Origin: an uncultured Pelagibacteraceae bacterium
Lineage (GTDB): Bacteria > Pseudomonadota > Alphaproteobacteria > Pelagibacterales > Pelagibacteraceae
Assembly (NCBI GenBank): GCA_902571095.1
Contig: CACGAV010000004.1
Span: forward strand, 1-63,171
DNA: 63,171 nucleotides
Reading direction: 5' to 3'
A program made the position numbers and the translations under genes. This document shows positions 1 through 63,171 of this stretch, piece after piece. Position 1 is the first letter of the stretch; the number at the start of each line of letters is the position of its first letter. The notes under the pieces were generated by a model. It did not search any database and had not been told where the DNA came from. It saw only the letters and a program-made list of their open reading frames with translations.

Positions 1-576
1 CCTGTTTAAACAAAACAACTCAACATTAAATGTAAGCGCGCTTATTACCGTTTTATTTTCATTTGTTTTCTCTTTTCTAACAATAAAATACCTGCTAATT
101 ATAATCCCAGATCGACTTACACCTGGAATCAGAGCCAAAATTTGAAAGCAACCAATTATTATTGCATTTTTAAAACTAAAATTATTTTTAATATTAAAGG
201 TCATTTGAAATTTGTCTGAAAAATAAAGCAATATACCAAACAATATAGTAGTCCATCCCATAAACTCTAAAGTTCTTAAATTTGTTACTAATTGGTATTT
301 TATTAAAAATAAACCTACAACACCAAGAGGTATTGATGAAATTATCATTTTAAAAAATAAATTTTTATTTTTAGAAAATTCAAATATTTCTTTCTTGAAA
401 AAAAGTAGTACAGCAATTAATGATCCAAAGTGGGCACTAACATTAATTACAAGCTCAATATCTTTATAGCCAAAAATTTTACTTAATACATTTACATGCG
501 CAGAAGAACTAACTGGAACAAATTCAGCGATACCTTGTATAATAGTGATTATTAGAATTTGAAGAATATTTTCCAT
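1..576 (-). CDS. uppP: Undecaprenyl-diphosphatase UppP/BacA, N-terminal 192 codons, cut by the window edge
   Basis: This integral membrane enzyme recycles undecaprenyl pyrophosphate to the monophosphate carrier lipid for peptidoglycan and glycan export. The frame opens at ATG 576 and runs off the window at base 1. The first residues MENILQILIITIIQGIAEF are followed by PVSSSAH, the family's (Q/E)xxxE and SSSAH active-site region, and PGVSRSG, the second conserved motif, lies near residue 152. Hydrophobic segments lie between them. After SRSG the residues (IIISRYFIVRKEKT and onward) do not look like the usual R..(E/D)AA.FSFLL stretch, so the protein is divergent there or carries a frameshift. 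It is transcribed divergently from gltD. The family assignment is firm; intactness cannot be judged here. Confidence 0.85.
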   Translation of the reverse strand, partial: MENILQILIITIIQGIAEFVPVSSSAHVNVLSKIFGYKDIELVINVSAHFGSLIAVLLFFKKEIFEFSKNKNLFFKMIISSIPLGVVGLFLIKYQLVTNLRTLEFMGWTTILFGILLYFSDKFQMTFNIKNNFSFKNAIIIGCFQILALIPGVSRSGIIISRYFIVRKEKTNENKTVISALTFNVELFCLNR

Positions 577-743
577 TCTTAATATTATTGTTTATATTTA
601 ATTCAACTATGGAGATCACTCAAAATATTGCATATCAGGTATGCGACTAAATACATCTAAAATAAAGGATTTTTATAAAAATAAGTAAATAGTTGTGACC
701 TAATTTTACTTTAATTTTGCGTTAATTTAATTATCTTCTGCCA

Positions 744-2183
744 ATGTCTGAAAAAATGCTCAAGTTTGTTAATTTAGATCAACAATCTCCACCTAAAAGA
801 TCTGTTGACCAAAGGAAAACAGATTTCAAGGAAATTTATGATGAATATATAAATAAAAAAGCTAAAGAGCAATCTAGCAGGTGCTCACAGTGCGGAGTAC
901 CATTCTGTCAAGTTCATTGTCCACTACACAATAATATACCGGATTGGTTAAAATTAACCGCAGAGGGAAGATTGCAGGATGCTTATGAACTTTCTCAAAG
1001 CACAAATAATATGCCAGAAGTTTGTGGAAGAATATGCCCACAAGATAGACTATGTGAAGGTAATTGTGTGATTGAACAATCGGGTCACGGAACTGTAACA
1101 ATTGGTTCAGTTGAAAAATATATTACAGATACCGCATGGGAAAAAGGATGGGTTAAACCTATAAAAGTTGAAAAGCAAAAAAAACAGACCGTTGGAATAA
1201 TCGGGGCAGGACCAGCTGGATTGGCTTGTGCAGAAGAATTGAGAAAACTTGGTTATCAAATTACAGTTTACGATAGATACGACCGTCCAGGAGGTTTATT
1301 AATTTATGGTATACCCAACTTTAAATTAGAAAAATTTGTTGTCGAAAGAAGAACTAAACTTCTAAAAGATTCGGGCATTAAATTCAAACAAAATTTTGAA
1401 GTCGGAAAAAATCTAACGCTTGAACAATTAAAAGAAAAACATGATGCGGTATTAATAGCTACAGGAGTTTATAAACCTAGAAATGTTGATATACCGGGTA
1501 ATAATTTAGGAAATATTTTTCCTGCAATGGAATTTTTAACAGCATCAAATAAAAAGGGTTTGGGAGACCAAGTAGACTTATTTGATGATGGAACACTTAA
1601 CGCTGAAAATAAAAAAGTTGTAGTTGTTGGTGGAGGTGATACCGCGATGGATTGCGTCAGAACAGCTGTTAGACAAAATGCTAAATCCGTTAAATGTTTA
1701 TATAGAAGAGACCGTGAAAACATGCCTGGGTCTGCTAGAGAGGTAGGAAATGCTATAGAGGAAGGCGTAGAGTTTTTATGGTTGTCGAATCCAAAAAAAT
1801 TTATTGGCCAAAAAAACGTTAAAGCTGTTGAAGTTCAGAAAATGAAATTAGGTGACCCAGATTCTTCAGGAAGAAAAAAACCTGTTGTTATCGAAAATTC
1901 AAACTATGAATTAGAAGCTGATATTGTTATTAAAGCTTTGGGTTTTGATCCTGAAAATTTACCCAAGTTATTTAATTCAGAAAATTTATCTGTATCTAAG
2001 TGGGGAACAATAAAGATTGACCTAACGTCAATGCAGACCAATATACCTGGAGTATTTGCTGCTGGAGATATTGTTAGAGGTGCATCGTTAGTTGTTTGGG
2101 CAATAAGAGATGGTAGAGATGCTGCAACTCAAATCGAGAAATACTTAAAATCAATTGAATTAAGAAAAGGTGTGGCTGCTTGA
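744..2183 (+). CDS. gltD: Glutamate synthase (NADPH) small subunit
   Basis: The protein (479 aa) is the GltD subunit, which takes electrons from NADPH via FAD and iron-sulfur clusters and passes them to the large subunit for glutamate synthesis from glutamine and 2-oxoglutarate. Two cysteine groups for [4Fe-4S] clusters are visible: Cys47, 50, 55, 59 (CSQCGVPFCQVHC) and Cys94, 98, 104, 108 (CGRICPQDRLCEGNC). The FAD dinucleotide fold GAGPAG is at about 154-159 and the NADPH fold VVVVGGGDTAMDC at about 292-304. The C-terminal AAGDIVRGASLVVWAI matches the FAD-binding end of the family. Its TGA overlaps the TTG start of gltB by four bases, so the two are probably translationally coupled. The order gltD-gltB is the reverse of the enterobacterial one. 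No convincing Shine-Dalgarno sequence precedes the ATG. Confidence 0.96.
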   Translation: MSEKMLKFVNLDQQSPPKRSVDQRKTDFKEIYDEYINKKAKEQSSRCSQCGVPFCQVHCPLHNNIPDWLKLTAEGRLQDAYELSQSTNNMPEVCGRICPQDRLCEGNCVIEQSGHGTVTIGSVEKYITDTAWEKGWVKPIKVEKQKKQTVGIIGAGPAGLACAEELRKLGYQITVYDRYDRPGGLLIYGIPNFKLEKFVVERRTKLLKDSGIKFKQNFEVGKNLTLEQLKEKHDAVLIATGVYKPRNVDIPGNNLGNIFPAMEFLTASNKKGLGDQVDLFDDGTLNAENKKVVVVGGGDTAMDCVRTAVRQNAKSVKCLYRRDRENMPGSAREVGNAIEEGVEFLWLSNPKKFIGQKNVKAVEVQKMKLGDPDSSGRKKPVVIENSNYELEADIVIKALGFDPENLPKLFNSENLSVSKWGTIKIDLTSMQTNIPGVFAAGDIVRGASLVVWAIRDGRDAATQIEKYLKSIELRKGVAA

Positions 2184-5100
2184 AATTATATAGAAAAAAT
2201 AAAAAAATCTTAGAAGAAAATTACTCATACGATTCATCACTTGAGCACGATGCATGTGGCGTGGGTCTTATAACCTCACTTGATGGAAAAAAAAAGAGGG
2301 AAGTCGTTGAATATGGAATTCAGTCCCTTAAAGCGGTTTGGCATAGAGGTGCTGTTGATGCTGATGGTAAATCTGGTGATGGGGCAGGTATATGTATTGA
2401 AATACCAAAAGAATTCTTTTTGGAAAAAATAAAAGATACAGGACATAGTCACGAAGGTGAAAACCAATTATGTGTTGGAATGATTTTTTTGCCTAGAACA
2501 GAGTATGCCGAACAAGAAAAATCTAAAACTATTATTGAGCAAGTTCTTATCGAAAACGATTTTTATATTTACGGCTGGAGACAAGTTCCAGTAAACTCGT
2601 CTGTTCTAGGGGAAACTGCAGACTCAAACAGACCTGAAATTACCCAAGTAATTTTTAAAAGCAATAAATTGATGGAAAGAGATGATCTTGAGAGAGTACT
2701 TTATGAGTCGAGAAAAAAGATACTAAAAATTACAAGAGGACAACAAATAAATGATCTCTATATCTGTTCACTTAGTTCTCGTTCAATAATTTATAAAGGA
2801 ATGTTTTTAGCAGAGGCATTATCTGATTTTTATCCAGATCTGAAAGATAAAAGATTTATTTCAAGATATGCTATTTTTCATCAAAGATTTTCAACAAATA
2901 CATTTCCAAGCTGGAAATTAGCACAACCTTTTAGATGTTTAGCGCATAATGGAGAAATCAATACCCTTAAGGGAAATATAAATTGGATGAAAATACATGA
3001 GCAAGACATGTCGAGTAATTTATTTAAAAATGTCGAAGATCTGAAACCAGTTATTACTCCAGGTAATTCTGACTCAGCTGCATTAGATAATGTTTTTGAA
3101 TTGTTAATACATTCCGGAAAAACTGTGCCTTTGATTAAGCTGATGATGATGCCAGATGCTTGGTCAAAAAGAAATAAAATTTTACCAAAATCACACCAAC
3201 AGCTTTTTGATGTCTTAAATAGTACAATAGAACCTTGGGACGGTCCCGCAGCGATTTGTGCTTCAGATAGTAAATGGGCTATAGCCGCAACTGACAGAAA
3301 TGGATTAAGACCACTTAGATATTCAATTACTACAGATAAGATATTTTGTGCAGGATCAGAAACAGGAATGGTTGAAATTCCTGAAAAGAAAATACTAGAG
3401 AAAGGAAGACTTGGTCCAGGTCAATTAATTGCAGTTAATTTAAAAAAAGGTAAGATATTTAAAGATAAAGAGATTAAGGACTATTTATCAAAAGATTACA
3501 AGCAGTTTAATAAACAAATAATCCATCTAGATAAAAAAATAACAACAGAAAAAGAGTTTGCTAATTATTCACAGGAGAGTTTGCGAAAAAGACAATATCT
3601 TTCTGGATACAGTATTGAAGATTTAGAATTAATATTGCATCCAATGGTCGAAGATGCAAAAGAAGCAACAGGATCAATGGGTGATGATACCCCTGTAGCT
3701 GTATTGTCAAATCATTACCGACCAATTTCACATTACTTTAGACAGAATTTTAGTCAGGTTACAAACCCACCAATCGATTCCTTGAGAGAGAATAATGTGA
3801 TGAGTTTAAAAACACGATTTGGAAATTTAGGCAATATCTTAGATTTTGAAAATCTGACAAAAGAAAATATATATGTTTTGGACAGTCCAATATTAACTAA
3901 TTCACAATTAAAAAAATTTAAATCAATATTTTCTGCAAAAGTTAGAATTATAGATTGTACTTTTAGTGTTAAAGAAAGTTTAAAAGAAAGAATCGAAAAA
4001 ATAAGAGTCGAAGCAGAAATAGCGGTAAGAGAAGGTGCAAACCATCTTATTCTTTCTGATAAGAATATTTCGAACGAAAGAGCTGTTGTACCAATGATTT
4101 TAGCAGTTGGTGCCGTTCATTCGAATTTAATTAAACTTTGCATTAGAGGATATGCTTCAATAAATGTAGAAACTTCCGAAGCAATGGATACCCATTCATT
4201 CGCAGTTCTCATAGGAGTTGGAGCAACTACAATTAACCCATATTTAGCTATTGATAGTATTCGACAAAGGTTTGAAAAAAAATTATTTGGTAAATTAGAT
4301 TTTGAGACCTGTGTAATTAGATTCAAAAAATCAATTAATGCGGGTCTACTAAAAATAATGTCTAAAATGGGAATATCTGTTTTAAGTTCTTACAGAGGCG
4401 GATGTAACTTCGAAGCTGTTGGTTTAAGCAGAGGATTGGTAGCAGATTATTTTCCTGGCATGATATCAAGAATATCTGGAATTGGCGTTTCTGGAATTGA
4501 GAAAAAAATTAAAGAATTACATTCCAAAGCTTATCAGAAAAATGTTGTGGTTCTTCCAATTGGGGGACTTTATAAATACCGAAAAACCGGAGAGGACCAT
4601 CAATTTCAAGGAAATCTTATTCATTTGCTACAGCATTCTGTAGGAAAAAATTCATATGATCTTTTTAAAAAATATACTGATGGAATTCATAAACTAAACC
4701 CAACAAATTTAAGAGATCTTTTAGAATTTAGAAGTTCAAATAAGTCTATAAATATTGACGAAGTAGAGTCCATTGAAAAAATCACGCCTAGATTTGGAAG
4801 TGGAAGCATGTCCCATGGCGCTCTTTCATCCGAGGCACATGAAACTTTAGCAATAGGAATGAATAGAATTAAAGGTGCATCTTGCAGTGGCGAAGGTGGT
4901 GAGGATGAAAAAAGATTTAAATTTTTAGAAAATGGAGATTCTGCAAATTCTAAAGTAAAACAAGTGGCATCAGCAAGATTTGGAGTTACTGTTAAATACT
5001 TAAACAATTGTAAAGAGATTGAAATAAAAATTGCACAAGGTGCAAAGCCCGGAGAAGGTGGACAATTACCCGGGTTCAAAGTTACAAAAGAAATTGCAAG

Positions 5101-6679
5101 ATTGCGTCATTCTACTCCTGGAGTAACTTTGATATCACCTCCACCTCATCATGATATTTATTCTATAGAAGATTTGGCTCAATTAATTTATGATTTAAAA
5201 CAAGTAAATCCAAAAGCTAGAGTTGGAGTAAAATTAGTTGCTTCAACTGGCATAGGAACCATTGCAGCTGGAGTTGCGAAAGCTAAAGCTGATATAATTT
5301 TAATCTCTGGGCATTCTGGCGGAACAGGTGCAAGCCCTCAAACGAGTGTAAAATATGCTGGTGTTCCATGGGAAATGGGATTAACAGAAGCAAATCAAAT
5401 TCTAACTCTCAATCAACTTCGACACAAAGTAACACTAAGAACCGATGGTGGAATTAAAACTGGCAGAGATGTTGTGATGGCAGCCATGATGGGCGCAGAA
5501 GAATTTGGAATGGGTACATCATCACTTATAGCAATGGGATGTATAATGGTTAGACAATGTCATTCAAATACATGTCCAGTTGGTGTTTGCTCACAAGATG
5601 AAAAACTTAGAGCAAAGTTTTCAGGCACTCCAGAAAAAGTTGTTAATTTTTTCACTTTTGTAGCTATGGAGGTAAGAGAAATTTTAGCCTCTTTAGGATT
5701 TAGGTCTTTAAAAGATGTTATTGGCAGAACAGATTTACTTTACCAGGTCAGTAGAGGCTCACCCAATCTTGATGATTTAGATTTAAACCCTTTATTGGTG
5801 AAAACTGACCCGGGAGATAACACAAGATATTCAGCAAGTGATTTAATAAACCATGTGCCTGATAATAATATTGATGAAAAAGTATGGAGCCAAATTAAAG
5901 ACGAACTAAAACAAAACAATAAAATGACATTAAATGAAACTGCAAAGAATACAGACAGAGCAATTGGAACAAAATTATCCCATTATATTTTTAATAAGTT
6001 TGGGGAAAATTTTACAAGTGAAGCATTAAATATTTCTTTAAAAGGTTCTGCAGGTCAATCCTTAGGAGCTTTTTTATGCAAAAGTATTAAGATTAAGTTG
6101 TTTGGTGATGCAAACGATTATGTAGCAAAAGGATTATCTGGTGGAAAAATTGTAGTAGTGCCCTCAAAAGATAATAATTTTAAATCAAATGAAAATACAA
6201 TTATTGGAAATACAGTTCTGTATGGAGCGACTTCAGGAAAATTATTTGCATCAGGAAAAGCTGGTGAAAGATTTGCTGTAAGAAACTCAGGTGCTATTTC
6301 AGTAGTAGAGGGCTGTGATGCAAATGGTTGTGAGTATATGACTGGAGGTGAGGTTTATATCTTAGGCAGAGTTGGAGACAACTTTGCAGCTGGAATGACA
6401 GGTGGGATGGCATTTGTCTATGATCCAGAAAATATTTTTGAGAACTATGTAAATTCAACAACAGTTGTTTGGCAGAAACCAGAAACTAAATATTGGAAAG
6501 AAAGGTTAAAAACTGTTTTGGAAGAATATAATTCAGAGACTCAATCTGAAATATCTCATCAAATTTTACAAAACTTTTCTGATGAAGTTGCAAATTTCAA
6601 ACAAGTTTGTCCAATAGAAATGTTGAATAAACTGCAAAATCCAATTACTCTAAAGAAAAATATTTTAGAGACCGGATAA
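2180..6679 (+). CDS. gltB: Glutamate synthase (NADPH) large subunit
   Basis: This 1499-aa cytosolic enzyme hydrolyses glutamine and transfers the ammonia to 2-oxoglutarate. The N-terminal class II glutamine amidotransferase domain starts at Cys26 (EHDACGVGL), so a 25-residue propeptide should be removed to expose the nucleophile. The central domain follows, then the FMN-binding synthase domain (about 830-1250), which contains GAKPGEGGQLPG and the 3Fe-4S cysteine motif CIMVRQCHSNTCPVGVC near 1120-1140. The C-terminal GXGXG beta-helix runs from about 1290 (GSAGQSLGAF onward). The start is TTG at 2180 within the overlap TTGA with gltD. Length is normal for the bacterial large subunit. No domain is missing. 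Confidence 0.97.
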   Translation: MKLYRKNKKILEENYSYDSSLEHDACGVGLITSLDGKKKREVVEYGIQSLKAVWHRGAVDADGKSGDGAGICIEIPKEFFLEKIKDTGHSHEGENQLCVGMIFLPRTEYAEQEKSKTIIEQVLIENDFYIYGWRQVPVNSSVLGETADSNRPEITQVIFKSNKLMERDDLERVLYESRKKILKITRGQQINDLYICSLSSRSIIYKGMFLAEALSDFYPDLKDKRFISRYAIFHQRFSTNTFPSWKLAQPFRCLAHNGEINTLKGNINWMKIHEQDMSSNLFKNVEDLKPVITPGNSDSAALDNVFELLIHSGKTVPLIKLMMMPDAWSKRNKILPKSHQQLFDVLNSTIEPWDGPAAICASDSKWAIAATDRNGLRPLRYSITTDKIFCAGSETGMVEIPEKKILEKGRLGPGQLIAVNLKKGKIFKDKEIKDYLSKDYKQFNKQIIHLDKKITTEKEFANYSQESLRKRQYLSGYSIEDLELILHPMVEDAKEATGSMGDDTPVAVLSNHYRPISHYFRQNFSQVTNPPIDSLRENNVMSLKTRFGNLGNILDFENLTKENIYVLDSPILTNSQLKKFKSIFSAKVRIIDCTFSVKESLKERIEKIRVEAEIAVREGANHLILSDKNISNERAVVPMILAVGAVHSNLIKLCIRGYASINVETSEAMDTHSFAVLIGVGATTINPYLAIDSIRQRFEKKLFGKLDFETCVIRFKKSINAGLLKIMSKMGISVLSSYRGGCNFEAVGLSRGLVADYFPGMISRISGIGVSGIEKKIKELHSKAYQKNVVVLPIGGLYKYRKTGEDHQFQGNLIHLLQHSVGKNSYDLFKKYTDGIHKLNPTNLRDLLEFRSSNKSINIDEVESIEKITPRFGSGSMSHGALSSEAHETLAIGMNRIKGASCSGEGGEDEKRFKFLENGDSANSKVKQVASARFGVTVKYLNNCKEIEIKIAQGAKPGEGGQLPGFKVTKEIARLRHSTPGVTLISPPPHHDIYSIEDLAQLIYDLKQVNPKARVGVKLVASTGIGTIAAGVAKAKADIILISGHSGGTGASPQTSVKYAGVPWEMGLTEANQILTLNQLRHKVTLRTDGGIKTGRDVVMAAMMGAEEFGMGTSSLIAMGCIMVRQCHSNTCPVGVCSQDEKLRAKFSGTPEKVVNFFTFVAMEVREILASLGFRSLKDVIGRTDLLYQVSRGSPNLDDLDLNPLLVKTDPGDNTRYSASDLINHVPDNNIDEKVWSQIKDELKQNNKMTLNETAKNTDRAIGTKLSHYIFNKFGENFTSEALNISLKGSAGQSLGAFLCKSIKIKLFGDANDYVAKGLSGGKIVVVPSKDNNFKSNENTIIGNTVLYGATSGKLFASGKAGERFAVRNSGAISVVEGCDANGCEYMTGGEVYILGRVGDNFAAGMTGGMAFVYDPENIFENYVNSTTVVWQKPETKYWKERLKTVLEEYNSETQSEISHQILQNFSDEVANFKQVCPIEMLNKLQNPITLKKNILETG

Positions 6680-6685
6680 TAATAA

Positions 6686-7684
6686 ATGAAAATATTGATA
6701 ACGGGTGGTTGCGGGTTTATAGGCTCAAGTCTTGCTATTTTTTTAAAAGAAAAAATTAAAAAAGCGCAAATTACTAGTATTGATAATTTATCAAGAAAAG
6801 GCTCAACTTTTAATAAGAATAGAATTACAAAAAATAAAATTCCTAATATTAAAGTAAATATTTCTAAGTTCAGTAGCATAAAAAAATTAAAAAAATACGA
6901 TTTAGTAATACATTGTGCTGCAGAACCAGCTATAGAGGCATCTAGAAAAAAAATAGAAGAGGTATTTGATTCTAATTTATTAGGTACTTTCAATATTTTA
7001 AAGAAATGTGCTAAAGATAATTCAGATATTATCTATCTATCAAGTTCGAGAGTTTATTCGATTGAAAATTTATACAAACTAAGAAAAAAAGGAACAGTTA
7101 AAGAAAACTTTAATATAAATAATCCAAAGTCTATTTATGGATTTACAAAACTGAGTTCAGAATTATTGATAAAGGAATATGCTTATTTGTATAAAATAAA
7201 ATACTTAATTAATAGGGTAGCTTTAGTATCTGGCCCTTGGCAATTTGGTAAAGAAGAGCAAGGTTTTGTAAGTTTATGGTTATGGAGACATCTTAATAAT
7301 TTAAAACTTAAATATATTGGTTTCGGCGGTACTGGAAAGCAAGTGCGAGATGTGCTTCATATTGATGATCTTTGCGAATTAATATTGTTACAAATAAAAA
7401 AAATAAAAAAAATAAATAATAAACTTTTAAATGTTGGTGGTGGCAGGAAAAATTCAATTAATCTTTTACAATTAACCAAACTAGCATCTAATATAACTAA
7501 AAACAAAATTAAGATTGGCAAAATCAAAAAAACCTCATCTTATGATGTACCTTATTTTATTTCAGATTTAAATTATGTAAAAAAACTCTATAAATGGGAA
7601 CCTAAAAGAAATTTAAAAAAAGTTGTTGCAGACCTTTATTTTTGGATGTTGCATCACAACTCTATTCTTAAAAAATATTTTTAA
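6686..7684 (+). CDS. NAD-dependent sugar epimerase/dehydratase, CDP-paratose 2-epimerase-like
   Basis: This is an extended short-chain dehydrogenase of 332 aa acting on a nucleotide sugar. The NAD fold GGCGFIG lies at 7-13, and the catalytic Ser119-121 and Tyr151/Lys155 (YGFTK) are all present. The stretch SGPWQFGKEEQGFVSLWLWR and GKQVRDVLHIDDL resemble CDP-paratose/CDP-tyvelose 2-epimerases more than GalE, but the substrate is not established by sequence. It starts six bases after gltB and converges on the alpha/beta hydrolase gene, overlapping its 3' end by 17 bp. With galE and the following glycosyltransferase it forms a small surface-sugar block inserted between gltB and thrS. Confidence 0.8.
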   Translation: MKILITGGCGFIGSSLAIFLKEKIKKAQITSIDNLSRKGSTFNKNRITKNKIPNIKVNISKFSSIKKLKKYDLVIHCAAEPAIEASRKKIEEVFDSNLLGTFNILKKCAKDNSDIIYLSSSRVYSIENLYKLRKKGTVKENFNINNPKSIYGFTKLSSELLIKEYAYLYKIKYLINRVALVSGPWQFGKEEQGFVSLWLWRHLNNLKLKYIGFGGTGKQVRDVLHIDDLCELILLQIKKIKKINNKLLNVGGGRKNSINLLQLTKLASNITKNKIKIGKIKKTSSYDVPYFISDLNYVKKLYKWEPKRNLKKVVADLYFWMLHHNSILKKYF

Positions 7685-8444
7685 TTATTCTATCTAATTC
7701 AGAGGTAATTCTCTTGAGATTTTTTTTGTTAGAGAGACTATGATCTCCATTTTTTATAACTACTATTCTTTTTTTTGCTTTTGTGAATAAAGTTAAAACT
7801 TTCTTAGAGAAAGAAACTGGAACTGCATCATCCTTTTGACCGTGAAACATTGTTACATTTATTCTTAGACTTATTTTTTTTGATAAAACCTTATTTTTTC
7901 TCCCATCCTTTATCAATTGATAGGTTACAGGATATTCATATTGTTTTTGTTTATTATTTGGATTACCGTGTTTAATTATACTTATACCTTTCGAAATTAT
8001 TTCCTGCCTAATTTTTTTTGGGAATTTCTTCCACATAAGTCTTTCCAAAAACTCTGGAGCTGAACCTATGCCAATAAAACCCTTAATTTGTTTTTTAAAA
8101 AATTTAAATTGATTTAAAGAAATCCATGCTCCCATACTAGAACCAATTAAAATAAAGCTGTTTTTTCTTACAATTTTTTTTATTGATCTTTTAACATCAC
8201 TTGACCATTTACTTATATTTCCCTGGGTAAATTCTCCAGATGATTTACCATGTCCAGAATATTCTACTGCTAAAAATCCCAATTTATTTTTTTTTGCATA
8301 CTTTCTAAATGCAGCAGGCTTTTCCCCGTCAATATCCGACATAAAGCCAGGTAAAAAAATTATATATAGTTTTTTTTTGTAATAATTGACCAAATATCTA
8401 AGTTTTTTTGTTCTAGATATTTTTAGGTATCTAAATTTTTTCAT
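7668..8444 (-). CDS. Alpha/beta-hydrolase (ABHD10-like thioesterase/esterase)
   Basis: The 258-aa protein has a serine-hydrolase layout: nucleophile Ser103 in GSSMG, an acid at Asp205/206 in GQKDDAVP, and His235 in NGDHSLS. The oxyanion region is LPGFMSDIDG (31-40), and EYSGHGKSSG (61-70) is typical of the small ABHD10/YqiA-type hydrolases. There is no signal peptide, so it is probably cytosolic. The substrate is unknown; related proteins hydrolyse thioesters or small esters. The N-terminal 25 residues are very rich in Lys and Arg. It is on the opposite strand to its sugar-gene neighbours, overlaps the upstream epimerase tail to tail, and is divergent from galE with only 73 bases between the starts. 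Confidence 0.75.
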   Translation of the reverse strand: MKKFRYLKISRTKKLRYLVNYYKKKLYIIFLPGFMSDIDGEKPAAFRKYAKKNKLGFLAVEYSGHGKSSGEFTQGNISKWSSDVKRSIKKIVRKNSFILIGSSMGAWISLNQFKFFKKQIKGFIGIGSAPEFLERLMWKKFPKKIRQEIISKGISIIKHGNPNNKQKQYEYPVTYQLIKDGRKNKVLSKKISLRINVTMFHGQKDDAVPVSFSKKVLTLFTKAKKRIVVIKNGDHSLSNKKNLKRITSELDRIIKNIF

Positions 8445-8517
8445 ATAAATTAAATATAATTAATCTGATAATATATTATTTTGTGATTTAATTTAAATAA
8501 ATGTTAAATTCATCAAT

Positions 8518-9489
8518 ATGAACATTCTATTAACTGGTGGGGCAGGTTACATTGGAAGCCACACCGCATTATCCTTAATTGATAAAGGCCACTCCGTAAC
8601 AGTTGTTGACAACCTGATAACTGGCAATAAGACACTGATACCTGCAAAGGCAAAGTATTACGATTTTGATATTGCTGATGAAAGTTCAATACAAAAAATT
8701 ATAAAAGAAAATAAATTTCATATGGCTATGCATTTTGCCGGACTTACAAGAGTAGACGAGTCAATTAAATACCCTGAAAAATATCAACTACATAATTTTG
8801 AAAAATCAAAAATATTTTTTTCCTCATGCATAAAAAACAATCTTAAAAATATTATATTTTCTTCAAGTGCTGGAGTTTATGGGAATAGTAATTCTGATAA
8901 TTTAACTGAAGATAGTGAGTTAAAACCTATTAATCCCTATGCTAACTCAAAATATAAAATAGAAAATCTTTTAATTGAAATTTCAAAAAAAGAAAAACTC
9001 AATTATACAATTTTAAGATATTTTAATGTTGCAGGTGCAGATAAAAATAATAGGTCTGGTCTTATTTCCAAGTCTTCCTCGAATTTAATCAAAGTTCTTT
9101 GCGAAGTAGTAAACAAAAAAAGAGAAAAAATTATAATAAACGGAAACGACTACAAAACAAAAGATGGAACAGCAGTAAGAGATTTTATTCATGTTACAGA
9201 TATAGCTGATATGCATGTATTAGCCGCAAATAATCTTTTAAAAAATGGCACATCAAATATTTATAATTGCGGTTATGGGAATGGATATTCTGTAAAAGAA
9301 GTTATTGCTGAGATGGAAAATATTATAAAAAATAAATTACAAGTTGAGATAGGTCCTAGAAGACCAAACGATATTGCAGTTTCAATTGCAAATAGCGATA
9401 AATTTAAAAAAGAATTTAATTGGAAACCGAGGTTTAATAATTTAAATTATATTTTAAGATCTGCATTAGAGTGGGAAAAAATTAATTGA
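8518..9489 (+). CDS. galE: UDP-glucose 4-epimerase
   Basis: This cytosolic enzyme interconverts UDP-glucose and UDP-galactose (or the N-acetyl forms) to supply glycan synthesis. The 323-aa sequence has the NAD motif TGGAGYIGSH at 6-15, a Ser-Ser-Ser run at 115-117, and Tyr141/Lys145 (YANSK). It also shows the GalE-type LRYFNVAGAD and DGTAVRDFIHVTDIA segments, which distinguish it from the looser epimerases in this window. The product is slightly shorter than the usual 330-340 aa. It begins 73 bases from the divergent hydrolase gene, and its TGA overlaps the next ATG by one base (TGATG), so the glycosyltransferase is probably coupled to it. Confidence 0.88.
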   Translation: MNILLTGGAGYIGSHTALSLIDKGHSVTVVDNLITGNKTLIPAKAKYYDFDIADESSIQKIIKENKFHMAMHFAGLTRVDESIKYPEKYQLHNFEKSKIFFSSCIKNNLKNIIFSSSAGVYGNSNSDNLTEDSELKPINPYANSKYKIENLLIEISKKEKLNYTILRYFNVAGADKNNRSGLISKSSSNLIKVLCEVVNKKREKIIINGNDYKTKDGTAVRDFIHVTDIADMHVLAANNLLKNGTSNIYNCGYGNGYSVKEVIAEMENIIKNKLQVEIGPRRPNDIAVSIANSDKFKKEFNWKPRFNNLNYILRSALEWEKIN

Positions 9490-10637
9490 TGAGTTTTAAG
9501 GTATTACAAGTTATTCCAAGATTAGGATATGGTGGAGCAGAAACAGGATGTTATGATGTTGCCCATTATCTTGCTGAGAAAAATTGTAAATCTTACATAG
9601 TTACAAGCGGCGGCCCTCTTTTAAAATTTATAAAAAAAAATAAAGTAAAAGTTTTTCGATTACCAGTTCAATCAAAAAATCCGATTTTGATTTTACTGAA
9701 TTCACTTTTTATTACGTTGATAATAATTTTTCTTAGAATTGATATTGTTCATGCTAGGAGTCGGGCACCTGCATGGTCCTGTTTTTTATCTTGTATTCTG
9801 ACAAGAACAAAGTTTGTTACAACTTTTCACGGCGTCTATAATTTTTCAAATGCTCTTAAGAAATTTTATAATTCTATAATGGTAAGATCTGATTTAATTA
9901 TTGCAGGTTCAAACTTTGTTTTCGACCATATTCATAAAAATTATGAGAATTTAATTGATAAGAAAAAAAAATTATTGGTTATTTTTAGAGGAATAAATAC
10001 AGAATATTTCGATAATTTAAATATTACAAGCTCTAAAGTTCAAGAATTTTATTCTAACACTAATTTGAGTAAAGAGAAGTTCACTATTCTTTTGCCTGGA
10101 AGATTAACAAGGTGGAAGGGCCAAGAAATCTTTATTGAAGCACTAAATTTATTAAAAACAAAGCATGAAAAAGAAAATTTTCAGGCAATAATATTGGGCT
10201 CTCATCAAGGCAGAAAAGTTTATTTTAAAAAACTTAACGCTTTAGTAGAACGACACAGATTAAAAAATAATATAATTTTTGTAGAGCACCTGAAAGAAAT
10301 GCCAGTAGCTTATTATATTTCTAATGTTGTTGTTTCACCTTCAATAGAACCAGAAGCATTTGGTAGAATTTCAGTAGAAGCACAGTCAATGAGAAGACCA
10401 ATTTTAGCGAGTAATCATGGAGGTTCTAAAGAAACAATAGTTGACGGTAAGTCAGGATTTTTATTTCAAAATAATAATATTGTTTCACTAGCAGAAAACC
10501 TGAATAATTTAATGGAAATGGATAAAGACAAGTTGCAATCAATCGGAAATGAGGGTAGGAAAAATGTATTGAAAAAATTTGATGTAGAAAAAATGTGTTA
10601 CTCAACATTTTCAGAATATAAAAAAATAATTAAATAA
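9489..10637 (+). CDS. Glycosyltransferase family 4 (GT-B fold)
   Basis: The protein (382 aa from ATG 9489) transfers a sugar from a nucleotide donor to a glycan or lipid acceptor. The N-terminal Rossmann half begins VLQVIPRLGYGGAET, the glycine-rich acceptor loop of GT4 enzymes. The C-terminal half has PGRLTRWKGQEIFIEAL and the donor-binding SPSIEPEAFGRISVEAQSM, which carries the family's ExxxxxxxE motif. A TTG immediately before the ATG would add one residue; I chose ATG because it makes the common TGATG overlap with galE. The donor and acceptor cannot be told from sequence. Its stop is followed directly by thrS, so sugar and translation genes share a transcript or have very compact promoters. 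Confidence 0.85.
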   Translation: MSFKVLQVIPRLGYGGAETGCYDVAHYLAEKNCKSYIVTSGGPLLKFIKKNKVKVFRLPVQSKNPILILLNSLFITLIIIFLRIDIVHARSRAPAWSCFLSCILTRTKFVTTFHGVYNFSNALKKFYNSIMVRSDLIIAGSNFVFDHIHKNYENLIDKKKKLLVIFRGINTEYFDNLNITSSKVQEFYSNTNLSKEKFTILLPGRLTRWKGQEIFIEALNLLKTKHEKENFQAIILGSHQGRKVYFKKLNALVERHRLKNNIIFVEHLKEMPVAYYISNVVVSPSIEPEAFGRISVEAQSMRRPILASNHGGSKETIVDGKSGFLFQNNNIVSLAENLNNLMEMDKDKLQSIGNEGRKNVLKKFDVEKMCYSTFSEYKKIIK

Positions 10638-12557
10638 ATGCCAAATATAACTTTACCAGACGGAAAAAAGTTAAAATTCGAAAAACAGACAAATGGCTTG
10701 GGTATAGCTGAGAAAATAAGTAAATCATTATCTAGAGACGCATTAATAATGGAGGTTAATGGCGAGTTAAAAGATTTATATTTCGAAATTAAAAAAGACT
10801 CATCTGTCAAAATTATAACCTCAAAAGATAAAGAAGGCCTCGAGGTCCTTCGACATGATGCAGCACACATAATGGCAATGTCAGTTCAAGAATTATTTCC
10901 TGGCACTCAAGTAACCATTGGTCCAGTTATTGAAAATGGTTTTTATTATGATTTCGCAAGAAAACAACCTTTTACAAACGAGGATTTAAAAAAGATTGAA
11001 AATAAAATGAGCGAGATCATTGACAGAAATATTAAAACAAGGAGAGAAGTTTGGTCAAGGGAAGTTGCAATAAAACATTTTAAAGAGATTGGAGAAAATT
11101 ATAAAGCAGAAATAATAGAAAGTATTCCTAAAGCAGAGGAACTCTCCATTTATCATCACGGTGAAACTTGGCACGATTTATGTAGAGGACCTCACTTGAC
11201 TTCATCAGGAAAAATTGGAAAAGCATTTAAATTAACAAAAGTTTCAGGAGCATATTGGAGAGGAAATTCTGACAATGAAATGCTTCAAAGAATCTATGGA
11301 ACTTGTTGGGCAACCAAAAAAGATCTAGAGGAATATTTAAGTAGACTTGAGGAAGCTGAAAAAAGAGATCATAGAAAATTAGGTAAAGAAATGGATTTAT
11401 TTCATTTCAGAGAGGAAAGTCCTGGATCTGTATTTTGGCATGAAAAAGGATGGAACTTATTTCAAAGATTGATTGAATATATGAGGCTTAAACAAAGAAA
11501 TGCAGGATATAAAGAAATAAATACTCCCGAACTTCTAGACAAAAGTCTTTGGGAAAAGTCGGGACATTGGGACAAATTTGGTGAATTAATGTTTACATCA
11601 GAAACTCCTGATGAAAAAACTTTTGCGATTAAGCCCATGAATTGTCCTGGATGTATTCAAGTTTTTAATCAGGGCCTGAAAAGCTATAGAGATCTACCTC
11701 TAAAATTATCAGAGTTTGGAAAAGTACATAGATATGAACCTTCCGGATCATTACATGGTCTTTTGAGAGTTAGAGCTTTTACCCAAGATGATGCACATAT
11801 TTTCTGTACTGAGTCACAAATTACAGAAGAGTGTACAAATGTAACGAAGTTAATTTTAGATATATATAAGGATTTAGGTTTTAAAAAAGTTTTTTTAAAA
11901 TATTCTGATAGACCAGCGAAAAGAGTTGGAGATGATTCTATTTGGGATAAATCTGAAAGCGCTCTTCTGGCAGCTATTAAAAAGACCAAACTTGATTATA
12001 CAATAAATAAGGGAGAAGGTGCTTTTTATGGACCAAAAATTGAATTTGTTTTAAGAGATGCAATTGGAAGAGATTGGCAGTGCGGAACATTGCAAGTTGA
12101 TTTAAACTTGCCAAAAAGATTAGGAGCTACTTTTATTGATAAAGATGGAAGTAAAAAAACTCCAGTAATGCTCCATAGAGCACTATTTGGTTCTTTAGAG
12201 AGGTTTATAGGAATTTTAATTGAAAATTATGCTGGAAAACTTCCCTTTTGGCTATCACCTTCACAACTTGTTGTGTTACCTATAGCTGAAGAACACAATG
12301 AATATGCAAAAAAAATATTTGAAGAGTTCTTTAAAGAAGGTATAAAATGCGAAGTGGATTTGAGAAACCAAAAAATAAATTATAAAATAAGAGAACATTC
12401 TTTAGCAAAAGTTCCATTGATAATAGTCTGTGGTAAAAAAGAAGTTTCAGAAAAAAGTGTTACAATTAGAAAATTAGGATCAGAAAAACAGGAAACATTA
12501 AAACTAAGTAGTGCTTTAAAAAGTATCAAATCTTTGAACAACCTTCCCATTAAATAA
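10638..12557 (+). CDS. thrS: Threonyl-tRNA synthetase
   Basis: This class IIa synthetase (639 aa) charges tRNA-Thr and edits Ser-tRNA. In order it shows a TGS domain (about 1-62), the editing domain with its metal-site histidines (HDAAHIMA near 74, HHGETWHDLCRGPHL near 180), and the catalytic domain with motif 2 RYEPSGSLHGLLRVRAFTQD and motif 3 HRALFGSLERFIGILIE. The anticodon-binding domain is at the C terminus. The zinc ligand CPGC region MNCPGC is at about 335-340. Length is normal. No long leader or obvious operator lies upstream, so the enterobacterial type of thrS autoregulation is not suggested here. infC starts at the very next base after the stop. Confidence 0.97.
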   Translation: MPNITLPDGKKLKFEKQTNGLGIAEKISKSLSRDALIMEVNGELKDLYFEIKKDSSVKIITSKDKEGLEVLRHDAAHIMAMSVQELFPGTQVTIGPVIENGFYYDFARKQPFTNEDLKKIENKMSEIIDRNIKTRREVWSREVAIKHFKEIGENYKAEIIESIPKAEELSIYHHGETWHDLCRGPHLTSSGKIGKAFKLTKVSGAYWRGNSDNEMLQRIYGTCWATKKDLEEYLSRLEEAEKRDHRKLGKEMDLFHFREESPGSVFWHEKGWNLFQRLIEYMRLKQRNAGYKEINTPELLDKSLWEKSGHWDKFGELMFTSETPDEKTFAIKPMNCPGCIQVFNQGLKSYRDLPLKLSEFGKVHRYEPSGSLHGLLRVRAFTQDDAHIFCTESQITEECTNVTKLILDIYKDLGFKKVFLKYSDRPAKRVGDDSIWDKSESALLAAIKKTKLDYTINKGEGAFYGPKIEFVLRDAIGRDWQCGTLQVDLNLPKRLGATFIDKDGSKKTPVMLHRALFGSLERFIGILIENYAGKLPFWLSPSQLVVLPIAEEHNEYAKKIFEEFFKEGIKCEVDLRNQKINYKIREHSLAKVPLIIVCGKKEVSEKSVTIRKLGSEKQETLKLSSALKSIKSLNNLPIK

Positions 12558-13103
12558 GTGTATAAATCTAAAACTAATTTTTATTACAAAAAAAATAATT
12601 TTAAAGGCCCTCGTGTAAATGAGAGAATCAAAAGTCTTGATGTTCAAGTTATAGATAGCAGCGGAGAAAATTTAGGCATCCTTCCAATAAAAAAAGCTGT
12701 TCAAACCGCAAAAGAGGAAGGACTTGATTTGATTGAAATTTCTCCAAACACGAATCCCCCTGTTTGTAAAATCATGGATATTGGAAAATACAAATATGAT
12801 ATGCAAAAAAAAGCAAATAAGGCAAAAAAAAATCAGAGAATTTCAGTGCTTAAAGAACTAAAGTTAAGACCAGGAACTGAAATACACGATTATAATTTTA
12901 AGATTAAGAATGCAAAAAAATTTTTAATCAAAGGGGATAAAGTTAAGTTCACAGTAAAATTTAAAGGAAGGGAAATGCAGCACGTGCAATTAGGTAAAGA
13001 TTTGATGGAGAGAATAATAGTTGATACCAAAGAGTTAGGACAGGTTGAGGTAAAACCCAAATTTGAAGGTAAACAAATGATAATGATTATTCAGCCTAAT
13101 TAA
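12558..13103 (+). CDS. infC: Translation initiation factor IF-3, GTG start
   Basis: IF-3 binds the 30S subunit, prevents early 50S joining and checks the start codon. The 181-aa protein shows the IF-3 N domain (RVNERIKSLDVQVIDSSGENLG), a Lys-rich linker around 75-95, and the C domain (ELKLRPGTEIHDYNFKIKNAKKFLIKGDKVKFTVKFKGRE in consecutive parts). The frame can only open at GTG 12558, immediately after the thrS TAA. No in-frame ATG, ATT or ATC lies between it and the conserved RVNE, so the AUU start on which the E. coli autocontrol depends is absent. rpmI and rplT follow, as in most bacteria. Confidence 0.95.
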   Translation: MYKSKTNFYYKKNNFKGPRVNERIKSLDVQVIDSSGENLGILPIKKAVQTAKEEGLDLIEISPNTNPPVCKIMDIGKYKYDMQKKANKAKKNQRISVLKELKLRPGTEIHDYNFKIKNAKKFLIKGDKVKFTVKFKGREMQHVQLGKDLMERIIVDTKELGQVEVKPKFEGKQMIMIIQPN

Positions 13104-13120
13104 GAATTATTAAAATATTC

Positions 13121-13148
13121 TTGATAAAAAAAATAATCCATATATAAA
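13121..13148 (+). promoter_or_regulatory. Candidate sigma-70 promoter for rpmI-rplT
   Basis: The 54-base gap between infC and rpmI contains TTGATA (13121-13126), a 16-base spacer and TATAAA (13143-13148), ten bases before the rpmI ATG. The match is fair, but such hexamers are easy to find in AT-rich DNA, so this is a suggestion only. Confidence 0.3.
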
Positions 13149-13157
13149 TCCGTAACT

Positions 13158-13364
13158 ATGCCAAAACTTAAAACAAAAAGCTCAGCAAAAAAAAGATTTA
13201 GACTAACTAAGTCTGGCAAAGTTAAAATGCCCCAAGCTGGTAAAAGGCATGGAATGATTAAAAGAACTAATTCTCAAATAAGAAAACAGAGAGGCACAAC
13301 GATAATGTCAAAACAGGACTCAAAGATTGTAAAATCGTACATGCCCTATAGTTTGAGAGGTTAA
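13158..13364 (+). CDS. rpmI: 50S ribosomal protein L35
   Basis: This small basic protein of the large ribosomal subunit is 68 aa long, close to the family's usual 64-67. It begins [23 protein letters not shown] and contains the family's [16 protein letters not shown] region and a C-terminal SYMPYSLRG. It lies between infC and rplT in the widely conserved infC-rpmI-rplT order, with one base separating its stop from the rplT ATG. In several bacteria L20 represses this operon. No leader structure for that is obvious in the 54 bases upstream. Confidence 0.96.
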
Positions 13365-13365
13365 T

Positions 13366-13722
13366 ATGTCTAGAACAAAAAGAGGAGTTATTAGCAGACG
13401 AAGACACAAGAAGGTTCTAAAGTCAGTAAAAGGTCAATGGGGAAGAAGAAAAAATACAATTCGTATAGCTCGTCAGGCAATGGAAAAGGCATTGCAGTAT
13501 GCTTATAGAGACAGAAGAGCAAAAAAAAGAGAGTTTCGTTCATTATGGATTCAAAGAATAAATGCAGGTGTTAGAGAAGAAGGCATGACATATTCAAAAT
13601 TTATTAACGGATTGAGCAAATCAAAGATTAAATTAGACCGAAAAGTTTTAGCTGATTTAGCTTATAATAATCCAGAAGCTTTCAAATCCCTTGTTAAAAA
13701 AGTTCAGTTATCAATAAAATAA
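13366..13722 (+). CDS. rplT: 50S ribosomal protein L20
   Basis: L20 is a primary 23S rRNA binder needed for early large-subunit assembly. The 118-aa protein has the extended basic N-terminal arm ([18 protein letters not shown]) and the conserved [19 protein letters not shown] and [20 protein letters not shown] segments of the globular domain. Length is normal. It follows rpmI after one base, and pheS starts 41 bases downstream. That 41-base gap has a T-rich stretch followed by a weak 5-bp inverted repeat, not a convincing terminator, so read-through into pheST is likely. Confidence 0.97.
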
Positions 13723-13763
13723 ACTTGTTTTTTATTTTACAAAGTTAGAGTAAAAACTAACTA

Positions 13764-14819
13764 ATGGTAGATTTACGAGAATTAATTCAGAAAGTATCGC
13801 AAGCAAAAGACAAGTTAGAATTGCAAAATCTTAAGTCTCAATTTTTAGGGAAAAATAGTCAAATTAATCAAGAATTTAAAAAGCTTGGTTCACTGAATGA
13901 AAATGATAGAAAAATTCGAGCATCATCTTTAAATAATGAAAAACAAAAAATTACTGAAGCCATTAATAACAAATTAAAAGAGCTCGAAAATTTAGAAATA
14001 AATCAAAAATTACAAAAAAATAAAGTTGATGTAACTTTACCAGCTAGAGAGAGGCCAAATGGAAAAATTCATCCTGTCTCACAAGTAATTGATGAGATTT
14101 CTTCTATATTTTCTGAAATAGGCTTTTCTGTAGCGGAAGGACCAGATGTAGAAAGTGAATATAATAATTTTACAGCTTTAAATACACCAGAGGATCATCC
14201 AGCCAGAGATATGCATGATACTTTTTATTTAGACAAAAATAAAAAAATATTACTTAGAACACATACATCACCAGTTCAAATTAGAACAATGTTAAGTGGT
14301 AAAGCCCCATTTAAAATAATAGTACCTGGCAGAACTTATCGATGTGATAGTGACCAAACACATGCACCAATGTTTCATCAACTAGAAGGATTGCATATTG
14401 ATAAAGATATAACTATGGGTCATTTAAAAGGATGCTTAGATTATTTTGTTAAAGAATTTTTTGAGGTAAAAAAAATCCGAATGAGATTTAGACCGAGCCA
14501 TTTTCCATTCACAGAACCCTCAGCAGAAGTTGATATTGGATACAGACTTGAAAATGGAAGAATTATTGTTGGTGAGGGTGATAAGTGGCTCGAGATATTA
14601 GGTTGTGGGATGGTTCATCCAAATGTTTTAAAAAATGCCAAAGTAGATCCAAAAAAATTTCAAGGTTATGCATTCGGTATGGGAATAGATAGACTTGCAA
14701 TGTTAAAATACGGAATAAATGATCTGAGATCTTTTTTTGAAGCAGATTTTAGATGGTTAAATTATTTTGGTTTTGATCCTTTAGATGTTCCAACAAATTA
14801 TAGGGGACTAAGCAGATGA
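13764..14819 (+). CDS. pheS: Phenylalanyl-tRNA synthetase alpha subunit
   Basis: This is the catalytic alpha subunit of the (alpha-beta)2 enzyme that charges tRNA-Phe. The N-terminal coiled coil (about 1-90) precedes the class II catalytic core: motif 1 region [34 protein letters not shown], motif 2 [23 protein letters not shown] and motif 3 [17 protein letters not shown]. The 351 aa are within the normal range. Its TGA overlaps the pheT ATG in the ATGA arrangement, which suits a two-subunit enzyme made in equal amounts. The substrate tRNA-Phe gene lies at 60.7 kb in this window and is itself unusual. Confidence 0.97.
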
Positions 14820-17218
14820 TAATAACTTTATCTTGGCTTAAAGATCACCTAGTTACCAATGCTAATTTAGAAAAAATAATAGATAAACTTACCAGTATAG
14901 GCCTTGAAGTTGAGGGAATAAAAGAGAGTCAGGGTGAACTATCCGCTTTTAAAATCGCAAAGGTTTTAAAAGTAGAAAAACATCCTAACGCAGATAAACT
15001 AAAACTTTGCGAAGTTAGTTTGGGTAACAGTAAAACTTTTAAAGTTATTTGTGGTGCTGCCAATGCTAGAGATGGATTAGTTACAGTATATGCTCCGCCC
15101 GGTACAACAATTCCTAAAACTAAAATGAAATTAAAAGTTGCCAAAATCAGAGGTGTAGAGTCACATGGCATGCTATGTTCGGGGAGCGAACTTAACATTT
15201 CAGACGATAGTAATGGAATAATTGAGCTTAAAAAAAGAGAAAAAGACATTGGAAAAAATTATTTTAAGAACAAAGGTGAAAAATTAATTGATTTATCAAT
15301 TACCCCTAACAGACCAGATTGTCTAGGTGTTCGTGGAATAGCAAGAGACTTAGCTTCAGCAGGTTTAGGCAAATTTTCTAATTTAAAAAAAATAAAATTT
15401 AAACAAAATTTTTCTCAACCAATTAAAATTTCTATCAAAAAAGATAAATATCAGGGATGTATGTCATTTGGTGCTTGCTACATTAGGAACATCAAAAATA
15501 AGGAAAGTCCAAAATGGTTAAAAGAAAAAATAATTTCACTTGGTTTAAAACCAATATCTGCAGTAGTCGACGTTACAAATTATGTAATGTTGGATTTAAA
15601 TAGACCTCTTCACGCTTATGATGCAGACAAAATAGATAAAGAAATTATAGTAAGAAATTCAAAACCGGAAGAAAGTTTTGAAGCATTAGACGGCAAAAAA
15701 TATATTCTCAAAAATAATATGTGTGTAATTTCTGACAAAAAAGGTGCCTTGGGGCTTGGAGGAATTATTGGAGGTATTCGCTCAGGAACCGAGTTTGAAA
15801 CAAAGAATATACTTCTTGAAGCAGCATATTTTTATCCTTCTTCTGTAAGAAAAACCGCTAATACTTTAGATATTGATACAGATGCAAAATATAGATTTGA
15901 GAGAGGAATAGATCCAAATTCAATCAAAGAAGGTCTTCAATTAGCAACAGAACTAATTATTAAAATTTGCGGAGGAGAAGCGAGCAAATTTTCTGTTGTT
16001 GGAAAATCTACTGTGAAAAATCGATCTATTGAAATTGATAATAATAAATTTAGAAAAGTTATAGGAATTCCGATTTCTTCAAATGAAACAAAAAAAATAC
16101 TTAACTCATTAGGTTTTAAAACAAAAGTTTCTAAAAAGAATTTTAAAGTTGAAATTCCGTCTTGGAGGCCGGATATAAAGCAAGACATAGATATTATTGA
16201 AGAACTCATAAGAATAAAAGGGTTTGATAAGATTTCTCTAATTCATCCAGAAAGAAAAAGGTCAAAGGAAACACTGAATTTTAAGCAGAAATTATTTCAT
16301 CTTTCGCAAAGGGCTGTAGCTAGCAAAGGTTATTTAGAGGCAGTTACGTGGTCGTTTACAGACTCAAGAGTAGACAAACAGTTTTCACAAGGAAAAAAAG
16401 AAATAGAAATCACAAATCCAATTTCGAGTGATCTTAATGTATTAAGGAGATCAATATTTTCAAATTTAATCATTTATTTAAAAAAGAATCAGGACAGAGG
16501 ATATCCAGATCTCTCTTTATTTGAAATCGGGCCGACTTTTTCTGGAAATAAGCCTGGCGAACAACAGGTTGTTTTAGGTGCTTTAAAATCTGGTGTTTCA
16601 AATAGGAAAAGCTGGGATTCTAAGGCAAGAAATATAGATGTTTTTGATGTTAAAGCAGATGCAATAAAAACTTTAGTGGAGCTAGGTATAAATGAATACG
16701 ATTTATATGTAAGCAACAATACACATGATTATTACAATCCAGGAAGATCTGGTTCAGTAAATTTTAAATCTCCAAATGGACCTAAACTAGCTTCTTTTGG
16801 AGAAATACACCCAGGTGTAGTTTCTAATGTAGATTTAAAAGAGGGAAATGTTTGTGGATTTGAAATTTTTCTAAAAAATTTACCTGAACCCGAAAAAAAA
16901 TATAGGCTTACTAAAAGAAACTATTTTGTCTCTGAATTTCAAAAATCTGAAAGAGACTTTGCCTTCGTTATCGATAAAAATTATAAAGCAGGAGATATAC
17001 AAAAAATAATAAGTGATGTTGATAACAGTCTTATTAAAAAAGTTTTAATATTTGATGTTTTTGAAGGTGAAAATATGCCTGAAGGAAAAAAATCTATAGC
17101 CGTAAATGTAACAATTCAATCCATGGAAAAAACCCTTTCAGAGAAAGATTTAAACGAAGTTAGTCAAAAAATAATAAATATTGTTAAAACCAAGACTGGT
17201 GGAACAATAAGATCCTAA
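14816..17218 (+). CDS. pheT: Phenylalanyl-tRNA synthetase beta subunit
   Basis: The beta subunit (800 aa) supports catalysis, edits Tyr-tRNA-Phe and binds the tRNA. The visible layout is the N-terminal B1 part, an EMAP/OB-like tRNA-binding domain ([18 protein letters not shown] near 55-72), the B3/B4 editing region ([20 protein letters not shown] near 160-180), B5 ([18 protein letters not shown]), the catalytic-like fold, and a C-terminal ferredoxin-like anticodon-binding domain ([24 protein letters not shown]). It overlaps pheS by four bases, and its last base is shared with the lepA ATG (TAATG), so pheS, pheT and lepA form one coupled string. Confidence 0.97.
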
Positions 17219-19026
17219 TGTCAGATATAAATAAAGTAAGAAATTTTGCGATTATCGCACATATCGATCATGGAAAGTCTACAATTGCCGACAGAATGAT
17301 TCAAATTTGTGGTGGCCTTTCCGAAAGAGAGATGAAAGAGCAAGTTTTAGATTCCATGGATATTGAGAGAGAGAGGGGTATTACTATTAAAGCCCAAACT
17401 GTAAAATTAAATTATAAATCAAAAGATGGAAAAGAATATATATTAAATATTATTGATACGCCTGGCCATGTTGATTTTAGCTATGAAGTAAGCCGCTCTT
17501 TACTCGCTTGTGAAGGGTCAGTGTTAATTGTTGATAGCTCTCAAGGTGTTGAAGCTCAAACTTTAGCTAATGTATATCAGGCATTAGATACGAACCACCA
17601 TATTGTACCAGTTTTAAATAAAATTGATTTACCTGCCTCTGATACGGAAAAAGTAAAAAAGCAGATAGAGGATGTAATAGGTATAGATACATCAAAAGCT
17701 ATTTCATGTTCAGGAAAAACAGGTGAAGGCATCCAAGAAATCTTAGAGTCAATAGTAAAAGATCTCCCTGTTCCAGAAGGAAATTCAAAATCAAAACTTA
17801 AATCATTATTAGTAGACAGTTGGTATGATAGTTATCTAGGGGTAGTAATTTTAGTAAGGATTTTAGATGGAAAAATTAAAAAAGGAATGAAAATAAAATT
17901 AATGTCAACTAATCAAGAATACGAAATAGAGAAGGTCGGTGTTTTTACACCCAAAGCTAAAGATATCGAAGAATTAAATGCAGGCGAAATAGGATTTATT
18001 ATTACTGGAATTAAAAGTTTATCAGAGACAAAAGTCGGAGACACAATATGTGACTCAAAAGATCCTTTAGATAAACCTTTACCAGGATTTAAACCGAGTA
18101 AACCTGTTGTATTTTGCGGCTTATTTCCAGTTGATAGTTCAGAGTACCAAAAACTTAAAGATGGTTTAGCAAAACTTAAATTAAATGATTCAAGTTTCTC
18201 TTATGAACCAGAGTCTTCAAGCGCATTAGGTCTGGGTTTTAGATGTGGATTTTTAGGTCTACTACATTTAGAAATTATTACTCAAAGACTTGAAAGAGAA
18301 TTTGATATTAATTTAATAACTACAACACCTGGTGTGGTTTATAAATTGAATAAAATTAATGGAGAAGTGACAGATCTTCAAAACCCTACGTCAATGCCAG
18401 ACCCATCTCAAATAAAATTTATTGAGGAACCGTGGATAAAAGCTACAGTTATTACCCCAGATGAATATTTGGGATCAATTATTAAAATATGTCAGGATAA
18501 AAGAGGAATTCAGAAAGACTTATCATATTCTGGAAACAGAGCTGTTTTAGTTTATGAACTCCCGCTTAATGAAGTCGTGTTTGATTTTTATGACAAGTTA
18601 AAATCTATAACTAGTGGCTACGCAAGCTTTGATTATGAAATTACAGGTTACAAAGAGGGTGATTTGGTTAAATTAGGAGTGCTCGTAAATAATGAGCCGG
18701 TAGATGCTCTATCAATGATAATTCATAAAGAATTTGCACAGAATCAAGGCAGACTTGTTTGTGAAAAGTTAAAAGATCTGATTCCAAGACATAATTTTAT
18801 GATTCCAATACAAGCTGCTATAGGAGGTAAAATAATTGCACGGGAAAGTATAAAAGGTTTTAAGAAAGATGTTCTTACAAAAATACACGGCGGCGGTGCC
18901 CGTGACCGTAAAAGAAAATTACTAGAAAAACAAAAAAAAGGTAAAGCTAGATCAAAACAATTTGGAAGAGTTGAAATTCCACAAGAAGCATTTATAGGGG
19001 TATTAAAAATTAATAAAGATAATTAA
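17218..19026 (+). CDS. lepA: Elongation factor 4 (LepA) GTPase
   Basis: LepA is a ribosome-bound translational GTPase that affects elongation and 30S maturation. The 602-aa protein has the G1 motif AHIDHGKST at about 14-22, G3 DTPGHVDF near 80, G4 NKIDLP and the EF-G-like domains. The LepA-specific C-terminal domain contains [29 protein letters not shown] in its parts, which separates it from EF-G. Length is normal. It starts on the last base of pheT and its stop overlaps the start of the following epimerase by one base. That marks the junction between the translation block and the glycan cluster. Confidence 0.97.
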
Positions 19027-19910
19027 TGAAAAAAGAAAAAATCTTGTTAATTGGGGGAACTGGTTTTATTGGTACACATTTAATAAATTTTTTGAAAAAT
19101 AAAAATTATAATATTTTTTGTATTTCAAGACAAAAAACTAATATTAAAAAAACGGATAAAGTAAAATATTTTAAAATTGATGTTACGAAAAAAAAAGAAA
19201 TAAAAAAAATTAATTTTGAGGTCGATATCGTAATTAATTTAATTGATGTAGATGGAGATTTTAATAGTAAAACAAGTAAAAAATATTTTAAATATGAAAA
19301 ATCAAGTATAAATTTAATTAACTTTTTTTCAAAAAGGAACACTAAAAAATTTATTCAGATAGGAAGTGCCGCAGAATATGGGCCACTTCCTCTGCCTCAT
19401 AAAGAAAGTTTAATGTGTAAACCAATATCTCTATATGGAAAAACAAAGTTAAATGTCACTAGGTTTTTGATGAAAAAAACAAAAAATTCTAAAATGAACG
19501 GTATTGTTTTGCGTATTTTCCAAACTTATGGAAAAAATCAAAATTTTGATAAAATTATACCTTATATTGTTAAAAGTATTAAAAATAATAAAAGATTTAA
19601 AATCACGTCTAAAAATTCAACGAGAGACTTTTGCTATATTGATGATGTGATTAGGGCAATTTTTTTAGTTATGAAAAATAAAAATGTTAAAAATCTAATA
19701 ATGAATATTGGAAGTGGAAAGAGCACATCTATTAATGAATTAGTAAATATTCTAAAAAAAAAAATGGATAAAGGAAGACCGATTTTCGTAAAAAAAAAAA
19801 ATGAGAATAACATTTTACATAGTCAGGCAGATATTAATTTTATTAAAAAAAAACTAGGATGGAAACCCAGGATAAAATTAAACCAGGGTTTGAAACGAAT
19901 TTTAAATTAA
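19026..19910 (+). CDS. NAD-dependent nucleotide-sugar epimerase/dehydratase
   Basis: This 294-aa extended short-chain dehydrogenase has the dinucleotide motif GGTGFIGTH at 9-17 and the catalytic pair in YGKTK (about 138-142), with STRDFCYIDDVIRAI downstream as in sugar-nucleotide epimerases. The substrate is not determined; the family includes 4-epimerases, 4,6-dehydratases and reductases. It opens the glycan cluster and overlaps the lepA stop by one base. The next glycosyltransferase starts at the base after its own stop. The base composition is even more AT-rich than lepA, with long Lys/Asn runs. That is usual for variable surface-glycan genes in this group and need not mean recent transfer. 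Confidence 0.8.
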   Translation: MKKEKILLIGGTGFIGTHLINFLKNKNYNIFCISRQKTNIKKTDKVKYFKIDVTKKKEIKKINFEVDIVINLIDVDGDFNSKTSKKYFKYEKSSINLINFFSKRNTKKFIQIGSAAEYGPLPLPHKESLMCKPISLYGKTKLNVTRFLMKKTKNSKMNGIVLRIFQTYGKNQNFDKIIPYIVKSIKNNKRFKITSKNSTRDFCYIDDVIRAIFLVMKNKNVKNLIMNIGSGKSTSINELVNILKKKMDKGRPIFVKKKNENNILHSQADINFIKKKLGWKPRIKLNQGLKRILN

Positions 19911-20921
19911 ATGAAAAATAAATTATTTATAATATCTAATGAAAAAATTTTTAAGGAAAATGAAAATTTTTATTGCGATAATATTGATATCAAATCAATA
20001 CCAGAAGAATTGGATAAAAAATTTGATGTAACACTAATCGGCAGAAAATCCAAAGAAAGAAGAGCAAAACATATTAATATAAAGGACATTAAAGTTTCAA
20101 AAAATTATTTAAATAGTCTAAGATTAATTTCTCAAACAATTAAATCACAAAATAGAAAATATTTAGTGATTTCAATTTCTCCTTTCACTTTTATATCTAT
20201 TATTTATCTTAAATTGCTTAGACAAAAAGTTTTTCTTTATTTAAGAAGTGATGGATTTGAAGAGTATAAATCAATTTTAGGTTTTTTTGGTCCATGGGTT
20301 TATGGACTGATGTTTTTTATATCATCAAAATTTACAAAACTTATTGCATGTAGGTCGCGTATATTAAAAGGAAAGAAAGGCGTTTTAGTAAATCCATCCC
20401 AATTAAATCATAAATGGCATGAAAATTATAAACCTCCGAATTTGGACAAAATTAAATTACTTTATGTTGGAAGACTAAGGGTTGAAAAAGGAATTTTTTC
20501 ACTTTTTGAAATAATAAAAAAAACATCTTTTGATCTAACCGTAGTGACATCTGAGATTAAATTAAATGTGAAAAATGAATTTTCAAATATAAATTTGATA
20601 AGTTATAAAAATACTGAAGACTCTATAATCAAATTTTATGATGAGTGTAATATTTTTATTCTACCTTCATATACTGAGGCACATCCACAAGTATTGGATG
20701 AAGCTTTAGCTAGATTAAGACCTGTTATAATTTTTAAAGAAATTTCCCATGTTGAAAGAGATAGAAAAGGTATTTTTGTTACAGGAAGAAACCAAATATC
20801 TTTAGAGGATAAAATAAATTATATAAAAGAAAATTACTTTAAAATCCAAGAAGAAATGAAATTTAATAAGCTACCAAGTAAAAAGAATTTTATAAAACAA
20901 TTAGAAAATATATTATTTTAA
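19911..20921 (+). CDS. Glycosyltransferase family 4-like
   Basis: This 336-aa protein resembles GT-B glycosyltransferases mainly in its C-terminal half: LLYVGRLRVEKGIFSLFEII (about 183-202), the donor-binding region CNIFILPSYTEAHPQVLDEALA with its ExxxxxxxE spacing, and RPVIIF. The N-terminal half is divergent and contains a hydrophobic stretch (FFGPWVYGLMFFISSKF, near 125-141) that could associate with the membrane. It is expected to add one sugar to a lipid-linked or lipopolysaccharide core glycan. Donor and acceptor are unknown. It abuts the epimerase upstream and is three bases from the nucleotidyltransferase downstream, so it lies in the same operon. Confidence 0.75.
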   Translation: MKNKLFIISNEKIFKENENFYCDNIDIKSIPEELDKKFDVTLIGRKSKERRAKHINIKDIKVSKNYLNSLRLISQTIKSQNRKYLVISISPFTFISIIYLKLLRQKVFLYLRSDGFEEYKSILGFFGPWVYGLMFFISSKFTKLIACRSRILKGKKGVLVNPSQLNHKWHENYKPPNLDKIKLLYVGRLRVEKGIFSLFEIIKKTSFDLTVVTSEIKLNVKNEFSNINLISYKNTEDSIIKFYDECNIFILPSYTEAHPQVLDEALARLRPVIIFKEISHVERDRKGIFVTGRNQISLEDKINYIKENYFKIQEEMKFNKLPSKKNFIKQLENILF

Positions 20922-20924
20922 AAA

Positions 20925-21647
20925 ATGAAAAAAAATAAAAAAAGTATGATTATATTGTGCGGTGGAAAGGGCAAAAGAATGGGGAAAATTACCCAGACAA
21001 TACCAAAGCCTATGATAAAAATTGGAAAGAAAACTATTCTTGAGCATAAGCTTAAATATTATAAAAGTCAGAATATTCAAAATTTTATTTTTTGTTTGGG
21101 ATATAAATCTGAAGTAATAAAAAATTTTCTTAAAAGAAAAAAAATAAAATCAAAAAATATAGACTCAGGTATTAATGCAGGTATTCTTAAAAGAATTTTC
21201 AAAGCGAAAGAACTAATACAAAAAAATACTTTAATAAGTTATGGAGATACACTTGCACAAATAAATTTTAATTCACTAATCAATTCTCATAAAAAATCAA
21301 AAAATTTAATTACATTAGTGGCTGCTCCCATAAAAAATCCTTTTGGACTTTTAAATTGGAATAAGAATAAACGAGCGATTAAATTCGAAGAAAAACCAAT
21401 TTTGAATCATTTTATTGGTTACGCAGTTATAAATCCTGAAATTTTTAAAATATTAAGTAAAAAAATCATTAACATGGGTGACGGAAAAGGTATGGTAGAA
21501 GCTATAAAATTATTGATTCAAAAAAAAGAAGTCAACATTTATACATTCGATGATTTACAAATTACAATCAATTCCCCTGAGGAATTAAAATATGCTAAAC
21601 TTAATTATAAAAAATATTTTACGTTAGATGAAAAATTTAAAAAATAA
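20925..21647 (+). CDS. Sugar-1-phosphate nucleotidyltransferase
   Basis: This 240-aa enzyme should activate a sugar-1-phosphate to an NDP-sugar. The N-terminal signature LCGGKGKRMGKITQTIPKPM is the nucleotide-binding loop with the conserved Lys-Pro-Met, and SYGDTLAQINF holds the metal-binding Asp. The length suits the short HddC/RfbF-type transferases (heptose-1-phosphate guanylyl- or glucose-1-phosphate cytidylyltransferases) rather than the longer RmlA or GalU. The exact sugar and base cannot be read from the motifs. The next epimerase starts 20 bases before its stop in another frame, so the product of this enzyme is probably the substrate of that epimerase. Confidence 0.8.
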   Translation: MKKNKKSMIILCGGKGKRMGKITQTIPKPMIKIGKKTILEHKLKYYKSQNIQNFIFCLGYKSEVIKNFLKRKKIKSKNIDSGINAGILKRIFKAKELIQKNTLISYGDTLAQINFNSLINSHKKSKNLITLVAAPIKNPFGLLNWNKNKRAIKFEEKPILNHFIGYAVINPEIFKILSKKIINMGDGKGMVEAIKLLIQKKEVNIYTFDDLQITINSPEELKYAKLNYKKYFTLDEKFKK

Positions 21648-22605
21648 AAAAATTTTAATAACTGGGGGGGCCGGTTTTATTGGCTCACATCTGGTAAAAA
21701 GATTACACAATTTACAATCAAAAGTTTATGTGACCGTGAAGTACAATAGTATTATAGATAATCCAAGATTGGCTGGTATTTGGGATAAAATCAATATAAT
21801 TGAAACTGATCTTAGAAATCAAGACTCAGTAAGTGATTTAGCCAAAACAAATTTTGATTTAATATTTCATCTTGCAGCTTACAATCATGTGGGAGATAGT
21901 TTTAAACATATTTTAGAAAACATTAATTCTAATTTGATATCTACTATAAATCTTCTTAATAGTGGCCCAAAATATAAAAAATTTATACACGTCGGAACAT
22001 CTGAAATATACGGACATCAAAAAATTTTACCTTTTAATGAAAAAGAAAAACCTAATCCAATGTCGCCTTATGCATTGTCAAAGTATTCCAGTGAGTTGTT
22101 TACTATTCTTAAATCAAAGCAAAGTAAAACAGAAATTCTTTGTGTAAGACCCTTCAATACTTTTGGACCATACCAAAGTGAAAAAGCTGTAATACCAGAA
22201 ATAATAATGAAATGTTTAAATAACCAAACTATTTTTACAACCAAAGGAAAACAAACTAGAGAATTCAACTTTGTGGAAAATATCATTGATGGATTACTTC
22301 TACTAAATCAAAAAATTTCTAATAGCATTGATCCAATCAACATTGGAAGCAATAAACCAATTACAATCAAATCTTTAGTAAAAAAAATTCATAAAATGAC
22401 TAAGTCAAAATCCAAGTTAAAAATCGGCCATTTAAAATATAGGCCTAATGAAATTTGGAAAATGAGCGCTAACAATAAAATAATCTTATCAAAAGGATGG
22501 AGGCCAAAAGTGAGTTTTGATGATGGATTAAAACTTACTATTAATTGGTACAAAGTTTTTAACAATTTATATTTAAAAAAAAATAGTAAATTCAATCAAT
22601 TATAA
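21628..22605 (+). CDS. NAD-dependent nucleotide-sugar 4,6-dehydratase/epimerase
   Basis: This 325-aa short-chain dehydrogenase has the NAD motif GGAGFIGSH at 13-21, the Thr/Ser region GTSEIYG, and Tyr/Lys in YALSK (about 150-154). SPYALSKYSSELF and RPFNTFGPYQSEKAVIPEI resemble GDP-mannose or dTDP-glucose 4,6-dehydratase-type enzymes. The start ATG at 21628 lies inside the nucleotidyltransferase reading frame; no later in-frame ATG precedes the NAD motif, so the 20-base overlap is needed. Its TAA shares a base with the next ATG. With the nucleotidyltransferase it probably makes one specific modified NDP-sugar. Confidence 0.8.
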   Translation: MKNLKNKKILITGGAGFIGSHLVKRLHNLQSKVYVTVKYNSIIDNPRLAGIWDKINIIETDLRNQDSVSDLAKTNFDLIFHLAAYNHVGDSFKHILENINSNLISTINLLNSGPKYKKFIHVGTSEIYGHQKILPFNEKEKPNPMSPYALSKYSSELFTILKSKQSKTEILCVRPFNTFGPYQSEKAVIPEIIMKCLNNQTIFTTKGKQTREFNFVENIIDGLLLLNQKISNSIDPINIGSNKPITIKSLVKKIHKMTKSKSKLKIGHLKYRPNEIWKMSANNKIILSKGWRPKVSFDDGLKLTINWYKVFNNLYLKKNSKFNQL

Positions 22606-23330
22606 TGGTTGAAAATAAAACAGAATTATTAATTTTTACCGCAACATATAATGAAGTTGAAAACATTGAAAATTTTTTAAATCAAACACTTTTAACTAAT
22701 GTTCAAAAAGATATATTGATAATTGATGACAATTCCCCTGATAAAACTTGGGAAATAATAGAGAAAATTCAAAAGGAAAAAAATAACGTAAAACTTATTA
22801 AAAGGAATGGCAAGGAGGGGTTAGATACTGCTCATAAAAAAGCATTTAAATATGCGAAGGATAATAAATATACTTATTTAATCACAATGGATGCTGACTT
22901 ATCCCACGATCCAGCACTGATACCAGAATTTCTAGAAAATTTAAAAAAATTCCCTTTTGTAATTGGATCAAGATATTCTAAGGGAGGAAAAAACGAAATG
23001 AAACTTGGAAGGTATTTGTTAAGTTTTGTTGGAAATAAAATTATTAAGTTTGTTTTGGGTATCAAGGTTGATGAATTTACAACTTCTTACAGGGGATTTA
23101 ATTTAAATAAATTAAAAAATTTTGACATGAACGATGTTGTTTCAAAAGGGTATAGTTTCTTTATGGAAACAGTTTTTCTTGTGAATCTCACTAAAAATGA
23201 AATTAAACAAATTCCTATACACTTTAAGGACAGAAAAAAAGGAAAATCCAAAATACCTACTATAGAAAGTTTTCGAACCTTAAAGAATTTATTTTTACTT
23301 AAACTAAGAAATTTTAATAAGAATAAATAG
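22605..23330 (+). CDS. Family 2 glycosyltransferase, polyprenyl-phosphate-sugar synthase-like (DPM1-like)
   Basis: This 241-aa GT-A enzyme shows the DPM1-type pattern: TATYNEVENIENFL at the N terminus, IDDNSPDKTW, and TMDADLSHDPALIPEFL, which holds the metal-binding DAD. SRYSKGG and TTSYRGFN follow. Members move mannose or glucose from an NDP-sugar onto a polyprenyl phosphate at the inner membrane face. It has no C-terminal membrane helices, as in the soluble-type DPM1 group. Its position directly before a multi-spanning GT-C-like protein suggests that its lipid-linked sugar is the donor for that protein. The start ATG overlaps the upstream stop (TAATG). Confidence 0.85.
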   Translation: MVENKTELLIFTATYNEVENIENFLNQTLLTNVQKDILIIDDNSPDKTWEIIEKIQKEKNNVKLIKRNGKEGLDTAHKKAFKYAKDNKYTYLITMDADLSHDPALIPEFLENLKKFPFVIGSRYSKGGKNEMKLGRYLLSFVGNKIIKFVLGIKVDEFTTSYRGFNLNKLKNFDMNDVVSKGYSFFMETVFLVNLTKNEIKQIPIHFKDRKKGKSKIPTIESFRTLKNLFLLKLRNFNKNK

Positions 23331-23348
23331 ATTGTATGAAATGAAAAT

Positions 23349-24971
23349 ATGAAGATTGATAAGAATATATTTAGAGAAAATTTTATATTATTTTTAGTTT
23401 TTTTAAGTTTATTTACTATTGGATTAAGTTTTTATAAGGACTTCGGTATTTCTATTGATGAAAATTATCATAGGGAGTCCGGTAAATTATATTACTCTTA
23501 TATTAAAAGTTTTTTTATTGAATCAAATATTCAAGAGTCAGTTTCTTTAAATGATGTTAAAATTGCTGTTTCTGATCTTGCTTTTAGACAACCAGCAATT
23601 TTCGATGTATTTGCTGAATTTATAATAGATTTTATTGACAATCCTACTATTCAACAAGTCTTTTTTACGAGACATTTTTTGAATTTCTTAATTTTTTTAT
23701 TTTCATGTTTTTTTTTCTACTTGATATTAAGAAAAAGATTTAAAAAAAATTTTTATGCATATCTTGGATTAATTCTTTTATTTTTTTCTCCTCGTATATT
23801 TGGCGAAAGCTTTTATAATAATAAAGATATTATTTTTCTATCTATTTCTATAATTTTTATATTTTTTACATTGAGATTTTTTGAAAAAAAATCTTATTTA
23901 AATGCCTTTTATTTTGGGCTTTTTTCAGGATTAGCATTCGACATTAGAGTTATGGCAATACTATATATTTTTGGAGCTTATCTAATATTTTTTTTACAAT
24001 ATTTGGATGATAAAAGATTTCTCGTTAAAAATTTAAAGTATTTAATTTTATCTTTAATAACCACAATTCTTTCAATTTATATTTTTTGGCCATACCTATG
24101 GTTTGATCCAATAAATAATATTTTTAATTTTTTATCTATGTTGAAAAGTAATATTCCTGATGTTCAAAATTTATATTTTGGCGAGTATTACTTATCCAAA
24201 AATACCCCTTGGCATTACAATATAATTTGGATAATTATTACCATTCCTGCTGTTGTAACATTTTTTTCTATTCTAGGGTTATATTTTCTACTCAAAAATA
24301 TTATAAAAAATATTTTTCAGTTAGATAATAAAAATCATAAATTTTGGAAATCAAATAGCACAATGTTTGACTATTATTTTATAATATGTGTTTTAATTAT
24401 ATTAATTTCAAATTTAATATTTGCAGTCAATTATGATGGATGGAGGCAAATGTACTTTCTTTATCCTTTTTTAGTAATCCTATCAATATCTGGATTATCA
24501 ATTTTGATGTCAAAATTTAATGAGATTAGACTCAAATATTTTATATTTTTTTTAATTTTTTTAGAAATTTCATTTTCGATTTTTTGGATTTTTAAAAACC
24601 ATCCTCATCAATATATTTATTTTAACCCAATATTTAAAAATATAACTTTGAATAAATTTCAGTTAGATTATTGGGGAATTTCAAATCGATCATCCTTAGA
24701 ATATATATTAAAAAAGGAAAAAAAAGATAAAATTAAAGTAGCAACAATTAGTTTTACATTGTTAGAAGATTCTCTAAGAGTTCTAGATGAGACTGGCAGA
24801 AACAAAATTTCGATAGTGCACAATTTGAAAGAAGCAGATTATGTTGTAGATAATTATAGAAAAAAATGGGATAAAATTGATAATTTTAATTTATTAAAAA
24901 CAAATTTTAAAAAAATACACAATCTAATTATTGATGGAAATATTATCAGTACTATTTATAAAAGAATGTAA
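23349..24971 (+). CDS. Multi-spanning membrane glycosyltransferase (GT-C/GT39-like)
   Basis: The 540-aa protein has about ten or more hydrophobic segments from residue 12 onward and a first periplasmic loop with an acidic pair (GISIDENYH, about 33-41), the position of the catalytic acidic residue in GT-C enzymes such as PMT and ArnT. A soluble C-terminal part follows at about 425-540. Such enzymes use a polyprenyl-phosphate sugar to glycosylate lipids or proteins on the outer face of the inner membrane. I base the call on topology and the loop motif, not on strong similarity. It ends the glycan cluster, 14 bases before tRNA-Ser. Confidence 0.65.
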   Translation: MKIDKNIFRENFILFLVFLSLFTIGLSFYKDFGISIDENYHRESGKLYYSYIKSFFIESNIQESVSLNDVKIAVSDLAFRQPAIFDVFAEFIIDFIDNPTIQQVFFTRHFLNFLIFLFSCFFFYLILRKRFKKNFYAYLGLILLFFSPRIFGESFYNNKDIIFLSISIIFIFFTLRFFEKKSYLNAFYFGLFSGLAFDIRVMAILYIFGAYLIFFLQYLDDKRFLVKNLKYLILSLITTILSIYIFWPYLWFDPINNIFNFLSMLKSNIPDVQNLYFGEYYLSKNTPWHYNIIWIIITIPAVVTFFSILGLYFLLKNIIKNIFQLDNKNHKFWKSNSTMFDYYFIICVLIILISNLIFAVNYDGWRQMYFLYPFLVILSISGLSILMSKFNEIRLKYFIFFLIFLEISFSIFWIFKNHPHQYIYFNPIFKNITLNKFQLDYWGISNRSSLEYILKKEKKDKIKVATISFTLLEDSLRVLDETGRNKISIVHNLKEADYVVDNYRKKWDKIDNFNLLKTNFKKIHNLIIDGNIISTIYKRM

Positions 24972-24985
24972 ATTTCATTTATTTT

Positions 24986-25075
24986 GGAGAGATGGCCGAG
25001 TGGTTGAAGGCGCACGCTTGGAAAGTGTGTAAACGGGAAACCGTTTCGTGGGTTCGAATCCCACTCTCTCCGCCA
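24986..25075 (+). tRNA. tRNA-Ser(GGA)
   Basis: This 90-nt class II tRNA has acceptor GGAGAGA/TCTCTCC, discriminator G and an encoded CCA. The anticodon stem is CACGC/GTGTG with loop TTGGAAA, so the anticodon is GGA (25020-25022) for UCC/UCU codons. A long variable arm (ACGGGAAACCGT) and a standard T arm GTGGG-TTCGAAT-CCCAC are present. A degenerate copy of its 3' end occurs at 27061-27083, on the far side of a foreign-looking gene pair, marking it as an integration site. Confidence 0.97.
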
Positions 25076-25078
25076 TTT
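25056..25078 (+). repeat. Left flanking repeat (attL-like), tRNA-Ser 3' end
   Basis: This is the first copy of a 23-bp direct repeat: GAATCCCACTCTCT, then CC, then GCCATTT. It covers the T-loop, T-stem, acceptor strand and CCA of tRNA-Ser plus three bases. It matches the right copy at 21 of 23 positions. Confidence 0.75.
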
Positions 25079-25097
25079 ATAAGCATTAAGATTAATC

Positions 25098-26018
25098 TTA
25101 TTGCTTTGTGATTAATAATCGATTGATTGGCATTGCAAATCGTCCTTGCTTTTTGAAATCTCTACTTTGTTTTGATACCACAAGTAGATTTGATAGCTCT
25201 GATAGCATTATTTTATGAGTCTCTGGCGGCAAGATCAATGAAGCATAAAAAAATCCTGCAGCAGTTTCAGCTACTTCAGAAACAGGTCCTTTCATGGATA
25301 CCACACTAGTTTCTACAGTTACTTTTGCTTCTGGAAAAACCTCACGTGCAAGATGACCTAAGCTATCTGTACTACGTATTCTTGGATCACCTAAATCAAT
25401 CTCGCCATATTTAGGTAGCTTAGCTTGCACATATCCATATATTAAATTGTGTACATCGCTGTAACCTGGTGCAGCATTCATCGGTCCGTTGACCAACGCT
25501 GCAAATCGCCCACCCGGGGATAGTACACGGCGTATTTCATTTAAGACTGGAGTAATTGGGTTCATTAGTGTCAAAGCCCAATGGCATAGTACTACGTCTA
25601 TCGAATTATCATTGATTGCTGTTAAGTTCTGTGCTTTTAACTCAAATAAATCAACAGCACCTTCTGGTAGACGACCTTTAGCAATTGCTAATTCTTCAGG
25701 GCACATATCTACCCCTTTTAGTTTCAGATTTTTATTACGATCGTATAAGATTTTCAATAATGGTCCTGATCCACATGCGAGGTCCAGTACACGAATACCA
25801 TCGATATCCGGTACAATTTCTGCTAGCCACTCATAACTATTACGTCCAGTCTTATCACGACAGGTGCTTGCGCATGTCTCAGTGAAACCTGTATGGTATT
25901 GATGCACAGTTCTTAAATGTGCAAGTAGGGCTTTACCGTCTGGCTTTTGATTTTTAGAAAGACTGTCAGTCCAAGTCGATTTTATCCCACTCTGAGAATT
26001 TGTATCTTTATTTGTCAT
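25098..26018 (-). CDS. Class I SAM-dependent methyltransferase of the tRNA-Ser cassette
   Basis: The 306-aa protein has the SAM-binding motif [13 protein letters not shown] at about 77-88, an acidic motif II in [20 protein letters not shown], and motif IV/post-I in [27 protein letters not shown] is typical of UbiE/Methyltransf_11-type small-molecule methyltransferases. The N-terminal region has an odd [19 protein letters not shown] with Cys49 and Cys53. The substrate is unknown. It is downstream of and overlaps by 11 bases the PhyH-type oxygenase gene, so they form one operon. Its GC content and codon choice (frequent GGT, CGT and GAC-type codons) differ from the AT-rich neighbours. It ends 22 bases from tRNA-Ser. 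Confidence 0.85.
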
Positions 26019-27003
26019 GAACTGGCCAACAAATTGGATTTAGTGGACTAGCAGCTACGTCGCCAGGTTTTACATTTGGCATGAATTTCTGCCAATCACC
26101 AGACACCATTGTAGGAGAATTTATCACTCGTGCCCCATCTCTATAATAAGTATTAGCAAGAGCAACTCGGCTACGGTTAGTTCGATTCCTTGATGCAGTA
26201 TGAAAATTTAAATTATGATGAAAGCTAACTTCACCCAACTCAAAAGGAGTCTCATTAACTGCTACACAATTTTTTTTAAAAACTTCTGATACTCCTCGAT
26301 CATAGCCAGTACCAGTCTTTTCAAATGTAACAGCATTAACTAGCTTATGTACATCTAGTGGGTAGGCAAAAGATAGTGGTCCCATCTCAATTGGGGTTGG
26401 TTGCGCTGGTACCCAAGCAGTAACTACATCATTAGTATCTAGTGGAAAATGATGATCGTCAAAGTGCCATGGAGTTCTACCACAACCAGCTTGTTTTGCT
26501 AAAACATTATCATGGTAAAGTCTAACTGCTGGTACCCCAAGTAGATCTGCAGAAATTTGTCCTAGACGTGGTGATAATACGTATGCACGTAGAAATTTGT
26601 TCTTAGGCCAAATCATTTCAAGACTAAGGAACCGGTCATGTGCTTCTTTATCAGGATCAACATTAAATTCTTTTTTTAATAAGTTGATCAATTCAGCTCG
26701 AAGTTTTAACACTACCCCAGGTGAGAAAACTTTTTTAAGTTTAATAAAACCATTTTTTTTAAAGAAAGCTTTTTGGTCATTTGTCAAAGGATAAGTTTCA
26801 ATCAATTCAGAGAGCACTTCATCATCACTAGGGATTGTAACATCTGGTAAAGGCTCAGCAGCGATTATCGGATCCTTTTTAAAATCATTATCAGCAAGAC
26901 CAACATACCAGTCCCACCAAGCTTGGTTATCTTTATCCCAAGGCTTACTGATATCTGTTGCGTCAGATATCTTAGAATTTAATTTGTCTCGATTGAGTTT
27001 CAT
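26008..27003 (-). CDS. Phytanoyl-CoA dioxygenase (PhyH) family Fe(II)/2-oxoglutarate oxygenase of the cassette
   Basis: The 331-aa protein belongs to the PhyH family of non-heme iron, 2-oxoglutarate-dependent oxygenases. The facial triad is visible as His180 and Asp182 in TPWHFDDHHF and a distal His268 in LNFHTASRNRTNRSR, with Arg277/279 available to bind 2-oxoglutarate. The N-terminal 75 residues (Trp-rich QAWWDWYVGLADND) are an extension not needed for the fold. Members hydroxylate lipids and many secondary metabolites, so the substrate cannot be named. It is first in a two-gene operon with the methyltransferase. The divergent start lies 57 bases from the right flanking repeat. Composition is foreign relative to the rest of the window. 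Confidence 0.85.
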   Translation of the reverse strand: MKLNRDKLNSKISDATDISKPWDKDNQAWWDWYVGLADNDFKKDPIIAAEPLPDVTIPSDDEVLSELIETYPLTNDQKAFFKKNGFIKLKKVFSPGVVLKLRAELINLLKKEFNVDPDKEAHDRFLSLEMIWPKNKFLRAYVLSPRLGQISADLLGVPAVRLYHDNVLAKQAGCGRTPWHFDDHHFPLDTNDVVTAWVPAQPTPIEMGPLSFAYPLDVHKLVNAVTFEKTGTGYDRGVSEVFKKNCVAVNETPFELGEVSFHHNLNFHTASRNRTNRSRVALANTYYRDGARVINSPTMVSGDWQKFMPNVKPGDVAASPLNPICWPVHDK

Positions 27004-27060
27004 GTGATTAATTTATACTGTTTTCGGTAAATAGTAACTACACTTTTTGACCCTGTCTAA

Positions 27061-27083
27061 GAATCCCACTCTCTTTGCCATTT
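27061..27083 (+). repeat. Right flanking repeat (attR-like), degenerate copy of the tRNA-Ser 3' end
   Basis: This is the second copy of the 23-bp repeat: GAATCCCACTCTCT, then TT in place of CC, then GCCATTT. Upstream bases (CTGTCTAA) do not match the tRNA T stem, so it is not a second tRNA gene. Confidence 0.7.
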
Positions 27084-27148
27084 TTAATGTACTTGAACGT
27101 ATAAAAATATATATTAAGATATTCTTTTCGTTGTGCGGTCATCTTAAA

Positions 27149-27907
27149 ATGAGATTAATTAGAAAATTATTTAAATTAAAAAACGAACTTTTTAGAAATA
27201 TTTTTTTTGAAAAAAGAATAAAAAAAACCCTTGATCATAAATATACAATATATTTTGATAAAAAAAATAATTCAGAAATTTCAAAACTTGCAAGTTTATA
27301 TAGAACAAACAAAGGGTATATTTTGGACAAAAATAATACTGAAGGTATAGATATAAAAAATTGCTATAGTTACTCAGATTTTTATTCAGATATATTTTCT
27401 CTAAGCAAAAATCATGTGAAAAAAGTTTTTGAATTAGGTATTGGAAGTGTAGATACACAACAAATTGATAATATGTTGCCAATAGGTAAAAAATACAAAT
27501 CCGGAGGATCATTAAGAATGTGGAAAGACTATTTTAAAAATGCCAATATTTATGGTGCTGATATAGACAAAAAATGTCTTTTCGAAGAAGAAAGAATAAA
27601 AACATTTTATGTAGACCAAGGTAAGAAAGATTCGATATTTGACATGTGGAAAGAAATTGGAGAAACGGATTTTGATATTATTATAGATGATGGATGTCAC
27701 AGATTTGAGGAAACAATTACTTTTTTTGAGAGCTCCATTGATAAAATAAGCAATAACGGTATTTATATTATAGAGGATATACTAGCCTCTCAAAGAAAAC
27801 CTTTTTTGCAATATTTTAAAAAATCTAATTTCAACTATAAATTTATTAATTTTTATAGACCTGATATAAGCCACTCGAACAACTCTTTGTTGATGATAAC
27901 AAAATAG
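27149..27907 (+). CDS. Class I SAM-dependent methyltransferase, macrocin O-methyltransferase-like
   Basis: The protein (252 aa from ATG 27149) has a SAM-binding motif FELGIGSV near residue 97 and the pattern GGSLRMWKDYFKNANIYGADID. IIIDDGCHRFEETITFF follows. This order is seen in sugar O-methyltransferases acting on macrolide sugars and in related surface-glycan methyltransferases. The reading frame is open back to 27047, but that start lies across the foreign flanking repeat. ATG 27149 is in frame, gives MRLIRKLFKLK and a normal N terminus, so I chose it. It has the AT-rich composition of the host, and it is probably the continuation of the glycan cluster separated from it by the cassette. 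The substrate is inferred, not shown. Confidence 0.75.
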   Translation: MRLIRKLFKLKNELFRNIFFEKRIKKTLDHKYTIYFDKKNNSEISKLASLYRTNKGYILDKNNTEGIDIKNCYSYSDFYSDIFSLSKNHVKKVFELGIGSVDTQQIDNMLPIGKKYKSGGSLRMWKDYFKNANIYGADIDKKCLFEEERIKTFYVDQGKKDSIFDMWKEIGETDFDIIIDDGCHRFEETITFFESSIDKISNNGIYIIEDILASQRKPFLQYFKKSNFNYKFINFYRPDISHSNNSLLMITK

Positions 27908-28035
27908 TTAGTATATAAACTTTCATTTTAAACTTATTCACAACTTATTGCATCTTTACCGATTTAAAATCATTAATCATGTTCCTTATGATGATAAATA
28001 TAGATTTTAAAAAATAACTATTTTTAGGAGAAATA

Positions 28036-28092
28036 ATGAGCGGTTTTGAGATTTTAGCTGTAGTTGCAGTTATTTATTATTTGGTTAATTAG
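28036..28092 (+). CDS. Putative 18-aa hydrophobic microprotein
   Basis: The frame ATG 28036 to TAG 28092 encodes MSGFEILAVVAVIYYLVN. A clear Shine-Dalgarno sequence TAGGAGA lies six bases before the ATG, and most genes in this window lack one, so it argues for translation. The peptide is one short hydrophobic segment with a single acidic residue, so a membrane peptide is likely. It sits alone in a 219-base gap, convergent with the 23-aa frame on the other strand. I do not recognise it. Confidence 0.5.
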   Translation: MSGFEILAVVAVIYYLVN

Positions 28093-28126
28093 CATAATTT
28101 ACTCTGGCCAATTTTTTGAAGATAAA

Positions 28127-28198
28127 TTAAAAAATATATTTATCTGCCAGGTAAAATACCAAACCAATGGCTATACCTAGTAAGATGTATCTCATCAT
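28127..28198 (-). CDS. Putative 23-aa membrane microprotein coupled to the NlpC/P60 gene
   Basis: The frame starts MMRYILLGIAIGLVFYL and ends ADKYIF. It is one transmembrane helix with a positively charged start. Its ATG overlaps the stop of the NlpC/P60 endopeptidase gene in an ATGATGA arrangement, which suggests translational coupling and makes it the third gene of the ampG-nlpC operon. I do not recognise the family. Leaderless hydrophobic frames of this size can occur by chance in AT-rich DNA, so the overlap is the main support. Confidence 0.45.
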   Translation of the reverse strand: MMRYILLGIAIGLVFYLADKYIF

Positions 28199-28941
28199 GA
28201 TGGCCTCCTTATACTTGTTATTCTTAAATTAGCCGTTTTATAGATTCTATCAACTGTTTTTTTAATGTCCATTATAACTACACTTTTCATTGGGCCATAT
28301 GCATGAATTAATTTTTTTTTAGACAGAGCTATAGCCACGTGACCTTTCCAAAAAAGTAAGTCATTTTTTTTAATATTTTTAATTTTAATTTTATTTTTAA
28401 AATATTTTTCCTGATCCTTTGAGTCACGAGGACAATAGTTGTTATTAAAATTCATTAATAATTGAACCAATGCTGAACAGTCAACACCTTTGTAGCTTTT
28501 GCCACCCCACAGATACTTTACGCCTTTAAAAATTTTAATATTTTTAAAAATATCCTTAGACTTGAAATCTATTGTTTTAATGTTAGAATTTTTTATCCAA
28601 TAATTTTTAAATCTGCTAAATTGACCTAATTTTTCAATGATTTTAATTTTTGAACCATAGGTAAGGAACTTTTTTATACCATATCTTTTATTCGGTCTAA
28701 GAAACAATTGCGCTTTGAGCTTAGTAACTTTAAAATTTGGTTTTATAGGTTTATAAAATTTATTATCTTTTATAAATCCAACATATCCATCATTAGAGAT
28801 TTTAATTTTTTTCCATCTTAAATATTTTTTAATTATTTTAAAATTTTCACCATAGATAAGTTGTGTATCTAAAGATGATTTTAAACTCTTATCTCTGTAT
28901 AAATTAACTATTAGGGAACTATTTATAAATTTATTTTTCAC
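28195..28941 (-). CDS. NlpC/P60 family peptidoglycan endopeptidase
   Basis: The C-terminal NlpC/P60 domain (about 135-248) has catalytic Cys155 in YKGVDCSALVQLL, His201 in LLFWKGHVAIA and a third polar residue at His213 (LIHAYGP), as in gamma-D-glutamyl-diamino-acid endopeptidases. The N-terminal 120 residues read as one or two SH3-like modules (VNLYRDKS, AQLFLRPNKRYGIKKFLTYGSKIKI in parts). No signal peptide is visible in the 248 aa, so the enzyme may act on turnover muropeptides in the cytosol. It overlaps the stop of the upstream AmpG-like permease gene by 11 bases, and that pairing fits peptidoglycan recycling. Confidence 0.85.
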   Translation of the reverse strand: MKNKFINSSLIVNLYRDKSLKSSLDTQLIYGENFKIIKKYLRWKKIKISNDGYVGFIKDNKFYKPIKPNFKVTKLKAQLFLRPNKRYGIKKFLTYGSKIKIIEKLGQFSRFKNYWIKNSNIKTIDFKSKDIFKNIKIFKGVKYLWGGKSYKGVDCSALVQLLMNFNNNYCPRDSKDQEKYFKNKIKIKNIKKNDLLFWKGHVAIALSKKKLIHAYGPMKSVVIMDIKKTVDRIYKTANLRITSIRRPS

Positions 28942-30307
28942 TAAACTTTATATTTTTTCTTATCATATAAAGAAAAACTAGAGACGGTATAACCATTATA
29001 GCTGTTATAATAAAAAATATTCCCCAGTCACCATTCAACCAATCAACCATAGCTCCCGAGGATGCAGCCAATGTTGTTCTTCCAGCAGTACCTATTGATG
29101 CCAAGAGTGCATATTGCGTGGCTGTGTATGTTCTATCTACAAGCATTGAAATAAAAGCAACAAAAGCTACAGTCGCAAATGCAGCGGCCATATCATCAAA
29201 AATTACTGCCACTGCAAATAACCATTCAGATTTTCCTGTCCATGCAAGCGCAGAAAATAAAAGGTTTGTCGATGCCATCAAAATTCCAGAAACGAACATG
29301 GCTTTTATAACTCCTGACCGAATTGCAAAAAGACCTCCAAGAAGTGTAAATATAACTGTTGTTATCCAACCCAATCCCTTAGAATAAATTGCAATATCCG
29401 ATTTAGAAAAACCTAATTCTTTATAAAAAATAATTGACATTCTGCCAAGAAATGCTTCACCTATTTTAAAAAGAAAAACAAATCCTAAAATTCCAATTGC
29501 AATGTTAAAACCATTTTTTTTAAAGAAACTTATGATTGGCCCAGCTATTGTTCCGCTTATCCACGCAGCAGACTTTGTAAAAATATTTGAAGATCCAAGC
29601 TTACTCCTTATCATTTTATCTGTTTTTCTTTGCTCTTCATCTCTTTCTAGGGGCGGGGGTTCATGAACAAATAATAATCCAATGTTGCAAGCGATAATAA
29701 CAATACCAAGAATTAAAAAAGTCATTTGCCAATAATTTTCGTATCCGGCATTTTGAAAAAATTCAGCAGCATTTAGTGCTATAACTCCACCGAGTTTGTA
29801 TCCAGTCCACCATCCAACTACCGCAACGGCAGCTCCAGCTTGCATTGATTTGCCTTCACTTTTACCAATCTGTTCAATCCTTAGTGCATCTACAGTTATA
29901 TCCTGAGTAGCTGAAGCTATCGCAATAATAAGACCGACTGTAATAACTAAAGCCAGGTTTGCAGTAGGATCAACTAAATTCCACATTACTAAGCTTACTA
30001 AAATAATAAATTGCATTATTATTATCCATCCTCGACGATGACCAACTTTTTCAGTCAAAAAGGGGATTCTAATTCTATCGATGAGAGGGGCCCATAAATA
30101 ATTAAAGGCATAAACGGCAAAAATTAATCCTGCCCAACCTATTGTACTTCTGCTCAATCCCTCTTCTTTTAGCCAAAGGCTTAAACTACTTCCTATAAGT
30201 ACCCAAGGGAAACCACTTATAATTCCAAGCAACAATATACGTAACATCCTCATGTCAAAATAAATTTTGAAAGAATCTTTGAAACTTTGTTTTTGGTAAA
30301 TTTCCAT
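28931..30307 (-). CDS. ampG: AmpG-like MFS muropeptide permease
   Basis: This 458-aa inner-membrane transporter of the major facilitator superfamily has about 12 hydrophobic segments. It carries AmpG-type features: an N-terminal LLLGIISGFPWVLIGSSLSLWL, WAPLIDRIRIPFL after helix 2, GHRRGWI, and SATQDITVDALRIE in the second loop. AmpG proteins import anhydro-muropeptides for cell-wall recycling. The call is family-level; related MFS members with other cargo exist. Its neighbour downstream is an NlpC/P60 endopeptidase in the same operon, which supports the role. It is 20 bases downstream of trkH on the same strand. Confidence 0.8.
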   Translation of the reverse strand: MEIYQKQSFKDSFKIYFDMRMLRILLLGIISGFPWVLIGSSLSLWLKEEGLSRSTIGWAGLIFAVYAFNYLWAPLIDRIRIPFLTEKVGHRRGWIIIMQFIILVSLVMWNLVDPTANLALVITVGLIIAIASATQDITVDALRIEQIGKSEGKSMQAGAAVAVVGWWTGYKLGGVIALNAAEFFQNAGYENYWQMTFLILGIVIIACNIGLLFVHEPPPLERDEEQRKTDKMIRSKLGSSNIFTKSAAWISGTIAGPIISFFKKNGFNIAIGILGFVFLFKIGEAFLGRMSIIFYKELGFSKSDIAIYSKGLGWITTVIFTLLGGLFAIRSGVIKAMFVSGILMASTNLLFSALAWTGKSEWLFAVAVIFDDMAAAFATVAFVAFISMLVDRTYTATQYALLASIGTAGRTTLAASSGAMVDWLNGDWGIFFIITAIMVIPSLVFLYMIRKNIKFSEK

Positions 30308-30327
30308 TCCAATAACTATAAATTAAA

Positions 30328-31773
30328 TTATGATCGCCAGAAAGAGGGTAAAAAAAGTACTAATACAGCGAATATTTCAAGTCTACCAAGTAACATCGCG
30401 AAGGATAATATCCATTTTGACAAATCTGAGACTTCACTAAAGTTTCCATTTGGCCCTATCATGTCCCCAAGTCCTGGACCAACATTTGATATTGAAGTAG
30501 CAGCACCAGAAATTGCAGATAAGAAGTCCAGACCAGAAATAGATAAAAGTGAAGCAATTATAAAAAAAATAAAAAGATAAGAGAAAATAAAAATTATTAC
30601 AGAATTAATAAACGAGTCTTCGATTTTTTGTTTATTATAACTAACAACAAAAATGCTATTAGGATATATTAACTTTTTTATTTGATTCTTGATGAATAGA
30701 AATAATATTTGAAGTCTAAAAATCTTAATACCACAAGTCGTTGATCCTGCGCATCCGCCAACAAACATCAGGAACAAAAAGAATATTAACGGGAACTCAC
30801 CCCACAAGCCAAAATCATCTGTAACATATCCTGTTCCAGATAAAATTGACAGAACATTAAAAGACGAAATTCTAAGATTATCAATAATTGAATATTCCAA
30901 ATTATTAAATAATAAATATGAAAAAATTATAAGTACTGAAATTAACAATAAAAAGAAAAAACCTCTTATTTGAACATCTTGAATAAAAATTTTTTTGTTA
31001 CCCTTTACAAACTTTAAATAAGCAATAAATGGAATACTGCCCATTATTATAAAAATAGTTGAAGCGAATTCAATTTTAGGACTATTAAAATAGCCAATTG
31101 ATTCATTGTGAGTTGAAAAACCCCCTGTCGCCAAGGTTGTCAAGGCATGTGCGATGCTATCAAAAACGCTCATACCTAAAAACCAATAAGTTACAAAGCA
31201 TGCAACTGTAAGCAATGTATATATAGAAATTATTGTAAAAGCGACCTCAATTGTTTTTGGTAATATTTTTTCAGTGCCAGAGGAATCAGTATTAAATACC
31301 TGCATTCCACCAACTTTTAAAAGCGGCATAACAGTTGTTGCCATCACTATTATACCAATCCCTCCCAACCACTGCATTATTCCTCTCCAAAGTAAAATAC
31401 TTTTTGGCGAGTTGTCTAAGTCAGAAATAACAGTAGACCCAGTAGTTGTTATACCCGACATACTTTCAAAGAAAGATTCACTTAAAGATAAATTTAAGTC
31501 TGAAAGTAAAAAAGGTAAACTCCCAAATAATGCTATACTTAACCATGCTAAAGTAGAAAATAAAAAAGCTTGTTGGAGATTAAGTTGTTTTTCATTTTTT
31601 AGGCTAGTTAGAATTGTAAGAATTCCGATAAAAATAGTGATAATAGAGGATGATAAAAAACTATTGCTGTTTTCACTATAAATTAGTTGAAATGAATATG
31701 GTATCATCATGAAGATTCCAAGAATTACCAATAATATTCCAACTATAAAAAAAACAGTTTTATTTGAAGCCAT
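30328..31773 (-). CDS. trkH: Trk-type potassium uptake protein TrkH
   Basis: TrkH is the pore-forming inner-membrane subunit of a K+ uptake system that works with the TrkA NAD-binding protein. Four pore-loop repeats are visible as SGITTTGST, LATGGFSTHNES, LSGTGYVTDDF and a final SISNVGPGLGDM, each contributing a selectivity-filter Gly. The frame is open to an ATG at 31800, but the ATG at 31773 (MASNKTVFFIVGILL) fits the usual N terminus and gives 481 aa; I chose it. lysK is divergent, with 56 bases between the starts. TrkA is not in this window. Confidence 0.9.
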   Translation of the reverse strand: MASNKTVFFIVGILLVILGIFMMIPYSFQLIYSENSNSFLSSSIITIFIGILTILTSLKNEKQLNLQQAFLFSTLAWLSIALFGSLPFLLSDLNLSLSESFFESMSGITTTGSTVISDLDNSPKSILLWRGIMQWLGGIGIIVMATTVMPLLKVGGMQVFNTDSSGTEKILPKTIEVAFTIISIYTLLTVACFVTYWFLGMSVFDSIAHALTTLATGGFSTHNESIGYFNSPKIEFASTIFIIMGSIPFIAYLKFVKGNKKIFIQDVQIRGFFFLLLISVLIIFSYLLFNNLEYSIIDNLRISSFNVLSILSGTGYVTDDFGLWGEFPLIFFLFLMFVGGCAGSTTCGIKIFRLQILFLFIKNQIKKLIYPNSIFVVSYNKQKIEDSFINSVIIFIFSYLFIFFIIASLLSISGLDFLSAISGAATSISNVGPGLGDMIGPNGNFSEVSDLSKWILSFAMLLGRLEIFAVLVLFLPSFWRS

Positions 31774-31829
31774 AAAAATTGGACAATATTTAAATAGCAA
31801 TAAAATTCAACTTATTATAAACCTTAATT

Positions 31830-33401
31830 ATGCTTGAGTCTGATCTAATACAGTCAACTTCTTCATGGCCATTTGTTGAGATACGCAAATTACTCAAAGA
31901 AAGAGGCAAAATTATAGACAAAAAAAATAAAATTACTTTTCAAACAGGTTATGGCCCCAGCGGACTACCGCATATCGGGACATTTGGAGAGGTATCAAGA
32001 ACTACAATGATGATTAACGCGTTAAACCATGTGAGAAAAATTGAAACAGAATTAATAACCTTTTCAGACGACTTAGATGGTTTGAGAAAAGTTCCAGATA
32101 ATATTCCAAACAATAAAATTTTACATGAAAATTTAGGTAAGCCACTTACAGATATTCCAGACCCCTTCGAAAAATATAAAAGTTTCGGTGAACATAATAA
32201 TATGATGTTAATTGAATTTTTAAATAAATTTAATTTTAAGTACAAATTTAAAAGCTCAACAGATAACTATAAAAAAGGTTTGTTCAACGATTCTATTTTA
32301 AGAGTAATAGAAAAATATGATGATATAATGAATATTATTTTGCCAACGCTGAGAAGTGAAAGAAGAAAATCGTATTCACCTTTTTTACCAATTTGTCCAG
32401 ATACAGGAAAAGTTCTTGAAATACCAGTATTGGAAATTGATAAAAAAAATCAAAAAATTATCTTTGATAATAATGGAAAGAAAATTGAAAAGGGAATTCT
32501 AGATGGAAACTGTAAGCTACAATGGAAAGTTGATTGGGCCATGAGGTGGTTTACTTTTGATGTTGATTTTGAAATGTATGGAAAGGATTTAATAGAGAGT
32601 GCAATTATTTCTGGAAAAGTCTGCAAAGCTTTGGGCAAAACTCCTCCAAATGGTTTTGCATATGAATTATTCTTAGATGAAAAAGGCGAAAAAATATCTA
32701 AATCTAAAGGAAATGGAATCACAATTGACCAATGGCTTAGGTATGCATCGCCAGAAAGTCTGTCACTTTACATGTATCAAAATCCAAAAAGAGCAAAAAA
32801 ACTTTATCCCGAGGTTGTTCCAAAAGCAGTAGACGAATATCTTAGTTCAATTGAGAAATATCAAATACAGAAAACAAATGAAAAAATTTTAAATCCTGTA
32901 TGGCATATTCATAATGGATCTCCCCCTAAAGAGAAAATTATAATGCCTTTTTCCATGCTTTTAAATATTGTGGGCTCAAGTAATGCCAAAAATAAGCAGA
33001 CTTTATGGAAATTTATTAAAAAATTTCATAAAGAGCTTAATCCAAAAGATCATAAAATTTTAGATAGCCTTACTAATTATGCAATAAACTATTTTTTAGA
33101 TAGGGTTGAACCAAATAAAAATTTTAAAAAACCAAATCAAAACGAGAAAATAGCACTCAAAAATCTTATAAATATTTTAAAAGAAATACCCCAAAGTACT
33201 GATGCCGAAAAAATCCAAACAGTAATTTATAAAACTGGTAAAGAAAATGGTTATAGCAATGACCTTAGAAGTTGGTTTAAATTAATATACCAAGTTACTT
33301 TTGGTGAAGAAAATGGTCCGAGAATGGGTTTTTTTATAAGTTTTTTTGGAGTAAAAGAGACAATTGATTTAATGGAAAAAAAATTGAAAATAGTATCTTA
33401 A
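31830..33401 (+). CDS. lysK: Lysyl-tRNA synthetase, class I
   Basis: This 523-aa enzyme charges tRNA-Lys and belongs to the class I (archaeal-type) LysRS, not the class II enzyme of E. coli. The HIGH-like signature is PHIGTFGEV (about residues 47-55) and the KMSKS-like loop is EKISKSKGNGIT (about 286-297). The alpha-helical anticodon-binding C terminus follows. Class I LysRS is usual in alphaproteobacteria, which supports the taxonomic reading. Its last base is the first base of the pyrD ATG (TAATG), so the two are coupled. It is divergent from trkH. Confidence 0.95.
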   Translation: MLESDLIQSTSSWPFVEIRKLLKERGKIIDKKNKITFQTGYGPSGLPHIGTFGEVSRTTMMINALNHVRKIETELITFSDDLDGLRKVPDNIPNNKILHENLGKPLTDIPDPFEKYKSFGEHNNMMLIEFLNKFNFKYKFKSSTDNYKKGLFNDSILRVIEKYDDIMNIILPTLRSERRKSYSPFLPICPDTGKVLEIPVLEIDKKNQKIIFDNNGKKIEKGILDGNCKLQWKVDWAMRWFTFDVDFEMYGKDLIESAIISGKVCKALGKTPPNGFAYELFLDEKGEKISKSKGNGITIDQWLRYASPESLSLYMYQNPKRAKKLYPEVVPKAVDEYLSSIEKYQIQKTNEKILNPVWHIHNGSPPKEKIIMPFSMLLNIVGSSNAKNKQTLWKFIKKFHKELNPKDHKILDSLTNYAINYFLDRVEPNKNFKKPNQNEKIALKNLINILKEIPQSTDAEKIQTVIYKTGKENGYSNDLRSWFKLIYQVTFGEENGPRMGFFISFFGVKETIDLMEKKLKIVS

Positions 33402-34450
33402 TGTTTTCTTTTATAAGACCTTTTATATTTAACATAGATCCTGAAAAAGCTCATGATTTAGCAATTAAATCCTTGAAATATAATTTTCTTCCAGAAAGCA
33501 TGTTTGTAGTCAAAGATGAAGAGGTTTTAAATTTAAAACTATTTGGAAAAAAAATAAAAAATCCAATCGGCCTTGCAGCTGGTTTCGATAAAAGTGCTGA
33601 GGTTTATAACGAAATTTTTAAACTTGGATTTGGATTTGTTGAGGTTGGAACCGTTACACCTTTAAAACAATATGGAAACAATAAACCAAGAGTATTTAGA
33701 TTAGAAAAAGATGAAGCCTTAATTAATAGGCTTGGTTTTAATAATGATGGATCTGAAGCTGTTAGTCAAAGAATTGAAAATAATATTCCAAATGGATTTT
33801 TAGGTATTAATATTGGGCCGAACAAAGATACTCCCGATATGGTTGGTGATTTTATAAAGTGCGCGAAAACTTTTTTTCCTCTTGGAGATTACGTTACAAT
33901 CAATATATCTTCGCCAAATACTAAGGGTTTAAGAGAATTTCACAATAAAGAGCTTTTGCATAAGCTTCTATCTAATATTAATAAAATAAGAATTGAGAGT
34001 AACTTCAAAAAATCTTTTTTATTAAAAATATCACCAGATATAGAAGACTCGTTTATTGACAGTATAATTGAATTATCATTACAGTACCAAATCAATGGGT
34101 TAATATTAACTAATAGTAGTGATGGGAATAGAGAAAATTTAATTGATAAAAACAAAAATGAAACCGGTGGATTATCTGGTAAGCCATTAAGAGATCTGTC
34201 AAATAATTTAATTAAGAAGTTTTATAAAAAACTAAATGGAAAACTCCCGATTATTGGTGTTGGTGGAATTGACTCAGGTAAATCTGCTTTTAAAAAAATT
34301 TCCTCAGGTGCTTCAGCAATACAACTCTATACTGGAATGATTTACAAAGGTCCTACAATTGTAAAAGAAATAAAAAAAGAATTAATTTCAGAACTTAAAA
34401 CAAAAGGTTTTAAAAGTATAACTGAGGCTATAGGTTCAGATGTTAATTAG
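33401..34450 (+). CDS. pyrD: Dihydroorotate dehydrogenase (quinone), class 2
   Basis: The membrane-associated flavoenzyme oxidises dihydroorotate to orotate in pyrimidine synthesis and passes electrons to quinone. The 349-aa length and the N-terminal helical extension (RPFIFNIDPEKAHDLAIKSL) identify class 2. FMN-site segments are GLAAGFDKSAEVYN, the catalytic Ser in NISSPNTKGLREFH (class 2 uses Ser rather than Cys), and GVGGIDSGKSAFKKISSGASAIQLYTG in parts. The start shares a base with the lysK stop. The 3' end overlaps the TauE-type permease gene tail to tail by eight bases, leaving no space for a conventional terminator. Confidence 0.96.
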   Translation: MFSFIRPFIFNIDPEKAHDLAIKSLKYNFLPESMFVVKDEEVLNLKLFGKKIKNPIGLAAGFDKSAEVYNEIFKLGFGFVEVGTVTPLKQYGNNKPRVFRLEKDEALINRLGFNNDGSEAVSQRIENNIPNGFLGINIGPNKDTPDMVGDFIKCAKTFFPLGDYVTINISSPNTKGLREFHNKELLHKLLSNINKIRIESNFKKSFLLKISPDIEDSFIDSIIELSLQYQINGLILTNSSDGNRENLIDKNKNETGGLSGKPLRDLSNNLIKKFYKKLNGKLPIIGVGGIDSGKSAFKKISSGASAIQLYTGMIYKGPTIVKEIKKELISELKTKGFKSITEAIGSDVN

Positions 34451-35549
34451 TTTTTTTGAATAAATTATATTTTTTTTTATCTAAATCATGCCTAATATAA
34501 TGGACAAACTCTCTTGCATAAGAAAAAACAATTCCAACAAGAATTACAATTACTATTGATAAAAAACCATAAGATATCGGATAATTTTGCGATAGATTCA
34601 AAACTATCTCACCTAATCTATTGTCTATTTCCCCTGAATTTCCCACGGCAAATAAACTTTCACCTTTTTCTAAAACAAACTCCTCTACTCCCATAATTAT
34701 TCCAACCCCAAGGAGAAGAATAGCTAATAAAGTTTTATACTCGGATGCATTGAGCTTTTCAGATGCTTTTAGGCCTAAATGAACACCTAAAATGGATCCA
34801 GTTAGCAAAATACTTACCAAAACAAAATCTATAGTTTGAAAACGCAATGCATGTCCAATAACAACAAAAGCTGTGATAAAAATAGTTACAAAAAGTGAAG
34901 TTCCCGGAACTAATTTTGTTGGCATTCCCAAGATATAAATCATTGCTGGTACCATCAAAAAGGCTCCTCCTACTCCCATTATAGATGCAAAAATTCCAAC
35001 CACAAAACCCAACATAAATGGTACTATCGCACTTTCATAAAGTTTCGATTTATGAAATCTCACTCTTAAAGGTAAACCATGTATCCAATAGTGATCATGA
35101 GCCTTTCTTTTAACTACAACTTTTTTTTTAAGCTCACTTAACTCTCTCCACCCCTTCGCAAACATTAGAGTTCCAATCATTACTAACATATAAATATAGG
35201 CCAAAGAAATTATGATATTAACGATTCCTTTCTGTTTCAAATAACTGAAGATTGTCATTCCTACAATTGTTCCAAAAACTCCTCCAAAAACAATTATCAA
35301 ACCCATTTTGTAATCAAGTGTTTTCCTAAACCAATGCGTCAGTGCTCCAGAAACAGATGTTCCCAAAATATTATTTGCTTCATTTGCAACAGCAAAAGCA
35401 GGCGGTATGCCTAAGAATATAAGCACCGGGGTCATTAGAAAACCTCCTCCAATACCAAAAAGACCAGATATAAAGCCTACAATTAAACTCAAAATCAAAA
35501 TTATTAAAACACTTACTTGAACTTGTGCTACGGGCAGGAAAAAATCCAT
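34443..35549 (-). CDS. TauE/SafE family membrane permease
   Basis: This 368-aa inner-membrane protein has the duplicated TauE/SafE architecture: GFISGLFGIGGGFLMTPVLIFLGIPP in the first half and GIFASIMGVGGAFLMVPAMIYILGMP in the second (each in consecutive parts), plus eight or so hydrophobic segments. A soluble loop rich in Lys and Arg lies near 140-165 between the halves, and a final helix near 330-352. Family members export sulfite, sulfoacetate or other organosulfur anions, or take up small organic acids. The cargo here is not known. It is convergent with pyrD and divergent from rpmB. Confidence 0.82.
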   Translation of the reverse strand: MDFFLPVAQVQVSVLIILILSLIVGFISGLFGIGGGFLMTPVLIFLGIPPAFAVANEANNILGTSVSGALTHWFRKTLDYKMGLIIVFGGVFGTIVGMTIFSYLKQKGIVNIIISLAYIYMLVMIGTLMFAKGWRELSELKKKVVVKRKAHDHYWIHGLPLRVRFHKSKLYESAIVPFMLGFVVGIFASIMGVGGAFLMVPAMIYILGMPTKLVPGTSLFVTIFITAFVVIGHALRFQTIDFVLVSILLTGSILGVHLGLKASEKLNASEYKTLLAILLLGVGIIMGVEEFVLEKGESLFAVGNSGEIDNRLGEIVLNLSQNYPISYGFLSIVIVILVGIVFSYAREFVHYIRHDLDKKKYNLFKKTN

Positions 35550-35599
35550 TCAATTTACTATTATTTGGAGCAAACTATGTCAATAGATATATATTTACT

Positions 35600-35628
35600 T
35601 GATTATATACTTTTCACGAATTATATAG
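35600..35628 (+). promoter_or_regulatory. Candidate sigma-70 promoter for rpmB
   Basis: TTGATT (35600-35605), a 17-base spacer and TATATA (35623-35628) lie just before the rpmB ATG at 35643, which would give a leader of roughly eight bases. The fit is good for an AT-rich genome but not unique. Confidence 0.35.
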
Positions 35629-35642
35629 CTATTGGATATTTT

Positions 35643-35924
35643 ATGAGTAAAAAATGTGAACTTACAGGAAAAAAACCGCTCAAAGGTTATAATGTTAGTC
35701 ACGCTAATAATAAAACTAAAAGAAGGTTTTTACCTGGAATTAAAAAAGTAAAGTTCAGAAGCGATCTTTTAAAAAAAAACTTTAAGTTTAATGTGTCAAA
35801 TTCGGCTCTTAGAACAGTTGATTATAAGGGAGGAATAGATAAGTTTCTAAGGTCAGCTAAAACATTTAGACTCTCTAAAAAAGCAAAAAAATTAAAATCT
35901 ATAATAATTTCTAAAAATTTTTAA
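35643..35924 (+). CDS. rpmB: 50S ribosomal protein L28
   Basis: This 93-aa basic protein of the large ribosomal subunit begins MSKKCELTGKKPLKGYNVSH, followed by ANNKTKRRFLPGI, which is the alphaproteobacterial L28 N-terminal signature. The frame is open further upstream to 35517, but those 42 residues are hydrophobic and unlike L28, so ATG 35643 is the real start. The C-terminal half (SALRTVDYKGGIDKFLRSAK) also matches alphaproteobacterial L28, which is longer than the E. coli form of 78 aa. A queuosine-precursor transporter gene begins two bases after the stop. Confidence 0.95.
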   Translation: MSKKCELTGKKPLKGYNVSHANNKTKRRFLPGIKKVKFRSDLLKKNFKFNVSNSALRTVDYKGGIDKFLRSAKTFRLSKKAKKLKSIIISKNF

Positions 35925-35925
35925 A

Positions 35926-36510
35926 TTGATCAGATCAAATTTTAAACCATTTATAATTTTTTCTTTTTTTATGGCAGTATTTGTTGCTGCATCGAATTTT
36001 TTAGTTCAATATCCAATTAATTACATGGGTCTAGAAGATTTTTTAACCTATGGTGCTTTAAGCTATCCTTTAACATTTTTAATAACCGATTTGTGCAACA
36101 GAAGATATGGAAAATTTATTGCAAGAAAAATCGTATATCTAGGTTTTTTTTTAGGAATATTTATAACCTTATTTTTTTCAACAAACTTTGAAGATTTAAT
36201 ATCTATAAGAATAGCAATTGGTTCAGGATCAGCTTTTCTAATCGCTCAATTATTAGATGTTCAAATATTTGACAAACTAAGAGGTAAAACTTGGTTTGTA
36301 GCACCTTTTACATCCTCTTTAATTGGTTCATTTGTTGATACTTTTTTATTTTTTTCTATTGCTTTTTATGGGACAGATTTAAACTGGGTAACTCTAGGGC
36401 TGGGCGACTTCATCGTTAAGATTTCTCTTGCTTTGTTAATGTTGATCCCATTTAGATTATTAATGTTTAAGATTAAAGATGTTGCAAAATATCAGGTTAA
36501 AATTTCCTAA
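35926..36510 (+). CDS. yhhQ: Queuosine precursor transporter (YhhQ/QPTR family)
   Basis: This 194-aa inner-membrane protein has about six hydrophobic segments and the family's LTYGALSYPLTFLITDLCNRRYGKF region near 40-65, which carries the conserved TD.....YG pattern. YhhQ-family proteins take up 7-cyano- or 7-aminomethyl-7-deazaguanine for queuosine in tRNA. TTG 35926 starts two bases after rpmB and gives MIRSNFKPFIIFSFFMAVFV. The next ATG is within the first helix, so TTG is preferred. If the cell lacks the de novo pathway, it would depend on this scavenging route; the window does not show that. Confidence 0.82.
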   Translation: MIRSNFKPFIIFSFFMAVFVAASNFLVQYPINYMGLEDFLTYGALSYPLTFLITDLCNRRYGKFIARKIVYLGFFLGIFITLFFSTNFEDLISIRIAIGSGSAFLIAQLLDVQIFDKLRGKTWFVAPFTSSLIGSFVDTFLFFSIAFYGTDLNWVTLGLGDFIVKISLALLMLIPFRLLMFKIKDVAKYQVKIS

Positions 36511-36521
36511 TCAAATTAATT

Positions 36522-38297
36522 TTAGTGAACAATTTTTTTATTTGAGAATAAATCTGTTAATTGATTTATCATCGCATCACCAAGATCTTGAATATCAGTA
36601 ATTTTTACCGCCTTTTTGTAATATCTTGTTACATCATGGCCAATTCCAATTGCCAATAGTTCTACAGATGAAAATTGCTGAATTATATTTACAGTATTTT
36701 TTAAATCATTTTCTAGATAATCACTGGGATTAGTTGATAATGTAGAGTCATCTACAGGTGCTCCATCAGAAATAACCATTAATATTTTTCTTTCCTCTCT
36801 TCTTTTTCTCATTTTATTAAACGCCCACCTCAATGCTTCGCCATCTATATTTTCTTTTAGAAGACCTTCTTTAAGCATAAGACCCATATTTTTTTTTGCC
36901 TGCCGCCAAGGAGTATCAGCTGATTTATAAATAATATGTCGTAAATCGTTCAATCTACCAGGAAAGTTTGGTTTATTTTTTTCTGACCATTGTTCTCTAC
37001 TTGAACCACCCTTCCAATGTTTAGTTGTGAAACCTAAAATTTCAACTTTTACAGAACATCTCTCAAGTGTTCGTGAAAGTATATCTGCACACACGGCAGC
37101 CACAGAAATTGGTTTACCTCTCATTGAACCAGAATTATCAATTAAAATAGTAACTAAAGTATCTTTAAAATCAGTTTCTTTTTCTTTTTTAAAAGATAAT
37201 GAGTTAAAAGGGTCAATTATTACTCTAGTAAGTTTTGACGTATCAAGAATACCTTCCTCCAAATCAAAATTCCAAGATCTATTTTGTTTTGCTAAAAGTT
37301 TTCTCTGTAATTTATTAGCAAGTTTTGATACGAAATTTTTTAATTGTAAAAGCTGTTGATCCAAAGATGATCTTAATCTAATGAGCTCAGTTTCTGTCTC
37401 AAGGTCCTCAGCCTTAATGATCTCATCATAATCTTGAGTGAATACTTTGTATTTTATTGTAGTGTTTGAAAAAATATTTTTTGGTCTACCTTCATTTTCT
37501 CCCTCTGATGCATCAATCTCTTCAGCCTTAGTTTCTTGCATTTCCTCTCTTGACAAATCTTTTACACTTGAAAGATTAACATCTAAGGTTTGATTGTCTT
37601 CTTTTTCACTTTGAGATTTAGCCTCATTTTTTTGATTTTCCAACTTATTTAAAGGATCCTTTTCCTTGTTTTGTTCAGATATATCCTCGTGGACCTCTTT
37701 ATCTTCAATGTCCATATTTGAAATTATGGTTGAAATAACTTTGTTAAACTTACCTTGATTATTAATACTCTGATTAATTTTTTCACGATTTTTCTTAAAA
37801 TTAGTCTCTAAGTTCTTTTTGATTTTTTTAATCTGAGCGTTGGAATTTTTAATTTCTTTTGTCTTAAAAATTAAGCTTCTCAAATAATCCTCAAACACAT
37901 CCTCTATCAAATTTGATTTGTCCGTCTTACTTCTATAATTGTATAGCAAATTTTTTTTTATACCTTTAAATTGGTCGCAGCCTAACTTTTCATATCTTAT
38001 CCTCTCGGCAATTTCGTAAAGTTTTACAGCATTATTACCTCTTGGTTTAAATAAATTAAAAGTTCTTGTATCGCTATATTTCAATCTTAAAGCTTCCGAG
38101 TCAGCTTTAGCTCTAATTAACGAATAGTCCTCAAATTTCTCTAGTTTTTTTAACTCAGGAAGGTTTACACTTTTCAAACTATTATTTTTTGAATTTTGAC
38201 CAAAATTTATATCACAATCTTTAATTTCAGAAATTGATTTAATAGTTGATGTAAGAGCTTGTTTAAAACTCTCTAGGTGTAAATCTTTCTTTTCCAT
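36522..38297 (-). CDS. cobT: CobT-like cobaltochelatase subunit with VWA domain
   Basis: The 591-aa protein matches CobT, the partner of the CobS AAA+ ATPase in aerobic cobalt insertion. The N-terminal half is CobT-like with Tyr/Arg pairs ([15 protein letters not shown]). A long acidic, Lys/Glu-rich linker follows (about 185-265). The C-terminal von Willebrand A domain has the MIDAS motif DNSGSM (about 387-392) and DGAPVDDST further on. [14 protein letters not shown] near the end is typical of CobT. It is one base downstream of cobS. No cobN or other cobalamin gene is present in the window, so its actual target is open. Confidence 0.88.
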
Positions 38298-38298
38298 T

Positions 38299-39279
38299 TT
38301 AGGAGATTTTTACATTCACAGATGACTCAGGTAAATCTTCGCCAAAACATCTCTGATAATACTCAGATATAATTTTTCTTTCTAATTCGTCACATTTATT
38401 TAAAAAAGTGACCCTAAAAGCGTAACCAACATCCTTAAAAATTTCTGAGTTTTCTGCCCAATGAATTATAGTTCTAGGGCTCATTACTGTGGAAATATCT
38501 CCGTTAATAAAACCATTACGTGTGAGATCAGCAACTTTAATCATGTTAGATATCTTTTCCCTACCTTCTTTATTGTTAAGCCCTTTATTTTTTGCAAGAA
38601 TAATTTCCAATTCTTTCTCCGGTTTTAAATAATTAAGTGTTGTAACTATATTCCATCTATCCATCTGCCCTTGATTTATTTGCTGAGTTCCATGATAAAG
38701 TCCAGTGGTATCACCCAAACCTACAGTGTTAGTTGTTGCAAACATTCTAAAAAATTTGTTTTGTTTTATAACCTCATTTTTATCTAATAAAGTAAATTTT
38801 CCGTCGCTTTCCAAAATTCTTTGAATAACAAACATTACATCTGGTCTTCCAGCATCATACTCATCAAAAACTAAAGCAATTGGGTTTCGAATGGACCAAG
38901 GTAATATACCTTGTTTAAATTCAGTAATTTGTTTCCCATCTTTTACAACTATAGAGTCTTTTCCAATTAAATCTATACGGCTTATATGGCTATCTAAGTT
39001 TACTCTAATACAAGGCCAATTGAGTCTTGCAGCGACTTGTTCGATGTGCGTTGATTTACCTGTACCATGATAACCTTGGACTAATACTCTTTTATTAAAG
39101 GCAAATCCTGACAAAACAGCAAGAGTAGTATCCCGATCAAATTTATAGTCACTATCTATATCAGGGACATATTTATTTTTTTTTGAAAAACCATCTAGCT
39201 CCATATCGCTATCAATATTAAAAGATTGTCTAACAGAAATCTTTATGTCTGGTTTACTATTTTCTAAATTTTCACTCAT
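38299..39279 (-). CDS. cobS: CobS-like AAA+ ATPase (MoxR group)
   Basis: This 326-aa ATPase is the CobS-type motor that pairs with CobT. The Walker A motif is GYHGTGKST at 69-77, followed by [17 protein letters not shown], which is characteristic of CobS. The Walker B motif is LVFDE at about 136-140, and sensor 1 lies in [23 protein letters not shown] (in parts). The N-terminal segment (about 10-50) is the usual CobS extension. Its start overlaps the stop of the J-domain gene by four bases and cobT follows after one base. The three are therefore one transcription unit. Confidence 0.92.
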
Positions 39280-39794
39280 TTTTGTTTACTATAAGTAAGC
39301 TTCAACTGACTATAAGCCAATGTTATTTTCTTTAAAATATCTTCATACTTCTTATTTCCTTGATTTTTATCAGGATGATACTTCTTTACAAGTCCTTTAA
39401 ATCTTTTTTGTATATCGGACCACTTAACCTCGCTTTTTAAGCCTAAAATTTCTAATGCGTGACGATCTTTCTCAGAAATTTTAGATTTTTTAAATTCATT
39501 AAAGCTTGAGTTTTTGAATATATTAATTTTGTCCTCTAATGCGTTATTCCATAGAATTTTGAAAAAATTTTCTGATGAAGCAAAACTTTTTGTTGGTCTA
39601 TGCCATGTAAGGTCAGATTTAATAAAATATTCTATTTGCTCTTCATTCATATCTGAAAAATAGTTCCAATTTTTGTTAAATACCTTTATATGATCAAGGC
39701 ATAAGTATCTAAAGCGTCTACTATTATCTTTTTCAAGCGGCGCCTTATAAGTACCTACTTTTTTACAGTTTTCCCATTCACAGATATTTTTCAT
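39276..39794 (-). CDS. J-domain (DnaJ-like) protein with N-terminal cysteine cluster
   Basis: This 172-aa protein has its J domain at the C terminus (about 110-172): [20 protein letters not shown], then [10 protein letters not shown] with the HPD motif near 140-142, which stimulates DnaK ATPase activity. The N-terminal 36 residues carry Cys5, Cys10, Cys32 and His35 (CEWENC ... YLCLDH), a possible zinc site. This C-terminal-J layout is the alphaproteobacterial protein regularly found beside bolA, cobS and cobT. It leads the cobST operon and is divergent from bolA with 36 bases between the starts. It may serve as a substrate adaptor for the chelatase-like machine; that is inference. Confidence 0.85.
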
Positions 39795-39830
39795 AATAAT
39801 AATATGATAATATAATCAAACATTTATTTA

Positions 39831-40085
39831 ATGAAAAGCTTTATAAAAACTATTGAGGAAAAAATTTGTAAAAATATAAAATTAAAAAAAATCAATATTA
39901 TTGATAACTCTCAAAAACATAAAGGTCACAAATCTTTCAAAAAAAATAATTTTCATCTTAAAATTATTATAGAATCAGATTATTTAAAGTCTTTAAGTAG
40001 AATAGATTCACAAAGACTAATCATGAAAACTTTAAATGAAGAAATGAAAAGTAAAATTCATGCCATTGAAATAGAAATTAATTAA
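39831..40085 (+). CDS. bolA: BolA family protein
   Basis: This 84-aa protein belongs to the BolA/IbaG family, which works with monothiol glutaredoxins in iron-sulfur cluster trafficking and in some bacteria acts as a stress regulator. The helix-turn core shows HKGHKSFKKNNFHLKIII, where the conserved His positions and the class II KH-like fold are recognisable, and SRIDSQRLIMKTLNEEMKSKIHAIEIEI at the C terminus in parts. It is divergent from the J-protein/cobS/cobT operon and convergent with aroB, overlapping that gene by eight bases. The bolA-J protein-cobS-cobT neighbourhood is typical for alphaproteobacteria. Confidence 0.88.
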   Translation: MKSFIKTIEEKICKNIKLKKINIIDNSQKHKGHKSFKKNNFHLKIIIESDYLKSLSRIDSQRLIMKTLNEEMKSKIHAIEIEIN

Positions 40086-41187
40086 TTTTCTTCATAATTT
40101 TTTTCATTTCACCAACACTAATTTTTATACTTCCTGGTGTTGTAGTTTTTCCTATTTTCTTTAAAAGAATTAAACTTATTTTATTATCTTCATTCTTTTT
40201 ATCATTTACCATAAAGTTTACAATTTTATGATACTTATTTGGAGAAAAATATTTTTTTAAATTTCCAGGAAGATTATTCATTTTATAAATTCTTTTAATT
40301 TTATTTAATGTAGAAATAGAACATTTGTTTTTCATAACCGAAAGCTTTGTTGCCAATAACATACCTATCAATACAGCCTCTCCATGATTAATTTTCCTTG
40401 AAAAACTGCTTGCTGCTTCTATTCCATGTGCAAAAGTATGTCCAAAATTTAAAATCATCCTTTTTCCAGACTCCTTCTCATCATTAACTATAAAATAAAT
40501 TTTATTTTTACAACTTTTGGTAATTGCATGTAACAATAATTTATCATTATTATTTTTCAATAAATTTTGAGAATTCTTTAAAATCCAATAAAAAAATTTA
40601 TGATCTTTAATTAATGCATACTTTAAAATTTCAGCAAATCCACATATCATTTCTCTTTTAGGAAGACTTCTTAATATAGATAACTCAGAAATTACTAATT
40701 TTGGTTGATAGAAGGAACCAATTAAGTTTTTCCCCCCTTGTGAGTTAACCCCAGTTTTTCCGCCGATAGAGGAGTCTACCTGAGCCAACAAAGTTGATGG
40801 TAAATTTACAAAATTTATTCCTCTTTTGAAAATACTAGCAACAAAACCAACAAAGTCGCCAATTATTCCTCCGCCAACTGCTACTAGACAATCATTTCTA
40901 TTAAAGTTCTCTTTTATCAGTATTTCAACAAGATTATTTACATTTTTAAAACTTTTAAGCTTTTCATTTGTCAAATATTCTTTAGAAAATATATTATACT
41001 TTTTAAGTTGTTTTTTTATTTTATTTTTGAATTTAACTGGAACATTTTTATCAAAAATAATAGCTACTTTTTTTGTTTTTGGAAATGAAGATCTAAATTG
41101 TTTGTTAAGCAAACTTATAGCGCCATTCCCAATAAATATCGGATAGCTTGTCTCTACATTTCTCACATTTAACTTATTGACTCTCAT
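40078..41187 (-). CDS. aroB: 3-Dehydroquinate synthase
   Basis: AroB converts DAHP to 3-dehydroquinate in the shikimate pathway. The 369-aa sequence shows the NAD-binding VAVGGGIIGDFVGFVASIFKRG and NLPSTLLAQVDSSIGGKTGVN segments (in consecutive parts), and the metal ligands in NHGEAVLIGM and NFGHTFAHGIEAAS. Length is normal. Its start overlaps the aroK stop by 14 bases in a different frame, so the two shikimate genes are coupled. The 3' end overlaps bolA tail to tail. Confidence 0.95.
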   Translation of the reverse strand: MRVNKLNVRNVETSYPIFIGNGAISLLNKQFRSSFPKTKKVAIIFDKNVPVKFKNKIKKQLKKYNIFSKEYLTNEKLKSFKNVNNLVEILIKENFNRNDCLVAVGGGIIGDFVGFVASIFKRGINFVNLPSTLLAQVDSSIGGKTGVNSQGGKNLIGSFYQPKLVISELSILRSLPKREMICGFAEILKYALIKDHKFFYWILKNSQNLLKNNNDKLLLHAITKSCKNKIYFIVNDEKESGKRMILNFGHTFAHGIEAASSFSRKINHGEAVLIGMLLATKLSVMKNKCSISTLNKIKRIYKMNNLPGNLKKYFSPNKYHKIVNFMVNDKKNEDNKISLILLKKIGKTTTPGSIKISVGEMKKIMKKIN

Positions 41188-41701
41188 AAATAATTTTTAT
41201 CTTTTTAACTATTGCATTCTTATCTTTGTAATTACAGTCGATATTATGATCAGATAATGCGTAAATTTTTCTCCTTTCTTCATATAACTTTTCTAATTCT
41301 TTTTCATTTTTTATATTCCTTAAAAGAGGTCTTTTTTTGTTAATTATTGTTCTTTTATATAATTCTGAAGTTCGTAAATTCAGCCATATAGACACACATG
41401 TTTTTTTAATAATTTTTCTTACTTTTTCATTTAAGAAAGCACCACCACCTAGAGCAACAACAACATTAGACATTTTAACTATTTTTTTTGTTTCTTCTTC
41501 TTCAATTTTACGAAAGAAAATCTCACCTTTTTTGGCAAATATCTCTTGAATGGTCATAGACTGTTTTTTTTCTAAAATCTTGTCCACATCTATAAAATTT
41601 AAATTTAAGTTTTTAGCTAGAATCGCACCAATAGTGGATTTTCCCGCGCCCATCATGCCAATCAGTATAAGGTTTTTTTTCAATTTAAGCCTAAAATTCA
41701 A
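41174..41701 (-). CDS. aroK: Shikimate kinase
   Basis: This 175-aa enzyme phosphorylates shikimate with ATP. The P loop GMMGAGKST is at 15-23, the shikimate-binding DVDK at about 38-41 and the conserved ALGGGAF near 84-90. The lid-type Arg region is KKRPLLRN. A short basic N-terminal extension (MNFRLKLKKN) precedes the P loop. The gene leads an aroK-aroB pair, the common alphaproteobacterial order. The 54 bases upstream are shared as a divergent promoter region with the small membrane-protein gene at 41756. Confidence 0.93.
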   Translation of the reverse strand: MNFRLKLKKNLILIGMMGAGKSTIGAILAKNLNLNFIDVDKILEKKQSMTIQEIFAKKGEIFFRKIEEEETKKIVKMSNVVVALGGGAFLNEKVRKIIKKTCVSIWLNLRTSELYKRTIINKKRPLLRNIKNEKELEKLYEERRKIYALSDHNIDCNYKDKNAIVKKIKIIYESQ

Positions 41702-41755
41702 TTTGATTTATCACAAATTTGTCTTATTTCTTAAGTTTAAATATATTTTATAACT

Positions 41756-41938
41756 ATGCAACCAAGATTACAACCAAGAGCCAGAAATTCCAACTCATTC
41801 ATCAAATCTATAATAAAATTAGCATTAGTTATTTTGATAGGAGCCTGTGCTTTTTTCTTCATTGAAAAAATTGATTTTCCGTCTCCCCAGAAAGAAATTA
41901 ACGAGAATGTTACTGATAAAATTATTAAAATTAAATAG
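41756..41938 (+). CDS. Small membrane protein of unknown function (60 aa)
   Basis: The protein begins MQPRLQPRARNSNSFIKSII, a positively charged stretch, and continues into one hydrophobic helix (about 18-36, KLALVILIGACAFFFIE). A short polar tail (DFPSPQKEINENVTDK) would face the periplasm. This looks like a single-pass inner-membrane protein with its N terminus inside. The following secreted-protein gene begins inside its last ten codons in another frame, so the two are likely co-translated and may work together. I do not recognise the family. It is divergent from aroK. Confidence 0.6.
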   Translation: MQPRLQPRARNSNSFIKSIIKLALVILIGACAFFFIEKIDFPSPQKEINENVTDKIIKIK

Positions 41939-43658
41939 TAAAAATTCACTTTTATTTTATTTAATTTTCTTGTTTTTTTCATCTGCTTTGAGCAATGAAC
42001 CAGTAGATATTTGGAAGAAGAAAAATAATCAAACAAAACAAAACGTACAGTCAGATACAAACAACTCAGAAAAAAATTCGTCAATAAATTATCAAAAAAA
42101 AAATAATTTAGAAGAAATTAAAATCACCGACAGCAATGTTGAAGATGAAACTGTTGATTTAATCGGTCTATATGATCCAGAAGAAAATGATTTAAAATTA
42201 ACTATGTGGTCAAACACTGATGGAATAATAATTAAGAATACTTTTAAAAGAATTGAAAAAATTAAACTTTCCAATTTTTCTGAAAAAATTTTTGTAGATA
42301 CAATATTTACCTATTCTTACGATCCTAAATCTAATTTATCCCAAGAGGATTTTTTAAAGCTGAAAATTAATTGGCTTGTTAAAAATAATAAAATTAAACT
42401 TATAGAACAATTTTTAAATTTAAATCCAGAATTTTCTGGAAAATCAAAATTAATTAAATATCTAGTGGATCATTATATTGAGTCAGGCAATATTTCAACA
42501 AGCTGTGAAAATTCTGAACATATCAATAAAGACATAAAAGATAATTATCTTGATAAATTTAGAATTTATTGTCTAATTTTAAATAAAAAAAAAGAGCAAG
42601 CGCAATTAAACTTTGATTTATTAAGAGAAGAGGGTAGATCGGATAAATTTTTTGATGGTAAGATCTTGTTTCTTTTAGGAATAAACGAGAAGCCAGATAA
42701 TAAAATATCTGAAAAAAATTTATTATATTTTTATCTTTCTTCTGTAACTGTTGAGAATTTTAAATACCAACCTAATCAAAAAACAAAAAAAAATATTTGG
42801 AAATATCTAACAGCTTCAAATTTAATATCAATTGATAAAATTGAAGATCCAAAGATAATTAATAATTATGAAATTGCAGCCCAAAATGATACTTTTGAAA
42901 AAAATAAAATTTTCGAAATTTATTTATCGATACCTTTTAGCATAAGCCAACTTATTAATGCTGAAACAGCATATATGAGTTTAAATGGGTATGAATCAAG
43001 AGCTTTAATTTACCAAAAAATATTATTATCGGATAATGTAGAAAATAAATTAGAATTACTTTTTTTATTACAGAATCTTTTTAACAAAGATAACCTTGGT
43101 AATATTTACAAAGATTATTTAAGTAATAGTTTAAAAGAATTAAACACGAATGAAATTCCCGATAATTTTAAAAAAATAGTTGAAAAAAATATAATTTTAG
43201 AAAAAGAAAAGGAACTTGGAAAAATCAAGTATGATGATAAAATTTTACATAGGTCAAAAGTAATTAAACTATTTACAGAAGAGAATCCAGACACAGAAAA
43301 AATAAAAAAAGATTTCAAAAATATAGCAAAAAAAATCAGCAGAAATAAAAAATACTTTTTCTCTATAAAGGATACAATTGTTTTGGAAACCCTTAGATCA
43401 GAGGGATTCGAGATGCCTAAAGAATTTAATAACTCATCTATTGCTACAAACTTAACGGTTCCGCCTAATTTAAATGCTTTGATAGAAAAAAATGAAATTG
43501 GAATGTTAATGCTCAAACTTACTGAAATAATAGGCAGCGATGATATTGAAAGTTTAGATCCAGAAACATTATATTTTATTGTTAATTTGCTTAATAAAGC
43601 AAAAATAAAAAAAGTAAGAAATAAAATTCTAAATCTGACACTACCTTTAAGAGTTTAA
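41907..43658 (+). CDS. Secreted protein of unknown function (583 aa)
   Basis: From ATG 41907 the protein has a signal peptide: a basic start (MLLIKLLKLNSKN), a hydrophobic core SLLFYLIFLFFSSALS and a plausible cleavage before NEPVDIW, so it is exported. The mature part is Lys/Asn/Glu-rich, mostly predicted helical by eye, with no motif I know and few cysteines. The middle (about 140-330) has repeated short helix pairs that could be TPR- or SLR-like, but this is weak. An in-frame ATG at 41847 would bury the signal peptide, so I rejected it. It lies between a small membrane-protein gene and def, 18 bases before def. Confidence 0.65.
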   Translation: MLLIKLLKLNSKNSLLFYLIFLFFSSALSNEPVDIWKKKNNQTKQNVQSDTNNSEKNSSINYQKKNNLEEIKITDSNVEDETVDLIGLYDPEENDLKLTMWSNTDGIIIKNTFKRIEKIKLSNFSEKIFVDTIFTYSYDPKSNLSQEDFLKLKINWLVKNNKIKLIEQFLNLNPEFSGKSKLIKYLVDHYIESGNISTSCENSEHINKDIKDNYLDKFRIYCLILNKKKEQAQLNFDLLREEGRSDKFFDGKILFLLGINEKPDNKISEKNLLYFYLSSVTVENFKYQPNQKTKKNIWKYLTASNLISIDKIEDPKIINNYEIAAQNDTFEKNKIFEIYLSIPFSISQLINAETAYMSLNGYESRALIYQKILLSDNVENKLELLFLLQNLFNKDNLGNIYKDYLSNSLKELNTNEIPDNFKKIVEKNIILEKEKELGKIKYDDKILHRSKVIKLFTEENPDTEKIKKDFKNIAKKISRNKKYFFSIKDTIVLETLRSEGFEMPKEFNNSSIATNLTVPPNLNALIEKNEIGMLMLKLTEIIGSDDIESLDPETLYFIVNLLNKAKIKKVRNKILNLTLPLRV

Positions 43659-43676
43659 TTCATATATAAAGGCGCT

Positions 43677-44201
43677 ATGACTCTTAGGAGAATATTAACA
43701 TTACCAGATCCTATACTTCGCAAGAAATCAAATAAAGTAGAAAAGGTAGACAAAAATATTCAAAATTTGATGAATGATATGTTAAACACTATGTATAATG
43801 CTCCAGGAATTGGTCTCGCCGCAGTTCAAATTGGAGTCCTAAAGAGAATAGTTGTTATAGATATTTCAAAAGACCCTGAAAAAAAAGAGCCAATGTATTT
43901 TATTAATCCAGAAATTAGTTGGAAATCAGATTTCAAGGAAAGCTACGAAGAAGGTTGCTTGTCAATTCCCGACCAATTTGCAAAAATAGAAAGACCCAGC
44001 AAATGTATTGTAAAATTTTTAGATTACAATGGATCTAAAAAAGAATTAAAAGCGGAAGGCTTGTTAGCCACTTGTATTCAGCATGAGATTGACCACTTAA
44101 ATGGGATATTGTTTATTGATTACCTGTCAAAACTAAAAAAAAATATTATAATAAAAAAACTATCAAAAAACAAAAAAGAATTAGAAAGAATAGTAGTTTA
44201 A
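43677..44201 (+). CDS. def: Peptide deformylase
   Basis: This 174-aa metalloenzyme removes the formyl group from new proteins. The three family motifs are complete: GIGLAAVQIG at 44-53, EGCLSIP with metal ligand Cys94 at 92-98, and QHEIDH with His136, Glu137 and His140. Length is normal for type 1 enzymes. It is followed after 13 bases by fmt, which formylates the initiator tRNA, and then by truA. The def-fmt pairing is widespread in bacteria. Confidence 0.97.
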   Translation: MTLRRILTLPDPILRKKSNKVEKVDKNIQNLMNDMLNTMYNAPGIGLAAVQIGVLKRIVVIDISKDPEKKEPMYFINPEISWKSDFKESYEEGCLSIPDQFAKIERPSKCIVKFLDYNGSKKELKAEGLLATCIQHEIDHLNGILFIDYLSKLKKNIIIKKLSKNKKELERIVV

Positions 44202-44214
44202 TTTCAAAAATTTA

Positions 44215-45135
44215 ATGCAACAAAAAATTGTTTTCATGGGAACACCTGAGTTCTCAATTCCAACTTTAGAGGCTTTAATAACTTCTAAACACAAGGTATT
44301 AACTGTATATTCTCAACCAGCAAAAAAAGCAAATCGTGGACAAAAAATTATATCCTCTAGTGTTGAAACGTATGCAAGAAATAAATCTTTAAATGTTAGG
44401 ACACCTATTAATTTAAATACGGATGATGAGTATAATTTTTTTAAGAAAATAAAACCAGATATTGTTATTGTCGTTGCATATGGAAATATCATACCTAAAA
44501 GATTTTTAAATTTAGCAAAAAATGGATTTATTAATTTACACGCTTCTCTACTTCCAAAATGGAGAGGAGCGGCCCCAATCCAGAGATCAATAATGAATTT
44601 AGACAACGAAACAGGGGTAAGTATAATGAAAATCGAAGAAGAATTAGATGCAGGCCCCATTATACATCAAGATAAAATTAAAATTAACGAAAAAATAAAT
44701 ACACTTAACTTGTCTAAAGTTTTATCACAAATTGGCGCAAAATCTATTTTAGAAACTATTGATAAAATACAAAGCGGAAAAGTAAAACTGCAGGAACAAA
44801 ATCATTCCCAAGCAACTTATGCTAAAAAAATATTAAAAAGCGAGGGGAAAATATTATGGGATCAGACCGCAAGAAAGATTCTAGCAAAAATTAATGGAAT
44901 GAACCCAAAACCAGGCGCATGGTTCGAATACAAAACACGAAGGTATAAAGTCTGGGAGGCCGAAATAATAAACGAGAGTGGTGATATTGGAAAAGCATTA
45001 AACAATGAACTCACAATTGCGTGCAGTGATAAAGCTATAAAAATTCTTAAAATTCAGAAAGAAGGAAAAGAAAAACAAGATACATATCAGTTTTTGCTTG
45101 GAAATAAGATTAATAAAGGTGAATACATCAAGTGA
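44215..45135 (+). CDS. fmt: Methionyl-tRNA formyltransferase
   Basis: This 306-aa enzyme formylates Met-tRNA(fMet) with 10-formyl-tetrahydrofolate. The N-terminal formyltransferase domain has FMGTPEFSIPTLEAL at the start and the catalytic HASLLPKWRGAAPIQRSI segment with the Asn-His-Asp type active site (INLHASLLP, then LDAGPII). The OB-like C-terminal domain runs from about 205 (INGMNPKPGAWFEYKTRRYK). It follows def, and its TGA overlaps the truA start by four bases. Its cofactor can be supplied by the formate-tetrahydrofolate ligase encoded at 60.8 kb. Confidence 0.96.
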   Translation: MQQKIVFMGTPEFSIPTLEALITSKHKVLTVYSQPAKKANRGQKIISSSVETYARNKSLNVRTPINLNTDDEYNFFKKIKPDIVIVVAYGNIIPKRFLNLAKNGFINLHASLLPKWRGAAPIQRSIMNLDNETGVSIMKIEEELDAGPIIHQDKIKINEKINTLNLSKVLSQIGAKSILETIDKIQSGKVKLQEQNHSQATYAKKILKSEGKILWDQTARKILAKINGMNPKPGAWFEYKTRRYKVWEAEIINESGDIGKALNNELTIACSDKAIKILKIQKEGKEKQDTYQFLLGNKINKGEYIK

Positions 45136-45875
45136 TGTTTACATATCATTTAAAAATTGAATATCTTGGGACAGGTTTTGTTGGATGGCAAATTCAAAAG
45201 AATGGTCTTTCAATTCAAGAAGTAGTTGAGAATGCTATATCCAAATTTTTACGTTATAAAATTAGATTAATCGGTTCAGGCCGAACTGACTCAGGGGTTC
45301 ATGCTTTTGAACAATCTGCACACTTTAAAACAAAAAAAAAAATTAAAAAAAAAGATACTTTCATAAACTCGATTAACTTTTTTTTGAGCAAATATTCTGT
45401 AGTTATTTTAGATATTAAAAAAAAATCTAATAAATTTCATGCAAGACATAGTGCAATTGAAAGGACTTATAAATATTTAATCGTAAATAGACCTTCATAT
45501 TTAGTCTTAGATAAAAATAAAGCTTGGCATGTAAAAAAGAAATTGAATCTAGAAAAGATGAAGAAAGGAGCTAAAATATTAAAAGGAACCCATAATTTTT
45601 CAACATTTAGATCTTCATCTTGCGAGTCAAAGTCTCCTTTAAAAACTTTAACTAAGGCTGAAGTAGAAAGAAAAAAAAATAAAATAATTTTTACATTTAT
45701 ATCTAAATCTTTTTTGAAACAACAAGTTAGATCAATGGTTGGTTCTTTAAAATATTTGGGAGAGGGGAAATGGACTATAAAAGACTTTGAAAAAGCTTTT
45801 AAATCTAGAAGAAGATCAATGTGCGCTCCTACCGCACCTCCCTACGGCCTTTATTTGTATAAAGTAAAGTATTAA
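45132..45875 (+). CDS. truA: tRNA pseudouridine(38-40) synthase
   Basis: TruA converts uridines 38-40 of many tRNA anticodon stems to pseudouridine. The 247-aa protein shows LKIEYLGTGFVGWQIQ at the N terminus and the catalytic Asp in GSGRTDSGVHAFEQ (about residue 54). FHARHSAIERTYKYLI and FLKQQVRSMVGSLKYLGEG are also typical of the family. Length is normal. The start GTGATG overlaps the fmt stop; GTG and the adjacent ATG differ by one residue. A LON-domain gene begins five bases after its stop. Confidence 0.95.
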   Translation: MMFTYHLKIEYLGTGFVGWQIQKNGLSIQEVVENAISKFLRYKIRLIGSGRTDSGVHAFEQSAHFKTKKKIKKKDTFINSINFFLSKYSVVILDIKKKSNKFHARHSAIERTYKYLIVNRPSYLVLDKNKAWHVKKKLNLEKMKKGAKILKGTHNFSTFRSSSCESKSPLKTLTKAEVERKKNKIIFTFISKSFLKQQVRSMVGSLKYLGEGKWTIKDFEKAFKSRRRSMCAPTAPPYGLYLYKVKY

Positions 45876-45880
45876 TAGAT

Positions 45881-46507
45881 ATGAATACTCTTCCAAAACA
45901 AATACCAATATTTCCTTTAAGAGGTGTGATTTTTTTTCCAGAAACAAATTTACCCTTAAATATTTTTGAAAGTAGATATTTGAAAATGATTAACGATACT
46001 TTGAAAAATGACAAATATTTAGGCATGATTCAATCCAAAGAAATAGAGGGAGAGGTTTATAAAATTGGATGTTTAGGCAAAATAGACGAGCACAAAAAAA
46101 CTGAAGATGGAAGAATTTTAATAAATTTAAAAGGTATTAACAGATTTCAAGTGGATCAAGAAATTAAAAATAACGAATTATATAGAGAGTTTTCAGTTAA
46201 TTATGAACCTTTCAAAAATGATATTAATAATGATAGAGTTTTGTTGAAAAATGAGAAACTAAAAGAATTAATTGATAATTCTAAAATTTTTTTTAAAAAA
46301 CAGGGCATTTTGATCAATTGGTCTGAACTTTCAAAATTAAGTGTGAAAAAACAAATTTATAATTTAGCTATGATATCTCCTATTTCTGTTGAAGAAAAAC
46401 AGAAATTAATTGAAATAGCCCAATTGGATGAAATTGCAAATACATTAAATGAAATTACTAAATTTAATTTTTATGATGATTTATATCAGAATAAAATTTT
46501 ACAGTAA
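45881..46507 (+). CDS. LON substrate-binding-domain protein, no protease domain
   Basis: The 208-aa protein corresponds to the N-terminal LON (PUA-like) domain of Lon protease and to stand-alone LON-domain proteins. It starts IPIFPLRGVIFFPETNLPLN, the typical LON beginning, and has GCLGKIDEHKKTEDGRILINLKGINRFQV in parts. No AAA+ or Ser-Lys protease domain follows, and the stop is normal, so this is not a broken lon gene. Stand-alone copies are common in alphaproteobacteria and their role is not established. It lies at the end of the def-fmt-truA string and before hsp20. Confidence 0.85.
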   Translation: MNTLPKQIPIFPLRGVIFFPETNLPLNIFESRYLKMINDTLKNDKYLGMIQSKEIEGEVYKIGCLGKIDEHKKTEDGRILINLKGINRFQVDQEIKNNELYREFSVNYEPFKNDINNDRVLLKNEKLKELIDNSKIFFKKQGILINWSELSKLSVKKQIYNLAMISPISVEEKQKLIEIAQLDEIANTLNEITKFNFYDDLYQNKILQ

Positions 46508-46527
46508 AATAAACTGCTAATTTATCA

Positions 46528-46555
46528 CTTGAAATTTTTTACTTTATAACCATAT
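46528..46555 (+). promoter_or_regulatory. Candidate heat-shock (sigma-32/RpoH) promoter for hsp20
   Basis: CTTGAA (46528-46533), a 16-base spacer and CCATAT (46550-46555) resemble the alphaproteobacterial RpoH consensus. A transcript from here would start near 46562 and carry a leader of about 54 bases that holds the ROSE-like element. Seen by eye only; expression is inferred. Confidence 0.5.
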
Positions 46556-46561
46556 CGAACA

Positions 46562-46615
46562 TATAAGTCGCCAAATGGGACTTATAAATTAACCTTGCTA
46601 ACAAAGGAGGAAAAT
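46562..46615 (+). promoter_or_regulatory. ROSE-like RNA thermometer in the hsp20 leader
   Basis: Two hairpins fill the leader. The first pairs TATAAGTC (46562-46569) with GACTTATA (46579-46586), extended inside by CC/GG. The second pairs CCTTGCT (46593-46599) with AGGAGG (46605-46610), which is the Shine-Dalgarno sequence of hsp20: C-G, C-G, U-A, U-G, a bulged G at 46597, C-G, U-A around a five-base loop. A UUGCU strand with an unpaired G facing the ribosome site is the defining feature of ROSE thermometers before small heat-shock genes in alpha- and gammaproteobacteria. Melting on warming would free the ribosome site. Confidence 0.75.
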
Positions 46616-47056
46616 ATGACAAGTAAGGACATATCTGTCTTTAACTCATTAAGACCTTTCAGCATTGGATTCGATGACATGTTTGATCAGTTTGAGTCTA
46701 TGCTAGGTAACGGAGGATTAGGTGTGCAAACAAATTATCCCCCATACAACATCAGAAAAGCGGGCAAAGATAAGTACGCAATAGAAGTAGCACTTGCAGG
46801 CTTTAACAGAAGTGATGTTGAAATCGAGTATGAAGACAATACTTTAACAGTGAGAACTAAAAAAGTTCAAAAATCTGAAAATAAAGATGGTGAAGAGATT
46901 ATTCATCGAGGAATATCTCAAAGATCATTCTCTAGATCATTTACTGTAGCAGATGATGTAAAAGTAAATGGTGCTGAGTTGAAAGACGGTCTTTTGACTA
47001 TCGATTGTGAAAAAATCTTACCAGAAATAAAAAAGAAAAAAACTAATACCTATTAA
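46616..47056 (+). CDS. ibpA: Small heat-shock protein Hsp20 (IbpA-type)
   Basis: This 146-aa holdase chaperone has a short N-terminal arm (SLRPFSIGFDDMFDQFESML), an alpha-crystallin domain (about 35-125, starting YPPYNIRKAGKDKYAIEVALAG in parts) and a polar C terminus with an I-x-I-like EKILPEIKKKK. The ATG at 46616 is fixed by the strong Shine-Dalgarno AAAGGAGG five bases upstream. The frame extends to 46595, but that start would lie inside the leader hairpin. Expression is probably controlled by heat twice: an RpoH-like promoter and a ROSE-like leader. A strong terminator hairpin follows 11 bases after the stop. Confidence 0.95.
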   Translation: MTSKDISVFNSLRPFSIGFDDMFDQFESMLGNGGLGVQTNYPPYNIRKAGKDKYAIEVALAGFNRSDVEIEYEDNTLTVRTKKVQKSENKDGEEIIHRGISQRSFSRSFTVADDVKVNGAELKDGLLTIDCEKILPEIKKKKTNTY

Positions 47057-47067
47057 ATAAGGTATCC

Positions 47068-47096
47068 TTACTTGCGGAGACAGGCTCCGCAAGTAA
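47068..47096. terminator. Bidirectional hairpin terminator between hsp20 and the deacetylase gene
   Basis: A perfect 12-bp stem pairs TTACTTGCGGAG (47068-47079) with CTCCGCAAGTAA (47085-47096) around a five-base loop. It is the strongest hairpin I found in the window. It lies between two convergent genes, three bases from the deacetylase stop codon. The T run downstream on the plus strand is short and interrupted. Confidence 0.75.
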
Positions 47097-47099
47097 ACT

Positions 47100-48020
47100 T
47101 TAATTTTCTAGTAAAGCATTTAGGTGGTACTCAGAACTTTCTTTAAGTGCATTTAAATCGTAACCACCCTCTAAAATTGAAACAACTTTATTATCAATAC
47201 TTTTGTTTATAACCTCTAAAGTTCTCTTTGTAATATCGTAAAAATCTTTTGATTTTAGTTTAAATTGAGCAAGAGGATCATCTTGGTGTGCATCGAATCC
47301 TGCCGAAAATAATAAAAATTGTGGTTTAAATTCCTTAAGTTTTTTTAAAACATGTTCATATGCATTCATATATTCATTAGTATTTGTGCCAGCTGGTAAG
47401 GGAATATTTAAAATATTATTGTGTTTACCTTTTTCATTATTTGCACCTGTTCCAGGATAGAAGGGATATTGATGCGTTGAAATGTATAAAACTTTTTCAT
47501 TTTCATAAAAAATATCTTGAGTTCCATTTCCATGATGAACATCAAAATCTATAATGGCTATTTTATTGAGTTTATATTTTTCTATAAGATAATGAGCTCC
47601 TACGGCTACATTATTATAGATACAAAAACCCATAGCTTTATCTTTTTCAGCATGATGTCCTGGCGGTCTAACAGGGCAGAAAACATTTTTAAATTCTTTA
47701 TTTTGCACACAATCAATAGCGGTTATAATTGATGCAACTGCATCTGAAGAAGCTTGTTTGCTACCTGGGGATACAATTGTATCACCGTCTAAAAAATGTA
47801 GACCCTTCTCAGGAAATGAATTTTCCACTTCATCAATATAATTAGATTTATGAGCAATTTTTAAATATTTAATGTCAAACTTTAATGGCTTTTTCCAAAC
47901 TAACTTTTTGTTTTTTTTTAAGTTTTCAATTACGATTGAAACACGATCTGCTCTTTCTGGATGACCTTGACCAGTGTCGTGGTTTAAATAAGAATCTGAA
48001 GTAATAATTCCTGTTTTCAC
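47100..48020 (-). CDS. Histone deacetylase-like amidohydrolase (acetoin utilisation/acetylpolyamine deacetylase family)
   Basis: This 306-aa zinc hydrolase of the arginase/deacetylase superfamily begins MKTGIITSDSYLNHDTGQGHPERADR, a family start in which His and Pro-Glu-Arg are conserved. The catalytic RPPGHHAEKDKAMGFCIYNN carries the His-His pair, and the zinc ligands are in IIDFDVHHGNGTQDIF and SAGFDAHQDDPLA. LEGGYDLNAL is at the C terminus. Bacterial members deacetylate acetylpolyamines, lysines or small amides; the substrate here is unknown. It is the last gene of the long minus-strand operon and overlaps dapE by four bases. Confidence 0.87.
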   Translation of the reverse strand: MKTGIITSDSYLNHDTGQGHPERADRVSIVIENLKKNKKLVWKKPLKFDIKYLKIAHKSNYIDEVENSFPEKGLHFLDGDTIVSPGSKQASSDAVASIITAIDCVQNKEFKNVFCPVRPPGHHAEKDKAMGFCIYNNVAVGAHYLIEKYKLNKIAIIDFDVHHGNGTQDIFYENEKVLYISTHQYPFYPGTGANNEKGKHNNILNIPLPAGTNTNEYMNAYEHVLKKLKEFKPQFLLFSAGFDAHQDDPLAQFKLKSKDFYDITKRTLEVINKSIDNKVVSILEGGYDLNALKESSEYHLNALLEN

Positions 48021-49156
48021 TTAAAATAACTTACCAAAATATTTTCATATATTTTAGTTAATTTTTTTAAATCAGAAACAGATACACATTCATCTATTTT
48101 GTGCATTGTCTTACCTACTAGTCCAAATTCTAAACAAGGCGCAATATTCTTTATAAATCTTGCGTCAGATGTACCGCCGGAAGTAGATAGTTTTGGTTTA
48201 AGACCAGTGACTTTTTTAATAATACCCTGAATCATATAAGTAGTTTTATTTGGCTTAGTTAAAAATGCTTCTCCTGAAACCTCATAATTTACTTTGAATC
48301 TAGATTTATTAGCTTTTGCAACTGCTTTAAATATTTTATTTAGTTTACTTTTTAAGGAAACAGAAGAGTGCTTATCATTAAATCTAATATTGAAAACGGC
48401 TTCAGCAGATCCAGGTATGACATTATCCGCATGATTATCAATGTTAATTTTTGTCACCTCAAGATTAGAAGGTTCAAAGTTTTTTGTTCCTTTATCAAGT
48501 TTTAAGTCCTTAATTTTATTTAAAATTTCAATTAAAGTATTTGAGGGATTATTAGCTCTGTGCGGATAAGCAACGTGGCCCTGCGAACCTATTACGGTAA
48601 GCCTACCTGTCATACTTCCTCTTCTTCCAATTTTGATCATTTCACCAAGTTTATTTGGATTGGTTGGTTCACCCACGACACAAAAATTGATTTTTTCCCT
48701 TTTTCTTTTTAAATATTTTATAAGTCTTTTTGTACCATTTATTGCTATTCCTTCCTCATCACCTGTAATTAGTAAACTAATTGATCCTTTAAAATTTTTA
48801 TTTTCATTTTTAAATCTACTTACTGCAGCCACAAAACATGCAATTGATGCTTTCATATCACTAGCACCTCGTCCAATTAATTTGTTATTTCTTACAACCG
48901 GTTTAAAGGGATTAGTAGTCCAGCTGTTCATGTTGCCTGGAGGAACTACATCCGTATGTCCTGCATAGCAAAAATTTGGTGAAGATTTTCCAAGTTTTGC
49001 ATAAAGATTTTTTATATTTTTAAAATTAATTATTTTACAATTAAAACCTATAAATCTTAAATTTTTAGCTAATAAGTTAATAGCCCCAGCATCTTTTGGT
49101 GTTATACTGGGTTTACGAATCAAATCTTTAGCTAATTTTAATTCATTTATTTGCAT
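48017..49156 (-). CDS. dapE: Succinyl-diaminopimelate desuccinylase
   Basis: This 379-aa zinc metallopeptidase-type enzyme hydrolyses N-succinyl-LL-diaminopimelate in lysine and peptidoglycan precursor synthesis. Visible metal and catalytic segments are YAGHTDVVPPG (His and catalytic Asp), GRGASDMKAS (bridging Asp), TGDEEGIAINGTK (Glu pair) and the dimerisation-domain GSQGHVAYPHRANNP. STSGGTSDARFI and the late His in GKTMHKIDECV complete the site. It lies directly downstream of dapD with four bases between, so two consecutive pathway steps are made together. Confidence 0.95.
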   Translation of the reverse strand: MQINELKLAKDLIRKPSITPKDAGAINLLAKNLRFIGFNCKIINFKNIKNLYAKLGKSSPNFCYAGHTDVVPPGNMNSWTTNPFKPVVRNNKLIGRGASDMKASIACFVAAVSRFKNENKNFKGSISLLITGDEEGIAINGTKRLIKYLKRKREKINFCVVGEPTNPNKLGEMIKIGRRGSMTGRLTVIGSQGHVAYPHRANNPSNTLIEILNKIKDLKLDKGTKNFEPSNLEVTKINIDNHADNVIPGSAEAVFNIRFNDKHSSVSLKSKLNKIFKAVAKANKSRFKVNYEVSGEAFLTKPNKTTYMIQGIIKKVTGLKPKLSTSGGTSDARFIKNIAPCLEFGLVGKTMHKIDECVSVSDLKKLTKIYENILVSYFK

Positions 49157-49160
49157 GATT

Positions 49161-49985
49161 TTAGTCTCTTAACAAATCGTTTATAGATGTTTTACTTCGA
49201 GTTTTTTCGTCTACTTTTTTTACAATTACTACACAATATAAAGAAGGACCATTAGGATTATTTTTACTTGGCATTGAGCCAGGAACAACTACTGAGTAAG
49301 CAGGAACTTTTCCATAATGAATTTCACCAGTAGCACGATCCACTATTCTTGTAGACGCACCTATATAGACACCCATTGATAATACTGATCCTTTTTCAAT
49401 AATAACACCTTCTGCTATTTCAGCACGTGCACCTAAAAAACAATTGTCCTCTACAATAGTTGGATTTGCTTGCATTGGTTCTAAGACACCACCAATACCA
49501 GCACCACCTGAAATATGGCAATTTTTTCCAACCTGAGCACATGATCCGACAGAAGCCCAAGTATCTATCATTGTTCCTTCATCGACATACGCACCAACAT
49601 TGATAAAGGATGGCATAAGGACGACATTTTTTGCTATGTGAGCTCCTTTTCTTATTACTCCATTAGGTACATATCTAAATCCGGCTTTCTTAACTTGTTC
49701 TTCACTCCACCCTTGTGTTTTGCCATCAATTTTATCGTACCAAGTTGAGTAAGGACCTTTAGATGCTTTCATTTTATTCACTCGAAAACTTAAAAGTATA
49801 GCTTTTTTAATCCATTGATTGACTTGCCACTTGTCGCCTTTTTTTTCGGCAACTCTAATTTGTCCTTTATCTAATAAATCAATAGTTTCTCGCACTAATT
49901 CAGTTAGCTTTTTATCAGAGCTATCAATTTTAGCTTTATTTTCAAAAGCATCGTTTATAGATTTTTCAATTTTTTCTAAGTTCAT
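49161..49985 (-). CDS. dapD: 2,3,4,5-Tetrahydropyridine-2,6-dicarboxylate N-succinyltransferase
   Basis: This 274-aa trimeric enzyme adds succinyl from succinyl-CoA in the succinylase branch of lysine/diaminopimelate synthesis. An N-terminal helical domain (1-100) precedes a left-handed beta-helix of hexapeptide repeats (about 105-240), which includes [20 protein letters not shown] and [32 protein letters not shown] and [17 protein letters not shown] follow. Length is normal. Its start overlaps the 3' end of the HAD gene by 20 bases, and dapE follows. Confidence 0.96.
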
Positions 49986-50637
49986 TTATTTCCTTTAAAA
50001 AAGTTGTCAAGTTTGGTGTTCTATAATTTATAAAATTTTCATTTGAATATTTTGCTGCCCACGGTTCATTATTTTTAATCCAAACAGTTTTCATACCTAG
50101 TTCATGTGCAGGTTTCAAATTTCTTGCAATATCTTCAATAAATATACAATATTGTGGCTCAATTTTGTATTTATCAATTAATCTTTTGTAAGTTTTGATA
50201 GCAGGTTTTGGGATAAAATCTGAGTCTACAATATCAAATATTCCGTCAAAAAGCTTATTAATTCCTATTCTTTTAGTGACATTCTCTGCATGGGCTCGAG
50301 AACCGTTTGTAAATATTATTTTTTTATCCTTTATTTTACTTAGTTCCAACTCTAAACCCTTGTCATTTTTGAGAAATTCTAAATCAATATCGTGAACAAA
50401 ATCAAGAAATTCTTGCGCGTCTATTTCATGATTTTTTATCATACCATTTAAAGTCGTATTATATTCATGAAAATAATTTTTCTGTATTTTTTTAGCTTCA
50501 TCAATACTTACGTTTAATTTGCTTGAAATATATTTAGACATCCTTTTATCAACTTGATCAAAAACCTTAGTATCTCCTGAATAAAGTGTGTTATCTAGGT
50601 CGAAAAGCCAATACTTTATATTTAATAAATCTTTCAT
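49966..50637 (-). CDS. HAD-superfamily pyrimidine 5'-nucleotidase
   Basis: This 223-aa phosphatase shows the HAD motifs: DLDNTLYSG (motif I, about 13-21, nucleophile Asp13), [14 protein letters not shown] (motif II), the Lys of motif III in [11 protein letters not shown] and [21 protein letters not shown] (motif IV, in parts). DLDNTLY and the SRAHA stretch match the SDT1/YjjG-like pyrimidine 5'-nucleotidases, which salvage UMP and CMP or remove damaged nucleotides. It overlaps argB by four bases upstream and dapD by 20 bases downstream. This gene is often found between argB and dapD in alphaproteobacteria. Confidence 0.85.
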
Positions 50638-51503
50638 TTTCTAATTAAAGTACCAGCACCTTGATCTGAAAAAATTTCTTTTAATATAGCCCTTGGTTTT
50701 CTTCCATCAAGGATAACAACACCTTTAACTCCATTTTCAACAGCCTCAATACAATTTTTTATTTTAGGCAACATCCCGCCTTGAACAATCTTAAGATTAA
50801 CTAAATTTTCCATATCATAAGGTTTAATTTCAGAAATTAGATTTTTTCTATCATCATAAACACCTTCTACATTAGTCATTAATAATAATCTTCTAGACTT
50901 CAATTTTTTAGCAATTGCACTAGCAGCTGTGTCTCCATTTATATTATAAGCTTGTTTACTATCATCTAAGCCGAGTGGAGCAACAATAGGTATTTGATTA
51001 TTATCAATCATACTTTTAATTAATTCTATATTAATTTTTTGTGGCACTCCTACAAATCCAAGTTCAGGTTTATCTGGTACGACATTTATAATATTATTAA
51101 TTTTTGTATTTATAGAAATTGCTTTTGATCCTATTTTATTAAGAGATTCTACAATATCATTATTGAAATCAATTAGAACTTTTTCTACGATATTTATTAC
51201 TTTTTCATCCGTAACTCTTAAACCATTTATAAATTTACTTGTAATATTTCCTTTTTTTAATTCCCTTTCTATTCTTGGACCTCCTCCATGGACAACTACA
51301 ATTGAAAGACCTAACTTATTCAAAATACTTATATCTTTGATAAAATTGTTAAATATATTTCTATCAATTAATACATTTCCACCATACTTTATAACTATTA
51401 AATCTTTTTTATATTTTTTAACGTATTTTGGAACATTACTAAGATCCGGTGCATCACCGGGCCAAAATTTTTTTATTTCTTCTAAACTTTTATCTTCAGC
51501 CAT
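50634..51503 (-). CDS. argB: Acetylglutamate kinase
   Basis: This 289-aa enzyme phosphorylates N-acetylglutamate in arginine synthesis. The amino-acid-kinase fold is visible as VIKYGGNVLID (about 37-47), VVHGGGPRIERELKKG (substrate glycines), PLGLDDSKQAYNINGDTAAS and the late VQGGMLPKIKNCIEAV. A 30-residue N-terminal helix (LEEIKKFWPGDAPDLSNVP) resembles the extension of arginine-sensitive hexameric enzymes, so feedback inhibition by arginine is possible. It starts one base from the yidC stop. Alphaproteobacteria often have engB (yihA) between yidC and argB; here there is no room for it. Confidence 0.95.
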   Translation of the reverse strand: MAEDKSLEEIKKFWPGDAPDLSNVPKYVKKYKKDLIVIKYGGNVLIDRNIFNNFIKDISILNKLGLSIVVVHGGGPRIERELKKGNITSKFINGLRVTDEKVINIVEKVLIDFNNDIVESLNKIGSKAISINTKINNIINVVPDKPELGFVGVPQKINIELIKSMIDNNQIPIVAPLGLDDSKQAYNINGDTAASAIAKKLKSRRLLLMTNVEGVYDDRKNLISEIKPYDMENLVNLKIVQGGMLPKIKNCIEAVENGVKGVVILDGRKPRAILKEIFSDQGAGTLIRK

Positions 51504-53207
51504 TTATTTAGTTTTGACTGTTGTTGTTCTCATGATTATCCACTGTTGAGCTATTGTTAATATGTTGTTAATTGTCCAATACACAACAAGGCCCGAGGGA
51601 AATGGCGCTAATATCACAGTTAAAAACAGTGGAAAAAACATAAATATTTTTGCTTGTATTGGATCTGGTGGAGTCGGATTTAACTTTTGTTGCAAGTACA
51701 TAGTTGTGCCCATCATTATTGGCCAAGCGCCTATAATTAAAAAAGACGGAGGATCCCACGGGATTAAACCAAAAAAATTAAAAATAGATGTAGGATCTTG
51801 AGCGGAAAGATCTTTGATCCATCCAAAAAATGGTTGGTGCCTCATTTCTAATGAAATTAAAAGCATCTTATAAATTGCAAAAAAGAAAGGTATTTGTATT
51901 AGAATAGGCAAACATCCAGACAGAGGATTCACCTTCTCTCTTTTATAGAGAGCCATCATTTCTTGCTGAAGTTTAACTTTATCATCTTTATGAAGATTTT
52001 TAAGTCTTAACAGCTCTGGTTGTAGAATCTTCATTTTTGCCATAGATCTAAAGGAGTAGTTTGCCAATGGAAAAAATAATAATCTCACTGCAGCGGTGAC
52101 CAAAATTATTGCTATTCCAAAATTTTTAGTAAGTTCGAACAAATAATTTATTAGAAAAAACAAGGGTTTAGTTAAAAAATACAACCAACCCCAATCAATT
52201 GTTAAATCAAATTTATTAATCCCCTCAGAGTCTGCGTATCCGTCAATTACTTTTACTTCCTTTGCAGCAACGAAAACTCTTGTGCTAGATTTTTTTGATG
52301 AGGAGGGTTGAATAATAGATGGTTTATTTAAAATATAGTTAGCTTTATAACTATCAGACTTATAAACAAATTCGCCTTTAAACGAATGATTTTTTTCTGG
52401 GACTAATGCTGTAATCCAAAACTTATCTGTTATACCAAGCCACCCACTATCTGCATTTTTCTCCTCTTTTTTATCTTTGATATCATCATAGTCATATTCT
52501 TTAAGATCCTCGTCAAAAACTCCAATAAATCCATCATGTAGTATCAAAGTCCCAGACATTGACCCGGCTTCAAGGATAGGTTTTTGGTTTCTTGTTATTT
52601 GTGCGTAAGGATATAATTCAACAACATTTGAAGATTTATTTTCAATTATCTGAGTAACTCTAAACAAAAATTTTTCATCTAATTCAATTATTTTTCTAAA
52701 AATTAATCCTGATTTATTATTCCATTCTAGTACAATTGGAGTCCCAACCGTTAATTTATTCGCTCCTTTAACGCTCCATTTTGTCTCTTTATTAGGCAAA
52801 TTAATATTTTTAATATTACTCGCTGCCCATCCAGTCTCTATAAAATAACCATCTTTTGACTGTCTTGGATTTAGGTATGTTACTTGTTTGTCTGATCCTA
52901 TAGTTTCATTGTATTTTTTAAAAGTGATATCGTCTATTAATGCTCCCATTAATGAAATTGATCCTTTTACATTTTCATTTTCAAAATTTATTCTTTCGAC
53001 AGATTTCAAAGCTTCATCCCTCGAAATATTTTTGGATACCACGCCTTCCAAGTTAACATTTGGAGTATCAGAATTTTGAGATTGCTTTCTATTTTCAGCT
53101 TGACCAGTTTTTGCTTGGTCAACTTGTGGAGACTCAAAAATTACAGACCATCCAAATAGAACAGCAAATGATAAAGCTATTGCAAATATTACGTTTCTTA
53201 AATCCAT
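51504..53207 (-). CDS. yidC: Membrane protein insertase YidC
   Basis: YidC inserts and folds inner-membrane proteins, alone or with SecYEG. The 567-aa protein has an N-terminal helix (about 5-25), a large periplasmic beta-domain (about 60-335), and the conserved five-helix core in the C-terminal third. The core shows NFGIAIILVTAAVRLLFFPL with the hydrophilic-groove Arg, then KMKILQPELLRLKNLHKDDK and NPLSGCLPILIQIPFFFAIY, as in YidC/Oxa1/Alb3. No long basic tail follows. It is encoded directly after yidD. Confidence 0.96.
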   Translation of the reverse strand: MDLRNVIFAIALSFAVLFGWSVIFESPQVDQAKTGQAENRKQSQNSDTPNVNLEGVVSKNISRDEALKSVERINFENENVKGSISLMGALIDDITFKKYNETIGSDKQVTYLNPRQSKDGYFIETGWAASNIKNINLPNKETKWSVKGANKLTVGTPIVLEWNNKSGLIFRKIIELDEKFLFRVTQIIENKSSNVVELYPYAQITRNQKPILEAGSMSGTLILHDGFIGVFDEDLKEYDYDDIKDKKEEKNADSGWLGITDKFWITALVPEKNHSFKGEFVYKSDSYKANYILNKPSIIQPSSSKKSSTRVFVAAKEVKVIDGYADSEGINKFDLTIDWGWLYFLTKPLFFLINYLFELTKNFGIAIILVTAAVRLLFFPLANYSFRSMAKMKILQPELLRLKNLHKDDKVKLQQEMMALYKREKVNPLSGCLPILIQIPFFFAIYKMLLISLEMRHQPFFGWIKDLSAQDPTSIFNFFGLIPWDPPSFLIIGAWPIMMGTTMYLQQKLNPTPPDPIQAKIFMFFPLFLTVILAPFPSGLVVYWTINNILTIAQQWIIMRTTTVKTK

Positions 53208-53453
53208 CTAATTCTTTTTTTTCTGCGGAACTACATCAACACCTGAACTTCCTCCTAATACCTTTACAGGATGACATTTACAAATTCTTTTAAATCCTAA
53301 CTTAATTCCTTTTATAGGGCCGTATAATTCTAATGCTTCCATAAAGTATTCAGAACAAGATGGAATGAACCTACAGTTCTGACCAATCAATGGCGAAATA
53401 AAGTATTTATAAAACTTAATATTTAAAATTAATAACTGACTTATTATTCTCAT
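53208..53453 (-). CDS. yidD: Membrane protein insertion efficiency factor YidD
   Basis: This 81-aa protein is membrane-associated through its N-terminal amphipathic helix and helps YidC-dependent insertion. The family signature is complete: [20 protein letters not shown] with SEYFMEAL following, and a cysteine at KRICKCHP, so the usual Cys residues are all present. The start overlaps the rnpA stop by four bases (ATGA) and yidC follows directly, giving the conserved rpmH-rnpA-yidD-yidC order. Confidence 0.95.
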
Positions 53454-53812
53454 AGATTTATATCCTTTATACTTTTAAAACTTTTTTTCATCTTTTCAAA
53501 CAAAGAATTATGATACTCCCTATATACTTTTTCTTTGCCAAAAATTACATATGCATTATTTAAATTTATTATACTATCGATTTTTAATAATTTCTGGATA
53601 ATAGATCTCATCTTTCTTCTAATTCTATTTCTTTTAACAGCATTTCCTATCTTTTTTTTTAAAACAAAACTTATATATAATTTTTTGTTGTTTTTATTTT
53701 TGTCGATAAAATTTTTTTTACAATAAATTGAGTAAATATTGTTATTTATAACTCTATTTTTGAGTATCATTTCAAAATGCGAGCTTTTCTTTAAACTCTC
53801 AAGTTTAATCAT
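53450..53812 (-). CDS. rnpA: Ribonuclease P protein component
   Basis: RnpA is the protein part of RNase P, which matures tRNA 5' ends. The 120-aa sequence begins [19 protein letters not shown] and contains the RNR motif [20 protein letters not shown] (about 73-92), which binds the RNA, after a beta-strand region with YISFVLKK. It is strongly basic. Its start is five bases after the rpmH stop, and yidD overlaps its end. The RNA partner rnpB is not in this window. Confidence 0.93.
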
Positions 53813-53817
53813 TTTTT

Positions 53818-53952
53818 TTAAGTAGAGAGCTTTTTCCGACCCTTAGCTCTTCTCCTGGCAATAAGTTTTCTGCCAGCTTTTGAGGACATTCGATGTCTAA
53901 AACCATGTCTTCTCTTTCTGACTAGTTTACTTGGTTGGTAGGTTCTCTTCAT
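53818..53952 (-). CDS. rpmH: 50S ribosomal protein L34
   Basis: This very basic 44-aa ribosomal protein starts [20 protein letters not shown], continues [20 protein letters not shown] and ends LST. This is the near-invariant L34 sequence. It is first in the conserved minus-strand string rpmH-rnpA-yidD-yidC, with rnpA five bases downstream. The 78-base upstream gap is shared with the divergent VTT gene and contains a 16-bp inverted repeat. No dnaA gene adjoins it, so this copy of the neighbourhood does not mark a replication origin by itself. Confidence 0.97.
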
Positions 53953-54001
53953 AAGATTTCTTTGGTTACTATCAAATTTTTTGTTATTTATAGGTAATAT
54001 G

Positions 54002-54017
54002 ACTGTATAAGTACAGT
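54002..54017. promoter_or_regulatory. Perfect inverted repeat in the rpmH / VTT-gene divergent promoter region
   Basis: ACTGTA, four bases TAAG, then TACAGT form a perfect dyad. It sits midway in the 78-base gap between rpmH and the VTT gene, near likely promoters in both directions, so it could be an operator. The half-site spacing is two bases shorter than an E. coli LexA box. The binding factor is unknown. Confidence 0.35.
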
Positions 54018-54030
54018 TAAAAATTAATTT

Positions 54031-54759
54031 ATGAATTTTACTTCTAGAAATCTAAAACTTGCAATTGGAGCGATTTATCTACTAATTCTATTTTTTGGTC
54101 TTTATTATTTATTTTCTCTAGTAGATTTAAAAGACTTAACAAGTTATGAGTTTATTAGATCAAACAAAGATATAATTCTAGAATATAAAAATAATAATTT
54201 CTTATTTCTGACTTTTATCTTTTTTATTTTCTCAATCATATGGTACTTACTTTTAGGATTTGCTGGGCCTATTTTGTTATTTTCAGGATTTGTATTTGGA
54301 AAGTGGTACGGAATTTTAATAGCTGTAATGGCAGCATCTGTAGGAACTACCTTTTTATATCTACTAGCAAAACTCTTTTTTACAGACCTAATAAAAGAAA
54401 AATTGGAGCCTAAGTTTTCAAAACTCCAACTGGCGTTTCGTAAAAATGAACTTTTATATTTTACTTTATACAGATTCGCTGGCGGTGGAGGCATTCCATA
54501 TGGAATACAAAATGTTTTGCCAGTTTTATTTAATATCTCTACGAAAAATTATTTTATAGGCACTTTCCTTGGAAGTTGGCCCACGATGTTTATAACAGTC
54601 GCCTTAGGGGCGGGTATTGAAAAATATATAGATATTAACGAAAAATTAAGTTTTTTTAAAATAATTTTATCTCCTGATATTTATTTTCCGATATTAGGTT
54701 TTCTTTTGATGATTTTAATCGGCTTTATAATTAAGAAATTATTTTTTAAAAAAAATTAA
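54031..54759 (+). CDS. TVP38/TMEM64 (VTT/DedA-type) membrane protein
   Basis: This 242-aa integral membrane protein belongs to the VTT superfamily. After an N-terminal helix (about 9-32), hydrophobic segments follow near 55-75 and 82-110, including [22 protein letters not shown] with the conserved Gly-rich re-entrant motif. [20 protein letters not shown] holds the second re-entrant segment with the conserved Arg and Gly/Pro. Two more helices close the protein. Family members are linked to lipid scrambling and envelope maintenance; the function here is inferred. A 51-aa membrane-protein gene starts one base after the stop. Confidence 0.82.
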
Positions 54760-54760
54760 A

Positions 54761-54916
54761 ATGAAAAATTTGAAAATTACCGTTTGGTTTGGATGGGTTA
54801 TTTTAGTAATTTTATGGAATTATGGATATCCAGAAGCAAGCCCATTTCTTGACGTTTTAATTGCTGTTATACTATCATTGTTTAACTTAATTTTAATAAA
54901 AGTTATAAAAAAATAA
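54761..54916 (+). CDS. Small two-helix membrane protein (51 aa)
   Basis: The frame begins MKNLKITVWFGWVILVILWN, a first helix; YGYPEASPF links it to a second helix (DVLIAVILSLFNLILIKVI) and the protein ends in Lys-Lys. It starts one base after the VTT gene and the next gene starts two bases after its stop, so it fills the gap exactly, which argues that it is real. I do not recognise it. It may be a partner of the VTT protein or of the TPR glycosyltransferase. Confidence 0.6.
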   Translation: MKNLKITVWFGWVILVILWNYGYPEASPFLDVLIAVILSLFNLILIKVIKK

Positions 54917-54918
54917 TT

Positions 54919-56373
54919 GTGTTAGAAGAAACTTTTAAAACTGCTGTTCACCATCATAGTAAAAAAAATTTTTCTCAAGCAAAAAAAATATATGAGGATC
55001 TTATTAAATCAAATCCAAATAACTTTTTGATACTACAGAATTATGCCACTTTACTTTCTCAAATGAAATTATTTAAAAAGGCCGCAGAAATATTTAAAAA
55101 ATGTTTAACAATCAAACCCAATGATTCTTTACTTTTGTATAATTATGCTAAATTTTTTCATGACCAGAAAATTTATGACAGAGCTGTTAAACTGTATCAT
55201 GAATCTTTTAATCTCAATCCCAAAAGTTATATGTGTCCATATAATATTGGAAAAATTCATTTTTCAAAAAATGAATTTGACAAAGCAATTAAAAATTTCA
55301 ATAAATCTTTGGAAATAAATCCTTCAAATTACTTAGCTTATAATAATATTGGTCTTTCCTACAAGAAACTTGGAAATTTTACTGATGCATTAAATTATTA
55401 CAAAAAAGCAATTGAAATAAACAAAAATTATGTCGACTGTCATGTAAATTATGGAACCCTTTTACTTTTAACAAATAATTTAAAATTAGGTTTTGAAGAA
55501 TATGAGTGGAGAAAAAAAAGTAAAAATTTTACGGACTATCTTAATTATTTAAAACTACAAATTAAAACTCCTGAGTGGACAGGACAAACTTTAGAAAATA
55601 AAACAATTTTAGTTTTTACTGAGCAAGGAATTGGAGATCTTATACAGTTTGCTAGATATATTTATGTTTTAAAAGATGAATATAAATGTAAGGTTATTTT
55701 GAGATTAAAGCATAATCTTTCTCACTTTTTCGATAATAAAATTAAAATAATTACCGAAGAAGAAGAAATCCCAATTCATGATTTTCATAATCATTTAGTA
55801 AGTCTTCCAGGGATATTTTATAAAAAAAATAAAAATTTTCCTAAAAACATTAATTTTATAAAAGAAAACAAGGATTTAGATAAAAAATGGAGAGAAATTT
55901 TAAGTAAATATAAAGGTTTAAAAGTTGGCATAAATTCGACAGCTTCATCTGCTACCACAGGTGATAGAATAATCCCGATAGATCATTTTAAAAGTCTTAC
56001 AAATTTAAAGAATATAAATTTTTTTATAATCCAAAAAGATTTTGATAAAAATAATATTAAAGTAATTAATCAAAATTCAAATGTTAATTATTTTGAAGAT
56101 TTAGACAAGTCTGGAAAAGCATTTCAAGATACAATTGGCTTAATAAAAAATTTAGATTTAATTATAACCGCAGATACCTCTCTAGGGCATTTGTCTGCAA
56201 CTTTAGAAAAACCAACATGGATTGCTTTATCATTTATTAATGATTGGAGATGGTTCAGTAATAGTGAAGAATCAATTTGGTATGACAAAGTTAAATTATA
56301 TCGACAAAAAACAATTGGAAATTGGAAAGAAGTTTTTGTAAAAATTAGGAATGATTTAGAAAAAAAAATCTAA
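54919..56373 (+). CDS. TPR-repeat glycosyltransferase-like protein
   Basis: The 484-aa protein has about five TPR units in residues 1-180 (for example YICPYNIGKIHF-type and LAYNNIGLSYKKLGNFTDAL), followed by a glycosyltransferase-like C-terminal domain (about 205-480). That domain shows FTEQGIGDLIQFARYIYVL and the late DLIITADTSLGHLSATLEKPTW, the glycine-rich and acceptor motifs of GT9/GT41-like proteins. Such TPR fusions modify proteins or surface glycans; the target is not known. GTG 54919 is the start, two bases after the 51-aa gene. No in-frame ATG precedes the first TPR. tRNA-Thr follows on the other strand. Confidence 0.8.
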   Translation: MLEETFKTAVHHHSKKNFSQAKKIYEDLIKSNPNNFLILQNYATLLSQMKLFKKAAEIFKKCLTIKPNDSLLLYNYAKFFHDQKIYDRAVKLYHESFNLNPKSYMCPYNIGKIHFSKNEFDKAIKNFNKSLEINPSNYLAYNNIGLSYKKLGNFTDALNYYKKAIEINKNYVDCHVNYGTLLLLTNNLKLGFEEYEWRKKSKNFTDYLNYLKLQIKTPEWTGQTLENKTILVFTEQGIGDLIQFARYIYVLKDEYKCKVILRLKHNLSHFFDNKIKIITEEEEIPIHDFHNHLVSLPGIFYKKNKNFPKNINFIKENKDLDKKWREILSKYKGLKVGINSTASSATTGDRIIPIDHFKSLTNLKNINFFIIQKDFDKNNIKVINQNSNVNYFEDLDKSGKAFQDTIGLIKNLDLIITADTSLGHLSATLEKPTWIALSFINDWRWFSNSEESIWYDKVKLYRQKTIGNWKEVFVKIRNDLEKKI

Positions 56374-56385
56374 ATATTTTTAGTT

Positions 56386-56461
56386 TGGTGCCCACAGCAA
56401 GAACCGAACTTGCGGCCTCTTCCTTACCATGGAAGTGCTCTACCAACTGAGCTATGTGGGC
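56386..56461 (-). tRNA. tRNA-Thr(GGT)
   Basis: This 76-nt tRNA has acceptor GCCCACA/TGTGGGC, D arm GCTC-AGTTGGTA-GAGC, and anticodon arm CTTCC-ATGGTAA-GGAAG with anticodon GGT (plus-strand 56426-56428). The T arm is GCAAG-TTCGGTT-CTTGC, and discriminator A and CCA are encoded. All conserved loop positions, including GG in the D loop and TTC in the T loop, are normal. Confidence 0.97.
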
Positions 56462-56583
56462 CTCTCGTTTTAATAGAAATAAGCAATTTTACATTTAATC
56501 AACATTTATTTACAACTCTTTTGAGTACAAGCTTGCATATTTACATTCTTCAAAGTAAAACATAATAAATTTATGGTGCAAAA

Positions 56584-56781
56584 ATGGGTATTCATTACGA
56601 TTATAAATCTACACGAGGCGAAAAGGCAATGAGAAAAGAGGCCAAGAGGAAGGCTCGTTTGGAACAAAAAAAAGCAAAAAGAAATCTTAAATCTAAATCT
56701 GAAGAGTCCGAGGAAAAAAAAATGCATGATATCCAAAAAACTATAACTTTAGAAGATTTAACAAATCCTGATAAAAATTAA
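56584..56781 (+). CDS. Small basic protein of unknown function (65 aa)
   Basis: The protein begins MGIHYDYKSTRGEKAMRKEA and continues with alternating Lys/Arg/Glu heptad-like residues (KRKARLEQKKAKRNLKSKSE), which suggests one long charged helix or coiled coil. The C-terminal part (about 50-65) is acidic and ends TLEDLTNPDKN. No catalytic motif is visible. It is likely a nucleic-acid- or ribosome-associated protein, but I cannot name it. The ATG at 56584 is four bases after an in-frame-looking short leader, with no strong Shine-Dalgarno. It leads a tight group with a 38-aa basic gene and dcd. Confidence 0.65.
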   Translation: MGIHYDYKSTRGEKAMRKEAKRKARLEQKKAKRNLKSKSEESEEKKMHDIQKTITLEDLTNPDKN

Positions 56782-56786
56782 TTTGA

Positions 56787-56903
56787 ATGAGAAACCTTCA
56801 AAAAAAAGAGAAATCTTTTTTGCGTAAGGAATTAGCCTTAAGACAAAACTTAAAAAAAAGAAAAAAATTTAAGGAAAAATACAAACTCAAAAAAAAACAA
56901 TGA
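56787..56903 (+). CDS. Putative 38-aa Lys-rich microprotein coupled to dcd
   Basis: The frame starts [20 protein letters not shown] and continues [18 protein letters not shown]. It is extremely basic, with one helix-forming stretch. It begins five bases after the 65-aa gene, and its TGA overlaps the dcd ATG (ATGA), so it fills the gap and is probably translationally coupled. An RNA- or ribosome-binding role is a guess from charge alone. I do not recognise it. Confidence 0.5.
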
Positions 56904-57454
56904 GCGTTTTATCTGATAAATGGATTAAAAAAATGGCAAGAGAAAAGCGCATGATCTCTCCATTTGTATCTAAGCAAGTAAGGAAAGGAAAAATCTCTTT
57001 TGGCATTTCCTCTTATGGTTACGATGCAAGAGTTTCTAATGATTTTAAAATTTTTACTAATGTAAATTCAGCAATAGTTGACCCCAAAAACTTTAAAAAG
57101 GAAAGTTTTGTATCAAGAAAATCAAAAGTATGTGTAATTCCTCCAAATTCTTTTGCTTTAGCAAGAACAGTTGAATATTTTAAAATTCCAGAAAATGTAA
57201 TGGTAATTTGTCTTGGCAAGTCTACCTACGCAAGATGCGGTATAATAGTAAATGTAACTCCACTAGAACCAGGCTGGGAAGGTTATGTTACACTGGAATT
57301 TTCTAATACAACGCCTTTACCAGCAAAAATATATGCTAATGAGGGAGCTGCCCAATTTATTTTCTTAAAAGGAAATGAAAAACCAGAAGTTTCATATTCA
57401 AAAAGAAAAGGGAAATATATGAAACAAAGAGGCGTTACTCTTCCCAAAGTTTAA
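56900..57454 (+). CDS. dcd: dCTP deaminase
   Basis: This 184-aa trimeric enzyme deaminates dCTP to dUTP for dTMP synthesis. [20 protein letters not shown] contains the family start with conserved Ser-Ser-Tyr-Gly-Tyr-Asp-Arg. [11 protein letters not shown] and [31 protein letters not shown] (in parts) carry the catalytic Glu and Arg region, and the C terminus [12 protein letters not shown] is the family's capping segment. Length is normal. It follows the 38-aa basic gene with an ATGA overlap and is four bases from murA. Confidence 0.95.
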
Positions 57455-57457
57455 TTA

Positions 57458-58717
57458 ATGCAAAAATTATATGTAAGAGGCCAAAAAAATTTATCAGGTA
57501 CTTTGCAAATATCTGGTTCAAAAAATGCAACCCTACCAATTTTAGCTGCGTCAATACTTAGTGAAAAAAAAATTATTATAAAAAATATACCTCTTGTGAA
57601 AGATGTAATCACAATGTCTGAACTTTTAAAATATATCGGTTCAGATATTAAGTTAAATTATAAAAAAAAAACAATTTATATAAATAATAAGAATAAAAAT
57701 TTAAAAACTATAGCACCTTATTCATTTGTAAAAACAATGCGAGCTGGTGTGGTTATATTGGGACCTTTGCTAGCAAGGTTTGGTAGAGCAAAAGTTTCTT
57801 TACCCGGTGGGTGTGCAATCGGAAGTAGACCTGTAAATCTGCATCTTTTTGGTTTAAAAAAACTTGGTGCAAGGATTAATATCAAAAACGGATATATCTC
57901 AGCTAAAGTTAAAAATGGCTTAATAGGAAATATTATTAATTTTCCCTCAATATCTGTTGGAGCGACAGAAAATTTAATTATTGCAGCTAGCTTAGCGAAA
58001 GGCACAACAATTTTAAAAAATTGTGCTTGTGAACCTGAAATAAAAAATCTTACCAATTTTTTAGAAAAAATGGGAATTAATATTACCTGGACAAATAAAA
58101 GAGAAATTAAAATTGTTGGAAAAAAAAATCTCAAACCTGTTACTCATACAATTATGTTTGATAGAATTGAGGCGGGAACTTTTATTATAGCAGGGGCTCT
58201 TACTGGAAAAAATTTAAAGATCAAAGGTTTAGATACTAAAGTAATCAAAAATGAACTGAATATTTTAAAAAAAATGGGCGTCAAATTCAAAATTAGAAAT
58301 AAAGAGATACAAGTTTTAACCTCAAAAAATATCAAGCCTATTACAATCAAAACCGAACCTTATCCAGGCTTTCCAACTGATCTTCAAGCACAAATTATGG
58401 TTTTAATGACTAGGGCAAATGGGATTTCAAAAATAAAAGAAAATATTTTTGAAAATAGATTTATGCATGTACCGGAACTTATAAGAATGGGAGCTAAGAT
58501 AAAGATTTTAAATAATTCTGCTTCTATATATGGACCTAAAGATTTAAATGGAGCAGAAGTTATGGCAACTGATCTAAGGGCATCCGTAAGTCTTGTGTTA
58601 GCAGGGCTAATTGCAAAAAACAAAACTGTGATTAACAGAGTTTATCATTTAGACAGAGGTTATGAGAATATAGAAAAAAAACTTAGAAAGTGTAAGGCAA
58701 AAATTTCCAGATTTTAG
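57458..58717 (+). CDS. murA: UDP-N-acetylglucosamine 1-carboxyvinyltransferase
   Basis: MurA catalyses the first committed step of peptidoglycan synthesis, transfer of enolpyruvate to UDP-GlcNAc. The 419-aa protein has the N-terminal GSKNATLPILAASIL, the active-site loop GRAKVSLPGGCAIGSRPVNL with catalytic Cys119 (fosfomycin target; no Cys-to-Asp change), and the late YPGFPTDLQAQ and DLRASVSLVLAGLIAKN segments. Length is normal. Its place before DUF2948 and hisD is a conserved alphaproteobacterial arrangement. Confidence 0.97.
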   Translation: MQKLYVRGQKNLSGTLQISGSKNATLPILAASILSEKKIIIKNIPLVKDVITMSELLKYIGSDIKLNYKKKTIYINNKNKNLKTIAPYSFVKTMRAGVVILGPLLARFGRAKVSLPGGCAIGSRPVNLHLFGLKKLGARINIKNGYISAKVKNGLIGNIINFPSISVGATENLIIAASLAKGTTILKNCACEPEIKNLTNFLEKMGINITWTNKREIKIVGKKNLKPVTHTIMFDRIEAGTFIIAGALTGKNLKIKGLDTKVIKNELNILKKMGVKFKIRNKEIQVLTSKNIKPITIKTEPYPGFPTDLQAQIMVLMTRANGISKIKENIFENRFMHVPELIRMGAKIKILNNSASIYGPKDLNGAEVMATDLRASVSLVLAGLIAKNKTVINRVYHLDRGYENIEKKLRKCKAKISRF

Positions 58718-58722
58718 ATTTA

Positions 58723-59172
58723 ATGAAAACAAAAAATCTCAAACTAAATGCTATTTCTGAGGAAGATTTAAAAATTATATCGGCACACCTACAAGATGCG
58801 ATTACTCAAGTTAAAGATATAGCTTTTTTAAAAAAAAATAGAATACTCCTTATCCAATTTAACAGATTTATGTGGGAAGATGTTGAAAAAGGAATTTTTA
58901 GAAAAAGCAAAAGGGTTCAATCCGTATTAAAATTTGGAAATATATTGAGAGTATATTCTCAAAATCTGAATCAAAAAAAAAATGACAGATTTTTAGATTT
59001 TTTAGCCATTGAAACTAAACTAATGTCTGATAAAAGTTACGAAATAAAATTAAATTTTGCAGGAAATATACTTATTAAAATGAAAGCTGAAGTAATAGAA
59101 TGTTTTTTAGAAGACCTCGGAAATGCGTGGGAAACTAAAAATAAACCAAAACACAACTTTTTAGATGATTAA
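58723..59172 (+). CDS. DUF2948 family protein
   Basis: This 149-aa protein matches the DUF2948 family, which is found almost only in alphaproteobacteria between murA and hisD. Recognisable features are the N-terminal LNAISEEDLKIISAHLQDA and then FLKKNRILLIQFNRFMWED. VQSVLKFGNILRVYSQNL and an acidic C terminus (ECFLEDLGNAW) follow. There is no membrane segment or catalytic motif, so it is probably cytosolic. No function is established for the family. It starts six bases after murA and overlaps hisD by eight bases. Confidence 0.82.
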   Translation: MKTKNLKLNAISEEDLKIISAHLQDAITQVKDIAFLKKNRILLIQFNRFMWEDVEKGIFRKSKRVQSVLKFGNILRVYSQNLNQKKNDRFLDFLAIETKLMSDKSYEIKLNFAGNILIKMKAEVIECFLEDLGNAWETKNKPKHNFLDD

Positions 59173-60457
59173 AGTAATAAATACAGAGTCAAGAAATTTT
59201 CAAAAACAACTTGATGATTTATTAGTCTCAAGAAAATACAATTCTAAGACAAAAAACTCTTTGGTAAAAAAAATTACTCAAGAAGTAGAAAAAAATGGTG
59301 ATAAATCAATAATTAAATATGAGAGAAAATTTTCTGGATTAAAAAAAACAAGAAGAAGCGTTTTATTTTTTTCTAAGAAAGAAATTAAAGAAAGTATAAA
59401 AAAACTTGATAGAAAAACAAAAAATTCAATTGATATTGCGTACAAAAGAATTTTAAACTTTCATAAAAAGCAGAAATTTAAAGGTTTTAAAATTTATGAC
59501 AAATATAATAATTCTTTCTCTTATAGATCAAGACCGTTAGATAAAATTGGCATTTATGTACCAGGAGGTACAGCAAGTTACCCAAGTTCAGTGCTAATGA
59601 ATTCGATACCGGCTATTGTCGCTGGTGTAAAAGAAATTTTTATGACAGTTCCATCAATGAACGGCAGCATAAATCCTGGAGTTTTATATGCAGCAAAAAA
59701 GTGTAAAATTAAAAAAATTTATAAATTAGGAGGAGCACAAGCTGTAGCTGCTTTTGCATTTGGAACCAAGACTATCTCAAAAGTTGATAAAATTGTCGGA
59801 CCAGGAAATGAGTATGTTGCTTTAGCAAAAAAAGAAGTATTTGGAAAAGTAGGTATAGATATGATGGCAGGCCCTTCCGAAGTAACTGTTATTGCTGATA
59901 AGTATGCAAACCCAAATTGGGTAGCTGCAGATCTAATAGCTCAAGCTGAACACGACACAATGTCTCAATCAATACTCATTACGAATAGCAAGGACTTAAT
60001 AAAAATTGTAAATAAGTTATTACAAAATCAGCTAAAATTTTTACCAAAGAGAAAAATTGTTATGGAAAGTTTTAAAAACTTTGGCTTTGCAATTCTTGCA
60101 AAAAACCAAAAAGAAATATCAAATATTGTTAATAAAATTTCTCCTGAACATTTAGAAATTTTTACAAAAAAACCTGAAACTTATCTTAAATCAATTGATA
60201 ACGCTGGATCAATTTTTTTAGGACCTTACTCACCAGAGGCTATGGGAGATTATATCGCTGGACCAAACCATGTTTTACCTACCTCAGGCGCAGCAAAATT
60301 CTCTTCAGGTTTATCAGTATATGATTTTTTAAAAAGACAGTCAGTTATTAAAATAACAAAATCAGGGATTGAAAGACTTGGTTCATCAGTTATAAATTTA
60401 GCTAATTACGAAGACTTACAAGGGCATGCAAACTCGGTAAAGCTTAGAATAAAATAA
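59165..60457 (+). CDS. hisD: Histidinol dehydrogenase
   Basis: HisD is a zinc- and NAD-dependent enzyme that converts histidinol to histidine in two oxidation steps. The 430-aa sequence has [20 protein letters not shown], the family signature [50 protein letters not shown] (in parts, with metal and catalytic Gln-Ala-Glu-His) and the late [18 protein letters not shown]. Length is normal. It overlaps DUF2948 by eight bases. The gene is separated from the other his genes, as often in this class. Confidence 0.97.
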
Positions 60458-60468
60458 AGGTTATAAAT

Positions 60469-60684
60469 TTGGTAAAACAAGATAAAATTGAATTTAAAGG
60501 AAAGGTAACAGAATTATTACCAAATGCGATGTTCAGGGTAATGCTTGAAAATAATCATGAAGTTTTAGCTCATACCGCTGGAAAATTAAGAAAGAATAGA
60601 ATAAGAGTCTTAGCCGGCGATCAGGTTCTAGTCGAAATGACGCCGTATGATTTAACTAGAGGTAGAATAACCTTTAGATTTTAG
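60469..60684 (+). CDS. infA: Translation initiation factor IF-1
   Basis: This 71-aa OB-fold protein binds the ribosomal A site during initiation. The core [20 protein letters not shown] and [23 protein letters not shown] (in parts) with [12 protein letters not shown] at the end is diagnostic of IF-1. The start is TTG 60469; no in-frame ATG lies between it and the core, and IF-1 proteins begin at this point. A weak AAAGG lies a few bases upstream. It lies 11 bases after hisD, and tRNA-Phe begins directly after the stop. In other alphaproteobacteria maf, rng and yacG lie between them. Confidence 0.95.
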
Positions 60685-60685
60685 G

Positions 60686-60760
60686 GGCCTTGTAGCTCAG
60701 TAGTAGAGCAGTACCCTGAAAAGGTATGTGTCGTTTGTGCGATTCAAACCAAGGCCACCA
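60686..60760 (+). tRNA. tRNA-Phe(GAA) with an altered D and T loop
   Basis: This 75-nt tRNA has acceptor GGCCTTG/CAAGGCC, D stem GCTC/GAGC, and anticodon arm GTACC-CTGAAAA-GGTAT with anticodon GAA (60718-60720). The variable loop is GTGTC, the T stem GTTTG/CAAAC, and A-CCA is encoded. The D loop is AGTAGTA, seven bases with one G of the usual GG pair missing. The T loop is TGCGATT, with G in place of the near-universal U55 (60739). The gene sits in the conserved place downstream of infA, so it is probably the working tRNA-Phe and not a relic. Confidence 0.85.
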
Positions 60761-60775
60761 CAAAGTTGGGACTAA

Positions 60776-62461
60776 ATGAATAAAATTAAATCTGATATTG
60801 AAATAGCTAGAGCATCCAAGATGAAACCGATAGGTGATGTTCTTGAAAAATTTAACATTCCTGATGATCCTTTTTCTTTTAGTCTTATGGGCCGTCACAT
60901 TGCTAAACTTAATTTTGAATACATTGATAAATTGAAAGAAAAAAAAAGTAATTTAATTCTTGTAACAGCTATAACGCCGACACCCGCAGGAGAAGGAAAA
61001 ACAACAACCTCGGTTGGTTTAAACGATGGACTAAATAAAATTGGAAAAAAATCTATTGTTTGCTTGAGAGAACCAAGTTTGGGACCCTCATTTGGCATGA
61101 AGGGTGGAGCGGCTGGCGGAGGGTATGCCCAAGTAGTTCCTATGGAACAAATTAATTTACATTTCACAGGAGATTTTCACGCAATAACTTCAGCACATAA
61201 TTTACTTTCAGCTTTGATAGATAATCATATTTATTGGGGAAACAAATTAAACATAGATACTAAAAATATAGTTTGGAAACGTGTAATCGATTTGAATGAT
61301 CGTGGACTTAGGAAAATAAAAATTAATCTTGAAAAGTTAAAAGCTAATGTACCAAGAGATGATAGTTTTGATATTACAGTTGCCTCAGAAGTGATGGCTA
61401 TTTTTTGTTTATCAAAAAATATTAAAGATTTGGAAGAAAAAATAGGAAATATTACCGTTGCTTATACTAAAGATAAAAAACCTATTTACGCAAAAGATTT
61501 AAAAGCGCATGGCCCGATGACTGTATTATTAAAGGAAGCAATCAGACCTAATGCAGTTCAAACGTTAGAAAATAATCTTGCAATTATTCATGGAGGACCA
61601 TTCGCAAATATTGCACATGGATGTAATTCAATTATTGCAACCAAAACTGCTTTAAAATTATCTGAATACGTAATTACCGAAGCAGGTTTTGGTGCGGATC
61701 TTGGTGCTGAAAAATTTTTAAATATCAAATGTCGTAAAGCAGGGCTCAAACCTAGCTGCGTAGTTCTTGTTGCTACTATAAGAGCTTTAAAAATGCATGG
61801 AGGAGTTGAGAAAGATAATCTCAATAAAGAAAATCTTGATGCACTTAAACAAGGAATGTCCAATTTAGAAAGGCATATAGAAAATATTAAAAAGTTTGGT
61901 TTACAGGTAATAGTAGCTATTAATCATTTTATTTCTGACACAGATAAGGAAATTAAAATTATCAAAGAACAATGTTCGAAATTTGGAGTGGAGGCGAGTC
62001 TTTGTACGCATTGGTCAGATGGTGGGAACGGAACAAAGGATTTGGCAAATAATGTAGTAGAATTATGCAAGAAAAGTGATACATCTAAATTTAAACATTT
62101 ATATTCTGATCAAACACCTATTTTAGAGAAAGTGAAAAAAATTGCTAAAGAAATTTATAATGCAAAAGGAATTGAAGTAGATGAAAAAATTAAAGAACAA
62201 ATTAAAAAAATAGAGCAGGCAGGTTTTGGAAAATTTCCAGTTTGTATTGCAAAAACACAATATAGTTTCTCAACCGATCCTAAATTAAAGGGAGCTCCTT
62301 CAGGTCATATGTTATCTATAAGAGAAGTAAGATTATCCAGTGGAGCCGAATTTATAGTTGTTGTTTGTGGTTCTATAATGACTATGCCTGGACTTCCAAA
62401 AGTTCCAGCTGCAAACAACATTAAATTAAATAAAAAAGGTGAAATAGAAGGTTTATTTTAA
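60776..62461 (+). CDS. fhs: Formate-tetrahydrofolate ligase
   Basis: Fhs (561 aa) makes 10-formyl-tetrahydrofolate from formate, ATP and tetrahydrofolate, or runs in reverse to release formate and ATP during C1 oxidation. The N-terminal half has [17 protein letters not shown], the P-loop-like ATP site (about 67-83), then [18 protein letters not shown] and [29 protein letters not shown] lies later. Length is normal. It starts 15 bases after tRNA-Phe, and its stop is three bases from the stop of the convergent formate dehydrogenase gene, so the two may balance formate use. Confidence 0.96.
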
Positions 62462-62464
62462 GAT

Positions 62465-63171
62465 TTACTTCTTTTTATATTTTGTTGCTTCTTCAGAGCC
62501 ACCAGTTGCACTTCCTTTACTATATGAATGTGCGCCCATCCCCGCAAGTTGGCCATCCTTAATTATTAAATAAGGGTCTCTTATAGGTTTTTTATCAAAG
62601 AAACATTCTAAAATTTCTCTTACTCCAGCAGCGTATCTAGCTTGTGCTGACAATGAAGTTCCCGAAGTATGAGGTGTCATACCGTGGTTTGGCATTGATC
62701 TCCAAATATGATCATTTGGTGCTGGTTGAGGAAACCAAACATCTCCTGCGTACCCACTCAATTGACCAGATTTAAGAGCTTTCGCAATTGCTTCTCTATT
62801 ACAAATTTTTCCTCTAGCTGTATTAACAATGTAAGCACCTTTTTTCATCTTACTTATTAACCTGTCGTCGAATAAATTTTCTGTTTCAGGGTGAAGAGGA
62901 CAATTGATTGTAACTACATCACAAACTTTAACTAATGATTCCACAGAGTCGTGGAATGTTAGATTAAGCTCTTTTTCAACTGAATCAGGTAATTTGTGTC
63001 TATCAAAATAGTGTAGATGAACGTCGAAAGGCTTCATTTTTCTTAATGCATCTAATCCAATACGTCCTGCAGCTACTGTTCCAACATGCATACCTTCCAC
63101 ATCGTAAGATCTATGAACTGCATCAGCAATATTCCAACCACCTTCATTAACTATATTATGTTGATTGTGGT
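62465..63171 (-). CDS. fdh: NAD-dependent formate dehydrogenase, C-terminal part, cut by the window edge
   Basis: The C-terminal 235 residues of a D-2-hydroxyacid-dehydrogenase-type formate dehydrogenase are present; the frame is open to base 63171 with no stop. It reads GGWNIADAV, then MHVGTVAAGRIGLDALRKM (NAD-binding GxGxxG variant), HYFDRHKLPDSVEKEL, NCPLHPETENLF and NTARGK. The catalytic His in PHTSGTSLSAQARYAAG and the end GAHSYSKGSATGGSEEA follow. These are specific to NAD-formate dehydrogenase rather than to other dehydrogenases of the group. The GTG/ATG near 63100 is internal. It oxidises formate to CO2 with NADH and is convergent with fhs. Confidence 0.93.
   Translation of the reverse strand, partial: HNQHNIVNEGGWNIADAVHRSYDVEGMHVGTVAAGRIGLDALRKMKPFDVHLHYFDRHKLPDSVEKELNLTFHDSVESLVKVCDVVTINCPLHPETENLFDDRLISKMKKGAYIVNTARGKICNREAIAKALKSGQLSGYAGDVWFPQPAPNDHIWRSMPNHGMTPHTSGTSLSAQARYAAGVREILECFFDKKPIRDPYLIIKDGQLAGMGAHSYSKGSATGGSEEATKYKKK

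Follow-up and report, generated by a model that had tools for sequence, protein, structure and literature searches.

Few cells in the sea are as common as SAR11 bacteria, which carry little regulation, and the locus described here raises the question of whether the leader RNA of one of their small heat shock genes, hsp20, belongs to the ROSE family of RNA thermometers. The window, by which we mean the whole stretch of 63,171 nucleotides that was analyzed, is the entire contig of one SAR11 (Pelagibacteraceae) genome, and the named relatives are Pelagibacteraceae as well. A reading of this stretch from its letters only (the sequence-only reading) had proposed a ROSE-like element in front of hsp20.

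The hsp20 locus and its promoter

The gene under control, hsp20, occupies positions 46616..47056 of the plus strand, on which all of the features described here lie, with an ATG start codon at 46616-46618. Its product is an IbpA-like small heat shock protein, recognized by Pfam HSP20 at E 2.1e-17; IbpA is also the top NCBIfam match, at a score below the IbpA cut-off. Since a terminator-like hairpin of 12 pairs (47068..47096; a pattern match only) lies 3' of the gene, the transcript probably carries hsp20 as its single gene. Upstream, CTTGAAA (46528..46534) and CCATAT (46550..46555), separated by a 15-nt spacer, can be read in the sequence as the -35 and -10 elements of a promoter that we take to be of the RpoH (sigma-32) type. 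Such a promoter had already been named by the sequence-only reading, and it is borne out by the 90 relatives' leaders described below, in which a TTGA-type -35 is kept in 87, a -10 with at least 4 of the 6 letters of CCATAT in 85, and the 15-nt spacer in 74, the RpoH type being assigned by likeness. Transcription presumably starts near 46562, and the leader behind the promoter is about 54 nt long. One mark of ROSE elements, a position directly 5' of a small heat shock gene and behind a heat-shock promoter, is found here, as judged from the Pfam HSP20 match and from promoter-like sites in 85-87 of the 90 leaders.

The gene has a patchy distribution in genus g1, where the protein search found a match in 10 genomes and none in at least 20 others of the same genus, G001 (95% complete) and G015 (92%) among them. 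An unusual leader was also encountered in G115 (L005, contig C1), which belongs to the same genus as the window: over 90 nt it shares 87 of 89 aligned bases with L014 and L045 of another genus and only 70 of 89 with its own-genus relative L004, and yet its first 120 coding bases are identical to those of L004 at 120 of 120 positions. L005 is perhaps a mosaic of a leader and a coding part brought together by recombination.

Conservation of the two leader hairpins

The family search with the window protein covered 397 genomes and found hsp20 in 288 of them; 80 loci from relatives' contigs, 40 stretches chosen by place, and matches in 28 genomes (mostly divergent) were added. Leaders with incomplete upstream DNA were excluded, and dereplication at 93% identity reduced 174 leaders to 90, with three fragments (L176, L178, and L179) and two divergent hsp20 paralogues that have no UUGCU motif (L177 and L181) left out of the alignment. 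Two models were built, R1 from the 90 SAR11 leaders and R2 from 49 leaders, 13 of them from outside the family and all from alphaproteobacteria; a second match in L102 was judged to be due to chance and was excluded from the R2 training alignment.

Hairpin I (46562..46586) is the structure most firmly supported by covariation in these leaders. The sequence-only reading had described a separate 8-bp hairpin here; the hairpin exists, but its real length is 10 bp and it has a bulged G of its own, the UAUAAGUC/GACUUAUA stem being extended beyond bulged G46570 by CC/GG, so that the whole reads UAUAAGUC-G-CC-AAAU-GG-GACUUAUA. The bulge follows the pair C46569-G46579, and CC/GG then close the AAAU loop, an arrangement with the bulged G and CC...GG of the Rfam ROSE and ROSE_3 consensus. 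Across the 90 dereplicated leaders, two-sided changes occur at 8 of the 10 pairs; the number of cells with such a change is 121, versus 35.4 in shuffles, and 95.6% of cells are paired, versus 29-52% in a control with one strand slid. All but two leaders (L172 and L175) retain the bulged G, a count of 88 of 90.

Two further observations concern this hairpin. One SAR11 genus (L158-L160, L163, L165-L167, and L169) has a hairpin I of the form UYGCU-...-AGGG or AGGA that lies far from the start codon and resembles a copy of the ROSE anti-SD/SD hairpin motif. Near-identical copies of hairpin I (GGUCGCCUAAUGGGGCC and GUAGUCGCCUGAUGGGACUAC) also occur at L210 (G414) and L241 (G1065) with no evident heat-shock gene 3' of them, that of L210 being followed by a T run and terminator-like.

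Hairpin II, the ROSE hairpin proper (46593..46610), pairs CCUUGCU with AGGAGG around a 5-nt AACAA loop, leaves G46597 bulged, and is predicted to sequester the Shine-Dalgarno (SD) sequence AGGAGG at 46605..46610. The sequence-only reading had placed CCTTGCT at 46593-46599, AGGAGG at 46605-46610, and the bulge at G46597; these coordinates are exact and the pairing is possible. It had also tied its proposal to conservation of CCUUGCU/AGGAGG in relatives, and UYGCU with the bulged G is indeed present in 90 of 90 leaders across SAR11 genera. As in hairpin I, the one bulged G stands just before C. Two C-G pairs and one U-A pair are invariant, and another U-A is kept in 88 of 90 leaders; U-G is replaced by C-G in four, a change that corresponds to the U(U/C)GCU alternative described for ROSE elements (PMC3669281). 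The outer C-G and the inner (top) U-A replace each other in a compensating shift, since only the first is paired in 57 leaders, only the second in 28, both in 5, and neither in 0, although these are related sequences and hence not 90 independent trials. Because the pairs that touch the SD vary hardly at all, covariation backs hairpin II only weakly. The 3'-proximal hairpin thus described, with U(U/C)GCU lying imperfectly on the SD around a bulged G, is that of ROSE elements, insofar as the putative pairing forms.

Motif counts are less telling. TTGCT-N3-9-AGGAG occurs once in the window, versus 0.80 expected, and is present in 59 of 100 shuffles; CTTGCT-N3-9-AGGAGG has two sites in the whole genome. 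The motif alone is not significant; what is significant is that it lies where hsp20 starts and that relatives keep it. As a separate matter, strong SD sites look rare in the window, AGGAGG-N4-9-ATG occurring three times in its 63 kb on both strands. FourU thermometers have four consecutive U opposite the SD; only UU lies opposite the hsp20 SD, and the leader does not belong to that class.

Within the genome of origin, R1 reports hsp20 only (E 1.1e-18), the next match standing at E 1.06. Across the family, R2 matches 293 of 397 genomes at E 0.01, including 287 of the 288 that bear hsp20, a figure obtained by comparing the lists by eye (288 - 1 + 6 = 293); the position of the match at hsp20 was verified by eye in 11 of 11 genomes (G033, G061, G081, G107, G111, G115, G125, G126, G129, G145, and G166). 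The sole hsp20 genome lacking an R2 match, G251, has hsp20 fragments only. Among matched genomes in which hsp20 was not found, G055 has a strong match at a contig end and five others have weak matches only (E 8.6e-4 to 0.0054).

Predicted folding and rival readings

Folded with ViennaRNA (RNA, 37 C), 46562-46630 has a z of -3.54, and its optimum places CCUUGCU on AGUAAGG in codons 3-5, with the SD not paired to CCUUGCU; when a longer stretch is folded, the register shifts so that CCUU lies on AAGG. Since these minimum-energy folds pair CCUUGCU elsewhere, and since the motif is about as frequent in the window as chance predicts, the ROSE-type pairing rests on comparison. In nearest-neighbour predictions, SD exposure of the hsp20 leader is 0.21 at 5 C and only 0.32 at 42 C; that of five Rfam-recognized ROSE controls rises from 0.21-0.36 to 0.29-0.45, and that of a sixth control, E. 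coli ibpA, stays at 0.00-0.03, closed at all temperatures. Such modeled melting curves do not discriminate, known ROSE controls included, and they have no fair negative control because just two other genes of the window have a usable SD. Removal of G46597 in the folding model gives an SD exposure of 0.00-0.02 at all temperatures, which is the behavior expected of a ROSE bulge. For the short ROSE of Pseudomonas, melting is described in hairpin II and not in hairpin I, the former being sufficient for thermoregulation by itself (PMC3669281).

The beginning of the coding region also appears to be constrained at the nucleotide level (46619..46628, codons 2-4 and the first base of codon 5, ACA AGT AAG G). 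Among 124 distinct 5' ends, codon 2 is ACA in 123, codon 3 is AGT in 123, and codon 4 is AAG in 124, and yet beyond codon 8 of the same genes AGT accounts for 12.5% of Ser codons and AAG for 18% of Lys codons. AGUAAGG at 46622-46628 is a possible partner of CCUUGCU, and pairing between the two would be one explanation of the constraint. Should the longer CCUUGCU/AGUAAGG helix be the working structure, the SD and start codon would lie in a 22-nt loop and SD pairing would be secondary; this helix is the minimum-energy fold of 46562-46630, and the fixation of codons 2-4 by minority codons speaks for it too. As the main structure we reject it and regard it as very unlikely, for it is absent in the deeper SAR11 genera, where the UYGCU strand and the SD are kept and the coding region opens with different codons (L154 could pair in part). 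Leaders lacking the outer C, moreover, show no matching change in the reading frame, and the helix has a predicted probability of 0.00 on longer stretches. Still less can be said for the view that a strong SD and an AT-rich leader gave rise to the SD pairing by accident: the motif count in the window is what chance would give, but conservation, the covarying pairs of hairpin I, the association with hsp20, and the recovery of Rfam ROSE_3 described below all contradict it, and we dismiss it as a practically negligible prospect.

A different kind of alternative holds that the leader is mainly bound by Hsp20 itself, so that it would sense aggregation via free Hsp20 and temperature mostly indirectly, with hairpin I as the contact. 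E. coli IbpA represses its own translation via its 5' UTR, which it binds in a manner that needs R93, R97, K98, and an aromatic residue at 34 (PMC10474464). In all 11 complete SAR11-family proteins, the window's included and the fragment L118 not counted, R93 and Y34 are kept and position 97 is R or K, but K98 is replaced by S or T in ten and by R in one (L180). Hairpin I is strongly conserved, even though in Pseudomonas hairpin II suffices for thermoregulation (PMC3669281), and this too would suit a protein contact; against it, none of the sources consulted assigns IbpA binding to hairpin I. Feedback by Hsp20 on the SAR11 leader is possible but only partly supported, and it would not exclude a thermometer; as the main function of the leader we consider it unlikely.

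We prefer, with high though not complete confidence, to read the SAR11 hsp20 leader as a ROSE-type RNA thermometer, short and divergent within that family. The ROSE-like proposal made from the sequence is thereby upheld, by the bulged G of hairpin II in every leader and by the covariation of hairpin I, and from this likeness we infer temperature sensing. At normal sea temperature, hairpin II would limit ribosome access to the SD; upon warming, hairpin II would open and hairpin I would stay closed, and translation of the chaperone would rise, adding to RpoH-driven transcription. If true, a thermometer on the small heat-shock chaperone would offer a direct handle on the response of SAR11 to warming. 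The element is probably overlooked when genomes of this abundant group are annotated, because Rfam release 15 does not report it in the window or at six other SAR11 loci tried. In its relevant part, a 2019 survey (PMC6429828) gives a possible RNA thermometer for SAR11 HIMB5 and leaves the gene unnamed. That candidate comes from the same clade and has the same type of proposed function, and it may be the hsp20 element; since the element has perhaps already been seen there, we make no claim of first discovery. The main text of Meyer 2009 on Pelagibacter RNAs (PMC2704228) contains no mention of heat-shock, hsp, ibpA, thermometer, or thermosensor.

Related leaders beyond the family and known ROSE elements

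Searches of 385 alphaproteobacterial genomes extend the leader to other families. R1 matched 40 genomes at E <=0.1, 5 of these in the family; outside the family, 14 of its 15 matches at E <=1e-3 precede heat-shock genes, namely 11 hsp20 (8 by Pfam, and L196, L198, and L199 by phmmer with the window protein), 2 rpoH, and 1 dnaK, the remaining one preceding a DUF362 gene (L208). R2 matched 56 of the 385 at E 0.05, and 21 of 398 genomes of the phylum. Its 29 matches outside the family at E <=1e-3 in the 385 genomes comprise 20 hsp20 (L196, L198, L199, L213, and L218 by phmmer with the window protein, the other 15 by Pfam), 4 rpoH, 2 dnaK, 1 greA (L232), and 2 without a clear gene (L236 and L257); 13 of them belong to the training set, and the other 16 divide into 9 hsp20, 2 rpoH, 2 dnaK, and 3 that are not heat-shock genes. 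Between E 1e-3 and 0.05 the R2 matches are mixed, with further hsp20 leaders (by Pfam, L261, L267, L273, and L283) alongside unrelated genes. Outside the alphaproteobacteria, the weak R2 matches are mostly noise, since only 3 of 12 at E 0.05 precede an hsp20-like start. A search of 385 genomes at E 0.05 each should yield about 19 matches by chance, and weight is therefore placed only on E <=1e-3; the lon leader L246 (E 0.009), the dnaK leader L212 (R1 E 0.016), and L245 (E 0.006) were accepted as exceptions because a gene or an Rfam match supports them. Set aside as noise or unrelated were L208 (DUF362), L210 (terminator-like), L232 (greA, terminator-like), L236, L257, and L270, and, outside the class, L240, L241, L244, L248-L252, and L254.

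Other alphaproteobacteria have leaders that match the models beyond those of hsp20, namely those of rpoH (4 loci: L202, L203, L229, and L230), dnaK (3), and lon (1). The rpoH loci come from three genome families (f22 twice, f95, and f39) and owe their identity to NCBIfam, L203 scoring below the RpoH equivalog cut-off and above that of the sigma-32 subfamily; L202, L203, and L230 have both bulged-G hairpins under a strict pattern, and L229 has the SD hairpin. Among the dnaK leaders, the 5' bulged-G hairpin is found in L258 and L212 and the SD hairpin in L207 (same place as L233); the genome of L258, G631, has two matching hsp20 leaders too. In the lon leader the bulged-G hairpin has a 4-bp stem, and about 4 chance matches are expected at its E value in 398 genomes. 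Rfam gave no match at the seven rpoH, dnaK, and lon loci scanned (all but L212), and a search of openly licensed full texts found no paper that names an element of this kind in the leaders of rpoH, dnaK, or lon of alphaproteobacteria. A broader and rather doubtful proposal, which we offer tentatively, is that the short ROSE would be an ancient alphaproteobacterial heat-shock module that acts post-transcriptionally and is not confined to sHsp genes, its tandem bulged-G hairpins controlling translation of hsp20 and, in several lineages, of rpoH, dnaK, and lon, with hairpin I, whose bulged G extends from SAR11 to E. coli, as a site of sHsp feedback. If true, a master regulator and chaperones would be under one shared RNA sensor. 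The rpoH, dnaK, and lon leaders make it possible to test the claim of a single RNA design serving several layers of the heat-shock response.

The sequence-only reading had looked to the Rfam ROSE models for confirmation, and in this it was disappointed: ROSE, ROSE_2, and ROSE_3 give no match at the SAR11 hsp20 site, even at E 10, in searches of the window and of its own genome. A snoZ119 match in the Rfam scan (E 7.8) was put down to chance. We put the Rfam miss down to the limited reach of the models and do not count an Rfam match among the defining traits of ROSE, given that detection in reverse worked: R2 matches L238 and L245, in the phylum but outside the alphaproteobacteria, at the same place as Rfam ROSE_3. 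When R1 was run on five loci, L238 was recovered at E 5.9e-7 and L245, one of the five, was not reported; L240 (5.4e-6) and L241 (6.8e-5), both without heat-shock genes, were matched in the same search. Nine sHsp leaders chosen independently of the models (E. coli ibpA and eight plasmid loci) were searched for a 5' bulged-G hairpin with at least 5 pairs below the bulge, the last 35 nt of the leader being excluded, and 5 had one, versus 0.09 expected from shuffles. On these nine, R2 gave one match below E 0.01 (L227), and what it matches in the E. coli locus is a site other than the ibpA leader; the R1 and R2 models do not bridge to the classical long ROSE. In E. coli ibpA (L219), nearly all of the 5' bulged-G hairpin precedes the point at which the Rfam ROSE_2 (RF01832) model begins, and the model may have been cut short.

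Among known systems, the classical ROSE elements, with three to four hairpins in all, place one or two of them between hairpin I and the one that bears the SD, and in none of the 90 SAR11 leaders is this the case. The distance between hairpins I and II is 2-8 nt (4-8 in 86 of the 90), and the SAR11 leader is therefore filed as a short rather than a classical ROSE. ROSE_2 (E. coli ibpA) resembles it in the UCGCU strand on the SD and in a 5' bulged-G hairpin, AGGACGC-G-CC-ugau-GG-GUGUUCU, but has a middle hairpin and, as noted, does not match at the SAR11 site. The rhizobial ROSE (RF00435) has a hairpin I consensus, cCgGcc-G-CC-uuau-GG-ggCcGg, with the same bulge, and UUGCU on the SD; it differs in its extra middle hairpin and longer leader, the SAR11 element corresponding to the first and last hairpins only. 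A leader of about 54 bases had struck the sequence-only reading as shorter than classic ROSE leaders, and short it is, but it is no anomaly, for the short ROSE leaders of Pseudomonas measure 61-62 nt and have two hairpins (PMC3669281). ROSE_3 (RF02523), the Pseudomonas ibpA type, differs from the SAR11 leader in that the latter is AT-rich, lacks an Rfam match, and mostly has 6-7 pairs in hairpin II versus 9 in the Rfam consensus; the two are alike in having a short leader with two hairpins, a bulged G in hairpin I, a UYGCU strand on the SD in hairpin II, an sHsp gene, and a sigma-32 promoter (PMC3669281).
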